Shown here one piece after another: positions 1-64,000 of a stretch of 64,000 nucleotides of DNA. Source of the DNA: Butyrivibrio sp. (GTDB lineage: Bacteria > Bacillota > Clostridia > Lachnospirales > Lachnospiraceae); NCBI RefSeq assembly GCF_017433805.1, contig NZ_JAFRGN010000007.1, positions 186,001 through 250,000 of the forward strand, written 5' to 3'. The translations under genes and the position numbers were made by a program. The notes under the pieces are model-generated. The model was not told where the DNA came from. It did not search any database and saw only the letters and a program-made list of their open reading frames with translations. Positions within the stretch are counted from its first letter, which is position 1. Every line of letters starts with the position of its first letter.

Positions 1-1403
1 TCGTTCTGGAGATACTCACCGTAAGTCTTGGCCATATCTACATAGCTTCCGGAATTAACGAATTTGTATCTCTGTGTGAGAGTCTCGTCTGGGAGTTTTG
101 TTGCATACTCATAAATCTCACTGTTTGCGATATCACCTACGTCGTACTGCTCTCTCTGGCATACGCTGTACTTGGCATTTACAAAGTTGTAGCTATGATT
201 CTTACCAGCGATATCTGCCTGAATTGATGCATAGCTTCTGCCCTCTTCGAGGATACATACGAAGGAGTCATTTCCTTCTGAAATGCCATAAACTCCGTAG
301 TAAGCTCTAGTGTTATGTACTACAGCATCTCTTGAAAGGCACATGTCCCAACCATAAACGTTTGTGTAGTAACTGCTCTGTGATGTCTTACCGTTGTTGA
401 AGTTTATAAGTGCTCCGCCGCCCTCAGGAACTACCATGAATCCTGTATCATCAGGACCGCCTGCTCCAAAATATGGAAGAGGAGTAATTGTATAAATAGG
501 TGTTTCAGGATCGAAATCAAGATCTTTGAATGGTACTTCTACAACCAGGTCTTTTCCATCAAGCTTGTAAACAATACTTGCGTTGAAGATAGGTGTATCT
601 GATGAAGATGTTGAAAGATCCAGTTCCTTGTCAGCAAGGTAATCATCATATGTGTATCCTGCTGCTTCGAATTTATCCTGAATTGTCTTACGTACGTTGT
701 CCTTAGTTGCAGTTCTGAGTACGTAGATAACCTCTGTCTCCATGATAGGATAATTTGCAAGAAGTGCATCCTTGTCGTCCTTGGGAGTCAGCTTGTTGAT
801 ATCGTACTTCTTGTAGTACTGCTTGATCAGATCAACTTCTTTTTTCTCCAGGTTAGCCATAAACTTATCGAAGTTTGTCTGTGTGATTACTGGAGGAATT
901 GTGAATTCCTTCTGTACACTACCAAGTGAGTAATTAACTCTGATCTCATTCTCGCCAGGAACAATCTCATAGATTCCGTTCTGAGCACTGAATGCAAAAG
1001 AGTTATAGGTTGTCTCAAGTCCCTGTGTGATTGAGTAGGACATAACAAGTGGAGACTGAAGGTAATTCTTCTGATCATCAAGTGCTCCTGCATCTTCTGC
1101 AGCGCCCTGTGGGTTTGAGTACCAAACTTTTCCACTGTCCTTAACTTCAATTGAGAACTCTGTTGTCTTAGGATCCATTGTGAGCTTGAGCTGTCCGTTA
1201 TCCACAACTACCGGCTCATCTCCACCTTCATAAGCATATGGTGGAATGGGTTCCTTTGTTTCTGTAGGAGCTTTGGTATTGATAACGTAAAGAGCAGCTC
1301 CAACAATTATCAAAAGAACTATGATTGAAGGAAGCAGGTTTAAAAAGCCCTTCAATATTTTTTGCTGTAATTCATTCTGCTTTTTATTCTTATCTTTTTT
1401 CAA
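1..1403 (-). CDS. DUF5696-type membrane-anchored protein, 3' end missing
   Basis: The gene runs off the left edge; about 467 N-terminal residues are present. I read a TTG start at 1401-1403 because an AGAGGTG ribosome site lies six bases upstream and no in-frame ATG is better placed; an in-frame GTG three codons upstream is possible. The protein opens with a lysine-rich stretch, then one hydrophobic segment (LPSIIVLLIIVGAALYVI, about residues 24-41), a proline-rich linker and an extracellular region. The stretch FMVVPEGGGALINFNNGK resembles what I recall of DUF5696 proteins, which often sit beside YIP1 and NHL proteins and sugar ABC transporters. It is the last visible gene of the xylanase operon, 19 bases after the YIP1 gene. 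Function is unknown; a surface role in polysaccharide handling is inference. Confidence 0.7.
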   Translation of the reverse strand, partial: MKKDKNKKQNELQQKILKGFLNLLPSIIVLLIIVGAALYVINTKAPTETKEPIPPYAYEGGDEPVVVDNGQLKLTMDPKTTEFSIEVKDSGKVWYSNPQGAAEDAGALDDQKNYLQSPLVMSYSITQGLETTYNSFAFSAQNGIYEIVPGENEIRVNYSLGSVQKEFTIPPVITQTNFDKFMANLEKKEVDLIKQYYKKYDINKLTPKDDKDALLANYPIMETEVIYVLRTATKDNVRKTIQDKFEAAGYTYDDYLADKELDLSTSSSDTPIFNASIVYKLDGKDLVVEVPFKDLDFDPETPIYTITPLPYFGAGGPDDTGFMVVPEGGGALINFNNGKTSQSSYYTNVYGWDMCLSRDAVVHNTRAYYGVYGISEGNDSFVCILEEGRSYASIQADIAGKNHSYNFVNAKYSVCQREQYDVGDIANSEIYEYATKLPDETLTQRYKFVNSGSYVDMAKTYGEYLQN

Positions 1404-1422
1404 CTTGGTCACCTCTTCATTC

Positions 1423-2082
1423 CTACATTCGGAACATCAATTCTCTTGCCAGAGAGATGAAATATGCAACTCCCTGTGAAATCATGCTAAAGAAGATCAT
1501 CAGGATGAAGATCATGACTAGCATTGCGAACAAAGTTGCTACTGTAAACAAAAGATTCTTACCAGCTGAGTACTCATGTATCTGTCCCATGGCTGCTATG
1601 ACTAGCAGTGCTGCCCATACGAGAGACAAGGCACTGACTACGCTGTAGAACTCAGCTTCATCTACTGTTACAAAGTTACTGAAAATCATCAGTGGGAACT
1701 GGATAAGTGGATAAGGTGTAAGTGCATAGCATGTTGCCATGTAAACCTGTCCAAGTCGTCCCTTACCATCAAACAGTGTGGTAAGTCCCCAGTTTCCTAC
1801 AACCCAAAGGGCAAGTGGGAAAAGAATACTAGCAAGGTATAAAAAGATATTAAGATCTTCCCAGTAAACCTTCAGGAAAATAAAGCTTGTAAATCTCAGC
1901 TTGAGAATACGAATCAGAAGTGTAAGGAAAAGAATCGTATTTGCAGCTGCATAAGTACCTCTTTTTTCATGAGTCAGATCCCAGAAACCATCGAGCGGAT
2001 GTGTAATGCAATAGAACGCGAATTTCAGGGAGTCAAAATATTTATCTTTAGGATTATCTAATTGTTTAGTATTTGCTATCAT
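1423..2082 (-). CDS. YIP1-family integral membrane protein
   Basis: A 219-residue protein with about five hydrophobic segments typical of YIP1-domain proteins (NTILFLTLLIRIL, YLASILFPLALWVVGNW, the region around PLIQFPLMIF, ALSLVWAALLVIAAMG, and LLFTVATLFAMLVMIFILMIFF). The ATG at 2082 is preferred over an in-frame GTG at 2091 because GGTGA lies five bases before the ATG. The gene follows the NHL/TPR gene with almost no gap, so the two are probably translationally coupled, and the DUF5696 gene follows closely. YIP1 proteins are multi-pass membrane proteins without an assigned enzymatic activity; in bacteria they recur beside sugar ABC transporters. A role as a membrane partner of the NHL and DUF5696 proteins is inferred from context. 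Confidence 0.75.
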   Translation of the reverse strand: MIANTKQLDNPKDKYFDSLKFAFYCITHPLDGFWDLTHEKRGTYAAANTILFLTLLIRILKLRFTSFIFLKVYWEDLNIFLYLASILFPLALWVVGNWGLTTLFDGKGRLGQVYMATCYALTPYPLIQFPLMIFSNFVTVDEAEFYSVVSALSLVWAALLVIAAMGQIHEYSAGKNLLFTVATLFAMLVMIFILMIFFSMISQGVAYFISLARELMFRM

Positions 2083-2087
2083 ATTCC

Positions 2088-3605
2088 TCACCCTTTTTTC
2101 TCTATTACAAAAATATCTGCGGTATCTATCTCATGACGAATTGCCTTAATTCTTCCTATAGTAAGAGGAATCAGGAACAACGCCAGAATTACAATTACTA
2201 TGATCACGATGTGATCTTCTACCCAAATCTTTCTGTACTGCTTGTATGCTTTGGAATAGTTGTCCTCGTCGTACTTAAGCTCGAAATACTTCATAGCCTC
2301 TTCATACTGCTCCTGACGAAGAAGTGCTCTACCAATTCCAATGTATGCCAGGTCGTAGTTACCGTTCTGGTTCATTACTTTCTTCCAGGATTCTCCGGAA
2401 GCTTCGTACTGACCTTTATCGAACTGTTCGATGGCGTCATATACAAGTTCGCCGAACTGTGTAGGAACAAATACTGTTATTGAGTTATCCAAACTGTCTA
2501 CTACGTAAAGCTCATGTCCTACATGATCGATAGCTGATGGTCTTCTGAAGTAACCGTCCATGTTACCGTTACCACCGAAAGCGAATACCATACGTCCCTG
2601 ATCATCGTAACCAAAGAGTCGTCCTCTGTTTCTGTCAAGGCAGACATAAATGTCGTTGTCCATAACAGTTATATCTGTGAGGATTGATGGTCCTTCATAA
2701 CCACCACCAGATCCAAGATAGAGGTCACCACCTACTGACCAGTCACCGTTAGAAACCAGGATGTCACTACCAAGAAGATTCAGCTTTCTGATAGCATTCT
2801 CATCTGATCTTGCCTGATCTTCTGTACGGGCCTTTGATGCATATATAAAGCCTTCATAGTCCATATAGATGTTCTCGTACTCTGTAGGAACGAAGGATTC
2901 CATCTTAGCTCTCTGTTCCTGAGAAGCAAGTTTCTTCCATATATAATCTGTCCAGTCAAAAGTAACTGGTGTAGCTCCTACAAATCCTGAGAAAGTAGTA
3001 TCGTTCTCATACTTGATAAGACCTTTGTTGATACCAGTTGCGATACAGTAAACACGCTCTGCTGTATCAACTACTACCTTAGTTGGCTGGAATACCAGCT
3101 TAGGATCAAGTGTGTTGTCTGTAGGCTTAACAAATTCCAAAAGGAAGTTAAGATCCTTATCAACCTTGACTACTCTTGCATTACCATTATCTGCAATGAA
3201 GAGGTTTCCATCCTCTGATACTGCTATATCAGTAGGATTGTTAAGAGTATTAACGCTTGATCCCTTAATGGAATCAATTATCCTTACAACTTCAAGCTGT
3301 TCAGGTGATACTCTGTTAAGTTCTATGATTCTGTTATTACCGCTGTCACACAGATAAAGTGTGTTACCATCTGCGAAAAGACCCTGTGGATTCTTGAGCT
3401 TAACATCAAGGCCAAGCTCTGAGGATGTGAACACCTTGCAGGAATTGTAGAAGTCTGCACTGTCCATGTAATCGCCCCAGTAGTCATAGTTGTATGTGTA
3501 ACTACCTTCATTTGTGTTCGCACTAACCTGAAGTGGCTGAAGAAATGCTGTAGCTAACGCAATTACTGCCATTCCAGTTCTTAAAAAGAAATTCTTTTTA
3601 CGCAT
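2088..3605 (-). CDS. Secreted NHL-repeat beta-propeller/TPR protein with C-terminal membrane anchor
   Basis: A 505-residue protein with an N-terminal signal peptide (MRKKNFFLRTGMAVIALATA, cleavage probably after QVSA). Several NHL-like blades follow between roughly residues 65 and 385 (for example NPQGLFADGNTLYLCDSGNN, NPTDIAVSEDGNLFIADNGN and RPSAIDHVGHELYVVDS). TPR-like helices lie near 390-455 (FDKGQYEASGESWKKV, ALLRQEQYEEAMKYFELKY). One transmembrane helix (HIVIIVIVILALFLIPLTIG) sits near the C-terminus, with a short cytosolic tail. The propeller and TPR should therefore lie outside the cell, anchored by the tail helix. It follows the permease genes and is coupled to the YIP1 gene. NHL propellers commonly bind protein or glycan ligands; no ligand is identifiable here. 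Confidence 0.8.
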   Translation of the reverse strand: MRKKNFFLRTGMAVIALATAFLQPLQVSANTNEGSYTYNYDYWGDYMDSADFYNSCKVFTSSELGLDVKLKNPQGLFADGNTLYLCDSGNNRIIELNRVSPEQLEVVRIIDSIKGSSVNTLNNPTDIAVSEDGNLFIADNGNARVVKVDKDLNFLLEFVKPTDNTLDPKLVFQPTKVVVDTAERVYCIATGINKGLIKYENDTTFSGFVGATPVTFDWTDYIWKKLASQEQRAKMESFVPTEYENIYMDYEGFIYASKARTEDQARSDENAIRKLNLLGSDILVSNGDWSVGGDLYLGSGGGYEGPSILTDITVMDNDIYVCLDRNRGRLFGYDDQGRMVFAFGGNGNMDGYFRRPSAIDHVGHELYVVDSLDNSITVFVPTQFGELVYDAIEQFDKGQYEASGESWKKVMNQNGNYDLAYIGIGRALLRQEQYEEAMKYFELKYDEDNYSKAYKQYRKIWVEDHIVIIVIVILALFLIPLTIGRIKAIRHEIDTADIFVIEKKG

Positions 3606-3624
3606 AATGCTTCAACCTTTCAAA

Positions 3625-4488
3625 TTAATCCTTAAGTCCTGAGCTAGCCATTGTCTCGAGGATCTGGCTCTCAGAGAATACGAAAATCAAAATTGGAACT
3701 ATCATTACTACTACAAGAACCGCAGCTCCCTGACCTGTTCTTGCGATACCACCACTCTGAATCTGCTGAAGAGCAAATACGAGAGTTTTCTTTTCCTCAG
3801 AATAGATATATGTTGATGCCTTGTTGTTCCACAAGCCCTGTACTGAGAAGATGATAAGTGTCATCCACGCTGGCTTAACGTTTGGCATAACGATTCTGGA
3901 AAAGACTGTCCACTCATTGGCACCGTCGATCTTGGCAGCCTCAATAAGTGCTGTTGGGAGACCTTCCATGAACTGCTTCATAAGGAAAAGACCCATTGGT
4001 GAAGCGAAAGCTGGGATAATGATTGCCCAGTATGTATCGATCCAGCCGAGTTTGTTCAAAATGAGGTAGTTAGGAATTGCTGTTACCCAACCTGTGAACA
4101 TCATCGCTACAGTTACAATCTTGAAGAATGTCTGGTTACCAGGGAATTCGTACTTAGCAAGTACGAAAGCACCCATGGAAGCAATGATGAGGTGTCCTGC
4201 TGTACCAACAAAAGTGATGAACACTGTGTTGAACAGGTATCTTGTAAATGTAACCCATGACTTACCCATGGTTACAAACAAGTCTGAGAAGTTATCAAGT
4301 GTAGGATGCTGTGCGAAAATCTTAGGTGGGAACTTGAAAAGTTCGTCCAAAGGCTTCAACGCACTACTTACTGCGTATATGATTGGGAATGCCATTACGA
4401 AGGCAACCAACAACAGGAAAAAGTAAAGTGCTATATCGCCAGCAATTGATCTATTAGGCTTTCTTTTTTTAATTATTTTTGCGCTCAT
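3625..4488 (-). CDS. Carbohydrate ABC transporter permease, MalG type
   Basis: A 287-residue inner-membrane permease of the CUT1 sugar ABC family, with about six hydrophobic segments and the permease (EAA-type) loop ALIEAAKIDGANEWTVFSRI before the sequence MPNVKPAWMTL. The ATG at 4488 lies just after the stop of the MalF-type gene (4490-4492); an in-frame TTG at 4500 lacks a spaced ribosome site. It pairs with the upstream MalF-type permease and the large solute-binding protein to make an importer, probably of xylan-derived oligosaccharides given the leading xylanase. No ATPase gene is present in the window; such CUT1 systems often share a housekeeping MsmK-like ATPase, so this is expected rather than odd. 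Confidence 0.93.
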   Translation of the reverse strand: MSAKIIKKRKPNRSIAGDIALYFFLLLVAFVMAFPIIYAVSSALKPLDELFKFPPKIFAQHPTLDNFSDLFVTMGKSWVTFTRYLFNTVFITFVGTAGHLIIASMGAFVLAKYEFPGNQTFFKIVTVAMMFTGWVTAIPNYLILNKLGWIDTYWAIIIPAFASPMGLFLMKQFMEGLPTALIEAAKIDGANEWTVFSRIVMPNVKPAWMTLIIFSVQGLWNNKASTYIYSEEKKTLVFALQQIQSGGIARTGQGAAVLVVVMIVPILIFVFSESQILETMASSGLKD

Positions 4489-4489
4489 A

Positions 4490-5428
4490 TCAAGTACCAA
4501 CTCTCCTTAACAGACTCTGGATTGCCTTGTTGCAAAGTATCATCATAAGGAACAGGATTGTAGCTATTGCACAGGCATAACCCATTTCAAATCTTGAATA
4601 ACCATAGTCAAACAGGTGTGTTACGATGGTACGTGCTGCGTAATCCGTACTAGGATATCCGCAAAGAGCCATTGTTACATCTGCAACTCCAAAAGAAGAA
4701 GTGATTGTCATAACCGCACCGAACATAAGCATTGGCTTCATGCTAGGAAGGGTGATGAACCACAGTTCCTGCCATCTGTTCTTGATACCATCCATGTATC
4801 CAGCTTCGAACATTGATCTGTCGATACCCTGGAGACCAGCTACGAATGAAAGGAATCCGGTTCCCAAACTCATCCACAGAATAACGATCATACAAATAGG
4901 AAGCATGTATCTTGGATCAATGAGCCATAATCTTGCTGTATCGATAATACCCAGATTCATCAGGAAGGCGTTTACGTATCCGTAAGCATCACCTCTGAAG
5001 AATACTGAGAAGATTACGTAACAGTTACCAGCAATGGAAGGGGCGTAGAACACGATGACCGCGATACTTCTGATCCACACTGGTAGCTCATTTATGAGCC
5101 AGGCAAAAAGGAAGGATAAAATATATCCAAGGGGGCCTGTAATCAGAGCTATCATCAACGTGTTCTTAACGCCTATCAGAAAGATATCATCCTGGAGTAC
5201 CAGAGAGATATAGTTCTGCAATCCGATGAACCGAGGAGGTTCAAGTATGTTGTAATATGTGAAGCTGTAGTAGATTGAAGCCACTACAGGGAACACATAA
5301 AACATCGTGAATAATATTGCATATGGTGCCAGGAAGAGGTAACACATCTTACGGTTCTTGGCCTTCTTCCAGGCTACATTTAAATTATGTTTACGAAGTG
5401 TAAAATACTTCTGAAGATATTCCTTCAT
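4490..5428 (-). CDS. Sugar ABC transporter permease, MalF/UgpA type
   Basis: A 312-residue permease with six predicted membrane segments and the permease-family loop MFEAGYMDGIKNRWQELWFI. The ATG at 5428 has GGGAG eight bases upstream; the in-frame TTG at 5443 is less likely. It lies 26 bases after the solute-binding-protein gene and immediately before the MalG-type gene. Together they form the transmembrane heterodimer of a CUT1 sugar importer. The closest functional guess is uptake of xylo-oligosaccharides or related polysaccharide fragments, from the operon's first gene. Confidence 0.93.
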   Translation of the reverse strand: MKEYLQKYFTLRKHNLNVAWKKAKNRKMCYLFLAPYAILFTMFYVFPVVASIYYSFTYYNILEPPRFIGLQNYISLVLQDDIFLIGVKNTLMIALITGPLGYILSFLFAWLINELPVWIRSIAVIVFYAPSIAGNCYVIFSVFFRGDAYGYVNAFLMNLGIIDTARLWLIDPRYMLPICMIVILWMSLGTGFLSFVAGLQGIDRSMFEAGYMDGIKNRWQELWFITLPSMKPMLMFGAVMTITSSFGVADVTMALCGYPSTDYAARTIVTHLFDYGYSRFEMGYACAIATILFLMMILCNKAIQSLLRRVGT

Positions 5429-5454
5429 CACCTTGTCTCCCAATAAAGTGTTGT

Positions 5455-8412
5455 TTAGTCAACCGGCATACCAAACTCAATACGTTTCTTCTTGATCTCT
5501 TCATCAATCAGGATTGAGTAGTCAATAATTGTCTCTCGAGAATCAACCTTTTCGTTGATAACCTTTCTGATCGCGTTGGAGATATGTCTACCAGTGAAGT
5601 AACCACCAGGAACCTCTCTGATTCCTACTGTGCTATCCCACTGTGCATCGAGAACTTCAATGTCCTCTGTACTCCAGGAGAGATTTGCGAATGCATCTCT
5701 GTTTGCTGTTGCATATCTTGCGGATGATCCCAGGAGAGCTTCGATCTCACGGCCAAATCTAACCTGTGTTTCTGCATTAGCCCACCACTTCATGAATTCC
5801 CATGAAGCAAGTCGGAGTGCTTCATCATCAGTCTTGATCATCATTGTTGCACTACCAGTGATGAAGTCTGATCTATCAAGATACTGTTTGCCATTTGCAT
5901 CTGTTCTGTAGGTTCCAGGAATAAGTGTGAAATCCCAGAGACCTCTGATCTCAGGTGCTGATACCATCAAAGTGTTGTAAGTAGAATATGGAGCAATTCC
6001 GATTGGCATTTCTCCTGAACGGAATCTGCTTACAAAATCGTAAACTGTAGGGATACCATAATCGTTAAAGTATCTTACATAATCATCGAATGCTGCTACA
6101 CCAGCCTCTGTGTTAACAGTTGTCTTAGTGCCATCCTCGTTGTACATGTCTCCGCCATACTGATAAAGGAGAGCGAAGTACATTGAAAGATCAGGAACAT
6201 TTGACATGATTGATGTTGAAGCAGCTGCTGCTCCACTACTTCCTGCTGCAGTAGGAATACCTACTGAAAGGTTGTTACCCTGAATTGTAGGAAGAAGCTC
6301 GATGAGTTCTTTCCATGTATTAGGAACTTCAAGTTCCATTTCTTCAAGTACGTCTTTTCTATAGAACATTACGTTGAAGGTCTGTGTCTCTGGAATTCCG
6401 TAGATGTGTCCATCTAATCCATACTGCTCATATGAGCTCTTTGAATAGTGGCTCATTACTTCTTCCCAGCCTTCGAACTGTGTAATGTCTTCTGCTGCTC
6501 CACGGAGCGCGTAGTTAACTGGCTGATCTGCACCAACTGAGAGAACTACGTTTGGTCCACGTCCAGCAAGTACTGCATTAAGAAGTGCTCCTGGGTCAAC
6601 AATCTCTACGTTAACCTTAACTCCTGTTGATGTTGTGAAGTCATCATCAACCATTGTCTTAAGGATTGTTCCCTGATCACGTCCTGTAAGTACCCAAACC
6701 TTAACTACCTGGTCTGCTGTCTTCTCATCGTATACATCACCTACTGAGTTGTAATCTACAAAGAAGGATGCGATGAAGGACTTGATCTCGTGTGCTGCCT
6801 TTGTAAAGAAGTTTGCTTTTTCTTTCTTAGGTGTAACATCTGTTCCTGAAACTACCAGGTAATCTACATCAAGCTTGGTCTCACTGAGGTTAAGTGATGC
6901 AGTACCAAGTGATGTGATGTTATCTTTGAAAGTAACGAACTCTGTTGTGATCTTCTGTGGCTTCTCACAGAATCTCTCAAGCTGCTGAGCTATTGTCTGT
7001 GCTGTGGCGATGTTATCTGCCATCTGTCCTGAGTAAGCAACCATGTCATCAACAATCTTGTAAAGTCTCTTGGACTCAAGTTCCATAGCCTGCATGATCT
7101 CAGGATAGGTTGTATCAATGTGGTAATCTCTGTATACGTCTGGTGAAGCACCTGTGTATACGAGGATTCTTCTGTAAATCTGGTTAAGTCTGTAAGTGGA
7201 ATCTTCCATCTCCTCAAGGATTGCACCCATACCACCAAGAGTTGCCTCAAGTCTGATTGTGTGCTGACCCTTTGTCAGGTAGAAGTTGAAAGGTGTTCCA
7301 TTCTCATCTGCAAGATCCTTGCACTCCCAGTCGTTTCTATAATCAAATGAAATTTCTGAAAGATCCTTGAAAGGAACCTCGCCGTCAATAAGTACTGTTC
7401 TATTTGATACAGATCCTCTTGAGTAGTTCTGTCTAGCTTTTACCATGATGTTGTAGTAACCATCTTCTGGTACTTCGAAGTTCCACTCAATCCACTGTCC
7501 TGAACTTCTCCAGGCATCTCCACCTACATAGTTAAGAACTGTTGTTGTAACACTGTTAGGAACTGTTGTTGGTGAAGAACGATCATATTTAGCATATAAG
7601 GAAGATTCAGATCTAAGTGTTGAATCCTCACCCTGAACTACAAGGTTATATGTCTTGGCTGTATCTGATCCAGCGTTCTGTGGCTGCTGTGCAAGATACT
7701 CTTCGTAGCTTGGCTTATCTGTGATAGCTTTAAGCTCTACATTTGATAAAAGCATAGGCTCATTGTCTGCTATAAATGAAAGCTTGTTATCACCCTTTTC
7801 AAAGTAGAAGACATAAGGTTCAGCAACGAATCCCATATCATCCTTGAAATAAGCACTCTGCCATCCGAAGTATTCAACCTGACGTGGTCTGATCTGGTTG
7901 CCCTGGTTATCAACCTTGACATCACCACCATCCATCCACATTCTGGTGAATGCTATGTTTCTGGCATCTTCGAATGGAAGCACATCGTTGATCATTACTG
8001 TTCTCTCTGCAGGAACGCCTCTGCTCTCAGTAATCTTGTAATCAATGAAGAGTCTGTACATTCCAGCCTGTGGAACATTTACGTTCCAGGTTACTGTTGA
8101 ACCTGTGTCAGTAAAAAGTGCATCTTTGTTATCATCAGTTGCTCCCTTTTCTACTCTGACTGTTCCTTCAGACTCATAGTTGAAGATGTCTACCTGAACA
8201 TCATTTGCAGGATGTGCATCGTTAAGATGTTCGTTAACATATCCTGTGTAGGCTCCAACTCTTTCCATACCTTCAATTTCCTGAGTAAGATCTACTCCTT
8301 CATATTTAGCATGGAAATCTGTTCTCTCTCGTCTTGTTAATACAAGACACAGGCAAACGATTGCTGCCAAAATACCAAGTACTATCAATAATTTTTGTAA
8401 AGTCTTATTCAT
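5455..8412 (-). CDS. Large membrane-anchored sugar-binding protein with two duplicated carbohydrate-binding-like modules
   Basis: At 985 residues this is about twice the usual length of a family 1 solute-binding protein. The ATG at 8412 has AAAGGA nine bases upstream and lies 13 bases after the xylanase stop. An N-terminal hydrophobic segment (LLIVLGILAAIVCLCLVLT) has no clear lipobox or cleavage site and probably anchors the protein. Two related beta-sandwich-like modules follow, about residues 80-250 and 310-460: STVTWNVNVPQAGMYRLFID and QWIEWNFEVPEDGYYNIMVK, each followed by a TVxIxxxxPF element. A linker precedes a solute-binding domain from about residue 565 (VVKVWVLTGRDQGTILKTMV) to the C-terminus. 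It should feed the two downstream permeases. The fusion suggests that polymer or long oligosaccharide is held at the transporter mouth, which is inference. Confidence 0.85.
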   Translation of the reverse strand: MNKTLQKLLIVLGILAAIVCLCLVLTRRERTDFHAKYEGVDLTQEIEGMERVGAYTGYVNEHLNDAHPANDVQVDIFNYESEGTVRVEKGATDDNKDALFTDTGSTVTWNVNVPQAGMYRLFIDYKITESRGVPAERTVMINDVLPFEDARNIAFTRMWMDGGDVKVDNQGNQIRPRQVEYFGWQSAYFKDDMGFVAEPYVFYFEKGDNKLSFIADNEPMLLSNVELKAITDKPSYEEYLAQQPQNAGSDTAKTYNLVVQGEDSTLRSESSLYAKYDRSSPTTVPNSVTTTVLNYVGGDAWRSSGQWIEWNFEVPEDGYYNIMVKARQNYSRGSVSNRTVLIDGEVPFKDLSEISFDYRNDWECKDLADENGTPFNFYLTKGQHTIRLEATLGGMGAILEEMEDSTYRLNQIYRRILVYTGASPDVYRDYHIDTTYPEIMQAMELESKRLYKIVDDMVAYSGQMADNIATAQTIAQQLERFCEKPQKITTEFVTFKDNITSLGTASLNLSETKLDVDYLVVSGTDVTPKKEKANFFTKAAHEIKSFIASFFVDYNSVGDVYDEKTADQVVKVWVLTGRDQGTILKTMVDDDFTTSTGVKVNVEIVDPGALLNAVLAGRGPNVVLSVGADQPVNYALRGAAEDITQFEGWEEVMSHYSKSSYEQYGLDGHIYGIPETQTFNVMFYRKDVLEEMELEVPNTWKELIELLPTIQGNNLSVGIPTAAGSSGAAAASTSIMSNVPDLSMYFALLYQYGGDMYNEDGTKTTVNTEAGVAAFDDYVRYFNDYGIPTVYDFVSRFRSGEMPIGIAPYSTYNTLMVSAPEIRGLWDFTLIPGTYRTDANGKQYLDRSDFITGSATMMIKTDDEALRLASWEFMKWWANAETQVRFGREIEALLGSSARYATANRDAFANLSWSTEDIEVLDAQWDSTVGIREVPGGYFTGRHISNAIRKVINEKVDSRETIIDYSILIDEEIKKKRIEFGMPVD

Positions 8413-8425
8413 ATTCTTAAGTCCT

Positions 8426-9838
8426 TTAGTTAGTTTCTGCAAAAACCCAAAATGCCGGCTTCGGCTTGTACAAATCATCAAAGAGCAGTGGGCATTGAGC
8501 CTTTTCCTTATTGCTGCCACCACCTACTGTAGATCTGTGCTGAAGCCATGAATACTTGTCAATTGTTCCCCAGAAGGTAATGCCCGTAACGTTCACTCCG
8601 GAATTCTGAACTGACTGAAGTGCATAATACTGAAGGTTGTAAGTCTTACGCATCTTCTCATATTCTTTTTCCTTGGACTCGGCACTACCATCGTAGTCGT
8701 CGCTGGAACTAAGATCCCATTCAGTTATCTGAATGTTTCCTACCACATCTCCATAAGCCTTGGCTGATGCCTCGACATCTGTATATGAAGGAGAATCAAC
8801 ACTGTAGTGTCCCTGCATTCCCATTGCCGTGATTCTCGTTCCAACTCCTGGCTCGCCTTCCTGTGATTTAACTTCCTGCAAAAGAGCTACAATTCCTTCT
8901 CGCTTCTTGGCTACGCATTCGTTGTAGTCGTTGTAGTAAAGTTCCAATTCAGCAGGCGCGTATTTATTAGCGTACTTAAATGCATTTATAATGAACTCTT
9001 CGCTTTGGTAAACATGCCACCAGCTGGAGTTATTACCATGTGTATCATTAGAAAGATCTTCGTTAGGATTCTCTGTATCTGTTCTGTAAGTTCCTGTAGC
9101 ATCTGAAACAGCTTCATTAACTACGTCCCATCCATAGAAAAGATCTTTGTAAGGACTGTTGTCCCCAGTGAAATGAGTAAGTACTTCTCTTATGTACCAC
9201 TCCTGTCTCTTGTCCATCTCCTGAGCTGATACATAAGGCTTGGTCTTGTCGTAGTCTTCATGGAAGAACCATTCGGGTGTCTGTGAATGCCACACCAGTA
9301 CATGCCCTCTTACCTTGATCTCTCTGTCGGGATGAACTTCATTCCACTTAACTAATTTATTAAGTATCTTCTCGGGATTACTGAAGTTCAGAACCGGTAC
9401 TGTAATAGTCTCACCGTTCAGCTCAGCTTCCTGAGTTCCCGGACATTTACCATTGCTATATCCAAATAGCGAATCCGGTTTAAGCTCATTTCCAAGAGTA
9501 ACTGCATTGAAGTGGGTCGTTACTAGATTCCATAATGGAATGTCCCATGGTTCCTTACCCGTTATCGCGCATCCGATCCGGCATCCCATTTTTTGCTCTA
9601 CGCAATCTCTAAGCGCCGGAATCGCCTCTTCTTCGCTCTCTTTATCCTGAGCGTCAGCTTCTACTTTATTCGATTCATCTGTGGAAGTATTGATAAGTGA
9701 ATTATCTGATGTTGCCGCAACACTCTCAGCCTCAGATGCCGTAGCTACTTGACTTTCCGTGGTCCCCCCACAGGCTGTAAGTGCCAGCATCACTGAAGCT
9801 GCCGTGATGGCAACTAAAGATTTGCCTCGTTTGTACAC
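8426..9838 (-). CDS. Lipoprotein endo-1,4-beta-xylanase, GH10
   Basis: A 470-residue GH10 enzyme that cleaves the beta-1,4-xylan backbone. The start is read as GTG at 9836-9838: a GGGAGG site lies upstream, and the downstream GH43 lipoprotein gene has the same arrangement. The signal peptide ends in a lipobox (LALTAC, Cys23) followed by a Ser/Thr/Glu-rich linker, so the enzyme is probably tethered outside the membrane. Catalytic residues are visible: Glu242 in WDVVNEAVS (acid/base) and Glu373 in ITEWDLS (nucleophile), with the GH10 feature GHVLVWHSQTP. It is the first gene of the ABC/NHL/YIP1 operon and is divergent from an AraC-type regulator, which strongly suggests induction by xylan breakdown products. 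Confidence 0.95.
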   Translation of the reverse strand: MYKRGKSLVAITAASVMLALTACGGTTESQVATASEAESVAATSDNSLINTSTDESNKVEADAQDKESEEEAIPALRDCVEQKMGCRIGCAITGKEPWDIPLWNLVTTHFNAVTLGNELKPDSLFGYSNGKCPGTQEAELNGETITVPVLNFSNPEKILNKLVKWNEVHPDREIKVRGHVLVWHSQTPEWFFHEDYDKTKPYVSAQEMDKRQEWYIREVLTHFTGDNSPYKDLFYGWDVVNEAVSDATGTYRTDTENPNEDLSNDTHGNNSSWWHVYQSEEFIINAFKYANKYAPAELELYYNDYNECVAKKREGIVALLQEVKSQEGEPGVGTRITAMGMQGHYSVDSPSYTDVEASAKAYGDVVGNIQITEWDLSSSDDYDGSAESKEKEYEKMRKTYNLQYYALQSVQNSGVNVTGITFWGTIDKYSWLQHRSTVGGGSNKEKAQCPLLFDDLYKPKPAFWVFAETN

Positions 9839-10042
9839 TTTCCTTTTGCCTCCCAGTAAATAATACTCAAAACTTGCTACCATCGACCCCCATCGACAAG
9901 TATAAGCATAAAGGCTTTGGTCCGCTATCGCCTACCATTTTTTGCCTGATGGTAATCAGATGTTGCTTTTTACTATCAAAAAATGCGGTACAGTTTTTGT
10001 GCACTTTTAACAAAATAGACTATAAAAATCATGCACCATTTA

Positions 10043-10082
10043 TTTAATGTGAGCACGAATCGGGCAATTATAGCAATATTTG
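10043..10082. promoter_or_regulatory. Candidate xylan-regulon operator, copy A
   Basis: TTTAATGTGA at 10043-10052 and TAGCAATATTTG at 10071-10082. Both strings recur, in the opposite order, in the other divergent glycosidase intergenic region (12974-12985 and 13016-13025). The second motif overlaps the xylanase extended -10. The AraC-family protein encoded next door is the obvious candidate ligand; this is inference. Confidence 0.45.
10067..10072 (-). promoter_or_regulatory. Extended -10 promoter of the xylanase operon
   Basis: On the minus strand TATAAT is preceded by TGC, an extended -10. No good -35 is seen at 16-18 bases, consistent with activator dependence. Confidence 0.45.
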
Positions 10083-10159
10083 ATAAGAATGATTTGTCAG
10101 AAAATGTTATTATTTGCTAGTAATTTATCTGCTATTTGAGTAATGGGGAGGATGATCAA

Positions 10160-11125
10160 ATGGCTAAGAATTCTGAGAACAATGTTACTTTAGATTACTA
10201 TCAGCAGAACACCGACTTCAGAGAGCGTTTTCTTGATGGTAATAATGAAAAAGCAATTTTTCCAAAGGATAGTTCAATCCGTATCTGGTACAACGAACAG
10301 GCTTATGACTATCCATCTCACTGGCACAATGCATTGGAGATCATTGCTCCAATCGACAACTACTATGATGTAGAGATTGAGGGAGAAATACATCGTGTTA
10401 AGGCCGGCGAGATTGTCTTTATTCCGCCTAGGAAATCCCACTATCTTCACGCGCCTAATACAGGAAGCAGATATGTGTGTCTCTTTGATATTGATTTCTT
10501 TTCATCAGTAAGAGGCTATTCAGGACTTATGAACATGCTCCAGGACTGCATTCATATTACACCTGAAGCATATGCTCCTATATATAATGAAATAATGGCT
10601 TTATTCTCACAGATTTGGAACGAGTATTTCCAGAAAACTGAGTTCTACGAGTTTTCAATTTACTCACATCTGTTCCAGATCATGACAATTCTGTCCAGGT
10701 ACAAGCTCAACAAGATCAATCTTTTCACTGAGTCTACACCTGTTAAGAGAAGAGAGTATTTTGAGAAGCTCAATACTGTTATCGACTACATCGATGAGAA
10801 CTATGCTTACGATATAACTCTTGAGGATGCTGCTTCCTACAGTGGCTTCTCCAAGTTCCATTTCTCCAGATTGTTCAAGGAGTACATGGGTTGTACCTTC
10901 TATGATTACCTTATTGGTCAGAGAATCAAAGCTACTGAGCTGCTGCTGACAAGAGATGATCTGTCAATTACAGATATCGCTCTGCAATCTGGATTCTCCA
11001 GTATCTCTACCTTTAATAGGACCTTTAAATTAAAGAAGGGATGCACTCCAGGTGAGTATCGTTCACTCTTCTCCGGTGGTCTCGGCAAAGAGAAAGGCGA
11101 TGTTTCTGCCAAGGTTGCGAAGTAA
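10160..11125 (+). CDS. AraC-family transcriptional regulator
   Basis: A 321-residue cytosolic regulator. The ATG at 10160 has GGGAGG eight bases upstream; an in-frame TTG at 10136 is not supported. The N-terminal part (about residues 40-130) is a cupin-like sensor: SHWHNALEIIAPIDNYYDVE, HRVKAGEIVFIPPRKSHYLH. The C-terminal 100 residues hold two helix-turn-helix motifs of the AraC/XylS type (ITLEDAASYSGFSKFHFSRL and LSITDIALQSGFSSISTFNR, then FKLKKGCTPGEYR). It is divergent from the xylanase operon and followed by a terminator shared with the convergent GH43 gene. The likely role is sugar-responsive activation of the flanking hemicellulase genes; the inducer is not deducible. Confidence 0.93.
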   Translation: MAKNSENNVTLDYYQQNTDFRERFLDGNNEKAIFPKDSSIRIWYNEQAYDYPSHWHNALEIIAPIDNYYDVEIEGEIHRVKAGEIVFIPPRKSHYLHAPNTGSRYVCLFDIDFFSSVRGYSGLMNMLQDCIHITPEAYAPIYNEIMALFSQIWNEYFQKTEFYEFSIYSHLFQIMTILSRYKLNKINLFTESTPVKRREYFEKLNTVIDYIDENYAYDITLEDAASYSGFSKFHFSRLFKEYMGCTFYDYLIGQRIKATELLLTRDDLSITDIALQSGFSSISTFNRTFKLKKGCTPGEYRSLFSGGLGKEKGDVSAKVAK

Positions 11126-11150
11126 TCAGGTTGGCGAATGCGAAAATGCA

Positions 11151-11197
11151 AAATGCAAAAACAGATAAGTGCCTTACGACGCTTATCTGTTTTTTCT
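11151..11197. terminator. Bidirectional terminator between araC-type gene and GH43 gene
   Basis: ACAGATAAG and CTTATCTGT form a nine-base-pair stem (11161-11190). A T-run follows on the plus strand, and an A-run precedes it, giving U-runs in both directions for the convergent genes. Confidence 0.85.
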
Positions 11198-11204
11198 TTA
11201 TTGA

Positions 11205-12830
11205 TTATCTTGCGATCCAACTGTATACATCATAGCCTTCACCAGCATATACAAAATATACGTTGTGCTCGCCGGTAATTGGCTGGTCGAATGTTGCTAC
11301 GGCCTTTACGCCATCAGCCTTTTCATTCTCAATTACTGCATAGCCTACAGCTTCAGCTGAAGGGCTGTCGAGGCAAACCTTAATAGCTCCTCGGAAGTCT
11401 CCGTTTGTGTTTGTTTCTTTTACATCAACTGTAAACTCTATCTCTTTTGCTCCAGTTGTTCCAAAATCAACTCCGGCAACACTTGTCCAGGCACCGTCTG
11501 TGATTCCTGTAAGGATCATATCTCCAGATCCGCACTTCTTGGCTGTCTCACCATACTGTTTTGTATTGATTCCAGCAGCATTTGAAAGAGTAACTGCCTT
11601 AACTTCTGTGTATGGATCAAGAGCCTTGAGCTGTGCCACGCCGGCTCTTGTACCTGTGCTCTTGGATGGCTCATTCTTGTCGTTAAGAAGAAGCTTATCT
11701 ACATTAGTGCTGCGGTAACCACCGTCCATATCAAGACCTTCCTCAAGAATTCTTGAGTGATATGTGATGTAGTATTCACCATTAAACTCAAACATGCAGT
11801 GATGGTTATTACCGCCACGGCCAAAGAATCTCTCAGGGTTCTTGAGAACTGCGTTACATCTCTCAAATGGTCCCATTGGAGAATCAGACTTCATAGTAAC
11901 AATCTCACCTGATTCAAAGCCAAGTTCAGAAGTTGCCTGTGGTGTCACATTGAAGTTCGAGCAATATGAATAGTAATATGTTCCGTCGATCTTATTGATT
12001 CCGGAATCCTCAAAAAGATAATCTACATTCTCAATGGCAATTGGATCTCCATCAAGACTCATCATATCATCCCCAAGCTTGCAGACTCTTGCTGTTCCCG
12101 GGTTCGCAGCCTTATCAGGAGAAGGAACTCCTCCTCCTACATAGATATAGCTGCTACCATCATCATCCATAAGCACTGCAGGGTCAAAGAGCCATGTAAC
12201 CTCTGCACAATTAGGAGTCTCTCTTGAAATAAGCGGCGTACCAAGTTCATCAACAAATGGTCCAACAGGTGAATCAGATGTGAGAACTCCGATACCATTT
12301 CCGTTATTGGCAAAGTATAAAAAGAACTTGTCCTTGCCATCAATGTTCTTATAAGCTGCAGCAGGTGCCCATGAGTTAGGTCCCCAGGATGCTGCGCCGG
12401 TCTTACCTGCAGCGTATACTGTTCCATGATCTGTCCAGTTAACAAGATCATCAGATGAAACTACATTAATAGTATTAATGTTGCCATATGTATTTTCTTT
12501 TACCGAACCATCAGCATTGTAGGATGGCTTGTCACCTGTCATATAAAGATATACTCTTCCGTCATAGACCAGTGCATATGGATCCGCACCAAAACGCTGT
12601 ACCATAACCGGGTTATGATCAGTTATAGGCTTAGCGCTCTTAATAAGCTCTATTCCATCAAACACTTCCTTAGGATCAACCACTGCCTGTGTCTCCTTTT
12701 CCATTTCTACACTCTCCTCTACGTTTGTTACTTCTTTTCCTTCATTTCCCTCATAAAAACCGCAACCACTTACTAGAAGGCTTGTAGCCAGGATCAAGCC
12801 CATAAAGCTCTTTAGGCTCCTTTTGTACAT
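11205..12830 (-). CDS. Lipoprotein GH43 glycosidase (beta-xylosidase/arabinofuranosidase type)
   Basis: A 541-residue exported lipoprotein: a signal peptide ends in LLVSGCGF (lipobox Cys), followed by a Glu-rich linker. The ATG at 12830 follows GGAGG by ten bases, mirroring the GH10 start. The catalytic five-bladed propeller begins near HNPVMVQRFGADPYALVYDG, whose ADPY holds the usual GH43 general-base Asp, and continues through WAPAAAY and a Glu-containing SYIYVGGG/YYSYCSNF region. The last 130 residues (EIEFTVDVKETNTNGDFRGA onward) look like a CBM6-type beta-sandwich. It should remove xylose or arabinose units from xylan fragments outside the cell. Substrate choice within GH43 cannot be fixed from sequence. 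It is divergent from the esterase-GH43 fusion gene. Confidence 0.9.
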   Translation of the reverse strand: MYKRSLKSFMGLILATSLLVSGCGFYEGNEGKEVTNVEESVEMEKETQAVVDPKEVFDGIELIKSAKPITDHNPVMVQRFGADPYALVYDGRVYLYMTGDKPSYNADGSVKENTYGNINTINVVSSDDLVNWTDHGTVYAAGKTGAASWGPNSWAPAAAYKNIDGKDKFFLYFANNGNGIGVLTSDSPVGPFVDELGTPLISRETPNCAEVTWLFDPAVLMDDDGSSYIYVGGGVPSPDKAANPGTARVCKLGDDMMSLDGDPIAIENVDYLFEDSGINKIDGTYYYSYCSNFNVTPQATSELGFESGEIVTMKSDSPMGPFERCNAVLKNPERFFGRGGNNHHCMFEFNGEYYITYHSRILEEGLDMDGGYRSTNVDKLLLNDKNEPSKSTGTRAGVAQLKALDPYTEVKAVTLSNAAGINTKQYGETAKKCGSGDMILTGITDGAWTSVAGVDFGTTGAKEIEFTVDVKETNTNGDFRGAIKVCLDSPSAEAVGYAVIENEKADGVKAVATFDQPITGEHNVYFVYAGEGYDVYSWIAR

Positions 12831-13121
12831 ATTTCTTTTGCCTCCAAAAAAATCATTTGTGTCATTTGCTCTAAACACTATAAAGGGTAAAAAATAATAT
12901 AACCACTAAATAATTGCTGAATTAATCTCGCAAATTGCGCAAGCTCATAAGTTAGCAAAGAATTGAGAATTCCTAGCAATATTTGGGTGGATGATAAGGC
13001 TGGGATAAAGATAAATTTAATGTGAATATATTCTTATTATGAAGAAACAGAAATCTGCTATCACTGCTGCAGATTTAGATTTATAGCAAAAGAAACATAT
13101 AAGATATCGGGGAGACACACT
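12831..13121. other. Divergent regulatory region between GH43 and esterase-GH43 genes
   Basis: 291 bases, AT-rich, no gene. It carries second copies of the two motifs seen at 10043-10082: TAGCAATATTTG at 12974-12985 and TTTAATGTGA at 13016-13025. No strong sigma-A promoter is obvious in either direction, consistent with activator control. The plus-strand ribosome site GGGGAG lies just before 13122. Confidence 0.6.
12974..13025. promoter_or_regulatory. Candidate xylan-regulon operator, copy B
   Basis: Exact 12-base and 10-base matches to motifs upstream of the xylanase operon, in swapped order and with a different gap. The occurrence in both divergent glycosidase regions supports a shared regulator; the binding protein is inferred. 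Confidence 0.45.
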
Positions 13122-15986
13122 ATGCTTAGAGAAACTACAGTCAAAAACGGCAAAGTCAGAGGTCAGGCCGGAACTGACCCCAGAATCACAGTCTATAAGG
13201 GAATCCCATTTGCAGCCAAACCAATCGGCGAGAACAGATGGCGCGCTCCACAGCCATGTCCAGACTGGGATGGTGTACTTGATGCCTACAATTTTGGCCC
13301 CATTTCATATCAGGACAGACCTGGAATGGGCACAGATATTTATTGTAGAGAATGGCACGTTGATCCAGAAGTTGAGATAAGCGAAGACTGTCTCTATCTG
13401 AACATTTGGACACCTGCTAAAAAGACAGATGAAAAGCTTCCAGTTCTCGTGTGGTATTTCGGCGGTGCTTTCCAGTGGGGATACACAGCAGAGATGGAAT
13501 TTAACGGAGAGCAGCTGGCTAAGCGTGGAATCGTTGTTGTAAGTGTTGCTTACAGACTTAACTGCTTCGGTTTCCTTGCTCATCCTTCTATTACAAAAGA
13601 GGCTCCAGAAGCTCCTTCTAACTTTGGTCTTATGGATCAGTGCGCAGGACTTAACTGGGTTCATGACAATATTGCAGCTTTCGGAGGCGACCCTGATCAT
13701 ATCACTATTTCTGGTCAGTCTGCAGGCGGTTCCAGCGTTATGCACCAGTTGACACACAAGGGCAACGAGAAGCTCATCAAGGGCGCTGCTATTTTCAGCG
13801 GAATCATCAGACCTTCTGATCCTTCCGTAGATATATTCAAACCTCTTAACCTGACACAGGCTGAGAAGATCGGCGAAGAGTTCTTTGAGTGTCTTGGTGT
13901 CAAGAGCCTTGAAGAAGCAAGAGCGCTTACTCAGGAAGAAGTATTTAACGGTTACAACCGCTTTGTAGCTAACCATCCTAGAATGTTCCCTATTCAGGAC
14001 GGCGTATTCTGCATGGATGATCCTGTTCAGCTCTTTATCGACAGAAAGTGCGCAGATGTTCCTGTTATGGCAGGTAACACAACAGACGAGTTCTCAGCTG
14101 CAGGTGTCAACACTGTTGAAAAGTCCGTTAAGTCAGTGTTTGATGCTGCTGGCAAGAATGCTCCAGACCAGAACTTCTATTATTATAGATTTGATCCTGA
14201 GATTCCTGGAGACGGACATCCTGGCGACAACTTCCCAGGCACCTTCCACTCCTGCGATCTGTGGTTCTTCTTTAACTCAATAGATAAGTGCTCAAGAGCC
14301 TACAGAGGTAAGCACTTCGATCTTGCAAGACAGATGTGTGACTATTACGCAAACTTCATTAAGACTGGTGATCCTAACAACACAGGCGATAAGTACATCA
14401 TCCTTCTTCCAGAAGTACGCAGCGTAGAAAAAGATAACGGCGATCTTCAGCTTAATTACGATTACAAGTGCCGTGATAAAGAAGCTCTTCCACAGTGGCT
14501 TCCATTCAAAGCTGACAGCAGATATGAGATGGAATTCCTTGGAAACGGCGCTGCTCCTAAGTTTGAAGGTGGTATCAGACAGGGTAGCAAGAAGCAGGCA
14601 GTTAACCCTTATCTTCCATCATGGGAGTACATTCCAGACGGCGAGCCTTATGTATTTAACAATCGCGTTTATGTATATGGCTCACACGATCTGTATCAGG
14701 GCGAGACTTTCTGTCTTGGTGACTATGTAACCTGGTCTGCTCCAATCGATGACCTTGGCAACTGGCACTACGAGGGAGTTATCTATCCTAAGCTTGCTGA
14801 TCCTATTAACAGAAATGGCAACATGTGTCTCTATGCTCCTGACTTAACAGTTGGTCCTGATGGCAGATACTACTTATATTATGTACTTGATAAGGTAAGC
14901 GTTGTATCAGTTGCTGTAAGCGATACTCCTGCTGGTCCTTTCGAGTTCTACGGTTATGTTCACTATGAGGATGGTACAAGACTCGGTGAAAGAGCCGGCG
15001 ATGAGCCACAGTTTGACCCAGGTGTTCTGACAGAAGGCAATGATACATATCTTTTCACTGGTTTCTGCGGACAGGGTGACAAGTCAAGACACGGTGCAAT
15101 GCTGACAGTTCTTGATAAGGACATGCTCACCATCAAAAAAGATCCTGAGTTTGTTGCACCTGGTAACTGCTATAGCGAAGGTACAGGCTATGAGGGACAT
15201 GCATTCTTCGAGGCTCCTTCTATCAGAAAGCATGATGATACTTACTACTTCATCTATTCTTCAGAAGTTATGCACGAGCTCTGCTATGCTACTTCCAAGA
15301 GCCCACTTGGCCCTTACACCTACGGCGGCGTAATCATTTCTAACTCAGACCTTCACATTGACAGCTACAAGAAGGCCGAGGAAGCTACAGCATACGGTGC
15401 TAACAACCACGGTAGTATCGTAGAAATCGGCAGCGATTGGTATATCTTTTACCATAGACATACAAATGGAACCTGGTTCTCACGTCAGGGCTGCGCTGAG
15501 AAAATTCACTTCGAGGCAGATGGTTCCATCAAGCAGGTTGAGATCACATCTTGCGGACTTAACGGCGGACCACTTTCAGATGTTGGCGAGTATCCTTCAT
15601 ACATTGCCTGCAACATCTTTACTGATGAGCACAAGCTTTATGTTGAGCCAGGCGCTCCACGTGTAGTTCAGGAAGGCGGCGACGGAGATGCTAATGTTGG
15701 CTACATCAAGGCTATCGTAGATACAACAACTATTGGCTTTAAGTATTTTGATGTTAAGGATGCTACTGGTCTTCGAATCAGAACCAGAGCTTACTTCGAC
15801 GGATGCTTCGATGTTAAGACAAGTCTTGACGGTGAAGTTATCGGCCAGATCAAGGCTAATGGTTCTAATATCTGGGAAGCACACGAGTGCAAATTCGCAG
15901 AAAAGTTAAATGGTGTGCACGCTCTTTACCTGCGTTATAATGGAAGCGGTAGTTGTTCACTCGCTAGTATTGAGTGGCTCCACTAA
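13122..15986 (+). CDS. Carboxylesterase type B - GH43 fusion, cytosolic
   Basis: A 954-residue two-enzyme protein with no signal peptide. Residues 1 to about 480 are a type-B carboxylesterase: YKGIPFAAKPIGENRWRAP, EDCLYLNIWTP, VWYFGGAF as the oxyanion element, nucleophile Ser200 in ISGQSAGGSS, and a probable catalytic His in GTFHSCDLWFF. From about residue 492 a GH43 propeller follows (NPYLPSWEYIPDGEPYVFNN, YAPDLTVGPDGRYYLYYVLD, EAPSIRKHDDTYYFIYSS). The last 130 residues are CBM6-like. The ATG at 13122 follows GGGGAG. Acetyl or feruloyl groups and xylose/arabinose side chains on imported oligosaccharides could be removed by one polypeptide, which fits the adjacent importer. The pairing of activities is read from sequence; the substrates are inferred. 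Confidence 0.88.
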   Translation: MLRETTVKNGKVRGQAGTDPRITVYKGIPFAAKPIGENRWRAPQPCPDWDGVLDAYNFGPISYQDRPGMGTDIYCREWHVDPEVEISEDCLYLNIWTPAKKTDEKLPVLVWYFGGAFQWGYTAEMEFNGEQLAKRGIVVVSVAYRLNCFGFLAHPSITKEAPEAPSNFGLMDQCAGLNWVHDNIAAFGGDPDHITISGQSAGGSSVMHQLTHKGNEKLIKGAAIFSGIIRPSDPSVDIFKPLNLTQAEKIGEEFFECLGVKSLEEARALTQEEVFNGYNRFVANHPRMFPIQDGVFCMDDPVQLFIDRKCADVPVMAGNTTDEFSAAGVNTVEKSVKSVFDAAGKNAPDQNFYYYRFDPEIPGDGHPGDNFPGTFHSCDLWFFFNSIDKCSRAYRGKHFDLARQMCDYYANFIKTGDPNNTGDKYIILLPEVRSVEKDNGDLQLNYDYKCRDKEALPQWLPFKADSRYEMEFLGNGAAPKFEGGIRQGSKKQAVNPYLPSWEYIPDGEPYVFNNRVYVYGSHDLYQGETFCLGDYVTWSAPIDDLGNWHYEGVIYPKLADPINRNGNMCLYAPDLTVGPDGRYYLYYVLDKVSVVSVAVSDTPAGPFEFYGYVHYEDGTRLGERAGDEPQFDPGVLTEGNDTYLFTGFCGQGDKSRHGAMLTVLDKDMLTIKKDPEFVAPGNCYSEGTGYEGHAFFEAPSIRKHDDTYYFIYSSEVMHELCYATSKSPLGPYTYGGVIISNSDLHIDSYKKAEEATAYGANNHGSIVEIGSDWYIFYHRHTNGTWFSRQGCAEKIHFEADGSIKQVEITSCGLNGGPLSDVGEYPSYIACNIFTDEHKLYVEPGAPRVVQEGGDGDANVGYIKAIVDTTTIGFKYFDVKDATGLRIRTRAYFDGCFDVKTSLDGEVIGQIKANGSNIWEAHECKFAEKLNGVHALYLRYNGSGSCSLASIEWLH

Positions 15987-16004
15987 TTTATAGATTAACT
16001 GGAC

Positions 16005-16186
16005 GTTCTGTGAGTTGAAGCTGCTCCAGGATATACAGGTTAATACTCATGGTTCTAAGCATTCCATCAAGCCCAGAGAATCAATTGTTTCGTGCATGGG
16101 CACTCACAATTGATTGGTCTTGATTCCATAGAACCAAAATCGTTTTAACTCTGTATATCCTGATCGCAGACACATACTCGCAGAAC
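16005..16186. repeat. 182-nt multi-arm imperfect palindrome between glycosidase genes
   Basis: Nested inverted repeats pair in order: GTTCTGTGAGT (16005-16015) with ACTCGCAGAAC (16176-16186); AGGATATACAG (16028-16038) with CTGTATATCCT (16151-16161); GTTAA (16039-16043) with TTAAC (16145-16149); TGGTTCTA (16050-16057) with TAGAACCA (16129-16136); ATCAAG (16066-16071) with CTTGAT (16119-16124); AATCAATTGT (16079-16088) with ACAATTGATT (16106-16115); and GTGC/GCAC at the tip. No T-run follows, so it is not a simple terminator. It could be a MITE-like element, an mRNA-stabilising or processing hairpin, or a structured RNA. Confidence 0.8.
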
Positions 16187-16222
16187 TGTACACTAAAAGC
16201 TCTAAAAATATGAGGTTACATT

Positions 16223-17485
16223 ATGAAAAAGAAGATTCTATCAATTATTCTTACAGCAGTAATGACGTTTGGAGTTTTATCGGCATGTGGAGAAACTGAA
16301 GTAGATACTACACCAGATAATACTTCTACATCAGTATCATCAAATGTTGAGTCTTCAGATGCTTCAAGCGAAGAAACATCTGTGGAAGATACTGCAGAGG
16401 AAATTTCGGTAGTCGTTAAAGGGATTACAGAAAGGAGCGATGAGATGCGTGATATTTCTGCAAAAGAGCTTGTAGCCGAGATGACAGCTGGTTGGAATCT
16501 GGGCAATACTTTGGAAGCAACTGGTGGCGAAGGTCTTTCATCTGAGACAAGCTGGGGAAATCCTAAGATTACCAAAGAGATGATCGACACAGTTTGCGAG
16601 AAGGGCTTTGATTCTATCAGAATCCCTATCACATGGGGTAATCACGTAAGCGAAGCTCCTGACTATACAATTGATCCTGAGTGGATGGATAGAATTGAAG
16701 AAGTTGTTAACTATGCTCTTGATGATGGCATGTATGTCCTTATCGACACTCACCACGAGGAGTTCTGGAGAATCCCTGATGATGAGCATATCGAAGCTGT
16801 TGATGCTGAGAACATTGCTCTTTGGAAGCAGATTGCAGAGAGGTTCAAGGACTACGGCGATCACCTTGTGTTTGAAGGTCTGAACGAGCCTAGAACTAAG
16901 GGAAGCGCTGGCGAATGGACTGGTGGTACTCATGAAGAGCGAGTTCTAGTAAACCGCCTCAACAAGTCTTTTGTCGACACTGTACGTGCTACAGGTGGCA
17001 ATAACGAAAAGAGACTTCTTCTTATTACAACCTATGCCGGAGCAAATATGCCTGAGGTATTAAATGACCTTGAAGTTCCAGAGGATGAACATATCGGCGT
17101 AGCTATTCACGCTTATGAGCCATATAACTTCACCTTCGAGAACAGTGGAGACGGCGACTACAACACATGGGACGGAAGTCACAACGGCGATATCATCAAG
17201 CTCATGACTCGTCTTGAGACAACTTTTATCAAAAACGATATTCCTGTTCTCCTTACAGAATATGGCGCTATGAACAAGAAAGAGAACACCGAGGAAGTTG
17301 TTAAGTGGGCTGAAGCCTATGTTTCCCGCGCTACAGAAAGAGGTATTCCATGCTTCTGGTGGGACAACGGAATCTACACTCAACAGGGCGAGAAATTCGC
17401 AATCCTCGATCGTAAGAATCTCAAGTGGTATCGTGAAGAGGTTGTAGACACTATCATCCGTGAGAGCTACAAAGACAAAAACTAA
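16223..17485 (+). CDS. Lipoprotein endoglucanase, GH5
   Basis: A 420-residue exported lipoprotein (signal peptide ending VLSAC, then a long Ser/Thr/Glu/Asp linker to about residue 75). The GH5 barrel shows GWNLGNTLEA near its start, the Arg of FDSIRIPITWG, DTHHEEF, the acid/base Glu222 in FEGLNEPR, IHAYEPYNFT, the nucleophile Glu346 in LLTEYGAM, and the WWDNG strand. The GWNLGNTLEA and YEPYNF patterns suggest subfamily GH5_4, whose members act on cellulose, xyloglucan or mixed-linkage glucan; that assignment is from memory. The ribosome site is GAGGT before 16223. It lies downstream of the esterase-GH43 gene across the long palindrome and may be cotranscribed with it. Confidence 0.93.
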   Translation: MKKKILSIILTAVMTFGVLSACGETEVDTTPDNTSTSVSSNVESSDASSEETSVEDTAEEISVVVKGITERSDEMRDISAKELVAEMTAGWNLGNTLEATGGEGLSSETSWGNPKITKEMIDTVCEKGFDSIRIPITWGNHVSEAPDYTIDPEWMDRIEEVVNYALDDGMYVLIDTHHEEFWRIPDDEHIEAVDAENIALWKQIAERFKDYGDHLVFEGLNEPRTKGSAGEWTGGTHEERVLVNRLNKSFVDTVRATGGNNEKRLLLITTYAGANMPEVLNDLEVPEDEHIGVAIHAYEPYNFTFENSGDGDYNTWDGSHNGDIIKLMTRLETTFIKNDIPVLLTEYGAMNKKENTEEVVKWAEAYVSRATERGIPCFWWDNGIYTQQGEKFAILDRKNLKWYREEVVDTIIRESYKDKN

Positions 17486-17500
17486 AAAATGTCTTTTTCT
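17471..17500 (+). terminator. Possible terminator of GH5 gene
   Basis: AAAGACA (17471-17477) pairs with TGTCTTT (17490-17496), followed by TT; the stem overlaps the stop codon. It is weak but suitably placed. Confidence 0.4.
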
Positions 17501-17552
17501 GGCGGATATTATTAAATTTTATAAAACTCTTTTTGTAAAAAAAATCCTGTGC

Positions 17553-17558
17553 TATAAT
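17553..17558 (+). promoter_or_regulatory. Extended -10 promoter of ddh
   Basis: TATAAT preceded by TGC forms an extended -10, 63 bases upstream of the ddh start. The -35 region is T-rich and poor. Confidence 0.5.
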
Positions 17559-17620
17559 TTTTTCCGTTAGGCCAAGATAACATAGCTTAGCATAAATTTA
17601 TAGTTTTACGGAGGACTAAG

Positions 17621-18607
17621 ATGAGTACAAGAATCGGAATTTTGGGATATGGTAACCTCGGTAGAGGCGTTGAACTTGCTGTTAAAGAAGCACCTGATAT
17701 GGAGCTTGTAGCAGTTTTTACTAGAAGAGATCCTTCTACACTTACAATTCAGACTGCAGGCGTTCCTGTTGTATCAGTTAACGATGTAGCTGATTGGAAG
17801 GACAAGATTGATGTAATGATTCTCTGCGGCGGAAGTGCTACAGACCTTCCTACACAGACTCCTGAATATGCTAAGCTTTTCAATGTAGTTGATAGCTTTG
17901 ATACTCACGCAAGAATTCCTGAGCACTTTGCTAACGTTGATGCAGCAGCTAAAGAGGCTGGCAAGATCGCAGTTATCTCATGTGGCTGGGATCCTGGAAT
18001 GTTCTCACTTGCAAGAGTTTATTCTAACGCTATTCTTCCAGATGGTAACGACTACACATTCTGGGGCAAGGGCGTTTCACAGGGACATTCAGATGCAATC
18101 CGTCGTATCAAGGGTGTCAAGAATGCCAAGCAGTACACAATTCCTGTTGATGCAGCTCTCGAGGCAGTTAGAAGTGGTCAGAATCCTGAGCTTACAACAC
18201 GCCAGAAGCACACAAGAGAATGCTTTGTAGTTCTTGAGGACGGCGCAGATGCAGCAGCTGTAGAAAAAGAGATCAAAGAAATGCCTAACTACTTCGCAGA
18301 CTACGACACAACAGTTCATTTCATCAGCGAGGAAGAGCTTCTTACAAACCACAGCGGAATGGCTCACGGCGGTTTCGTATTCAGAAGTGGTAAGACAGGT
18401 GCCAACAAAGAGCACAACCACATCATTGAGTACAGCCTCAAGCTTGATTCCAACCCAGAGTTCACAACAAGCGTTCTTGTTGCAGTTGCCAGAGCAGCTA
18501 AGAGAATGCAGGATGAGGGTATGAAGGGCTGCAAGACAATCCTTGATATTCCACCAGCATATCTTTCAGATAAGAGCGGCGAAGAGCTTAGAGCTCATCT
18601 TCTTTAA
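17621..18607 (+). CDS. ddh: meso-Diaminopimelate D-dehydrogenase
   Basis: A 328-residue cytosolic NADPH-dependent enzyme that makes meso-diaminopimelate from tetrahydrodipicolinate and ammonia in one step, feeding lysine and peptidoglycan synthesis. The N-terminal Rossmann motif is GILGYGNLGRGVE. The family stretches VFTRRDPS, CGGSATDLPTQTPEYAKLFN, DSFDTHARIPEHF, ISCGWDPGMFSLARVY and WGKGVSQGHSDAIRRI are all present. The length matches the family (about 325). GGAGG lies upstream of the ATG, with its own extended -10 promoter and terminator, so it is probably monocistronic. Confidence 0.97.
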   Translation: MSTRIGILGYGNLGRGVELAVKEAPDMELVAVFTRRDPSTLTIQTAGVPVVSVNDVADWKDKIDVMILCGGSATDLPTQTPEYAKLFNVVDSFDTHARIPEHFANVDAAAKEAGKIAVISCGWDPGMFSLARVYSNAILPDGNDYTFWGKGVSQGHSDAIRRIKGVKNAKQYTIPVDAALEAVRSGQNPELTTRQKHTRECFVVLEDGADAAAVEKEIKEMPNYFADYDTTVHFISEEELLTNHSGMAHGGFVFRSGKTGANKEHNHIIEYSLKLDSNPEFTTSVLVAVARAAKRMQDEGMKGCKTILDIPPAYLSDKSGEELRAHLL

Positions 18608-18629
18608 TAAATACTTATTAGCAATTTTC

Positions 18630-18663
18630 AAGACACCTATGCAAATGCATGGGTGTCTTTTTG
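18630..18663 (+). terminator. Terminator of ddh
   Basis: GACACCTATGC pairs with GCATGGGTGTC around a four-base loop with one wobble, followed by a T-run. Confidence 0.9.
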
Positions 18664-18756
18664 TGTGCCGAACTGATATACTAATTTATGCTGGTCGAGA
18701 ATTTTGTATATGTATTAGGGGGACCAGTTTTTTGTGCATATACATGGGAGGTTACA

Positions 18757-19716
18757 ATGTCACAAGTTAAGTTTCATTTACCGGGGTTACGTTACAATTT
18801 CCCCCTGAACATGTTCTGGCTGAACATGATGAAGCAGTATCCACATTATTTCAGAGAAGGTGTTGAGATTGCTTCTTTCTTCGGTTGTTTCCCATTCTCT
18901 CTTTGGAATGGCGGACGACTCATTTCAGATGATCAGTGCGATGCAGGCTTTGTTAAGCACGTCATCAGCAGCATTAACGCTCAGGGTATTCCTGTTCGTT
19001 TCACTTTCACAAATCCGCTTATTAAGGAAGAGGATCTTGATGATGAATTCTGCAATTTCTGCATGAAGGCTGGAGATAACGGCAAGAACGAGGTCCTTGT
19101 CTTTTCACCAATACTGGAAGAATACATCCGCAAGAACTATCCTTCCTACAAGATAGATTCCACAACCTGCAAAGAGATCAGGGATGTGGATACTCTTAAC
19201 AAAGAGCTCGAGAAGTACTACAAATACGTAGTTCTTGATTACAACATGAACAATCAGTTGGATATAATTGAGAATCTGGACCACAAAGAGAAACTCGAGG
19301 TACTGATAAACGCTCTCTGCGTTCCTAACTGTAAGAGACGTGGCGATCACTACAAGAACATCGCCCTTAACCAGGAGATCATGAAGGAGAACAGAACTCT
19401 TCCTCCTGAAAAGAGAAAGCACATCATTCCTTGGACCTGCGAGTACGGAGATAAGAACAATCTCTACACCATCCAGGATTACTGCACTTTCGTTTCTCCA
19501 GAGCTTATCTGGGAGAAATATGTTCCAATGGGAATCAATAACTTCAAGATCGAGGGTAGAACAGCTAACCTCTTCTCTCTCATTGAGACCTATTGTTTCT
19601 TTATGATCAAGCCTGAGTATGTTGGAGAGGCCAGACTCCTTCTCCTTCATAACCTTGAAAAGAATCATTTCATCCAGGTCAACAAGCCAAGACCAGGAGT
19701 ATTCAAACCTGAATAA
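18757..19716 (+). CDS. U32-peptidase-like protein of unknown function
   Basis: A 319-residue soluble protein. The ATG at 18757 has GGGAGG five bases upstream; an in-frame ATG at 18688 would add 23 residues without a ribosome site. I do not recognise a close family, but NFKIEGRTAN near the C-terminus resembles the KIEGR element of U32-type TIM-barrel proteins, and Cys residues in NFCMKAG, CVPNCKRRGDHY, PWTCEYG and DYCTFVS could bind a metal or cluster. U32 relatives act in tRNA/rRNA hydroxylation, ubiquinone synthesis or proteolysis; no specific activity is claimed. It stands alone after ddh and is followed by the inverted-repeat array. Confidence 0.55.
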   Translation: MSQVKFHLPGLRYNFPLNMFWLNMMKQYPHYFREGVEIASFFGCFPFSLWNGGRLISDDQCDAGFVKHVISSINAQGIPVRFTFTNPLIKEEDLDDEFCNFCMKAGDNGKNEVLVFSPILEEYIRKNYPSYKIDSTTCKEIRDVDTLNKELEKYYKYVVLDYNMNNQLDIIENLDHKEKLEVLINALCVPNCKRRGDHYKNIALNQEIMKENRTLPPEKRKHIIPWTCEYGDKNNLYTIQDYCTFVSPELIWEKYVPMGINNFKIEGRTANLFSLIETYCFFMIKPEYVGEARLLLLHNLEKNHFIQVNKPRPGVFKPE

Positions 19717-19719
19717 TCA

Positions 19720-19964
19720 TTTACCGTTTTTTACATAAAACCTCATTTGCGGTAAAAGAATTAGCCCCTTGATCTTAGATACTTTTACCGCATTCTTGGC
19801 AAAGATAATTTTACGGTAAAAAAAATGATAGAAAAGAAAGATTGATATATAAATATCTTTACCGCATGCTAGGCGAAATCTATATTGCGGTAAAATAAAG
19901 AATAATTATTATAAAAAAACTTTACCGCATCATATGTAATACTAAATTTGCGGTAAAGTTTTTT
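19720..19964. repeat. Four-unit array of inverted repeats TTTACCG-N23-CGGTAAA
   Basis: Half-sites TTTACCG start at 19720, 19784, 19858 and 19921; CGGTAAA start at 19750, 19814, 19888 and 19951. The distance inside each unit is exactly 30 bases in all four, although the 23-base centres differ. Three of four units extend to TTTACCGCAT, and three of four end in TGCGGTAAA. Gaps between units are 34, 44 and 33 bases (start of CGGTAAA to next TTTACCG). The last unit is flanked by A and T runs and should act as a bidirectional terminator for the convergent genes on either side. The purpose of the other three units is unknown. Confidence 0.9.
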
Positions 19965-20003
19965 TATCGGATGCTCTATTTGCCTCTACAAATATTGCAT
20001 TTA

Positions 20004-20279
20004 TCAGGATTCTTTTCCATTTACTACACTCAGTTTTCTATCTCGTAATATAAGCGCTTCCTTCTGCGCTCTGGTCATCTGCTTGATATGCCACTCACGG
20101 CTCATGGCTTCTTCCTTGGTATCAAACTCTTCGCGATAAACAAGTTTCACGGGAAGCCTTACCCTGGTGTACTTTCCGCCCTTACCAGCATTATGCGCAG
20201 CAACTCTTTTCTCCAGATCATTGGTCCAGCCGCAGTAAAATGTGCCATCTGCACATTCTAATATATATGTGTAATTCAC
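20004..20279 (-). CDS. GIY-YIG domain protein, UPF0213/YhbQ type
   Basis: A 91-residue single-domain protein with [19 protein letters not shown] (GIY-YIG core as YIL/YCG), Arg in EKRVAAHN, and the helix [18 protein letters not shown] typical of the short YhbQ/YazA group. The family fold is a nuclease fold; some members are reported to act on structured or single-stranded DNA, but the cellular role is poorly defined. It ends at the right border of the inverted-repeat array, which terminates it. Confidence 0.9.
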
Positions 20280-20333
20280 TTGATCTTCCTCTTACTATCT
20301 ACACACATTCGCCAATTACTTTTGGGTAATAAT

Positions 20334-22553
20334 TTACACCAACTCAAATTCTGCTTCGTTTTCTGTAGCGCTGTCTAAGCCTATAAATACCTTGAACTTT
20401 CCAGCTTCGCTTTCAAATCTGTTTGAAGCAGTCCAGAATTTCAGCATTTCCTCTGTGATTTCGAATGAAACCTGAGAATTCTCTCCTGGTCCGAGGGATA
20501 CTTTCTTAAAGCCTTTCAGCTCCTTGATTGGCCTGACTACACTGCCTGCCATGTCGCGAATATAGAGCTGAACAGTCTGGGTTGCTGCATAAGCGCCTGT
20601 ATTCTTTATTTCTACAGATGCAATGGCTTTGTCAGAAGCGCTACTTCCTCTTGTAATACTTGTTTTATCCAATTTCACCTCAGAAATCTCAAACTCCGAA
20701 TATGTAAGTCCGAATCCGAATGGATATCTTGCTTCATTTGGGCAATCAAGATATCTTGAGGTAAATATTGATGCTCCTTCAAAAGGCTTTGGTCTTCCTG
20801 TATTGAATCTGTTGTAGTATAAAGGTTCCTGGCCTACAGTCCATGGGAAACTCATAGGAAGCTTTCCCTGTGGTGAGGTCTTTCCAGTAAGGACATCTAC
20901 TATTCCGTGTCCACTCTCAGTTCCAGGTCTCCAACAGATAAGGAGCGCATCAGATACCTCTGGAATATCCCCGAGATCAAGTGGTCTTCCTGTGAAGATA
21001 AGAGTAATAAGCTTCTTGCCTTTTTCTTTTACCTTGCCAAAAAGCTCCAGTTGAACCTGAGGAAGAGTTATCTTTGCTCTACTTGTAGACTCTCCGGACT
21101 GCATGAGACTTTCTCCAAGACACATGATTATCGTGTCACACTCATCCGCAATCTCAAGAGCTTCTTTCATGAGTCTGTCATTGTCTTCTCTAAAAGTATC
21201 CGAATGGAATTTCAAAAAGCCAAGGTCTGAATCATTGTCTACCATAAGGCTTCCATTGGAATATTTGACCTCTACATCACTTCCTGCAAACTCTTCTTCA
21301 AAAGCCTGCCTCAAGGTAATGTTATTTTCCTTGTTACATGTGATAGCCCAGGCACTATGTGTATCTTTATCATCAACATATGGACCGATAAGCGCAATCT
21401 TTTTGCTACTAAGAGGAAGTGTTCCTTCTTTGTTCTCCAAAAGAACAAGCGATTTTCTCACAGCATCCCTTGCCTTTTCTCTGCTGTCTTTTGAAAGTGT
21501 GATCTCTTTATATCTCTCTTCCGAAGCGCCATGATACGGATCTTCAAAAAGTCCAAGGTCATTTTTAAGCTCGAGAACACGCATTACAGCTTTATCCAAA
21601 AGAGCTTCAGAAACCCTACCTTCCTTGATTAAAGCCTCAAGACTTCCGCTGTAGCTTTCTGTACACATGTCTATGTCTACGCCTGCATCCATTGCCAGTG
21701 CAGCTGCTTCCTTGAGGTCCTGAGCAAAGCCCCAGTTCACCATCTCAGCAATAGCAGCCCAGTCAGAAATAAGAACGCCATCAAATCCCATCTCATCCCT
21801 TAAAACATCTCTCATGAGCCACTTATTTCCTGATGAAGGGATTCCGTTTAATGTGTTAAAAGAGGTCATAACAAGACGGGCACCCTCACTAATAGGCAAT
21901 CTGTAGCCCTGCAGATACTGATCTCTTAGTGTGTGTTCAGATATTTCGCAGGTATTATAATCACGTCCTGCCTCTGCTGCACCATAGGCAGCAAAATGCT
22001 TAACACAGGCTGCCACATGCTCTTTATCTGCTATAGAATCTCCCTGATAGCCCTTGACCATGGCTGCAGTCATAAGACCATTAAGATATGGATCTTCTCC
22101 AGTGGATTCAACAACTCTTCCCCATCTTGCATCTCTTACAAGGTCTGCCATTGGAGAAAAAGTAACCTGAACTCCATCAGCTGCTGCCTCTTTAGCCTGC
22201 ACCTGCGCTCCTACTCTGGCTACTTCAGGATCAAAGGTTGCACCCTGGGCCAGCGGACAAGGAAAAACAGTATCGTGTCCGTGAATAACATCAAGCATAA
22301 ACATAAGAGGAATATGGTGAGGATGATTTTCCATATATTCCTTCTGAATTGCCTTTATCTTATCTGCCCCGTGAAGGCCCAAAACACTTCCAGCTAGGCT
22401 CTTCATCTTTTTAGCCTTTTCCATGTCAGCAAGACCTGTAACCGCGGCAGTTTCCTCAAAGGTTTGTCCTGGAAGCTGCACCAGCTGCATTATCTTTTCC
22501 TCAAGGGACATATCATTTAACAGTGCCTGTAAATCCTCTTTTTTCATAATCAT
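20334..22553 (-). CDS. GH3 beta-glucosidase/beta-xylosidase
   Basis: A 739-residue cytosolic GH3 enzyme without signal peptide. The N-terminal barrel holds GVQVTFSPMADLVRDARWGR and ESTGEDPYLNGLMTAAMVKG, then the nucleophile Asp264 in VLISDWAAI. The second domain carries LIGPYVDD, CLGESLMQSGESTSRA and ALLICWRPGTESGHGIVDVL, and a C-terminal FnIII-like domain closes with FKVFIGLDSATENEAEF. The start overlaps the HAD stop (ATGA at 22550-22553); a second ATG six bases inside has better spacing from GGGGTGA. It hydrolyses terminal beta-linked glucose or xylose from imported oligosaccharides. The exact sugar is not deducible. Confidence 0.95.
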   Translation of the reverse strand: MIMKKEDLQALLNDMSLEEKIMQLVQLPGQTFEETAAVTGLADMEKAKKMKSLAGSVLGLHGADKIKAIQKEYMENHPHHIPLMFMLDVIHGHDTVFPCPLAQGATFDPEVARVGAQVQAKEAAADGVQVTFSPMADLVRDARWGRVVESTGEDPYLNGLMTAAMVKGYQGDSIADKEHVAACVKHFAAYGAAEAGRDYNTCEISEHTLRDQYLQGYRLPISEGARLVMTSFNTLNGIPSSGNKWLMRDVLRDEMGFDGVLISDWAAIAEMVNWGFAQDLKEAAALAMDAGVDIDMCTESYSGSLEALIKEGRVSEALLDKAVMRVLELKNDLGLFEDPYHGASEERYKEITLSKDSREKARDAVRKSLVLLENKEGTLPLSSKKIALIGPYVDDKDTHSAWAITCNKENNITLRQAFEEEFAGSDVEVKYSNGSLMVDNDSDLGFLKFHSDTFREDNDRLMKEALEIADECDTIIMCLGESLMQSGESTSRAKITLPQVQLELFGKVKEKGKKLITLIFTGRPLDLGDIPEVSDALLICWRPGTESGHGIVDVLTGKTSPQGKLPMSFPWTVGQEPLYYNRFNTGRPKPFEGASIFTSRYLDCPNEARYPFGFGLTYSEFEISEVKLDKTSITRGSSASDKAIASVEIKNTGAYAATQTVQLYIRDMAGSVVRPIKELKGFKKVSLGPGENSQVSFEITEEMLKFWTASNRFESEAGKFKVFIGLDSATENEAEFELV

Positions 22554-23206
22554 TCACCCCACTGAATCTTCTCAAGATCCGCAACGCACTTGCACAAATA
22601 GGTTGCATTCTCTCTCATATGTTTCTCGTTCTCTGGAATATCAAAGCACCAGCATGCTGCAGCAAAATCAATGCCTGCTGCCTTGGCCATATCAAGACCT
22701 GGTTTAAGGTCGTCAATCATAAGGATATCCTCAGCCTTAAGATCATACTTTTCCATGATCTTGTAGATTGGAATTGGTGAAGGTTTTCTCTCTTCAAGAG
22801 GCTGCTCCCACCCAAAGATCATGTCAGGCTCAGGTAAGTCGTTATGAGCATAGTCCTTGAGGATATTCTCAGAATATGAATGAGAAACCACAACAACATA
22901 GCCACCCTCTGCCTTCTGGCGATCCATGATCTCTTTTATCCCAGGAAATGCATCTGCATAGTGATTCTTGGCAAAGTTGTACCAGAAAATCTCTTCCTGT
23001 TTGAGCTCCTCATCTGACATCTGACACATGTCCTTAAAAAAGGTGATAACGCCCGGATCAAAGTTGTAGCGGACATACTCTTCCAGCGAATACTGAACAT
23101 CCGGACGATATTTATTCATATACTCAACAAAGCTTGGATAGTGAATCGTAGCTGTACTATTAACTGTTGTATCATCATGGTCAAAGACCAAGCACTTATA
23201 CTTCAT
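22550..23206 (-). CDS. HAD-superfamily hydrolase
   Basis: A 218-residue HAD phosphatase-like protein. Motif I is FDHDDTT (nucleophile Asp and DxD), motif II lies near VVVSHSYSE, and motif III/IV is MIDDLKPGLDMAKAAGIDFA. The cap is helical (subfamily I type). It overlaps the GH3 gene by four bases, so the pair is coupled; dephosphorylating a sugar phosphate from beta-glucoside catabolism is a reasonable but unproven role. Confidence 0.85.
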   Translation of the reverse strand: MKYKCLVFDHDDTTVNSTATIHYPSFVEYMNKYRPDVQYSLEEYVRYNFDPGVITFFKDMCQMSDEELKQEEIFWYNFAKNHYADAFPGIKEIMDRQKAEGGYVVVVSHSYSENILKDYAHNDLPEPDMIFGWEQPLEERKPSPIPIYKIMEKYDLKAEDILMIDDLKPGLDMAKAAGIDFAAACWCFDIPENEKHMRENATYLCKCVADLEKIQWGE

Positions 23207-23310
23207 CTATATCAACTCTCCCTAAAACTTTTCATACCATTTCAGTCTTATGCAACTGACACAATACCATTCAAGTTAACATAATTCATACATCTGTCTG
23301 GATTATTATC

Positions 23311-26300
23311 TTATTTAACAAGGAGCCCCTGCATCTTCTCGATAATATTCTCAGTATCCTCAAGGAGCTTCTGCTCTGCCTTGGTAGGGTTCTTGTCCTT
23401 GTCATAAGTATAGACAAATACTGGAACTCCGGCAGCATGGAAGGTCATCTTGCCCTTGTAGCTGGCAACAAAACCTGGAATCTTACCTGAATCGATCTTG
23501 GCATTAGGATTGACCTTGATCTCAATCTTACCATTTCCGCCCTTGATCTCAGGAATATAGAGGGCATGCGCCCTTGTGCGTAAAAGAGATATGCGAAGGA
23601 GGTTGATCGCCGTCTCTGGAACTTCTCCAAATCTGTCGATAAGTTCATCCTTCATATCATCGCACTCGCCCTGATTCTCAAGGCTGGCAATTCTCTTGTA
23701 TATCTCAAGCTTCTGCTCTTCATTGAGGATGTAATTGTCAGGAATAAAGGCGCTGACATCAAGATCAATACTGGTGTGGATATCATCAAGTGTGTAATCT
23801 CCATCAGCGTCATCACTCTTCTTGTGTCTGACCGCCTCTCCAAGCATCTTGCAGTACAGATCATAACCGACTGCCTGCATATGTCCTGACTGTTTTCTTC
23901 CCAGAAGACTTCCTGCGCCTCTGATCTCAAGGTCTCTCATGGCAATCTTGAAGCCCGAACCAAGATCTGTAAATTCGCGGATCGCAGACAATCTCTTTTC
24001 CGCAACCTCTTTGAGCATCTTATCCTTCTTGTACATTAGGAAGGCATAAGCCGTCCTGTTGGATCGTCCAACTCGGCCACGAAGCTGATAGAGCTGAGAC
24101 AGTCCCATCTTGTCTGAGTCGTGAATGATCATGGTGTTAACATTTGGAATATCAAGTCCGGTCTCGATGATAGTAGTAGACACCAGAACATCAATTGTTC
24201 CATCAATGAAGTCATACATGATCCTCTCAAGCTCAGACTCCTTCATCTGTCCATGAGCAAAGGCAACATTGGCCTCTGGAACGAGCTTCTGGATCTGGGC
24301 TGCCACATCAGCTATAGTATTGACTCTGTTGTATACGTAGTAAACCTGACCATTTCTGGCAAGCTCTCTTGCGATAGCTTCTCTTATGAGCTCGTCGTTG
24401 TACTCCATGACATAGGTCTGAATAGGCATTCTGTCGTTTGGAGCTTCCTCCAGAACGCTCATCTCCCTGATTCCTACAAGAGACATATGAAGTGTTCTTG
24501 GAATAGGAGTTGCAGAAAGAGTAAGTACATCAATATTCTCTTTGAGGGTCTTAAGCTTTTCCTTGTGAGTTACGCCAAAACGCTGCTCCTCATCTACGAT
24601 GAGAAGGCCAAGGTCCTTGTACTGCACATCCTTGGAAAGGAGTCTGTGTGTTCCAATAACTATATCAACGAGACCTTTTTTCAGGTCTACAATTGTCTTT
24701 TTCTGCTCTGCTGCTGTCCTGAATCTGGACATAAGATCCACTCTTACAGGGAAGTCACGCATTCTCTCAGAGAAGGTGTTGTAGTGCTGCTGAGCAAGAA
24801 TTGTTGTAGGCACTAGAACTGCAACCTGTTTGCCATCCTGAACTGCCTTAAAGGCCGCTCTTATGGCAATCTCAGTTTTACCAAAACCAACGTCTCCACA
24901 GACAAGTCTGTCCATGATGATGCTGGATTCCATGTCGCGCTTGGTATCCTCGATGGCATTGAGCTGATCCTCTGTCTCCTGATAAGGGAAAGCATCCTCG
25001 AACTCCTGCTGCCATACAGTGTCTGGACTAAACTGATGTCCCTTGGCTTCCTGTCGCTTAGCATAGAGCTCCACAAGATCCTGAGCAACCTCTTCAACTG
25101 CTGCCTCAACCTTACTCTTGGTGTGGCTCCACTCAACGCTTCCCAGCTTATTGAGCTTGGGCTTATGAGTTGTCTCGCTGTCATCGCCGCCTGAAGCATA
25201 CTTCTGGATAACCCCAAGGCCGGTAGCAAGAACATAGAGATTACCGCCATCTCCGTACTCGATCTTGATATAATCCCTGACTACATGGTCGGTCTCAATC
25301 TTCTCAATACCTCTGTAGATTCCAAGGCCGTGATCCTCGTGAACAACGTAGTCACCGATCTTAAGGTCTGAAAAGCTTGAAATCTTCTCGCCCTGATACT
25401 CGCTCTTTTTCTTCTTTTTGCGTTTCTTGACGTGCTCTGTGAAGATATCACTCTCAGCAATTACGGCAAACTTGATCTCAGGGTACTCAAAGCCCTTGAG
25501 AATCCTGCCGTAGTAGGTCATGATCTCGCCGGGCTTAAGAACTCTTCCCGGATCTTCGCTGTAAAATGCTGTGACCAGGTTGTCCCTAAGGTCATCAACG
25601 ATTCTCTTGGCCCTTGTTCTGGAGCCTGAGAGAATAAGCACTCTGTAGCCTTCCTTAACATATTTCTTAAGGTCGGAAACGAGTGATTCAAAACTGTTAT
25701 TATAAGGCGCAATACTGCGAGCGCGAATGTCCCAGGTCTTCTCAGGTTCAAAGAGGTTCTGGCTCTTTGGCATCTGAAGTGCTGAAATGAGAACGCGCCT
25801 TCCATTTCCCATTCTGGCAATACAGTTATCTATAGAATAAAGAAGGTCCATCTGACCTGGCAGAATATAGCCCTTTTCAGCCCTGTGGGTCATGCTCTCT
25901 TTAAACTCTGTCTCTACAGCCCAGGCATGCTCCTGAACTCTTTGTGGCTCGTCTATGAAAATGCAGCTCTTTCCCTTGGGGAACATCTCCTGCATTGTAA
26001 CTGTGTCAGGGTAAAAATATCTGATGTAGCTCTCGAGGTTAACAAGTGACTTAAGCTCAAAGAGCTGCTCGCGAAGTTCTTCTGTCTGAGTCTTGAGCTG
26101 ATGCGCCTCTTTGGTCTTAAACTCAGAGCGAAGAAGCTCAACTCTTTTATCGGTATCTTCCTGAATCCTGTCCATACCTTCTGACAGTAGTTTCTCATCA
26201 AGGATGATCTCGGAAGCTGGATATATCTCGATTGACTCAAGCTTTTCAAGAGATCTCTGTGACAGAATGTCAAAGCTTCTGATTGACTGAATCTCATCTC

Positions 26301-26883
26301 CCCAGAGCTCAATACGGAAAGGGTTATCCTCTGTCAGATCAAAGACATCCACAATATCACCACGAACAGAGAATTCGCCTGGTCCTTCAACCTGGTAGTT
26401 CCTGATATAGCCCATGGTTGTAAGGCGCTTTGCAATCTCTATCTCATCGATTGGCTTGTGTCTGTCAATTTCTAGGATATGTTCCTTAATTATCTCAGGC
26501 CTGATCTGTGGTGCCATGAGAGCAGCGAAGGTAGTGACAACTGTGACTGGTCTTCCCTCGAGAAGTCTTCTCATGGTGCGGATTCGCTGTCTTACTATCT
26601 CGTTGCTATGAACATCTGCCTGGTAAAAGATAAGGTCCTTGGCGGGATATACTGTGACATTCCTGTCATAAAACTTATAGTCCTCGTATATCTCTTTGGC
26701 TCTGAGGTCAGAATAGGTGACAATTATTCTGTACTTGAAACCAGCTCCCAGGCTGTCAATAAAATGAAGCTTCTGGGAGTCTACGCATCCTGTCACCTCT
26801 GCGCAGGCAAAGGGCTTATCAAGATATTCATTTATTTCCTGGAACTGCCTTAGTTCTGTTAAAGGAGTCTGAATCGCTCTCAT
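23311..26883 (-). CDS. mfd: Transcription-repair coupling factor Mfd
   Basis: A 1190-residue ATP-dependent translocase that removes stalled RNA polymerase and recruits UvrA. The order is: UvrB-homology region with ADLIFYQADVHSN, RNA-polymerase-interacting/CarD-like domain (LKIGDYVVHEDHGLGIYRGI), RecG-like helicase core with Walker A GDVGFGKTEIA and DEEQ box (VDEEQRFG), motif VI QLRGRVGRSNR, and the TRCF C-terminal domain. The length is normal for the family. It follows pth by 38 bases, a common arrangement in Clostridia, and is probably cotranscribed with it. Confidence 0.98.
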   Translation of the reverse strand: MRAIQTPLTELRQFQEINEYLDKPFACAEVTGCVDSQKLHFIDSLGAGFKYRIIVTYSDLRAKEIYEDYKFYDRNVTVYPAKDLIFYQADVHSNEIVRQRIRTMRRLLEGRPVTVVTTFAALMAPQIRPEIIKEHILEIDRHKPIDEIEIAKRLTTMGYIRNYQVEGPGEFSVRGDIVDVFDLTEDNPFRIELWGDEIQSIRSFDILSQRSLEKLESIEIYPASEIILDEKLLSEGMDRIQEDTDKRVELLRSEFKTKEAHQLKTQTEELREQLFELKSLVNLESYIRYFYPDTVTMQEMFPKGKSCIFIDEPQRVQEHAWAVETEFKESMTHRAEKGYILPGQMDLLYSIDNCIARMGNGRRVLISALQMPKSQNLFEPEKTWDIRARSIAPYNNSFESLVSDLKKYVKEGYRVLILSGSRTRAKRIVDDLRDNLVTAFYSEDPGRVLKPGEIMTYYGRILKGFEYPEIKFAVIAESDIFTEHVKKRKKKKKSEYQGEKISSFSDLKIGDYVVHEDHGLGIYRGIEKIETDHVVRDYIKIEYGDGGNLYVLATGLGVIQKYASGGDDSETTHKPKLNKLGSVEWSHTKSKVEAAVEEVAQDLVELYAKRQEAKGHQFSPDTVWQQEFEDAFPYQETEDQLNAIEDTKRDMESSIIMDRLVCGDVGFGKTEIAIRAAFKAVQDGKQVAVLVPTTILAQQHYNTFSERMRDFPVRVDLMSRFRTAAEQKKTIVDLKKGLVDIVIGTHRLLSKDVQYKDLGLLIVDEEQRFGVTHKEKLKTLKENIDVLTLSATPIPRTLHMSLVGIREMSVLEEAPNDRMPIQTYVMEYNDELIREAIARELARNGQVYYVYNRVNTIADVAAQIQKLVPEANVAFAHGQMKESELERIMYDFIDGTIDVLVSTTIIETGLDIPNVNTMIIHDSDKMGLSQLYQLRGRVGRSNRTAYAFLMYKKDKMLKEVAEKRLSAIREFTDLGSGFKIAMRDLEIRGAGSLLGRKQSGHMQAVGYDLYCKMLGEAVRHKKSDDADGDYTLDDIHTSIDLDVSAFIPDNYILNEEQKLEIYKRIASLENQGECDDMKDELIDRFGEVPETAINLLRISLLRTRAHALYIPEIKGGNGKIEIKVNPNAKIDSGKIPGFVASYKGKMTFHAAGVPVFVYTYDKDKNPTKAEQKLLEDTENIIEKMQGLLVK

Positions 26884-26921
26884 ATTTTTACACCATAAAA
26901 AATATACAATCAGTCTGCTAC

Positions 26922-27566
26922 TTATTTATCGCTATCTTTTTTCTTGTTGGAATTGTACTTGTTCATTGCAGAATCAACGCCGGCAGCTATTATCTCTTCA
27001 ACCGCGCCTACAGCTGACTCAATTCCTTCCTTGATGGATACTGCATCCTCGCCTTCAAAGTGGCCCAGAACCCAGTCCACCATATCCCATTCCTTGGGCT
27101 TTTTGCCAACGCCGACACGAACTCTGTTAAACTCGCTGTGTCCGAGCTGGGCAATAATGCTCTTAAGTCCGTTATGTCCACCGGCACTTCCCTTAGGACG
27201 AACTCTGATGTTTCCTACATCAAGCTCAACATCGTCAGAAATAACGATGAGTTCCTCCTTGGAATCCACCTTGAAGTAGTCGCAGATTGGTCTAATAGCC
27301 TCTCCACTAAGATTCATATATGTAAGGGGCTTAACGAGGATCACTCTGTCAGCTCCTATTCTTCCTTTTCCGTATACTGCCTTGAACTTTGTCTCAGTGA
27401 GCTCAATATGATATTTATCAGAAAGGGCATCGATAGTATCAAAGCCCACGTTGTGTCTTGTTCCAAAGTATTTCTTTTCAGGATTACCAAGTCCTGCTAT
27501 AACGTACATCTTACCTGTTTCCTCTTCTTTCTCTTTTACAAACAATCTCTTTAAAAAATCAAACAT
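26922..27566 (-). CDS. pth: Peptidyl-tRNA hydrolase
   Basis: A 214-residue enzyme that frees tRNA from drop-off peptidyl-tRNA. Conserved elements are AGLGNPEKKYFGTRHNVGFD (catalytic His in RHN), TYMNLSGEA, ISDDVELD and RPKGSAGGHNGLKSI. The ATG at 27566 has AGGTGGGG directly upstream; an internal ATG at 27509 (MYVIAGLGNP) also fits the family and would remove a 19-residue charged extension. A lysine-rich tail ends the protein. It lies upstream of mfd in one transcription unit. Confidence 0.96.
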   Translation of the reverse strand: MFDFLKRLFVKEKEEETGKMYVIAGLGNPEKKYFGTRHNVGFDTIDALSDKYHIELTETKFKAVYGKGRIGADRVILVKPLTYMNLSGEAIRPICDYFKVDSKEELIVISDDVELDVGNIRVRPKGSAGGHNGLKSIIAQLGHSEFNRVRVGVGKKPKEWDMVDWVLGHFEGEDAVSIKEGIESAVGAVEEIIAAGVDSAMNKYNSNKKKDSDK

Positions 27567-27686
27567 TTCCCCACCTATTTCCACACAACAAAATGTCTTT
27601 TCCCACAAATAGCCCGATTTATGGGCATGCGTATATGCGCCGGAAGCAAAATGATGCCCCCTGCGTATTTGCAATCCTATAATAAC

Positions 27687-27718
27687 ATAAGGGAGCTCAG
27701 AAATCTAAGCCCCCTTAT
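27687..27718. terminator. Hairpin downstream of spoVG
   Basis: ATAAGGG plus AGC pairs with GCC/CCCTTAT around a ten-base loop. The following bases on the minus strand are AT-rich but not a clean U-run, so it may attenuate rather than fully terminate. Confidence 0.45.
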
Positions 27719-27745
27719 ACATTATTTGATATTAAATTTTCTGAT

Positions 27746-28042
27746 TTACTCTGCTACAGGTGCTGCAGAATCCCCCTCTGCAACTTCGTCAGCAGCCTTA
27801 TCGTACGCTTCCAATATGGTGTCCTGAAGAACCTTTCTCATATCGGAGTTGATAGGATGTGCGATGTCTCTATACTCTCCATCAGTTGATTTCTTGCTAG
27901 GCATTGCGATAAACAAGCCTCTCTCGCCTTCGATCACTTTGATGTCATGAACTACAAATTCATTATCAAAAGTAACTGAAACTACTGCGCGCATCTTACC
28001 CTGCTTGGTGACTTTTCTTACTCTAACATCCGTAATCTTCAT
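27746..28042 (-). CDS. spoVG: SpoVG RNA-binding regulator
   Basis: A 98-residue Spo[41 protein letters not shown], then [14 protein letters not shown]. In other Firmicutes and in Borrelia and Listeria it binds nucleic acid and tunes development, cell wall and virulence genes. The GGGGG-rich ribosome site precedes the ATG. Only 39 bases separate it from glgD with no terminator, so it may be read from the glgCD transcript. Confidence 0.97.
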
Positions 28043-28081
28043 TTTGTAACCCCCTCTTGGTTAGACTGAAGCTGTCAATTG

Positions 28082-29200
28082 TTACAGTACGTACCGTTCA
28101 TTGTTCTCGACAACAACCTTGATGCCGTTATCCTCTTTATAATAAGAGTTAGCCTGGATTGTACCATGGCTCTCAACAATGCAGTTCTCAATGTGTGAAT
28201 TGTCCCCGATGTACACATCATTAAGTATTATTGAATTTTTGATATAGCAGTTATTTCCGATGAAAGCCCCCTTGAATACCAATGAATCTTCTACAGTTCC
28301 ATTGATAATGCATCCACTGGAAATAAGACTGTTCTTGACGTTAACACCTACGTTGTACTTGGCAGGTGGAAGATCAACTACCTTGGTGTAGATTCCTGGA
28401 TAATCGCGGAAGAAGTAGTTACGAACTTCTGGCTTGAGGAAATCCATGTTGGTTCTGTAGTAATCCTCAACTGATGCGATATTGTTCCAGTACTCCTTGA
28501 TCTTGTAGCCGTAGATACGCTTCATATCCTTGTATCTAACGAGGATGTCTCTAACGAAGTCATATCTCTCTTCTGCCTCAGCCCTCTCGATGAGCTCGAT
28601 GAGCTGTCTACGTCTGATTACGTAAATACCACAGGAAATGGTGTTAGATCTTGATACAACAGGCTTCTCTTCGAATTCCTCGATTCGGCTCTCCTCGTTC
28701 ATACGGATTGTTCCGAATCTCTCTGTATCAATGCTTGCTGGCATATCCTTGCAAACCACTGTGATATCTGACTGCTTCTGAATGTGATATTCAAGAAGCT
28801 TAGCGTAATCCATCTTGTAAACACAGTCACCTGAAGTAATGATTACGTATGGTTCGTGACAACTTCTCAAAAACTCAAGGTTCTGTGCAATGGCATCTGC
28901 TGTTCCTCTGTACCAGAGGTTACCAGAAGCCTTAACTGCTGGAGTGAATACATACAGACCGCCCTGTTTACGTCCGAAGTCCCACCACTTGGAGGAGCTA
29001 AGGTGTGTGTTAAGACTGCCTGCGTTATACTGTGTGAATACGGCAACTGTCTGAATGTGTGAGTTGGTCATGTTACTAAGAGCAAAGTCGATACTCCTGT
29101 AAAAACCTGCCACTGGCATAGCACAAACCGCTCTGCGCTTGGAGAGCTCCTGCATTCTGCTACTGCTACCGCCTGCTAAAATAATGCCAATCGCCCTCAT
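28082..29200 (-). CDS. glgD: Glucose-1-phosphate adenylyltransferase subunit GlgD
   Basis: A 372-residue GlgD-type subunit. It has the nucleotidyltransferase fold (IILAGGSSSRMQELSKRRAV, SGDCVYKMDYAKLLEYH, GIYVIRRRQLIELI) followed by left-handed beta-helix repeats (NNCYIKNSIILNDVYIGDNS). The normal GlgC glycine-rich loop (GGQGSRLG) is altered to GGSSSRMQ, in line with GlgD acting as a regulatory or non-catalytic partner in Firmicutes. The ATG at 29200 follows AGGTG by six bases and lies one base after the glgC stop. Confidence 0.95.
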   Translation of the reverse strand: MRAIGIILAGGSSSRMQELSKRRAVCAMPVAGFYRSIDFALSNMTNSHIQTVAVFTQYNAGSLNTHLSSSKWWDFGRKQGGLYVFTPAVKASGNLWYRGTADAIAQNLEFLRSCHEPYVIITSGDCVYKMDYAKLLEYHIQKQSDITVVCKDMPASIDTERFGTIRMNEESRIEEFEEKPVVSRSNTISCGIYVIRRRQLIELIERAEAEERYDFVRDILVRYKDMKRIYGYKIKEYWNNIASVEDYYRTNMDFLKPEVRNYFFRDYPGIYTKVVDLPPAKYNVGVNVKNSLISSGCIINGTVEDSLVFKGAFIGNNCYIKNSIILNDVYIGDNSHIENCIVESHGTIQANSYYKEDNGIKVVVENNERYVL

Positions 29201-29201
29201 G

Positions 29202-30470
29202 TCAATCACCTGCCTTATCTAATGTTCTGCCGCTTTCAAGGATTCCGCCTGGGTAATCCTTTTCAGTGGTCTTACCTGAAATCATTGTATTCTTACCAAT
29301 CTGTACATTGTCTGGAATAACTGATTTCTCACCGATAGTGCAGAGACCTTCACAATAAATTCCGGGCTTGGTCTCATTCTCTTTTTCTTCGAAGGCTCCG
29401 ATTGTAACCTTGTTACCAATCTTAACCTTCTCTGCGATGATGCCCTTTTCTATGTTACAGCCTTCGCCGATCTCTGTCTCATTCATAATGATAGAGTGGC
29501 TGACTACTGTATCCTTGCCAATCTTGACGCCAGGTCCGATAACTGAGTTATAAACCTTACCATAGATCTCGCAGCCTTCACCTACGATACTGCGCTCAAT
29601 GGCGCTGTCAGGTCCAAGGTACTGTGGTGGCTGAACATCGCTTGCTGTGTAGATCTTCCAGTACTCCTCATAAAGGTTGAACTCTGGAACGATATCGATC
29701 AGCTCCATGTTAGCTTCCCAGTATGATGTAAGTGTTCCTACATCCTTCCAGTAACCATCAAATTCATAAGCATAGAGAGCCTGTCCCTGTTCCTTGCAAT
29801 AAGGAATTATATGCTTACCAAAATCAAGTCCTGCCTGGTCCTTGTTCTTGATAAGAGCTTCCTTAAGTGCCTTCCAGGAGAAGATGTAAATACCCATAGA
29901 AGCAAGGTTGCTACGTGGATGCTCAGGTTTCTCTTCGAAATCTACAATGCGCTTGTTCTGATCGGTAATCATGATACCAAATCTACTAGCCTCTTCCATA
30001 GGAACAGGCATAACTGCAATGGTAGCATCTGCGCCACTTGACTTGTGGAAATCAAGCATTGTCTCATAATCCATCTTATAGATATGATCTCCTGAGAGAA
30101 TCAGTACATAATCTGGATTGTAGTTCTCCATATATTCTAAGTTCTGGTAAATAGCATTGGCTGTACCGGTATACCATTCACTGTTGGAACTCTTCTCGTA
30201 TGGTGGTAAGACTGTTACACCACCGAAGTTACGGTCAAGGTCCCACGGAATACCAATTCCAATGTGAGAATTGAGTCGAAGCGGTCTGTACTGTGTAAGG
30301 ACACCTACAGTGTCGACTCCTGAGTTAATACAATTGCTGAGCGGGAAATCGATTATTCTATACTTCCCCCCAAACGAAACGGCTGGCTTAGCCATCTTGG
30401 CTGTCAGCACGCCCAATCTGCTGCCCTGGCCCCCTGCCAGTAGCATTGCGATCATTTCCTTTTTTATCAT
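29202..30470 (-). CDS. glgC: Glucose-1-phosphate adenylyltransferase
   Basis: A 422-residue catalytic subunit that forms ADP-glucose for glycogen synthesis. Visible motifs are [73 protein letters not shown] and a C-terminal beta-helix with hexapeptide-like turns. The ATG at 30470 has GAGGTGG upstream; longer in-frame starts lack a site. It is coupled to glgD and divergent from murC. Storage of glucan when carbohydrate is plentiful fits a polysaccharide-degrading organism. Confidence 0.97.
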
Positions 30471-30591
30471 GTTCCACCTCGTTGCAAAAAATCGCTTTAT
30501 TTCCCTATATAAAAGTATATCATAACTATTTACCTTGGTGACGTGATTTTGCATGTTTTTTAAAATTTATAATTACTTAATAATTGTAATT

Positions 30592-30619
30592 TTGACATTG
30601 TTGTTATAAGTGCTAGAAT
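30592..30619 (+). promoter_or_regulatory. Sigma-A promoter of murC
   Basis: TTGACA (30592-30597), a 16-base spacer ending TGC, and TAGAAT (30614-30619). Confidence 0.7.
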
Positions 30620-30669
30620 ATAATCCGGTAAAAGACATATTAATTATAGGTAGAATCGAGGACTATTTT

Positions 30670-32064
30670 ATGTACCAGATAGATTTCAAAAACCCTGTCC
30701 ACGTATATTTCATGGGCATTGGCGGAATTTCAATGAGCGGCCTTGCCCAGATTTTAATAGAAGAGAACTTCAAGATTTCAGGTTCAGACAACAAGGAATC
30801 AGACCTTACAAGATCACTTGAGAAAAGAGGCGTAACAGTATTCTACGGTCAGAAGGCCGAGAACATTGCTGCTGCCGGCGATATAGATGTAGTTGTTTAC
30901 ACAGCTGCAGTTCATCCAGACAACCCAGAGTTTATGGCAGCCCAGGAAGCCGGTATTCCAATGCTCACAAGAGCTGAGCTTCTTGGTCAGATCATGAAAC
31001 AGTATGAGCTTCCAGTAGCAGTAGCAGGAACTCACGGTAAGACTACAACAACATCAATGCTTTCCAAGATTCTTTTGGAGGCAGATACAGATCCTACTCT
31101 TTCAATCGGTGGAATCTTCAAGGATATCAATGGTAATATCCGCGTAGGTAATTCTGAATACTTCGTAACAGAGGCCTGCGAATATACCAACAGCTTCCTT
31201 AGCTTCTTCCCTAAGGTCAGCATCATTTCTAATATCGATGCAGATCATCTTGATTTCTTCAAGGACCTTGATGATATCAGACATTCCTTCAGGAAGTTTG
31301 CTCAGCTCCTTCCAGCTGACGGAACACTTGTGATCAACGGCGATATTGAAAACGTAGGCGAGATCACAGATTCACTTCCTTGCAGCATTATTACTTACGG
31401 CTCCAAGGATAGCTTCGACTATTATCCAACTGATATTACCTACAATGAACAGGGCAATCCTTCATTTGTAGCTCACCTTAAGGGAGGCGAAACTCTTAAC
31501 ATCAGCCTTGCTGTACCAGGTGTGCACAATGTGTATAACGCTCTTGCTTCTATAGCAGTAGCTAATCTCTTTGGTATTTCCAAGGAGCACATGGTATCCG
31601 CTCTTTCACAGTTTGGCGGAACCAGCAGAAGATTCGAGTATAAGGGCGAGATTGGCGGCGTTACTATTATTGACGACTATGCTCATCACCCAACAGAGAT
31701 CAAGGCTACACTTACAGCAGCTCAGAATTATCCACACAACAAGATCTGGTGCGTATTCCAGCCACACACCTACACCAGAACCAAGGCTCTTCTGAATGAG
31801 TTTGCTGAAGCTCTTTCACTTGCTGATCACGTTGTTCTTGCTGATATTTACGCAGCCAGAGAAAAAGATACACTTGGTATCAGTTCCAGAACTCTTCGCG
31901 ATAAGATTGTAGAAAATGGACATGAGTGTAATTATTTTCCAACAATTGAAAACTTTAGTGAAATAGAAAAATTTCTTTTGCAAAATTGCACTAAAGGAGA
32001 TTTGTTGATAACCATGGGAGCCGGCGATGTTGTGAAAATAGGGGATGAACTCCTTGGAAGATAA
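30670..32064 (+). CDS. murC: UDP-N-acetylmuramate--L-alanine ligase
   Basis: A 464-residue cytosolic Mur ligase adding L-Ala to UDP-MurNAc. Motifs are YFMGIGGISMSGLAQIL, the ATP loop AGTHGKTTTTSM, VTEACEYTNSFL, ISNIDADHLDFF, IIDDYAHHPTEIKATL and FQPHTYTRTKAL. The ATG at 30670 follows GAGGA by seven bases. It has its own promoter and terminator, with glgC divergent upstream. Confidence 0.97.
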   Translation: MYQIDFKNPVHVYFMGIGGISMSGLAQILIEENFKISGSDNKESDLTRSLEKRGVTVFYGQKAENIAAAGDIDVVVYTAAVHPDNPEFMAAQEAGIPMLTRAELLGQIMKQYELPVAVAGTHGKTTTTSMLSKILLEADTDPTLSIGGIFKDINGNIRVGNSEYFVTEACEYTNSFLSFFPKVSIISNIDADHLDFFKDLDDIRHSFRKFAQLLPADGTLVINGDIENVGEITDSLPCSIITYGSKDSFDYYPTDITYNEQGNPSFVAHLKGGETLNISLAVPGVHNVYNALASIAVANLFGISKEHMVSALSQFGGTSRRFEYKGEIGGVTIIDDYAHHPTEIKATLTAAQNYPHNKIWCVFQPHTYTRTKALLNEFAEALSLADHVVLADIYAAREKDTLGISSRTLRDKIVENGHECNYFPTIENFSEIEKFLLQNCTKGDLLITMGAGDVVKIGDELLGR

Positions 32065-32066
32065 AC

Positions 32067-32226
32067 TTATCCACATTTCCACTTTGGATAAGTCAAAATA
32101 TTAAACGATTTCGGTGGATAACAGCCTGACATTTTCCACTTACTTTTTTAAAGGGTAAGGGTTGATGGTTAGGCTGTTTTTGATTATTCAGGTAAAAAAT
32201 AATCCACGTTATCCACATTGTCCACA
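32067..32226. promoter_or_regulatory. Cluster of DnaA-box-like sites
   Basis: TTATCCACA occurs exactly at 32067-32075 and 32209-32217. One-mismatch sites are at 32083-32091 (reverse), 32113-32121 (reverse) and 32218-32226; a two-mismatch site is at 32200-32208. All lie between murC and a dnaD-like replication gene. This could be DnaA control of the dnaD/dnaI operon, a DnaA titration site or an origin-type region. Confidence 0.6.
32122..32181 (+). terminator. Terminator of murC
   Basis: CAGCCT (32122-32127) pairs with AGGCTG (32171-32176), followed by TTTTT. An inner CTTAC/GTAAG stem fills the loop. Confidence 0.65.
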
Positions 32227-32308
32227 AAGTGGTCCAAAATCGGAAACCGCGCATGGGCACTGGATTTCTTCGTCACTTTTTCCAATATCATTTAAAAAAT
32301 TGTCATGC

Positions 32309-32314
32309 TATAAT
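32309..32314 (+). promoter_or_regulatory. Extended -10 promoter of dnaD-dnaI-prs operon
   Basis: TATAAT preceded by TGC, with a weak -35. The predicted leader is about 105 bases. In it, AGGTG (32336-32340) can pair with CACCT (32394-32398), enclosing a GTCTGA/TCAGAC hairpin (32357-32375). Confidence 0.55.
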
Positions 32315-32425
32315 TTCAATTGTTCAAGGGAGTGCAGGTGAAAAAGCTTGATTTACGTCTGACGTCGGATCAGACAGTAATATGACCTCAGAACACCTAA
32401 ATATTTATAAGAGGTGATCAGATAT

Positions 32426-33535
32426 ATGATGGGGAAAGTAACTATAAGTCATAGTATGGGGGAGGATTCTACCAATGTTTCCAATATTTTCATTGACGAA
32501 TACATGCAAGATGCAAATGATGCGCAGCTCAAAGTTTACTTGTTTTTATTGCGTATGATGGCATCGAACTTACCAACAAGCGTTCCAGATCTTGCTGATA
32601 AGTTCAACCACACAGAGAAGGATGTAATCCGTGCTCTCAAGTACTGGGAGAAAAAGGGTCTCATCAGTCTTGTTTATGATGCAGATCAGAATCTGACCAG
32701 TATCCACATGGAAGAGATTTCTTCTCACAGAGGCTATGGCAGAAGAAAAGAAGACAGCGTTATCCACGCTCTTCCTTCTATTCAGAAAGCCCCTGCTAAC
32801 GAGGTTGCTGAACCGGTTTATGAGAAGCCACATTACACAGCAGCTCAGCTCCGTAATTTCAAAGAGAATTCAGGAAGCGGAATCATGTTCGTAGCTGAGC
32901 AGTATTATGGCAGACCTCTTAATCCTTCAGAGATGTCTACAATTTATTATATTCATGATGAACTTAAGTTTAGCGATGAACTTTTGGACTATCTGATGCA
33001 GTACTGCGTCGATAATCATAAATCTGATTTCAGATATATGGAGAAGGTTGCCATTAGCTGGAATCAGGAAGGCATCAAGACGCCAAGACAGGCTCGTGCG
33101 GAAAGCTACAAACATGATGGGGACATTATTTCAGTAATGAAGGCCCTGGGTATGGAAAATTCACCAACTATAACGGAGGGGTCCGTTATCAGTTCGTGGC
33201 GTGGGGAGCTCGAATTTTCGATGGATATCATTATGGAAGCCTGCGAACGCACTGTCATGGCCACACAGAAGAATCGCTTGAAGTATTGCGACAGCATTCT
33301 TCGTTCCTGGCATAAGAGCAAAGTAACATCAAGGGAGGATATTGCCAGATTAGACGATGCGCATACCGCTGACCTTCGTAAAAAGAAGGCTAAGGCTTCC
33401 GTTTCATCCATCGATGTTAAGGCCCGCTTAGACGAATCATATATTCGTCCTAACGGTTCCCAGAATCACTTCAATCAGTTCCAGCAGAATACATATAATT
33501 TTGCTGAGCTCGAGTCGAAGCTTCTGGACAACTGA
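32426..33535 (+). CDS. DnaD-like replication initiation protein
   Basis: A 369-residue protein. The strong AGAGGTGAT site is seven bases before the ATG at 32426; an adjacent ATG at 32429 is equivalent. The N-terminal part is winged-helix-like (DAQLKVYLFLLRMMASNLPT, ADKFNHTEKDVIRALKYWEK). Two DnaD/DnaB_2-type helical domains follow: YYGRPLNPSEMSTIYYIHDE with YMEKVAISWNQEGIKTPRQA, and DIIMEACERTVMATQKNRLK with YCDSILRSWHKSKVTSREDI. The layout resembles B. subtilis DnaB/DnaD, which load the helicase. The dnaI-like gene downstream and the DnaA boxes upstream support a role in replication initiation. Confidence 0.9.
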   Translation: MMGKVTISHSMGEDSTNVSNIFIDEYMQDANDAQLKVYLFLLRMMASNLPTSVPDLADKFNHTEKDVIRALKYWEKKGLISLVYDADQNLTSIHMEEISSHRGYGRRKEDSVIHALPSIQKAPANEVAEPVYEKPHYTAAQLRNFKENSGSGIMFVAEQYYGRPLNPSEMSTIYYIHDELKFSDELLDYLMQYCVDNHKSDFRYMEKVAISWNQEGIKTPRQARAESYKHDGDIISVMKALGMENSPTITEGSVISSWRGELEFSMDIIMEACERTVMATQKNRLKYCDSILRSWHKSKVTSREDIARLDDAHTADLRKKKAKASVSSIDVKARLDESYIRPNGSQNHFNQFQQNTYNFAELESKLLDN

Positions 33536-33694
33536 TATATGCATTTCTCATATCTGGCCTGGGAATCAGGTATGAGCATCACAAGAGCCCAGCCCTGTAC
33601 TTTGTTTTGGTGGCGGTAGTACTACCTTCCCCGGAACACGTACGGGGCTATATTGTGCACATTACTACATAACTTGGAAAATTAAGGAGACATC
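33536..33694. other. Intergenic region with short inverted repeats, dnaD-like to dnaI-like
   Basis: CTGGG/CCCAG (33559-33592) and CCCCG/CGGGG (33629-33647) could form hairpins, with a small palindrome GGTAGTACTACC between them. There is no U-run, so it is not a clear terminator. Confidence 0.4.
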
Positions 33695-34678
33695 ATGGCA
33701 TTAACCAACGCTCAATATGACGCAATAATGCATGAATACGAAGAAAGGCGCTCTCTCCACAGACAGGAGTTGGAGGACAGACAGCGCTATGTATATGATA
33801 ACGTTCCAGGCTACAAGGAGTTAGAAGATGCCATTGCTACAACAAGTGTCAACTTTGGTAAAAGACTTCTCTCTGGCGAACGTCTCGACAGATCAGCACT
33901 TAGAAATGAAATCGCTGAGCTTTCCAAGCAAAAGCTTACTCTTTTAACAGAGGCAGGCTTTTCTTCTGATTATCTTGATATGGGTTATACCTGCCAGGAT
34001 TGTAAGGATACTGGCTATGTAGGTAACGAAAAATGTCATTGCTTCAAACAAAAGATCATTGAAGCTCTTTATGATAAATCCAATCTTAAAATCATGACAA
34101 AATCCGCTAATTTCAAGCTTCTTTCCGAGAAGTACTACTCTGGAGAAGACCTTAAAAGATTCCAGGGTGCTGTTCGCACTAGTGAAGATTTTGTTAAGAA
34201 TTTCAACTCTGACTACCAAAATTTATTCTTTTATGGTACAGTTGGTACTGGCAAATCATTCCTATCGGTTTGCGTTGCCAACGAACTACTTAAGAAAGGG
34301 CATTCAGTCATATATTTCAGTTCCCTAGGCCTATTCACAATGCTTTCCGAATATGCCTTTGACTACAAGGCCAAGCAGGAGCTCCACGATATCTACGAAG
34401 ATTTGTACAACTGTGAGCTTCTTATCATAGATGACCTTGGCACGGAACGAATCAACAATTTTGTGTTATCTGAGTTTTTCTCCTGTATCAACGAGCGTGA
34501 TATCAGGAAGAAATCAACGATCATAACCACAAACCTTTCTCTTGAAGACTTACAGGCTATTTACTCGGATCGAATAGTGTCGAGAATTGTCAGCAATTAC
34601 AAGCTTCTCAAACTATCTGGTCCAGATATCCGTAAATTAAAGAAAATTGCTAAAAAAGAAAGCGAGGATTTGCAGTAA
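33695..34678 (+). CDS. DnaI/DnaC-like helicase loader ATPase
   Basis: A 327-residue AAA+ protein. A zinc-binding region CQDCKDTGYVGNEKCHCF lies near residues 107-124, as in B. subtilis DnaI. Walker A is FYGTVGTGKSFLS, Walker B is LLIIDDLGTE, sensor 1 is TIITTNLS, and the arginine-finger/sensor 2 region is SRIVSNYKLLKLSGPDIR. AAGGAGA precedes the ATG. It should load the DnaB-type helicase, whose gene lies at 58448-59791. Its stop overlaps the prs start by one base. Confidence 0.94.
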   Translation: MALTNAQYDAIMHEYEERRSLHRQELEDRQRYVYDNVPGYKELEDAIATTSVNFGKRLLSGERLDRSALRNEIAELSKQKLTLLTEAGFSSDYLDMGYTCQDCKDTGYVGNEKCHCFKQKIIEALYDKSNLKIMTKSANFKLLSEKYYSGEDLKRFQGAVRTSEDFVKNFNSDYQNLFFYGTVGTGKSFLSVCVANELLKKGHSVIYFSSLGLFTMLSEYAFDYKAKQELHDIYEDLYNCELLIIDDLGTERINNFVLSEFFSCINERDIRKKSTIITTNLSLEDLQAIYSDRIVSRIVSNYKLLKLSGPDIRKLKKIAKKESEDLQ

Positions 34679-35892
34679 TGCCAAAGAGAGAAGAGAAACG
34701 TAATCTGGAGACAATTCCTGTAGGATCACTTGGAATCATCCCACTTAAGGGTGTCAAGCCTCTTGCAGAAAAAGTTGATTACTATCTCGTTAAATGGAGA
34801 GCTGAGAGGGAGAACGAGCACAAAGGAAGTCTTGCTTTTACAGGCTATGAGCGTCCATCTTACATTCTGGATGCTGAGGTTCCAAGATTCGGAACTGGTG
34901 AAGCCAAGGGTGTTATCAGGACTTCAGTTCGTGGAGATGACCTCTATCTTCTCGTAGATGTATGTAACTATTCACAGACCTATTCTCTTTTTGGTCAGGA
35001 GAACCACATGTCTCCTGATGATCATTACCAGGATCTCAAAAGAATAATCGCAGCTGTTGGTGGTAAGGCTAGACGTATCACAGTTATCATGCCTTTCCTC
35101 TATGAGTCAAGACAGCACAAGAGAAGCTCAAGAGAATCTCTTGACTGCGCTATTGCTCTCCAGGAGCTGGTTAGCATGGGTGTTGATAACATTATTACCT
35201 TCGATGCTCATGATCCTAGAGTTCAGAATGCTATTCCTCTTAACGGATTTGAAACAGTCCGCACTACATATCAGTTTATCAAGGCTCTCCTTCGCAATGT
35301 ATGGGATCTCAAGATTGATTCAGACCATATGATGGTTATTTCCCCTGATGAAGGCGGAATGGGAAGAGCTATCTATCTTGCCAGCGTACTTGGTCTCGAT
35401 GTAGGTATGTTCTACAAGAGACGTGATTATACACAGGTTGTTGACGGACGTAACCCTATCGTTTCTCACGAGTTCCTCGGAACAAGCGTTGAGGGCAAGT
35501 CAGTTATTATCGTTGATGATATGATTTCATCAGGTGAGAGCCTTATCGATGTTGCCAAGGCACTCAAAGAGCGTAAGGCAGCCAGAATCTATGCATTCTC
35601 AACCTTCGGTCTTTTCACAAACGGACTTGAAGAGTTTGATAAAGCTTATGAGGAAGGTCTTATCGACAGAGTACTTACTACTAACCTTGTATATCAGACT
35701 CCAGAGCTGTTATCACGTGAGTGGTACATTAGCTGCGATATGAGTAAGTACATTGCTTACCTTATCGATACACTTAACCACGATGCTTCTATCAGCGATC
35801 TTCTGAATCCTGTAGAGCGTATCAACAGCATTATCGAGCGCTACAACAGTGGCGAGCTTCGTGCTTCACTTGAGGCAGAAAAGAAAATCTGA
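34678..35892 (+). CDS. prs: Ribose-phosphate pyrophosphokinase, long clostridial form
   Basis: A 404-residue PRPP synthase, longer than the common 310-residue form through an N-terminal extension and inserts such as YERPSYILDAEVPRFGTGEA. Key elements remain: YESRQHKRSSRESLDCAI, ITFDAHDPRVQNA, VISPDEGGMGRA, and the PRPP loop VIIVDDMISSGES. It makes PRPP for nucleotides, His and Trp, and the upp product at 48625-49254 uses PRPP. It is the last gene of the dnaD-dnaI-prs operon. The long form is familiar from Lachnospiraceae, so it is not read as an aberration. Confidence 0.95.
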   Translation: MPKREEKRNLETIPVGSLGIIPLKGVKPLAEKVDYYLVKWRAERENEHKGSLAFTGYERPSYILDAEVPRFGTGEAKGVIRTSVRGDDLYLLVDVCNYSQTYSLFGQENHMSPDDHYQDLKRIIAAVGGKARRITVIMPFLYESRQHKRSSRESLDCAIALQELVSMGVDNIITFDAHDPRVQNAIPLNGFETVRTTYQFIKALLRNVWDLKIDSDHMMVISPDEGGMGRAIYLASVLGLDVGMFYKRRDYTQVVDGRNPIVSHEFLGTSVEGKSVIIVDDMISSGESLIDVAKALKERKAARIYAFSTFGLFTNGLEEFDKAYEEGLIDRVLTTNLVYQTPELLSREWYISCDMSKYIAYLIDTLNHDASISDLLNPVERINSIIERYNSGELRASLEAEKKI

Positions 35893-35910
35893 TAATTTAC
35901 AGCAAATATA

Positions 35911-35944
35911 AGCCTGGTTGTTATCTCTAACAACCAGGCTTTTC
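35911..35944 (+). terminator. Terminator of prs operon
   Basis: AGCCTGGTTGTT pairs perfectly with AACAACCAGGCT around a six-base loop, followed by TTTCT. Confidence 0.93.
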
Positions 35945-35982
35945 TATATCTATACCCTCTAAACCCCATAATCTGAATCTGA

Positions 35983-36957
35983 TTAGAATGACAAGAATGT
36001 GAGCGAATCAATGATTCCTGCAAGTCTATCAGATACTTCCATATCCAACTCTTCATTACCACTCTTGTGGCCAATTACTTCAAAGGAAAGATATCCTTCC
36101 ATGTAATCTCTTGTTACAGCTTCCATATAAAGACCTGAACCTGTCTCTGCTGGAGGACATGAAGCCCAGTATCCATGAATCTCTTCTGTTCCTGGGAAAA
36201 CACCTTCTGATGTAGTTGCGTTTTCACCATATTCCTGAACAAATGCATCTCTGGCTTCCTTGGCACTCTTATCTACATCATAGGTAACCATGATCATGTT
36301 GGTTCCTACGCCCTCTCCGTTGTAGACAATAGCTACCTTGTTACCATCCTGAGTTATATCAAACAGATTAGGATCATACTTGATGCTCCATCCATTCTGA
36401 TTCTCGTAGATGTAATCACCATCGCTTACATAGTTGATAGCGTTGAAGGTATCAGGATCTGCATCTGGAAGATACTCAAAAACAAGCTCAAGCTTCATAT
36501 CATCGTCGTAGTAACCATAGACATTTCTGTCCTCTACGCCTGTTACCACTAATACATCCTCTAATACGTCAACACTGCCAAAGGAAAAGCGAACCTGTCC
36601 ATCTTCCTGTACACAGTCAAATGGAATTCCTGCGCCATTTGATCCTTCCTCTGTACGCCCCCAGTCATCACCATTGAAGACATAGAAATAATTCTTGGCA
36701 GGATCTTCAGCATCTTTTGCATAGTTTACATAGACGCCCTTTTTGAAATACTGTATGGCTTCTGCAGCTTCTGAAGTCTCAGCTTCTGCTGCAAGTGCTA
36801 CAGATTCTTCTTCAATCACTTCTTCTGTGATCTCTGAAACCTCAAACTCCGCAAGGTCTGATGCAGCTTCAGCGCTTCCACAGCCAGTAAGTGTCATTGC
36901 TGCAAGTGATAAGATTGCAGTAAGTGTGAGTAACTTCTTTGAAGACTGACTTTTCAT
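35983..36957 (-). CDS. Lipoprotein of unknown function
   Basis: A 324-residue exported lipoprotein: signal peptide LTLTAILSLAAMTLTGCGS with lipobox Cys, then a Glu/Ala-rich acidic linker (about residues 30-70). The middle part contains YVFNGDDWGRTEEGSNGAGI, reminiscent of small lipocalin-like or DUF-type folds. The C-terminal half (GWSIKYDPNLFDITQDGNKV onward) resembles PsbP/DUF1795-like lipoprotein domains. The ATG at 36957 follows GGAGGGAG. It stands alone between convergent prs and a separately terminated HAD gene. No function is assigned. Confidence 0.8.
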   Translation of the reverse strand: MKSQSSKKLLTLTAILSLAAMTLTGCGSAEAASDLAEFEVSEITEEVIEEESVALAAEAETSEAAEAIQYFKKGVYVNYAKDAEDPAKNYFYVFNGDDWGRTEEGSNGAGIPFDCVQEDGQVRFSFGSVDVLEDVLVVTGVEDRNVYGYYDDDMKLELVFEYLPDADPDTFNAINYVSDGDYIYENQNGWSIKYDPNLFDITQDGNKVAIVYNGEGVGTNMIMVTYDVDKSAKEARDAFVQEYGENATTSEGVFPGTEEIHGYWASCPPAETGSGLYMEAVTRDYMEGYLSFEVIGHKSGNEELDMEVSDRLAGIIDSLTFLSF

Positions 36958-37100
36958 AATATTTCTCCCTCCTAAATAAAAACTATGTTTCACTATCTCG
37001 CCCCTCATGTGAAATAATGTTACATTGAAGATTATATTACTCCTCTTATTGCCCCAATGATATTAATAAAATATAAAGTATTATAAAAACTTTATTTAAA

Positions 37101-37140
37101 AAGCCTGACTCCTCAGGTAGAATCAGGCTTTGTTACAGGT
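37101..37140 (-). terminator. Terminator of HAD gene
   Basis: AAGCCTGA and TCAGGCTT pair across a 24-base loop, and an A-run (T-run on the minus strand) follows in the transcribed direction. Confidence 0.7.
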
Positions 37141-37144
37141 TTCA

Positions 37145-37798
37145 TTATTCAAAAAGTTTTTTAATATCAAGAAGTGAATCTACGCAGGAGTAGAGCTTAC
37201 CTCTTAGTTCCTCATCAGGCTGCGATAAATCTGGTACCATTATGACGTTGCAACCAGCAAGAAAAGCGCTTGTAACACCGTTAGGTGAGTCCTCTACAGC
37301 AAAGGTCTCATTTGGAGGAAGGCCCAGCTGCTCGCAGGCGTATGCGTATATGTCTGGCGCCGGCTTACCAAGCTTGACCATATCAGAGCAGATAATCCTG
37401 TCAAAATGGTCAAATAATCCCAGTTTATTAAGGTATCCCTTGGTTCTCTCATATTCATTGGCTGTAGCGATACAGGTTAATATTCCATGCTCACGAAGCC
37501 ATATGAGAATCTCTTTTGCTCCAGGTTTAAGGGGAATTCCCTGCTCTTTAATAATATCTGCAACAAGGCCCTTACGATATTCTCTGACCTCGTTGTAATC
37601 AAAGTCCTGTCCAAACCACTCTTTGAACTTCTCAGGCGCAAAAGGCCTTCCAAGAGATCTTAGTTCCAGTGGCATCCATGGCTCGCACTTATATCCAAAG
37701 TGTGCAAGAGCCTCAGGCCAGGCCTTCTGATAGAATTTCTCTGTATCTGTAAGTGTACCGTCAAGGTCAAAGATTACTGCCTTAATGTCTTTGTTCAT
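37145..37798 (-). CDS. HAD-superfamily sugar-phosphatase/beta-phosphoglucomutase-like protein
   Basis: A 217-residue HAD protein of the beta-PGM-like subgroup. Motif I is VIFDLDGTLTDTE, motif II is CIATANEYE, the Lys is in VKLGKPAPDIY, and motif IV is FAVEDSPNGVTSAFLAGCNV. The cap is the helical subfamily I type. The ATG at 37798 is preferred to the in-frame TTG one codon earlier. It is probably monocistronic. The substrate could be a sugar phosphate or phosphoglycolate. Confidence 0.9.
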   Translation of the reverse strand: MNKDIKAVIFDLDGTLTDTEKFYQKAWPEALAHFGYKCEPWMPLELRSLGRPFAPEKFKEWFGQDFDYNEVREYRKGLVADIIKEQGIPLKPGAKEILIWLREHGILTCIATANEYERTKGYLNKLGLFDHFDRIICSDMVKLGKPAPDIYAYACEQLGLPPNETFAVEDSPNGVTSAFLAGCNVIMVPDLSQPDEELRGKLYSCVDSLLDIKKLFE

Positions 37799-37877
37799 CA
37801 AATATATTCCTCGGATGCTTCAACATATTTAATAATATACGAATTGCTCCATGGCTTTCGACGCTTATATCATTAGA

Positions 37878-39131
37878 TTATAGCTCATAATACTCCGCAT
37901 TGATATACTTGGTATCATCTTCAAAGGCTGAAGGCTCAGAACTAACATTACTATCTTCTGCCGCGCTGCCAAATAATCCCTCAAATAGCGAACTTATGGT
38001 GTTTGTTCCGATAAGCGCAACATCGCTGGAAACAGAGCTAACAGCGCCCTTCTGGTCGTTGGAGCAGCTTACCTTAGCACAGTCTCTTATCTTAAGGCGC
38101 TGTCTGATAAGCTCAGGTGGAACATCCTTATCAATCTTAAGAAGTGCTACATCGCTTACAACCATTCCACCAGCCGCTGCTTCCAAGGTAGCCCTGTCGA
38201 TATTAGCTATGGCAACATCTCTGATTTCTGTTCCCTGCTTAATAATGAGCTTATCGCATTTAGCTCCGATCTCCTCAAGTCTCTGAACGCACGCTTTCTC
38301 AGCACAGATATCACCCTCCACAATAAGAGTTTCAATCTTTTCTAGTGCTCCCAGATTAGAAGCTGCAATATCCGCATTTCCAATGATGTAAAGGCTTGTT
38401 CCATTGGCATTTACAAATTTCTCATCAATCTCATTCTGATCAGACACAACAACTGTGCAGTTATCAGGAATTTCCACGATCTCAGCCTCAATATTAAAAA
38501 GAGGAAGAGCTGTCTCAATGTTTTTCTTTCTAATGTACACTTTCTCTGTGCTAAACTTTATATTCTTCTCGGCCAGCTTTGCAAAATCTGTCTCTTTGTC
38601 CCCATCATAGATGAAATTCGCTGCAAAATAGCCCGTATTCTCAGGTGCTCGCAATGGAAAATACTTATCCAGCTTATACCTGTTGTCCATAAGTGTATAA
38701 TCATCGGGATATGACTTGGTCATACCGTTGATGGACAGTCCAGGGAATGGCAAAAGAGCTGCAATACTCTTAGGACACAGAATAAGGCCATTGATAGAGA
38801 TTCTGCTAAACTTTCTAAGCGCATCCTGTGCACCAGGCGCAATCTTGAGAAGTCCATTTATAGTGATAGCTGTTCCTTCAGCAACATCTGTCTGTGGTGT
38901 TATCTCATAAACGCCATTGATGTTGAGGTTCTTGTTGCCAGGATCCTCGCTCATATCCTTACTTCTGACTTCCTCAGCCTTGATATTGAAGGGCAATCTA
39001 TTAAGAATCTCTTTACTTCTATCGTCAACAATAAGCTCTTCTGTATATATCCTTATCTGACTGAACTCTCTATAATTCTCTTCATTGATCTTTCTCGCAT
39101 CACATTTCTGGCAGTTAATTCTAAGCTTCAT
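37878..39131 (-). CDS. Predicted beta-solenoid protein linked to an ECF sigma factor
   Basis: A 417-residue protein with no signal peptide or membrane segment. I do not recognise a named family. Short repeats with the core INGxxxI..P recur (NINGVYEITP, TINGLLKIAP, SINGLILCP, SINGMTKSYP), then longer beta-rich repeats (VVVSDQNEI, LYIIGNADIAASNLGALE, IETLIVEGDICAEKA, LIIKQGTEIRDVAI). This suggests a right- or left-handed beta-helix like that of bactofilins. The N-terminus has CQKCDARKINEENY, a possible metal-binding pair. It starts 46 bases after the sigma-factor stop, so the two are one unit; a scaffold or sensor role for the sigma factor is speculation. Confidence 0.7.
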   Translation of the reverse strand: MKLRINCQKCDARKINEENYREFSQIRIYTEELIVDDRSKEILNRLPFNIKAEEVRSKDMSEDPGNKNLNINGVYEITPQTDVAEGTAITINGLLKIAPGAQDALRKFSRISINGLILCPKSIAALLPFPGLSINGMTKSYPDDYTLMDNRYKLDKYFPLRAPENTGYFAANFIYDGDKETDFAKLAEKNIKFSTEKVYIRKKNIETALPLFNIEAEIVEIPDNCTVVVSDQNEIDEKFVNANGTSLYIIGNADIAASNLGALEKIETLIVEGDICAEKACVQRLEEIGAKCDKLIIKQGTEIRDVAIANIDRATLEAAAGGMVVSDVALLKIDKDVPPELIRQRLKIRDCAKVSCSNDQKGAVSSVSSDVALIGTNTISSLFEGLFGSAAEDSNVSSEPSAFEDDTKYINAEYYEL

Positions 39132-39177
39132 CTTTTTTCCCCTTTCGTATTTCGCATCCCCTTGTAAACAATCTGTT

Positions 39178-39657
39178 TTACAATAACCTCTTTAAATGTT
39201 CTCTGGCTTCATGGAGCTTGCTTCTGACTGTTCCTGCAGGAATTCCCAGCATAGTACCGATCTGCCCAGATGAATATCCATCCACATACCGAAGTATCAG
39301 TAGCTTAGCCTCCTGTACATCCATAGAAGCAAGGACACTCATAAGCTCTTTTTCTGAGTAATTGTCAAAAGAATTTCCTGGTACTGGCCCAGTATCCATT
39401 CCACTTGTATCAGCAAAAAGACTTTCATTCTTGCGTTTTCTCATGGTATCAATGAAAATATTCTTGATAGTCCGATAAAGCCAGGCTCTCTGCTGATTAA
39501 AATCAAGTCCACTGATATCGCCATAGTGGTTTATAGCCCTAAGAAACCCTTCCTGGACAATCTCTCTTGCCATATCCTCATTCTGGGTCATCATAGAGCA
39601 CCATTTGACTAGTTCAGGATTCAGTTTTTCATACAGGTATGCTATTTCCTGCTCCAT
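39178..39657 (-). CDS. ECF-type RNA polymerase sigma factor
   Basis: A 159-residue sigma-70 family protein with only regions 2 and 4. Region 2 reads EDMAREIVQEGFLRAINHYG and FNQQRAWLYRTIKNIFIDTM; region 4 reads LLILRYVDGYSSGQIGTMLG followed by IPAGTVRSKLHEAREHLKRL. The ATG at 39657 follows GGGGAG; an upstream in-frame start at 39690 lacks a site. No anti-sigma factor with a membrane segment is adjacent; instead the soluble beta-solenoid protein follows, which is unusual. Confidence 0.93.
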   Translation of the reverse strand: MEQEIAYLYEKLNPELVKWCSMMTQNEDMAREIVQEGFLRAINHYGDISGLDFNQQRAWLYRTIKNIFIDTMRKRKNESLFADTSGMDTGPVPGNSFDNYSEKELMSVLASMDVQEAKLLILRYVDGYSSGQIGTMLGIPAGTVRSKLHEAREHLKRLL

Positions 39658-39765
39658 TTCCCCATGCTCCCCAAAATAAGCAGTAATCAAAAGTACTTTC
39701 TGTATATATAACGTTTGGAAATTAAAAAGTGTTGGAAAAATTTAGAATTTTAGAATATTTTATTT

Positions 39766-39804
39766 CAAAAAGACGGAGTGCGTCAATCAAATCCGCACTC
39801 CGTC
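39766..39804 (-). terminator. Terminator of LUD gene and its operon
   Basis: GACGGAGTGCG and CGCACTCCGTC form a perfect 11-base-pair stem with a run of A (U on the minus transcript) at 39766-39771. Confidence 0.93.
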
Positions 39805-39828
39805 TGCATTTCAAGTATTTATATTGTA

Positions 39829-40458
39829 TTAGAATCCCAGATTATCGTTAACAAGGATTACATGAATTCTGTCCTTGTGTCTTGAGAATCTTGTGATAAG
39901 GAACTGACAGCAGATAGTATCTGGTGACTTACAGTTCATACAAGAGCCTGTCTTGGCACATGGTGTGTTAAGTCCAAAACGCTGAGCATTGATAGGAGCA
40001 GCAACGTTTCTGGCTCTCTTCATGGCACCATCCACATCGTCGCAGATTTTGTTCATACCAACGATGAACAGAACCTTCTTTGGTCCCTGTGCTATAGCAG
40101 ATACTCTGTTGGAGTTACCATCAATATTGACAATAACGCCATCTTCAGTCATTGCATTAGCACTAACAAGGAATACATCTGCATCGTATGCAGCAAGCAT
40201 TGCAGCGCGCTTATCCTCTGCCTTATCTCTGTCGATGAAGTTATAATTGCCATTTTTAACAGCTTCTACAAGGCCGATCTCGTGAGCACTCATAGCTCCG
40301 CCCATAGTTACGCTGCTGCCTTCTGGAATAAGCTCAAGAGCTTTCTTGAGGGCTTCTTCCTTATTAGCTGCGTAATAGCCGGTCATGTTTCTGGACTCAA
40401 GGCCTGCGATAACCTTTTTTGCCAATAATTCGTTTCTCTTAACAATATTCTCGTTCAT
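39829..40458 (-). CDS. LUD-domain protein (LutC/YkgG-like)
   Basis: A 209-residue protein with the LUD (DUF162) fold: VTMGGAMSAHEIGLVEAVK, AYDADVFLVSANAMTEDGVI, NIDGNSNRVSAIAQGPKKVL, VGMNKICDDVDGAMKRARNV. A Cys-rich C-terminal part (CAKTGSCMNCKSPDTICCQF) may bind metal. LUD proteins of the Lut system act with lactate-oxidising subunits; none are adjacent here, so a lactate role is not supported. It lies 41 bases after lacZ with no terminator between, so it is probably cotranscribed. Confidence 0.88.
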   Translation of the reverse strand: MNENIVKRNELLAKKVIAGLESRNMTGYYAANKEEALKKALELIPEGSSVTMGGAMSAHEIGLVEAVKNGNYNFIDRDKAEDKRAAMLAAYDADVFLVSANAMTEDGVIVNIDGNSNRVSAIAQGPKKVLFIVGMNKICDDVDGAMKRARNVAAPINAQRFGLNTPCAKTGSCMNCKSPDTICCQFLITRFSRHKDRIHVILVNDNLGF

Positions 40459-40499
40459 GCCATACCTCCTACAATCTTCACATCCAAAACCTGTATATA

Positions 40500-46180
<5,681 letters not shown>

Positions 46181-46260
46181 AATTGACTTTCAATTTGAAT
46201 GATAGTAAGATTTTGATAATACAATTTAGGTTGTTTGCAGTTTTCTCGAAAGGAGAGAAT

Positions 46261-46752
46261 ATGGATCATCCAATCTTGTACCGCAAGCGCTTCATTCCAG
46301 ACGAGTGCCTAGAACTCAAGGACGACATTATCCTGGAATGCAACGATAAGCTAATCATAACTAAATGGAACACTATCCACGCCAGATGTGATCTGGCCAG
46401 AGGATACTCCTGTTATTACATCGATCGCGGCTATAAAATCAGCAAATTCTTGCGCTCTGATGGATCTCTCCTATGCTGGTACTGCGATATCATAACCTGC
46501 GAATATGATTCTGAGAAAAATTCCCTATTAGTAATAGATCTTCTAGCTGATGTAAAAATATATCCAGATGGTCGTCAGCGTATTGTTGACCTGGATGAAT
46601 TATCCGAGGCCTTCGAAAAACGCCTTATTGACGAAGCCCTTCTGAAAAAGAGCCTGCTCTCACTGAACAAGCTCCTTAATGATCTGTATGAAGGTGGCAT
46701 ACAACAACTTGCTGAGCCGATAGAAAAACTCATCGAAAACAACGATCAGTAG
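46261..46752 (+). CDS. DUF402-domain protein
   Basis: A 163-residue soluble protein. AAAGGAGAG directly precedes the ATG at 46261. The DUF402 core is visible in WCDIITCEYDSEKNSLLVID and LLADVKIYPDGRQRIVDLDE, with a conserved Asp-rich patch, followed by helices. Some DUF402 proteins hydrolyse nucleoside di- and triphosphates; others bind RNA. It is divergent from the membrane-protein/lacZ operon, and its stop overlaps by seven bases with the convergent hydrolase gene. Confidence 0.82.
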   Translation: MDHPILYRKRFIPDECLELKDDIILECNDKLIITKWNTIHARCDLARGYSCYYIDRGYKISKFLRSDGSLLCWYCDIITCEYDSEKNSLLVIDLLADVKIYPDGRQRIVDLDELSEAFEKRLIDEALLKKSLLSLNKLLNDLYEGGIQQLAEPIEKLIENNDQ

Positions 46753-47921
46753 AATACATGACCACCAATATTTATTCCGCTAAGTCCTGGAACCGGTGTT
46801 CTGAAATAAACACAGTTTCCAACATTTGAATAACCTTTCATAGCTTCATCGGCAGCCTGATAACAGGCTGCTGTTGCTTTTCCTTCAGCAAGTGCCAGCG
46901 CAAGTCTTCCGCTGCTAGCTGGAGAAAACTGCTTGTTCTGATAAATAACTCCCACAACAGTATCCGGATAAACTGAACTCAGCACTCTGTTGATAACAAC
47001 AGCTCCTACGGCAACCTTACCCTCGTAAGGCTCTGATCCCGCCTCGCAGTAGATCAGGTTCGCCAAAAGATATCTATCTCCCTCAGCAAACTGAACCTCA
47101 GAAATGTTCCTCCAAGCCGATGATGCTGCCAGTTTGGAAAGTCTCATTTCTTCAGCAAGCTTGGCCTCAAGCTTCTTGATATCTGCCTCCTGCTCCTTGA
47201 TCTGATCCTCCAGGGCCTGAGCTCTGGCCTCAGCATCAGAAATATCGTTGGCATACTGCTTGATGGTTCCGGATGTCTGATTAACAAGACCTGACACCCT
47301 GCTCTGTTCTGCCTGAGCCTTGACCTTGTAGTCATCGAGCTGCTCTTTTTCTTCCTGAAGCTTGGCTTCCTTGGCTTCGATGTTCTGCCTGGTCTCGATA
47401 TATTTCAGGAACATCTTCCTGTCATAAGCGGATAACTGTTCAATATAATTATTCTGATTAAGGAAATCTGCGAAACTTGTGGCTCCAAGGAGCATATCAA
47501 ACAGCACAAAGTTCTGTTTCTCGTATATGAACTGAACACGCTTCTTCATGCTGGCATACTGATTAGTCTCAGTTTGTCTGGCTAAATCCAGCTCTGCCAG
47601 TGTATTCTCTATTTCAGTCTCTTTGTTATCAATCTGCTGTTCCAGGTCCTCAAGGTTACTGCTGACCTCTGAAAGCTGATTATTAAGTGTGTTGAGCTGA
47701 GTCTGAAGTGACGACTTCTCCTCGTTCATCTCGGCGATGTCGTCCTTGGTGTTATCCAGATCATTTTGTGACTGTTTCTTTTTCTCCTTAGCTTCTTCCA
47801 ACTGTTTCTTGGTTGACTCCGTTGCTATAACCTTCACAGAAGGCACAGATGCAGCGCCAATGGCAAGCGCAGCCAGAATCGCTATTATTTTTTTACCACA
47901 AACCCAGTTAGTCTTCATCAT
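46746..47921 (-). CDS. Secreted coiled-coil cell-wall hydrolase, SleB/CwlJ type
   Basis: A 391-residue exported protein. The signal peptide (KIIAILAALAIGAASVPSVKV) is followed by a long coiled coil (about residues 40-250) similar to PcsB/EnvC-type regulatory regions. The C-terminal 120 residues are a SleB/CwlJ (Hydrolase_2) domain with LIYCEAGSEPYEGKVAVGAV carrying the catalytic Glu, then INRVLSSVYPDTVVGVIYQN and ACYQAADEAMKG. The start is read at 47921 (ATGATG) just after the dCMP deaminase stop. It should cleave peptidoglycan, possibly for cell separation; spore cortex lysis is not implied by the domain alone. Confidence 0.9.
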   Translation of the reverse strand: MMKTNWVCGKKIIAILAALAIGAASVPSVKVIATESTKKQLEEAKEKKKQSQNDLDNTKDDIAEMNEEKSSLQTQLNTLNNQLSEVSSNLEDLEQQIDNKETEIENTLAELDLARQTETNQYASMKKRVQFIYEKQNFVLFDMLLGATSFADFLNQNNYIEQLSAYDRKMFLKYIETRQNIEAKEAKLQEEKEQLDDYKVKAQAEQSRVSGLVNQTSGTIKQYANDISDAEARAQALEDQIKEQEADIKKLEAKLAEEMRLSKLAASSAWRNISEVQFAEGDRYLLANLIYCEAGSEPYEGKVAVGAVVINRVLSSVYPDTVVGVIYQNKQFSPASSGRLALALAEGKATAACYQAADEAMKGYSNVGNCVYFRTPVPGLSGINIGGHVFY

Positions 47922-47928
47922 AATTGTC

Positions 47929-48411
47929 TCAAATGGTAATTTTAATATTTCTGCCACTTGGCTGATACTGATAATACCTCACTCCTGCAGCATCAAACAT
48001 CTTCTTGGACGCTCTGGTGCTGGCAGAAGTGCTGTACTTGTCACTGTCATAAACCACAGTACGGATACCCGCCTGTATTATAGCTTTGGCACATTCATTA
48101 CAAGGGAAAAGAGATACATAAATCTTGGCACCAACAAGGCTTCCACCTCTGTAGTTGAGGATGGCATTGAGCTCACTATGAGTAACAAAAGGATACTTGG
48201 TACCCAGCTCGTCTTCGCCGTCTCTTTCCCATGGGAATTCCTCATCAGAACATCCCTTAGGAAAACCGTTATATCCCATTGAAAGAATATTGTTGTCTTC
48301 GCTTACTATGCAGCTTCCAACCTGTGTGTTAGGATCCTTGGATCTCATGGCTGCAAGCTTGGCAACTCCCATAAAATACTCATCCCAAGATATGTAGTCT
48401 TCTCTTTTCAT
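47929..48411 (-). CDS. Deoxycytidylate deaminase
   Basis: A 160-residue zinc enzyme converting dCMP to dUMP for dTMP synthesis. The zinc motif is HSELNAI with PCNECAKAI, and allosteric-site-like residues lie in YNGFPKGCSD. The ATG at 48411 follows GGGAGGA; the longer in-frame start at 48486 lies in a repeat-rich leader. It belongs to the ComEB/dCMP deaminase group and is next to upp, consistent with pyrimidine salvage. Confidence 0.94.
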   Translation of the reverse strand: MKREDYISWDEYFMGVAKLAAMRSKDPNTQVGSCIVSEDNNILSMGYNGFPKGCSDEEFPWERDGEDELGTKYPFVTHSELNAILNYRGGSLVGAKIYVSLFPCNECAKAIIQAGIRTVVYDSDKYSTSASTRASKKMFDAAGVRYYQYQPSGRNIKITI

Positions 48412-48624
48412 GTATCCTCCCTTAGTTAGTCCGTGATAAATGCATGTCTTCACTCCGTGATAAACGGATAGCTTCATGCTTCGCATTCCCGCTATCCTAC
48501 ATACATTCGGAAATCAATATGCTCTCTACATTCGCATATTTTTTCCTCATGTATGTTCGGTCCTCAAGGTCACATTTATATACATGCAAGCATGCATAAA
48601 TGTGACTTTTCGTCCCTATATCAC
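48412..48624. other. Repeat-rich intergenic region, upp to dCMP deaminase
   Basis: 213 bases. TCCGTGATAAA is repeated at 48430-48440 and 48454-48464. A hairpin at 48569-48606 has arms GTCACATTTAT and ATAAATGTGAC plus inner CATGC/GCATG, followed by TTTT only in the plus direction. CATACAT/ATGTATG forms another inverted repeat. It probably terminates or processes the upp transcript and holds the leader of the next gene. Confidence 0.5.
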
Positions 48625-49254
48625 TCATTTTGTACCGAAGATTCTATCTCCTGCATCGCCGAGACCTGGTACGATATAGCCATGGTCATTGAGCTTCTCA
48701 TCAAGTGAACCAACGTAGATATCAACGTCTGGATGCGCTTCCTGCATTGCCTTAAGTCCCTCTGGAGCAGCAATGATGCACATGAAGTGAATATGCTTGC
48801 AGCCTCTGTCCTTGAGCATCTGAATAGCTGCAACTGATGATCCGCCTGTAGCAAGCATTGGATCAACTACGAAGATTTCTCTCTCAGCTACATCTGCTGG
48901 CATCTTGCAGTAATACTCAACTGGCTTAAGTGTCTCTGGATCTCTGTAAAGACCGATATGACCAACTCTTGCTGCTGGAATAAGAGCAAGCATACCATCT
49001 ACCATACCAAGACCAGCTCTTAAAATAGGCACTACGCAGAGCTTTCTACCCTTGAGCTCCTTAACAGTAGTCTTGCAGATTGGAGTCTCGATCTCTACGT
49101 CCTGAAGCTGAAGATCTCTTGTTGCCTCGTAGCAGATAAGTGTTGCGATCTCTCCGATTGTATCTCTAAAGTCCTTAGTTCCTGTATCAGTTCTCCTGAT
49201 ATAACCTATCTTGTGCTGAATCAGTGGATGATCCATAATAACTACTTTTCCCAT
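48625..49254 (-). CDS. upp: Uracil phosphoribosyltransferase
   Basis: A 209-residue enzyme joining uracil and PRPP to form UMP. Motifs are [34 protein letters not shown], and the PRPP loop [16 protein letters not shown] with the uracil site [16 protein letters not shown]. The length matches the family. It lies between rpiB and dCMP deaminase in a nucleotide-metabolism run. Confidence 0.98.
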
Positions 49255-49322
49255 ACATGCCTCCTAAAATGCTCTTAGTATTATTTTTATCGCACAGATC
49301 CTAGGATCTGCTATTGTCTTAA

Positions 49323-49757
49323 TTACTCAAGCTCTGAAATCTTGGCAATTCTACGGCTATGCTTCTCAAGATTTGAAAATGGTGTATCAAGGAATGTATC
49401 AACAATCTCGTTAGCAAGTACAGGGCCTACAAATCCACCGCCCATTGCCAGTACGTTAGCATCGTTATGCTCTCTTGTAAGTCTTGCTGTTGAAATCTCT
49501 GAGCAAAGAGCACATCTTACTCCCTTAATCTTGTTAGCAACAATTGAAATACCAATTCCTGTAGTGCAGATCACGATTCCCTTTTCGCACTCACCTGCTG
49601 CTACTGCCTTAGCTGCTGCAGCTCCAAAATCAGGATAATCGCAGGAATCAAGACCATAAGTACCGAAGTCCTTGTACTCGATCTTTCTCTCATCCAGATG
49701 CTTCTTAACTGATTCCTTAAGTTCGAATCCGCCGTGATCACTTGCTAATGCTATCAT
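49323..49757 (-). CDS. rpiB: Ribose-5-phosphate isomerase B
   Basis: A 144-residue RpiB interconverting ribulose-5-P and ribose-5-P. Seen are ALASDHGGFELKESVKKHL, GTYGLDSCDYPDFG, catalytic Cys in GIVICTTGIGISIVANK, and ARLTREHNDANVLAMGGGFV. It supplies the pentose phosphate used by Prs and also fits xylose catabolism. It lies upstream of upp. Confidence 0.96.
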   Translation of the reverse strand: MIALASDHGGFELKESVKKHLDERKIEYKDFGTYGLDSCDYPDFGAAAAKAVAAGECEKGIVICTTGIGISIVANKIKGVRCALCSEISTARLTREHNDANVLAMGGGFVGPVLANEIVDTFLDTPFSNLEKHSRRIAKISELE

Positions 49758-49850
49758 TTCTCGTTCCTCTTTCCTTATATATTATAATGTTTTTACGCAA
49801 TATTGAACATATATGATATGGTCATGGAGCAATTCGTATATCATATTATG

Positions 49851-50909
49851 CTATACCGACTTAATATTATGTCCTGCTGCCTTGAGAAGTCTGTTCATTA
49901 TAGCCTGACCAATTCCACTGTCGTCAAAAGACTCTGAGAACATTATATCTATCTGTTCATCATCAAACTCACGGAGAACCTTGAAAAGCTCATGAGCTAT
50001 AGTGCTCTCATCCTCTCTGTTTCCTACGCTCTTAACAACATCCGCTCTGTACATGGCCTTGGTAGCATCCGTAGCTATTACGCCAACACGCTTTCCCTCT
50101 GCCATAGCCTGCTGTGACTTATCATTAATATATGAAACAACATTGTCCTGAGCGCCCTGAACTATCATAAGATCGCCCTTAGGTGCGTAGTGCTTGTATT
50201 TCATACCAGGAGCCTTGGGCTTCTCAGTAGATGTGCTATCAATAATGGTCTTATCAATACTGATCTTGCCAAGTACATCTTCCAGCATCTGTGCTGTAAT
50301 GTAGCCTGGTCTCAATATCATAGGAACTTCAGATGTAAGATCAACAATTGTTGACTCAAGACCGATACCTACCTGGCCTCCATCAATTATCATCTCGATC
50401 TTGCCAGAAAGATCCTCTACACAGTATCTTGCAACTGTTGGGCTTGGCCTTCCTGATGTATTAGCAGAAGGCGCAGCAATATAGCCCCCAGACTGTCTTA
50501 TCAGCTCGAGAGCTATCTTATTGTTAGGCATTCTGATTGCTACAGTATCAAGGCCACCAGTTGTTTCGTAAGGCACCTTGTCATTTTTGTTCATTATCAT
50601 TGTAAGCGGGCCAGGCCAAAAAGCGTCAGCCAGTTTCCTTGCAGCTTCTGGAACCTCTTTTACAATATCTGCAAGATCATCCATATTGGCAACATGCACT
50701 ATCAGTGGGTTGTCAGATGGTCTGCCCTTGGCTGCATATATCTTCTTGGATGAAAGAGGATTAAGTGCATCTCCGCCAAGACCATAAACTGTCTCAGTTG
50801 GAAAAGCTACAAGACCGCCGTCTCTGATTATCTGTCCAGCTTTCTTAAGGCCTTCAAGGGCCTCTTCATCCATATCACTTTCTTCTATTACTATTACTTC
50901 TGTTTCCAC
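49851..50909 (-). CDS. L-threonylcarbamoyladenylate synthase, Sua5 type
   Basis: A 352-residue enzyme for the first step of tRNA t6A37 synthesis. The YrdC domain (about residues 15-215) has GGLVAFPTETVYGLGGDAL, KIYAAKGRPSDNPLIVHVAN, FWPGPLTMIM, and PSANTSGRPSPT. The C-terminal Sua5 domain begins after PKAPGMKYKHYAPKG. The start is read as GTG at 50909 with AGGA eight bases upstream; a longer TTG reading overlaps the GH18-like gene. It directly follows that gene by four bases. Confidence 0.94.
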   Translation of the reverse strand: METEVIVIEESDMDEEALEGLKKAGQIIRDGGLVAFPTETVYGLGGDALNPLSSKKIYAAKGRPSDNPLIVHVANMDDLADIVKEVPEAARKLADAFWPGPLTMIMNKNDKVPYETTGGLDTVAIRMPNNKIALELIRQSGGYIAAPSANTSGRPSPTVARYCVEDLSGKIEMIIDGGQVGIGLESTIVDLTSEVPMILRPGYITAQMLEDVLGKISIDKTIIDSTSTEKPKAPGMKYKHYAPKGDLMIVQGAQDNVVSYINDKSQQAMAEGKRVGVIATDATKAMYRADVVKSVGNREDESTIAHELFKVLREFDDEQIDIMFSESFDDSGIGQAIMNRLLKAAGHNIKSV

Positions 50910-50913
50910 TTCT

Positions 50914-52617
50914 TTATTCCTCAATATAACTTGCAATCACATCCCAGACATCTGCTGTTTCCATGCCAAGAGACCATGCTGCTATTCCAGCAATGTTCTG
51001 TGCTCTCATAGAATCTATCTTCTGTCCGATAGAAGTTGCATCCTCCATCCATATCTGGTTAAGTGTACCATCAGATGAAGTGAATTCACCATAGTTCTGT
51101 CCAGCCTCTGCATCCCAGTTCATCTGAATGCTGTGGTTAGAGATATACTCCTTGGCTGTCTGCATTGATACAGCTTCACTTGAAAGTGCTCCGCCTGAAG
51201 TATGCCATATTCTGGTATAGAATGGCACTGCGTTGATAACCTTGGAAGGATCTGCCTTGGCAGTTGTGCTGATAAGTCCATTTTCTACATAGCTAAGAGA
51301 AGCTACTGAACCAGCCTCTGCTGAACCTGCATAATGTTCGTCATAGCCCATGATAATAATATAATCAGCAACAACGCCCTGCTCGGCAATGTCGTAGTGG
51401 TCATTGAAATGAAGCGGTACATAATCATCTATAGAATAAACAAGGTTATTAGCTCTGCAGGCAATTGATAATTCCCTTACAAACTCTACATAAGCCTGTC
51501 CATCTGCAGTATTGATCTGCTCAAAGTCGAGGTTAATACCGTCTACACCGCTCTCTGCAGCAAGTGCCATAAGCTGACTGATGGCATTCTGTCTGCTGCT
51601 ATAACGTGAGAGGAACTCAGATGTTGAGAAATCTCCAGTACCTGTAAAGTTATCAAAAAGAGCCCATACTTCAAGCCCCTTATCGTGAGCTGTCTTAACA
51701 TAAGAACTTGATGCAAAGCTAGTTACATCACCAGCGCTTGAATTAAGCTTGTACCATGTAGGTGAAACAACATTAAGACTCTTAGCCTGTGCTACAACTG
51801 ATGAAAGTGTATCATTACCAGCCGGGCCACCAATATTGTGGAATCCAAGATTGATCTTGTGTCCTCTGTTAAGAGATGTGTATTCCTCTTCCACATAATC
51901 AGTTACTGGAATAGGGCTTCTGGTTGTAGTATCTGAAAGCCTCTTATTCTCTACATAACCGATGTAGGAATCAGCGCTCTTGACCTTAGACCAGTTCTCA
52001 AGTACCTCGAGAACAACAACTGTGTCATCCTTGGCAAGATCCTCTAAGATCTCACTCTTAACACCGCCCCTTAAACGAAGCTGTGTATTCTTATTAATAG
52101 TAGCAACCTGTTCCTCTTCCCAGCTTGTAGTAAGCTGCATATGATTAGGCTCTGTAAAGCCTTCATAAGAGAAATTAGTAAACTTCTTAACATAGTCAAG
52201 AGCCACATAGAGCTCCTCGCCTTCTGTTCTGGCGATAACATAACCAAGATCCTCAGATGAACCTGTAGAATCTGTCATAAGAGAAGATCCAATCTCAGCC
52301 ATGATCACTTTGCTAGCTGTTGTATAGAATAAGGTATTATCTGCCTCTCCGTAGTAGAATCTTCTATTAAGATACTTCTGAACTGATGCAAAATCCATGT
52401 AATAGTGGCCATCGAGGAGTCTGGCTCTCTCTTCTATCCTCTCATTGCCAAGGATAATGGCTACATCTGTATCTCCACTAATATCGAAGTAACTATTGAG
52501 ATCAGCTCTCTCAGTACTATAGGAATAATGCTGATAAGCTATCTGTCCGGCGTATATTCCGCCAATAATTAAAATAAGAGCGATTATAATAATCGCTGGA
52601 ATCACTTTCTTTTTCAT
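50914..52617 (-). CDS. Membrane-anchored GH18-like protein with SH3 domain
   Basis: A 567-residue protein: N-terminal anchor (VIPAIIIIALILIIGGIYAG), an extracellular copper-amine-oxidase-N-like region (about 60-170), a bacterial SH3 domain (NTQLRLRGGVKSEILEDLAK, about 190-235), and a GH18 barrel from about residue 255. The GH18 signature is GVDGINLDFEQI with catalytic Glu366, and IIIMGYDEHY supplies the later barrel motif. This layout matches YaaH/YdhD-like proteins that act on peptidoglycan N-acetylglucosamine rather than chitin. An extended -10 promoter lies upstream, so it likely heads the Sua5-rpiB-upp run. Confidence 0.9.
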   Translation of the reverse strand: MKKKVIPAIIIIALILIIGGIYAGQIAYQHYSYSTERADLNSYFDISGDTDVAIILGNERIEERARLLDGHYYMDFASVQKYLNRRFYYGEADNTLFYTTASKVIMAEIGSSLMTDSTGSSEDLGYVIARTEGEELYVALDYVKKFTNFSYEGFTEPNHMQLTTSWEEEQVATINKNTQLRLRGGVKSEILEDLAKDDTVVVLEVLENWSKVKSADSYIGYVENKRLSDTTTRSPIPVTDYVEEEYTSLNRGHKINLGFHNIGGPAGNDTLSSVVAQAKSLNVVSPTWYKLNSSAGDVTSFASSSYVKTAHDKGLEVWALFDNFTGTGDFSTSEFLSRYSSRQNAISQLMALAAESGVDGINLDFEQINTADGQAYVEFVRELSIACRANNLVYSIDDYVPLHFNDHYDIAEQGVVADYIIIMGYDEHYAGSAEAGSVASLSYVENGLISTTAKADPSKVINAVPFYTRIWHTSGGALSSEAVSMQTAKEYISNHSIQMNWDAEAGQNYGEFTSSDGTLNQIWMEDATSIGQKIDSMRAQNIAGIAAWSLGMETADVWDVIASYIEE

Positions 52618-52644
52618 GCTCTAGCTCCTTTACAATCGCTCTAT

Positions 52645-52650
52645 ATTATA
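52645..52650 (-). promoter_or_regulatory. Extended -10 promoter of GH18-like gene
   Basis: On the minus strand TATAAT is preceded by TGT, an extended -10, about 28 bases from the start codon. The -35 region is weak. Confidence 0.5.
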
Positions 52651-53167
52651 ACAGACTATTAAGTTTACGTCATTATCAAAGTCTATGGGCAAAAAGCCAT
52701 CATGAATTGTATATGTCAAGGCGGGGTCCTCTCGATTTACATAAATTTATTAGTTAAAAGATTGATAGTTTTTACCCACTTTTGACTTCTCAAATTGTGT
52801 ATTTCACGCAACCAAAAGGTTTCTTCCATGTGATAAATTCTGAAGCATTTCCATAAAATACACTCTTATTATTGACGTTTTTTAATATTTGAGGCGCCAC
52901 TAGCCTAGTCCTTTGTTTTGATGAGTGTCGAGCTCACCAAATATGGTATAATAAAGTTAGGAAAATACCATAAGTTGTCTATGCAATTAGTGTTGTTGTT
53001 GTGATTAATTTAAGAAACTTAAATCGAAAAAATCTTAGTAAGACATTTCATACATCGGTATGAAACAATGAAAAAAAGAAATAAAACGATTATGTTTCTG
53101 ATTCTCGCCTCCTTTCCGGACTGTGATGTCCAGGCAGGCGCCTCACAAAATTTATGGTAACAGGAAA

Positions 53168-53212
53168 TTCTTAAGATTTACCGTCGAAATTTCTTAAGAT
53201 TTTCTTAAGATT
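53168..53212 (+). promoter_or_regulatory. Three direct repeats TTCTTAAGATT
   Basis: Copies start at 53168, 53191 and 53202; the last two are exactly 11 bases apart. CTTAAG-N5-CTTAAG matches the NTTAAG-N5-NTTAAG layout known for CiaR and similar OmpR-family response regulators. The regulator in this organism is not known. Confidence 0.6.
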
Positions 53213-53287
53213 GAAAATAATTTCCTTTTTCCTTATCGTTTGATTGTATAAAATTTAATTTTTTTGTAAAATCTGACGATAACTCTA

Positions 53288-53316
53288 TTGACATAGAATA
53301 CTCAATAACTTAGTAT
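53288..53316 (+). promoter_or_regulatory. Sigma-A promoter of mecA homologue
   Basis: TTGACA at 53288-53293, a 17-base spacer and TAGTAT at 53311-53316. Confidence 0.8.
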
Positions 53317-53347
53317 CTATGTATTCCAAAGTCAGGAGGTAAGCATC

Positions 53348-54145
53348 ATGAAAATTGAAAAAGTCAATGATCACCAGATTAGATGCACACTTACCAAAGA
53401 TGACCTTGCGAAGCGCGACCTTAAGATTACAGAGCTTGCATATGGAACTGAAAAGGCTAAAGAGTTGTTTCAGGATATGATGCAGCAAGCAAATTTACAA
53501 TATGGTTTTGACGCAGAGGATACTCCTCTTATGATCGAGGCTATCCCCATCAATTCAGAATGTATTGTTCTTGTCATCACCAAGGTAGAGGATCCGGAAG
53601 AGCTTGATACTCGTTTTTCCAATTTCGCTCCATCTGTTCACGAAGAAGATGATGAAGAAGAATATGACTACTATGATGAGGATGAAGAATACGAGGAGGA
53701 TGAGGAAGAGGATGTAATGGGACTCTTCAGAAGATTACAGCATAGTAATCTTGGAGATTCACTTGATTCCTCAATGAGCAGTCCTTTCGCAGATTCCAAA
53801 AAGCTTAAGGAGAAAACTACTAATCCTCGCAAGAAGGGCCAGCCTAGCAGAAAGGGCTCACGAATCTTTTCATTCGACTCCCTTCATGAGGTTACTAGAT
53901 TCGCTGCAATAGTTAGCAGGAAATTCAATGGTAGCAACACCCTGTACAAGAATGAAGTAAATGGTAAGTTTTACCTGATCCTTCATCAGGGCGATCTCGA
54001 AGATAATGTTTTCGCCAACATCTGCTCACTTCTTACAGAGTATGGCAAGACAGAAATCGGTAGTACAGCTGAAGAGCAGTATCTCTCAGAGCACTACACA
54101 ACATTGGTCAAGGATAATGCAGTACAGGCACTTTCCAAGATCTGA
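53348..54145 (+). CDS. mecA: MecA-family adaptor protein
   Basis: A 265-residue homologue of the ClpC adaptor MecA. The N-terminal domain (MKIEKVNDHQIRCTLTKDDL, TEKAKELFQDMMQQANLQYG) recognises substrates in the B. subtilis protein. The C-terminal domain (IFSFDSLHEVTRFAAIVSRK, LYKNEVNGKFYLILH) contacts ClpC. Between them is a strongly acidic linker (about residues 98-122, nearly all Asp/Glu/Tyr), then a basic Ser/Lys-rich stretch. GGAGG precedes the ATG. It has its own promoter and terminator behind a complex regulatory region, so its level is probably adjusted to stress or growth state. Confidence 0.92.
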   Translation: MKIEKVNDHQIRCTLTKDDLAKRDLKITELAYGTEKAKELFQDMMQQANLQYGFDAEDTPLMIEAIPINSECIVLVITKVEDPEELDTRFSNFAPSVHEEDDEEEYDYYDEDEEYEEDEEEDVMGLFRRLQHSNLGDSLDSSMSSPFADSKKLKEKTTNPRKKGQPSRKGSRIFSFDSLHEVTRFAAIVSRKFNGSNTLYKNEVNGKFYLILHQGDLEDNVFANICSLLTEYGKTEIGSTAEEQYLSEHYTTLVKDNAVQALSKI

Positions 54146-54158
54146 TAATGCATCTAAG

Positions 54159-54187
54159 GACAGGAGATTTATCTCCTGTCTTTTTTT
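54159..54187 (+). terminator. Terminator of mecA
   Basis: GACAGGAGAT pairs perfectly with ATCTCCTGTC around a two-base centre, followed by seven T. Confidence 0.95.
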
Positions 54188-54210
54188 ATTGCCTGAATAC
54201 TTATCCACAT

Positions 54211-54243
54211 AAAAAGGAGCCGGTTCATTACTGAACCGACTCC
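54211..54243 (-). terminator. Terminator of nifJ
   Basis: A 12-base-pair stem (GGAGCCGGTTCA with TGAACCGACTCC, one mismatch) with a run of A at 54211-54215, giving a U-run on the minus transcript. Confidence 0.93.
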
Positions 54244-54278
54244 CTTATTATTTGTTATCAAACTAATTCCTGACGGAA

Positions 54279-57200
54279 TCAATCCTTACCATAAAGAGCA
54301 ACAAGCTTCTCAAGGTAAGCTCTGTGCTCCTTAGCATGCTCTGCAGCAGCAGCGTTGAGCTTAGCAGCTCTCTCAGGATTCTTGAGCTTAAGTGAAAGGT
54401 ATCTAACCTCACCGTCAAGGAAGCTCTGGAAGTCTTCTGTAGCTGGCTTAGAATCAAGAGTGAACTTGTTCTCTGCCTGAGGATTGAATCTGAACATATC
54501 CCAGTATCCTGTAGCTACAGCCTTCTTCTCCTCATCCATAACCTTGTTCATGCCGGCCTTAAGACCCTGGTTGATACAAGGAGCATATGCGATGATAAGT
54601 GAAGGTCCTGGATAAGCTTCAGCCTCTTTAATTGCATTGATTGTCTGCTGCATATTAGCGCCCATAGCGATCTGAGCAACATATACGTAGCCATAGCTCA
54701 TTGCGATAGAAGCAAGGTCTTTCTGCTTAATCTCTTTACCACCTGCAGCGAACTGTGCAACAGCACCTGTAGGAGTAGCCTTTGATGACTGTCCACCTGT
54801 ATTTGAGTAAACCTCAGTGTTTACAACGAGAACGTTAACATCCTTACCGGAAGCAAGTACGTGATCGAGACCACCGAATCCGATATCGAACGCCCATCCG
54901 TCACCGCCGAAGATCCACTGTGACTTCTTAGCTGCGAAGTCTTTGTTCTTGATGATGTACTTAGCAGCATCTGAGTTGTCGCCCTTAAGAGCTTCAATAA
55001 GAGCATCTGTAGCAGCTGAGTTCTCAGCGCCGTTTGAGAATGTATCGAGCCACTTCTGAGCAGCATCCTTAGCAGCGCCGCCAGCAGCTACAACAGCCTC
55101 AACCTGCTCCTTGATAGCATCACGAAGTGCGTTCTGAGCAAGTACCATACCCATACCAAACTCAGCATTATCCTCGAACAGTGAGTTATCCCATGCAGGA
55201 CCCTGTCCCTTAGCATTTACTGTGTATGGTGTTGAAGGTGAAGAGTTACCCCAAATTGATGTACATCCTGTAGCGTTTGCAACGTACATTCTGTCACCAA
55301 AGAGCTGAGTAACAAGCTTAACGTAAGGAGTCTCACCACAGCCTGCGCAAGCGCCTGAGAACTCAAGGAGTGGCTGCTTGAACTGTGAGCCCTTGATTGA
55401 GCCTTCACCAAACTTAGCAACAACATCATCCTTAATAGGAAGTGTTACAGCATAATCGAAGTACTTCTGCTCATCCTTGTTAGCTGCGATAGCACCCATC
55501 TTGAGTGTCTCGCCCTTGTTGTTACCAGGACATACATTTGCGCAAGATCCGCAACCTGTACAGTCAAGAGCAGAAATAACAACTGAATACTTATATCCAT
55601 CCATTCCAGCGAGAGGCTTTGTCTGAAGTCCCTCTGGAGCCTTAGCGATCTCGTCGTCTGTAAGAGCGATTGTACGGATTGCAGCGTGTGGACATACAAG
55701 TGAACAGAATCCGCATCCGATACATGTTGTAGCATCCCATGCAGGAACGTTAACTGCGATACCTCTCTTCTCGAATGCAGCTGATCCTGAAGGTGTAGCA
55801 CCGTCAACATATGGAAGACAATCAGATACCTTAAGAGTATTACCTTCCTGAGCGTTAACCTTTGTCTGGATGTTGTTAACGAAGTCTACAACGTCCTTAC
55901 GGCTTCCTTCAGCCTTCTTGAAGTCAAGACCTTCATCCTGTGCGTTAGCCCATGACTCAGGAATCTCAACCTTGATAAGGTTCTTAGGATCTGCACCAGC
56001 ATCGATAGCATCCCAGTTCTTCTTAACAACGTCTTCACCCTTACGGCCGTATGTCTTCTGAGCAGCGTCCTTCATGAACTTGATAGCGTCTGCTTCAGGA
56101 ATGATCTTAGTGATGTTGAAGAATGCTGACTGAAGAATTGTGTTAATTCTTGTAGGTCCCATTCCAACTTCAACACCGATCTTAGAACCGTTCATGATGT
56201 AGAAGTTAATCTTGTGATCATACATGAACTTCTTAACCTGTCCAGGAATCTCAGCCTCAAGCTGATCTACTGTCCATGGGCAGTTGAGAAGGAATGAACC
56301 ACCATCAACAAGTTCCTGAACCATGTTGAACTTGCGGATATATGATGGATTGTGGCAAGCTACGAAGTCAGCCTTCTTGATGAGGTAAGTTGACTTAATA
56401 GGCTTCTTACCAAATCTAAGGTGAGACATTGTAACACCGCCAGACTTCTTGGAGTCATAGTCAAAGTATGCCTGAGCATACATATCTGTGTTATCACCAA
56501 TGATCTTGATTGAGTTCTTGTTAGCACCAACAGTACCGTCAGCACCAAGACCCCAGAACTTACAGTTTGTTGTTCCCTCTGGAGTTGTAACAAGAGGAGC
56601 ACCAGCATCAAGTGAAAGATTTGTTACATCATCCTCGATACCGATTGTGAACTCTTCCTTCTTGTCGTTCTCGAATACAGCAACGATCTGTGCAGGTGTT
56701 GTATCCTTAGAACCAAGACCATAACGGCCACAGAATACAGGAACTGACTCGAACTTAGTTCCCTTAAGAGCTGCGATAACATCAAGAGCGAGAGGCTCAC
56801 GATATGATCCAGGCTCCTTTGTTCTATCAAGAACTTCGATTCTCTTAACTGATGCAGGAATAGCATCAACGAGAGCCTTAGCTGAGAATGGTCTGTAAAG
56901 ACGAACCTTTACAACACCAACCTTCTTGCCCTGCTTCTCAAGGTAATCGATAGTCTCTTCGATTGTATCGTTTACAGAACCCATAGCTACGATAACTACC
57001 TCTGCATTAGGATCGCCGTAGTAGTTGAATAGCTTGTAATCTGTACCAATCTTAGCATTAACCTTGTCCATGTACTTCTGAACGATCTCAGGAAGCTCGT
57101 TGTAACCTGTGTTACAAGCTTCTCTTGTCTGGAAGAAGATATCAGGGTTCTGAGCTGAGCCCATCTGGCAAGGGTGGTTAGGATTAAGAGCGCCAGCCTT

Positions 57201-57809
57201 GAAAGCATCAATTGCTTCATGGTTAACCATCTCGTCAAGATCCTTGTAGTCCCAAACCTCGATCTTCTGAATCTCGTGTGATGTACGGAATCCATCGAAG
57301 AAGTTGATGAAAGGAATTCTTCCCTCAATAGCTGCGCAATATGCTACAGGAGTAAGGTCCATAACTTCCTGTACGCTGGAATCACAAAGCATAGCAGCAC
57401 CTGTCTGACGGCAAGCGTATACGTCTGAGTGATCACCAAAGATGTTGAGCGCGTGAGAAGCTACGCAACGAGCTGATACGTTGAATACGCCAGGGAGTCT
57501 CTCACCTGCTACCTTGTAAATGTCAGGGATCATAAGAAGAAGTCCCTGTGAAGCTGTGTATGTAGATGTAAGAGCACCTACTACCAGTGATCCGTGTACA
57601 GCACCAGCTGCACCAGCCTCAGACTGCATTTCTGTAATCTGTACTGTACGGCCGAAAATGTTCTTCTTTCCGGCTGTTGCCCATTCATCTACATGCTCAG
57701 GCATAACAGATGATGGTGTGATTGGGTACATAGCAGCAACTTCAGTAAACGCATAAGATGCATATGCGGCTGCTTCGTTACCGTCCATGGTTTTCATGTT
57801 TCTTGCCAT
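54279..57809 (-). CDS. nifJ: Pyruvate:ferredoxin (flavodoxin) oxidoreductase
   Basis: A 1176-residue single-chain PFOR that converts pyruvate and CoA to acetyl-CoA and CO2 while reducing ferredoxin, the central step of butyrate- and hydrogen-forming fermentation. All domains are present: domain I (NEAAAYASYAFTEVAAMYPI), gamma domain, two [4Fe-4S] motifs (CIGCGFCSLVCP and CTGCGSCANVCPG), a further Cys pair in GACAGCGETPY, and the TPP-binding region (GDGWAFDIGFGGLDHVLASG, NTEVYSNTGGQSSKATP). AGGAGG precedes the ATG. It is divergent from a ferredoxin gene with a cre-like site between them. Confidence 0.98.
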   Translation of the reverse strand: MARNMKTMDGNEAAAYASYAFTEVAAMYPITPSSVMPEHVDEWATAGKKNIFGRTVQITEMQSEAGAAGAVHGSLVVGALTSTYTASQGLLLMIPDIYKVAGERLPGVFNVSARCVASHALNIFGDHSDVYACRQTGAAMLCDSSVQEVMDLTPVAYCAAIEGRIPFINFFDGFRTSHEIQKIEVWDYKDLDEMVNHEAIDAFKAGALNPNHPCQMGSAQNPDIFFQTREACNTGYNELPEIVQKYMDKVNAKIGTDYKLFNYYGDPNAEVVIVAMGSVNDTIEETIDYLEKQGKKVGVVKVRLYRPFSAKALVDAIPASVKRIEVLDRTKEPGSYREPLALDVIAALKGTKFESVPVFCGRYGLGSKDTTPAQIVAVFENDKKEEFTIGIEDDVTNLSLDAGAPLVTTPEGTTNCKFWGLGADGTVGANKNSIKIIGDNTDMYAQAYFDYDSKKSGGVTMSHLRFGKKPIKSTYLIKKADFVACHNPSYIRKFNMVQELVDGGSFLLNCPWTVDQLEAEIPGQVKKFMYDHKINFYIMNGSKIGVEVGMGPTRINTILQSAFFNITKIIPEADAIKFMKDAAQKTYGRKGEDVVKKNWDAIDAGADPKNLIKVEIPESWANAQDEGLDFKKAEGSRKDVVDFVNNIQTKVNAQEGNTLKVSDCLPYVDGATPSGSAAFEKRGIAVNVPAWDATTCIGCGFCSLVCPHAAIRTIALTDDEIAKAPEGLQTKPLAGMDGYKYSVVISALDCTGCGSCANVCPGNNKGETLKMGAIAANKDEQKYFDYAVTLPIKDDVVAKFGEGSIKGSQFKQPLLEFSGACAGCGETPYVKLVTQLFGDRMYVANATGCTSIWGNSSPSTPYTVNAKGQGPAWDNSLFEDNAEFGMGMVLAQNALRDAIKEQVEAVVAAGGAAKDAAQKWLDTFSNGAENSAATDALIEALKGDNSDAAKYIIKNKDFAAKKSQWIFGGDGWAFDIGFGGLDHVLASGKDVNVLVVNTEVYSNTGGQSSKATPTGAVAQFAAGGKEIKQKDLASIAMSYGYVYVAQIAMGANMQQTINAIKEAEAYPGPSLIIAYAPCINQGLKAGMNKVMDEEKKAVATGYWDMFRFNPQAENKFTLDSKPATEDFQSFLDGEVRYLSLKLKNPERAAKLNAAAAEHAKEHRAYLEKLVALYGKD

Positions 57810-57964
57810 TTTGATTCCTCCTACCTTAAATTTTTGGATTATTTTGGCTTATATAATAAGTTGTATAGAAAACCTAAGAAACCGCGCAAAAATACCGTTC
57901 ACATTTTCTTCCTCCCGTGGAAAACAGATGTGACCGATATTTCACTCGTATTCTGCCGTATTCA

Positions 57965-57994
57965 ATAGTATCATCAAATCTATACTGATGTCAA
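57965..57994 (-). promoter_or_regulatory. Sigma-A promoter of nifJ
   Basis: On the minus strand TTGACA (57989-57994) and TACTAT (57965-57970) are 18 bases apart. The leader is about 150 bases and contains an inverted TTCACAT/ATGTGA repeat around 57898-57934. Confidence 0.6.
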
Positions 57995-58020
57995 TGTTTT
58001 CAAGGGTTTGAAGCCAATTT

Positions 58021-58036
58021 ATGTAAACGCTTACAT
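58021..58036. promoter_or_regulatory. cre-like CcpA site between nifJ and ferredoxin gene
   Basis: ATGTAAACGCTTACAT is a perfect 16-base palindrome that fits the cre consensus WTGNAANCGNWNNCW. It lies 26 bases upstream of the nifJ -35, a position used for CcpA activation, and upstream of the divergent ferredoxin gene. CcpA binding is inferred. Confidence 0.7.
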
Positions 58037-58155
58037 TTACCGAATTTATCCGTATTGTCAGTTAATTTATATTTATTTTATGTTTTGCGCTGATAAAAGT
58101 TTTCGTTTATGGTCTTGCGCAAAAACTTTTGTTATATTATCATTATCATGTATCA

Positions 58156-58184
58156 GAAATGGCGTGGCTAGCCATTTCGTTTTG
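58156..58184 (+). promoter_or_regulatory. Hairpin in the ferredoxin leader
   Basis: GAAATGGC (58156-58163) pairs with GCCATTTC (58171-58178), followed by a T-rich stretch. It could attenuate transcription or stabilise the ferredoxin mRNA. Confidence 0.5.
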
Positions 58185-58225
58185 TTACACAATATGGCAT
58201 TTTATATGATGGAAGGAGACTTATT

Positions 58226-58396
58226 ATGGCATACGTTATTAGTGATGGTTGCATCAGCTGCGGTTCATGCGCTGCTCAGTGCCCTGTTTCAGCTATTTCT
58301 CAGGGAGACGCTCAGTACGTTATCGATGCAGATACATGTATCGACTGCGGTTCATGTGCAGCTCAGTGCCCTGTTAGTGCTATCTCACAGGGTTGA
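58226..58396 (+). CDS. 2[4Fe-4S] clostridial-type ferredoxin
   Basis: A 56-residue electron carrier. Two identical-pattern cluster motifs are visible: CISCGSCAAQCPVSAISQGD and CIDCGSCAAQCPVSAISQG, each CxxCxxCxxxC followed by CP. The near-perfect internal duplication is typical of clostridial ferredoxins. GGAAGGAGA precedes the ATG. It is divergent from nifJ, whose enzyme reduces ferredoxin, so the pair forms one functional unit. Confidence 0.97.
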   Translation: MAYVISDGCISCGSCAAQCPVSAISQGDAQYVIDADTCIDCGSCAAQCPVSAISQG

Positions 58397-58411
58397 TAAA
58401 CGCATATTAAA

Positions 58412-58441
58412 AGAGCTTCTCTTGCGAGAAGCTCTTTTTTT
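58412..58441 (+). terminator. Terminator of ferredoxin gene
   Basis: AGAGCTTCTC and GAGAAGCTCT form a perfect ten-base-pair stem with a TTGC loop and a T-run; an A-run on the other side may also serve convergent dnaB. Confidence 0.95.
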
Positions 58442-58447
58442 GTTGTC

Positions 58448-59791
58448 TTAATGTCCTTTTTCCAAATTGGCGAATTTCGTATACTGAGGAAGCCACAGCA
58501 GCTCTACTGTTCCGATTGGGCCGTGTCTCTGCTTGGCGATAATAACTTCTGCAACACCCTTCTTCTCAGTATCTTTATTATAATAATCATCTCTGTACAG
58601 GAACATTACCATATCTGCGTCCTGCTCGATGGCTCCGGACTCTCGAAGATCAGACAGCATAGGTCTGTGGTCTGGTCTCTGCTCAACTGCTCGTGACAGC
58701 TGTGAAAGAGCTATAACAGGAACATTTAATTCTCTGGCAAGTGCCTTAAGAGATCTGGATATCTCTGAAATCTCCTGCTGTCTTGATTCTGAAGCTCGTC
58801 CTGTTCCTCCTGACATAAGCTGAAGGTAGTCGATCATGATAACCTGAAGATCAAACTCCATCTTGTACTTACGGCATTTGGATCTCAGCTCCTGAATTGA
58901 AATACTAGGTGTATCATCGATTATCAGCTTGGAAGATCCTATAACATCTGCACTTTCGATCAGTTTCTCCCAGTCCATATCTGACATATTACCAGTTCTG
59001 ATGTGCTGTGAATCAACGTGTGATTCCATGGAAAGGAGACGGTTTACAAACTGCTCCTTAGACATTTCCAGTGAGAACATGGCAACGCACTTATTATCAT
59101 GAAAAGCCATATACTCAGCAATGTTCAGAACAAAGGCTGTCTTACCCATAGCAGGTCTGGCTGCGATAAGGATAAGGTCAGATGGCTGGAAACCAGCTGT
59201 ATTAAAGTCAAGGTCTGTAAATCCTGTGGAATGACCTGTAACATTACCCTTCATCTTGCTTGCAATCTCAATTCTGTTGAGGGCATTCATAACTACCTGA
59301 TCGATAGAAACGAAATCACCAGTGTTACGCTTCTGTGTTATCTGGAAGACTTTCTTTTCAGCGTCGTTAAGTACGCCTTCCATATCATCTGCGTCATTAT
59401 AGCAGGCATTGATTGTCTCTTCGCTTACATGAATAAGCTTTCTTAGAGTAGATTTATCAGCTACAATCTTGGCATAGTATTTAACATTAGCTGATGTAGG
59501 AACTGCATTGATCAGATCTCCAATAAATTCTACACTGCTGACATTAGGTGGAACATTCTTTTCACGAAGTCTGTTCTGAAGTGTGACAATATCAACCGCG
59601 CTGCCTTCTCTATTAAGTTCAACCATTGTTTCAAAGAGTGTTCCAAGCTGCCTGTTGTAGAAATCATCAGCAGTTACTATCTCGGCTGCTATCTCGATGG
59701 CATCCTTATCCATCAGCATAGCACCTACAACAGACTGTTCTGCTTCAAGGCTGTTAGGCGCAACCCTTTTTAACAGCGTTTCTTCTGCCAT
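58448..59791 (-). CDS. dnaB: Replicative DNA helicase DnaB
   Basis: A 447-residue hexameric helicase (called DnaC in B. subtilis). The N-terminal primase-interacting domain begins APNSLEAEQSVVGAMLMDKD. The RecA-like C-terminal domain has Walker A in ILIAARPAMGKTAFVLN, MFSLEMSKEQ, Walker B in VIMIDYLQLMSG, and ALSQLSRAVEQRPDHRPMLS. It starts one base after the rplI stop. It closes the conserved gdpP-rplI-dnaB operon. Confidence 0.98.
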   Translation of the reverse strand: MAEETLLKRVAPNSLEAEQSVVGAMLMDKDAIEIAAEIVTADDFYNRQLGTLFETMVELNREGSAVDIVTLQNRLREKNVPPNVSSVEFIGDLINAVPTSANVKYYAKIVADKSTLRKLIHVSEETINACYNDADDMEGVLNDAEKKVFQITQKRNTGDFVSIDQVVMNALNRIEIASKMKGNVTGHSTGFTDLDFNTAGFQPSDLILIAARPAMGKTAFVLNIAEYMAFHDNKCVAMFSLEMSKEQFVNRLLSMESHVDSQHIRTGNMSDMDWEKLIESADVIGSSKLIIDDTPSISIQELRSKCRKYKMEFDLQVIMIDYLQLMSGGTGRASESRQQEISEISRSLKALARELNVPVIALSQLSRAVEQRPDHRPMLSDLRESGAIEQDADMVMFLYRDDYYNKDTEKKGVAEVIIAKQRHGPIGTVELLWLPQYTKFANLEKGH

Positions 59792-59792
59792 A

Positions 59793-60239
59793 TTACTGTT
59801 CCTTTACGCATACCTTAATTGTAGATGTAACCTGTGGGTGAAGCTTAACAGGTATCTCATAAGTTCCAAATGACTTGATTGGCTCAGCAAGCTGAAGCTT
59901 CTTCTTGTCGATATCAAATCCAAACTGCTGCTTGGCAGCTGTAACAATTTCCTTGGTTGAAACGGAGCCAAATACTCTTCCGCCCTCTCCAGCCTTCATT
60001 GTAACCTGGATTGTTTCCTTGCTGATTCTCTCGCCGTAAGCTTTAGCCTCATCGAGCTGCTGCTGTGCCACGATACCATCTCTCTTCTGCTGATTCTTGA
60101 GCTCATTGAGTGCCTTCTGAGTTGCCTCAACTCCAAGCTTCTTGGGTATTACAAAGTTCTTGGCATAACCATCACTTACCTTAACAATCTCGCCTTTTTT
60201 GCCAAGTGTCTTAACATCTTCTAATAAAATTACCTGCAT
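59793..60239 (-). CDS. rplI: Ribosomal protein L9
   Basis: A 148-residue bL9: [40 protein letters not shown], then a long helix and a C-terminal RNA-binding domain ([20 protein letters not shown]). AAGGAGAA lies at the end of gdpP, three bases after which L9 begins, so it is coupled. Confidence 0.98.
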
Positions 60240-60242
60240 TTA

Positions 60243-62294
60243 TTATAGTTCTCCTTCTTCCATCATTCTATCCAGCGTCTGCTTGACTATTTCTATAGCC
60301 TGCTCAGCATTAACATTCTCAATCTGACATCCGGCAGAGCTCATATGACCACCGCCGCCAAGCTTCTCCATGATGACCTGTACATTGACTTCATCAATTG
60401 ATCTGGCACTTACGTATACCTGATTCTGATACTCAGTGCAGATAAAGCTGGCTCTTACGCCCTTGATATTAAGAAGTTCATTGGCTGCCTGAGCACCAAT
60501 GATTGTAGGGCTCTGAAGCTCATCGTTCTTGAGAACGGATATAGCAAATTTTCCTTTATAAACCTGTGCCTGACTGACAACATCAGCCTTAGCCTTGTAT
60601 TCAAGGGCATCCTCTCTAAAGAGCTTACGCACACGGGTAACATCCGCGCCATTTCTCCTGAGGAATGCTGCTGCCTCAAAGGTACGAACACCGGTTTTAT
60701 TCATAAAGTTATTGGTATCAACGATCATACCTGAATACAGGCTGTCAGCCTCTTCGTTCTTGATCTTGACGTTTTCTCCAATATACTGCAGAATCTCTGA
60801 AACCATTTCACATGCAGAAGAAGCATAAGGCTCTACATATGAAAGAGTTGCATTCTCGATAACTTCTGTACCAGCTCTATGGTGATCCAGCACCACGATA
60901 GTCTTACAGAATCTGAGAAGCTCAGGACACTCTGTAATGCTGGGCTTATTAACATCGACAACTACCAGAACTGTGTTGCTGCCTGCCATATCAATGGCCT
61001 GCTGATTGGATATGATCATATCCTCTTCATAGTCCGGATTATTCTTGAACAGGTCAACCAATGGCTGCATGGAAGTTGTCACGTCATTCAGAACGATATG
61101 ACACTTTCTATCAAGAGTCTTGGCTATTCTATAGATACCAACTGATGAACCAAAGCTGTCTACATCGCCGATTCTGTGACCCATAACAATAACTGTATCC
61201 TTGCCGGAGATGATCTCTCGGAGGGCATGAGCCTTAACTCTCGCCTTAACTCTGGTGCTCTTCTCGATCTGCTGACTCTTACCACCATAGTAAGAAATAT
61301 TGTCATTACTCTTAACAACCGCTTGATCTCCGCCTCGACCAAGGGCAAGATCGATGGCGTTTCTGGCAAATTCGTAGTTCTGAGCGTAGGAAAGACCATC
61401 AAGTCCGATACCAATACTCAGTGTTACCGCCATCTCATTACCGATATTAACAGTCTTAACATCCTCAAGAAGATCAAACTTCTGATCTCTAAGCATCTCA
61501 CAGGACTTCTTGGGCATTACTACAAAGTACTTGTCCTTCTCAATCTTCTTGGCAATACCATTGCAGGAAGCAATGTACTTGTTGATCTTTCTATCGATAA
61601 GGGCTGTCAAAAGAGACCTTCTAACCTCTTCTACACTATCAAGAGCCTCTTCATAGTTATCGAGGTAGATAAGACCTGCTGCCAGTGACTGATTATCAAC
61701 TTCTTCAATAGCAAGCCTCAGTGCTGTCTCATCGAAAAGATAAATTGCAATAAGACTGCCTTCATATTCCTGAGCATCAATAATATCGCTGTTAACAGCC
61801 ATCTCATGAAGGGAGATTCTCTTTATCTTCATGGTGTAATTGCTGTTCTCATAATCTATCTCGTAGGATAATTCCTCATAGCCTTCCGGGAACTTGTCCG
61901 GAGTAATGCTCGGGAAAAGAGTTGTAATAGACTTTCTGTAGCCTCTCTCTAAATGAACAATTCTCTCAAAAGCCTGGTTGGTCCACACAACCTTACCAGT
62001 GTCATCAAGAACAGCATGTGCCAGGTCCAGCTCTCTAAGGAGCTTCTTCTGAATCTGCCCATACTCCGTGGCAAAGCTCACAAGCTCATTCATGATAATC
62101 GGCTTATTATAGAAATTCAGGTAGAGAACTACCACGAAATATAGACCGGTGAATGCTAGCAAAATAAGACCTGCTGTGAAATCAACAGTAAACACCGCTA
62201 TATTGATCAGAATCAGCAGAATTCCAAGATATGTAAAGACACGAAGATATGTCTTAAGCTTCCCCTTTAACTTAACTCTGTTCTTGTTAGGCAT
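60243..62294 (-). CDS. gdpP: Cyclic-di-AMP phosphodiesterase, GdpP type
   Basis: A 683-residue membrane enzyme that hydrolyses c-di-AMP. Two N-terminal transmembrane segments (VFTYLGILLILINIAVFTVD, ILLAFTGLYFVVVLYL) precede a PAS domain, a degenerate GGDEF domain and the DHH-DHHA1 catalytic module. That module has GHRIGDVDSFGSSVGI, VVVDVN, VLDHHRAG, and GGGGHMSSAGCQI. The ATG at 62294 follows GAGGA; a longer in-frame start at 62336 lies in the promoter region. It heads the gdpP-rplI-dnaB operon. Confidence 0.96.
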   Translation of the reverse strand: MPNKNRVKLKGKLKTYLRVFTYLGILLILINIAVFTVDFTAGLILLAFTGLYFVVVLYLNFYNKPIIMNELVSFATEYGQIQKKLLRELDLAHAVLDDTGKVVWTNQAFERIVHLERGYRKSITTLFPSITPDKFPEGYEELSYEIDYENSNYTMKIKRISLHEMAVNSDIIDAQEYEGSLIAIYLFDETALRLAIEEVDNQSLAAGLIYLDNYEEALDSVEEVRRSLLTALIDRKINKYIASCNGIAKKIEKDKYFVVMPKKSCEMLRDQKFDLLEDVKTVNIGNEMAVTLSIGIGLDGLSYAQNYEFARNAIDLALGRGGDQAVVKSNDNISYYGGKSQQIEKSTRVKARVKAHALREIISGKDTVIVMGHRIGDVDSFGSSVGIYRIAKTLDRKCHIVLNDVTTSMQPLVDLFKNNPDYEEDMIISNQQAIDMAGSNTVLVVVDVNKPSITECPELLRFCKTIVVLDHHRAGTEVIENATLSYVEPYASSACEMVSEILQYIGENVKIKNEEADSLYSGMIVDTNNFMNKTGVRTFEAAAFLRRNGADVTRVRKLFREDALEYKAKADVVSQAQVYKGKFAISVLKNDELQSPTIIGAQAANELLNIKGVRASFICTEYQNQVYVSARSIDEVNVQVIMEKLGGGGHMSSAGCQIENVNAEQAIEIVKQTLDRMMEEGEL

Positions 62295-62343
62295 TATTCT
62301 AAGTCCTCTTCCCCAAAAATTTGGACATGTTATCACTTACTAT

Positions 62344-62349
62344 AGTATA
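62344..62349 (-). promoter_or_regulatory. Extended -10 promoter of gdpP operon
   Basis: On the minus strand TATACT is preceded by TGC, an extended -10, immediately after the upstream gene's terminator stem. Confidence 0.5.
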
Positions 62350-62354
62350 GCACA

Positions 62355-62388
62355 AAACTCCGTGATAGAAATCTCTATCACGGAGTTT
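62355..62388 (-). terminator. Terminator of the secreted-protein gene
   Basis: AAACTCCGTGATAGA and TCTATCACGGAGTTT form a perfect 15-base-pair stem around a four-base loop, with T-runs on the transcribed side. Confidence 0.95.
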
Positions 62389-62424
62389 ATAAACTAAAGC
62401 ATATTTACTTTTATAACGCCTTAA

Positions 62425-64000
62425 TTATGGTATAAGTCTACCTTCTCCATCAAATGTATACTTGTGGAAATATCTTGTGATCGTCTCGTTTCTTGCAAGT
62501 GTTCCATCCTTCTTAGCATAGTATGTATAACCATCTACTGTAAACATAGCATCCTTGGCAAGTCTACCGTTCGCCTTACCATAATATTTCTGTCCTTCAA
62601 ACTCAACAATGCCCTTAACAGCCTTGCAGTCATCGCCCATGATGTACTCTGAGTGGTATTTCTCAATCTTTACATTACGTGCAAGCTTACCATCTGCAAG
62701 TGAGATGTAGTAGTCATCACCGATATTGATAAGGCCTGACTTGGAAATCTTACCATCTGCCTTAGCATAGTACTTATCGCCGTTGTAATCGAAGATAGCT
62801 GATGTTACAAGCGCACCTGTATTATCGAGGTAGTAATCTGAGCCGTAAACAGTAACAATCTCATTCTGAGCAATTCTACCATCTGCAAGAGCTCTGTACT
62901 TCTTGCCATCATAGTTAACCCACTTAGTAACAGCCATTACACCAGTTTCTTCATCAAAGAAACGACGGATTCCGTCTACATAGTGGAAGCCTCTGAGCTT
63001 ATCGCCATTCTCATCAATGAGGTAGTATCTGCCATACTTCTTAACCAATGTAGCTGTTGGCTCTGGAGTAGGCTCATCTGATCCAACTGAAACAAGTTCA
63101 ATTTCTGCTCTGTCACGAACTCTCAGGCACGCTCCGTCAGGATTGTAGTATGAAAGACCAACTGCGCTTACAGTGTTTCCAACTACAGCATCTGCAGCTA
63201 CTGTATCATTTCCGTCAGAAGCAAGGATATAACCATCGATGAATACTCTTGCCTCAACGCCTGACTCATCTACAACGTAGAAGTAGTCAACACCTGAAGA
63301 GTTAGTTACAACCTTTGTAACCTTACCTTCAACCTTAAGAAGTGATCCGCCAAGTGCGTTGTAATCAGCAGCCTGCGCAGTTGTTACTTTCTTAGGCTCA
63401 ATAACCTTCTTCTCAGCATCAAGAACCTTGTAGTTGTAAATCTGGATTTCCTTATCGCCCTGATATCCATCTACAAATCCTGTTACTCTTACCTTAGTTC
63501 CAAGTTCGATACCTGTATCAGCGATAGGGAATACTGTTGTACCAGCAGTCTCATCCTGAATATAGATTGTATCAAAGAACTTATTTCCTTCTACTGCTGT
63601 TCCTGCTGTTACATAACCTTCTACTGTGAAAATATCACCAGGCTCACCAGCACGAAGCTCAGCAATTGTGCTAACCTTGATTTCTTTCTTGTTCTGTGAG
63701 AGGTAGTTCAGAAGAATGTTGCGGTTAGAGTAGTACTCCTGTCCGCCGTAATCAAGCTCTGTCTTAACCTCAAAGTTTGAAAGGAATACAGTACCAGCAA
63801 CAATGATCTCTGATCCACTTGAAAGTGTTTCTCTTGCTGCTGCAACTACGCTTCCCTTAGGAACTTCAACATACTGACCGCCAAACTCCTTGCAGTCCTT
63901 GGTGTATGTTGTTGCATGACCATAAACAATAGCTTCTGCCGTACCAGCTGCAACAGCTTTCTCGTCAAGACGAACTGAGCATGCACTGTATGCGCTATAT
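62425..64000 (-). CDS. Large secreted protein, 5' end missing, with OB-fold-like domains and cell-wall-binding-like repeats
   Basis: The frame is open from the right window edge to the stop at 62425; about 524 C-terminal residues are seen. Two or more OB-fold-like segments come first (GDIFTVEGYVTAGTAVEGNK with FFDTIYIQDETAGTTVFPIA, and LLKVEGKVTKVVTNSSGVDY with DGACLRVRDRAEIELV), as found in secreted nucleases and nucleotidases. After a Pro/Thr linker (EPTPEPTATL) come about eight repeats of roughly 22-25 residues with YY-x-ADGK cores (KYYAKADGKISKSGLINI, DYYISLADGKLARNV, KYYGKANGRLAKDAMF), like choline/glucan cell-wall-binding repeats. It is probably an extracellular, wall-attached enzyme; the catalytic part lies outside the window. 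Confidence 0.8.
   Translation of the reverse strand, partial: YSAYSACSVRLDEKAVAAGTAEAIVYGHATTYTKDCKEFGGQYVEVPKGSVVAAARETLSSGSEIIVAGTVFLSNFEVKTELDYGGQEYYSNRNILLNYLSQNKKEIKVSTIAELRAGEPGDIFTVEGYVTAGTAVEGNKFFDTIYIQDETAGTTVFPIADTGIELGTKVRVTGFVDGYQGDKEIQIYNYKVLDAEKKVIEPKKVTTAQAADYNALGGSLLKVEGKVTKVVTNSSGVDYFYVVDESGVEARVFIDGYILASDGNDTVAADAVVGNTVSAVGLSYYNPDGACLRVRDRAEIELVSVGSDEPTPEPTATLVKKYGRYYLIDENGDKLRGFHYVDGIRRFFDEETGVMAVTKWVNYDGKKYRALADGRIAQNEIVTVYGSDYYLDNTGALVTSAIFDYNGDKYYAKADGKISKSGLINIGDDYYISLADGKLARNVKIEKYHSEYIMGDDCKAVKGIVEFEGQKYYGKANGRLAKDAMFTVDGYTYYAKKDGTLARNETITRYFHKYTFDGEGRLIP

Follow-up and report, generated by a model that had tools for sequence, protein, structure and literature searches.

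The window analysed here is a stretch of 64,000 nucleotides of Butyrivibrio sp. DNA (contig NZ_JAFRGN010000007.1, positions 186,001 to 250,000). Between two convergent genes, at 18688–19716 on the forward strand and 20004–20279 on the reverse strand, it contains four exact matches to TTTACCG-N23-CGGTAAA, at 19720–19756, 19784–19820, 19858–19894 and 19921–19957. Both the array and the convergent arrangement of its neighbours had been described in a first-pass annotation made from the letters alone, and both proved real. The N23 center was present in all four units, although the search pattern permitted N15–35, and the pattern TTTACCG-N15-35-CGGTAAA had no match in 100 dinucleotide-shuffled versions of the window. 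The starts of TTTACCG and CGGTAAA are 30 bases apart in every unit, as annotated. The annotated gaps of 34, 44 and 33 are correct as distances from the start of CGGTAAA to the start of the next TTTACCG, but the linkers between units are 27, 37 and 26 bases long. Counted from unit to unit, the periods are 64, 74 and 63 bp, in agreement with the claim that the long step exceeds the others by one helical turn.

The conserved half-site is in fact 9 bp long, TTTACCG[C/T]A, and fits seven of the eight half-sites in the window, the exception being the first, TTTACCGTT. This sequence starts unit 1 (forward strand, 19720) and is paired with TTTACCGCA on the reverse strand (19748–19756). Unit 2 has TTTACCGCA on the forward and TTTACCGTA on the reverse strand, while units 3 and 4 have TTTACCGCA on both; the linker preceding unit 3 is the long one. 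Unit 4 lies inside an inverted repeat with perfect 19-bp arms and A/T tracts (19911–19967), and may therefore also act as a bidirectional terminator. A terminator scan for loops of 3–8 bases found none in the window array, the 19-base loop of unit 4 being beyond its reach. An Rfam search of positions 18000–22000 returned only matches far below the gathering scores; sub-threshold matches at 18611–18689 and 19907–19972 (BSnc120, mir-8186) were taken as chance.

The upstream convergent gene encodes a 342-residue protein without a Pfam match. (One scan returned 240 relatives of this gene, and the 80 that were kept bear mostly Lachnospiraceae names.) The downstream gene encodes a GIY-YIG domain protein (PF01541, E = 3.3e-21). 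This protein was considered as the partner of the array and ruled out: the identical gene pair occurs without the array in two other genomes, G006 and G043. The GIY-YIG gene was thus taken as a bystander.

The genome-wide search proposed in the first-pass annotation, carried out on the 3.45 Mb of the same Butyrivibrio genome (74 contigs), found the same pair geometry at two further places. On contig C46, three exact TTTACCG units and a degenerate one lie between convergent genes. On contig C67, five units with an exact 64-bp period are found about 140 bp upstream of an intact gene for a 272-residue protein (C67:29522–30337). An additional single pair with N22, on contig C33, looks like chance. 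Among 79 genomes of the genus, TTTACCG arrays were found in this genome only, and the other listed matches were isolated pairs with scattered spacing. In the two genomes with the array-free gene pair, our census found no close homologue of the C67 gene: the best match in G006, encoded by a gene adjoining that genome's own array of a different half-site, TTAGCCGCA, is 55% identical, and the matches in G043 are 32–35% identical.

Neither Pfam nor NCBIfam gave a significant match for the C67 protein. The C-terminal half resembles a PD-(D/E)XK nuclease of the VSR/homing-endonuclease type, with the core fold and the conserved acidic residues, although the lysine position of the classical motif was not established. 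The nuclease residues are invariant in all 119 homologues, and the nearest sequence to the domain is the C-terminus of the candidate defence proteins PDC-S68. By Foldseek alone, nothing matched at E 0.001; a sequence search of solved structures gave nothing below E 0.35, and residues 1–120 gave generic helical matches only. The first-pass annotation had suggested a linked RAYT-like transposase or DNA-binding protein; a dedicated gene family does adjoin the arrays, but its product looks like a PD-(D/E)XK nuclease and not a RAYT. The family is present in 127 of 397 sampled Lachnospiraceae genomes, with several paralogues per genome. In a sample of the phylum, matches were found in 18 of 398 genomes, five of them full-length and all from the window organism's own taxonomic family, and 13 covering mainly the C-terminal domain; eight of these 13 sit in reading frames of at least 656 residues. 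The phylum loci L357–L369 carry a similar nuclease domain within long reading frames (up to 1269 residues) in other taxonomic families, as in PDC-S68. Phage records yielded two weak partial matches and viral contigs nine loci, which match over residues about 131–253 only. An empty-site comparison of the C67 gene locus with G006 and G064 showed rearranged flanks. In the plasmid collection, a DNA query gave no match and one protein query found no relative.

We then asked how often such genes lie beside arrays. The 130 homologue loci were reduced to 119 distinct genes, related species included, and an array was called, with the gene masked, when a single 8-mer, with up to one mismatch, formed three or more inverted pairs at one spacing. 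Alternating inverted half-site arrays were found at 79 of the 119 loci, compared to none of the 119 shuffled loci. Of 139 control loci, 11 were positive. With the eight that the array pattern itself had retrieved and the known array L057 set aside, 2 of 130 remained. By a stricter count (an exact 6-mer, three or more), arrays were present at 56 of the 119 loci, but in none of 357 shuffles and at none of 108 unrelated loci. In 68 of the 79 cases, the array lies upstream of the gene, at a median distance of 107.5 bp from the profile match. No array was detected at the remaining 40 loci; at least one array was missed by the detection, since CACCGA/TCGGTG repeats could be seen by eye at L231. The half-sites vary from locus to locus and form about 48 classes, a number that depends on the similarity cut-off and that retains low-complexity, palindromic or poorly defined consensus rows (e.g., L200, L214, L224, L256 and L297). 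The interiors of different arrays have only weak similarity to each other. At L217, about 349–985, a compound array with 21 called half-sites has periods that alternate between 74 and 64 bp.

Several other arrays were found in the genus. A search with a generic pattern of alternating CCGCA showed that a second half-site, TTAGCCGCA, forms arrays at seven places in the window's own genome, with spacings of 28 and 36–37. At G000:C57:177946–178601 (L175), a nuclease gene copy interrupted by stop codons adjoins a TTAGCCGCA array; the gene is intact in G006 (L184). L174:7244–7797 and L185:7092–7293 apparently represent the same intergenic site in a pair of species and hold 17 and 7 TTAGCCGCA half-sites, respectively; the units are nearly alike, perhaps reflecting a recent tandem change. 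We considered the possibility that B. proteoclasticus P6B7 (L057, G079/G007) carries drifted versions of TTTACCGCA in its TTATCCGCA arrays, but this was ruled out, as the spacing of these arrays shows the opposite polarity. Read inward, their half-site is TGCGGATAA, which is close to TACGGATAA of L211 and L215, and both have a 75-bp period. Among 11 matches, no cognate gene turned up for the TGCGGATAA/TTATCCGCA arrays, which were thus treated as orphans and not counted for cognate pairing. In the orphan arrays of G079 (L178–L183; e.g., L179:7460–7764), the short linkers often have a central TGATTCA/TGAATCA, as judged by eye; the search of G079 gave no cognate nuclease gene.

The modal periods of the 71 gene-linked arrays for which a period could be measured cluster at about 53, 64, 74.5, 84.5 and 95 bp, with a few outliers (47 and 56). 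The best modulus of these periods is 10.4 bp, the helical repeat of DNA (R = 0.862; 0 of 20,000 uniform nulls), and reduction to 42 half-site classes gave 10.45 bp (R = 0.855; 0 of 20,000 uniform nulls). Steps of this size are expected of sites on one face of B-DNA, while RNA hairpins need no such phasing. The proposal in the first-pass annotation that a protein recognizes the array on a fixed helical face is thereby strongly supported. Variable spacing, which it had named as a sign against its reading, does occur from one array to another, but the steps are of about 10.5 bp. Its other proposal, of a hairpin or REPIN-like family, was not supported: in 82 half-site pairs of three half-site types, there were 46 one-sided and 2 compensatory changes, where shuffling predicts about 3 compensatory ones. 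For the 22 TTATCCGCA pairs the long spacing had been used; without them, 60 pairs remain, with 36 one-sided changes and 1 compensatory change.

Across all pairs with less than 70% identity, protein identity and half-site similarity had a correlation of 0.086, which is small, but above chance (1/2000). In 316 pairs (68 proteins) at 45–90% identity, half-site similarity had a partial correlation of 0.456 with identity over residues 28–80, compared to −0.031 for the nuclease domain and −0.035 for residues 81–130, and none of 2000 label permutations reached 0.456 for residues 28–80. As judged by this comparison, half-site similarity follows residues 28–80 and not the nuclease domain. L205 and L294, for example, share 88% of the nuclease domain and 38% of residues 28–80, and have unrelated half-sites. 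At the DNA level, the two loci are mostly 75–95% identical in the outer flanks and C-terminal halves, while the array and the first ≈135 codons are at 40–58%; L216 compared with L294 gives the same picture. Among 27 allelic pairs, five had half-sites that differed on both sides. The array region is mostly unaligned in all five (coverage 0 to 0.33). The N-terminal half is unaligned in two of them, both involving L294, and still aligns in the other three (L219/L226, L226/L289 and L199/L204). These pairs thus indicate that array and N-terminal half were both fully replaced at one locus group, and that at two others the array was replaced and the N-terminal half diverged.

Dispersed arrays were followed in two sister species, G003 and G065, which contain 53 and 21 exact TTACCTGCA pairs, respectively, compared to none for the reversed control. 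Twelve G003 arrays, drawn from places showing 50 of the 53 exact pairs, were read with one mismatch allowed. Nine overlap no picked reading frame, and the other three overlap frames of 100, 174 and 179 residues that were taken as spurious. Two of the 12 flank a nuclease gene, one on each side, and one of these has another gene between. Five arrays are common to both species, with unit numbers that differ in every case (5/4, 6/4, 4/8, 6/5 and 9/4), although draft assemblies can collapse repeats. At the four shared dispersed arrays, with half-sites defined in G003 only, 3 of 378 half-site positions differ, compared to 192 of 1029 other array positions. With the gene-linked locus added, the differences are 6 of 539 in half-sites, 269 of 1498 at other array positions and 2030 of 29,204 in the flanks. 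This comparison shows half-sites at dispersed arrays that are evidently under strong constraint. Of 31 arrays placed by longest-ORF picks, leaving out L171, L187–L189 and the G065 copies, 11 lie between convergent genes, 17 between co-directional and 3 between divergent genes.

Taken together, we consider it probable (about 0.7) that in the window we see a dispersed copy, without its gene, of the putative binding array of a dedicated sequence-specific nuclease. The cognate gene in this genome is likely the intact one at C67:29522–30337. The N-terminal β-hairpin/helix region of the protein (residues about 28–80) co-varies with the 8–9 bp half-site, and the alternating orientation on one helical face means that protomers could assemble along the double-stranded array DNA. 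Between alleles, array and recognition domain change together, with full replacement of both at the one locus group. By binding its own upstream array the protein would autoregulate, and the conserved nuclease domain may nick or cut array DNA, the repair of which could alter the number of units and seed new arrays in intergenic DNA. Counting against this explanation are the 40 loci without a detected array, the orphan arrays of G007/G079, the persistence of TTAGCCGCA arrays in the window's own genome, where the gene is broken, and the weak similarity of array interiors.

Alternatively, the arrays might be bound by the linked protein but serve the host as nucleoprotein road-blocks, terminators or insulators, with the nuclease activity secondary. 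We regard this as a possibility to be taken seriously, but a doubtful one. It would fit the constraint on half-sites at fixed loci while the intervening DNA drifts, the orientations of the 31 arrays and the resemblance of unit 4 in the window to a bidirectional terminator; it does not sit well with the invariance of the nuclease residues, with related species that lack an array between the identical gene pair, or with arrays whose cognate genes are broken or unfound. A defence or conflict system, in which the nuclease would be directed against invading DNA and be titrated or controlled by the arrays, with parasites driving shifts of specificity as for type I restriction HsdS, appears unlikely. 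The relationship of the nuclease domain to PDC-S68, the several paralogues per genome and the change of array and recognition domain between alleles agree with such a role, but the chromosome itself bears the sites, incidental inspection of the flanking genes showed no modification enzyme, and the phage, viral and plasmid searches gave partial matches or, for the one plasmid protein query, no relative.

The orphan arrays without a cognate gene would be explained if a different, unlinked DNA-binding protein read the half-sites and the nuclease genes were merely near the arrays. The linkage at 79 of 119 loci, the co-variation of half-sites with residues 28–80 of the linked protein and the exchange of array and N-terminal half together in one group of loci make this very improbable. 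Slightly less probable still is that the arrays act as RNA or single-strand hairpins, whether as terminators, type III toxin–antitoxin RNA or REPIN-like elements. The pairs are inverted repeats, able to pair, and most arrays are upstream of the nuclease gene; however, the changes are overwhelmingly one-sided, the period is quantised at 10.4 bp, and Rfam matches were only far below the gathering score.

The preferred reading, a nuclease with its own binding arrays, has parallels in several known systems. In the HsdS subunit of type I restriction enzymes, target-recognition domains are replaceable while the rest of the locus stays. Here, too, a specificity domain is exchanged and the remaining locus kept at one locus group, but the target array changes along with the domain, and no HsdM or HsdR was noticed nearby. 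BIMEs are alternating REP arrays that are intergenic and variable in unit number. The present arrays share the alternating orientation, variable unit number and intergenic position, but have no REP palindrome, have a linked dedicated nuclease and follow helical-repeat-quantised periods. The differences from EDxHD/VSR-like homing endonucleases such as I-Bth0305I are that the nuclease gene has a row of recognition sites maintained next to it, that a separate N-terminal helix/β-hairpin/helix region goes with specificity, and that incidental inspection of the nuclease loci showed neither intron nor intein. A homing endonuclease would propagate its gene by cleaving alleles without it; the array-free sites seen here are at most candidate cut sites. 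Type III toxin–antitoxin systems would fit the upstream position, but not the inverted, helically phased repeats or the gene-free dispersed copies.

The closest similarity is to REP-RAYT systems, described (PMC3116915, PMC3733652) as short inverted elements dispersed in intergenic DNA, with a dedicated nuclease gene beside cognate elements and possibly several gene/element pairs per genome, each with its own sequence. As in this arrangement (REPtron), the elements here adjoin a dedicated gene and are dispersed in the genome, the dispersal having been followed for three half-sites. However, the linked gene family has no Y1/HUH (IS200/IS605-type) match in Pfam, and its nuclease domain matches PD-(D/E)XK proteins. 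The 8–9 bp half-sites, with consensuses read by eye, have no common GTAG or CGTC tag; these tetramers occur only within single half-site classes (e.g., L274 and L311) and are absent from TTTACCGCA and TTAGCCGCA. Finally, the helical phasing and the lack of compensatory change beyond chance do not point to a single-stranded hairpin. Overall, the organisation is like that of REP-RAYT, without the defining features of that family and with an apparently unrelated enzyme.

In the literature searched, including portions of PMC3116915, PMC3733652 and PMC2914790, we found no described system that joins all these features. The window repeats belong to a large, apparently undescribed family of DNA arrays of gut and rumen bacteria. 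We lean towards the view that they represent an undescribed, Lachnospiraceae-centred class of nuclease–array systems, in which each nuclease would read its own 8–9 bp half-site through a replaceable N-terminal domain and assemble on helically phased alternating arrays, so that array and domain form a jointly changeable specificity cassette. If true, this would be a second, independently evolved arrangement of the REP-RAYT kind, with a restriction-like nuclease maintaining, and perhaps spreading, its own binding-site arrays. It would account for a repeat family of rumen and gut bacteria that lacks a description in the literature searched, as far as the portions consulted go. About 48 half-site classes are already matched to proteins, so that a DNA-recognition code could be derived, and dozens of natural matched protein/DNA pairs would make DNA recognition and its evolution directly testable.
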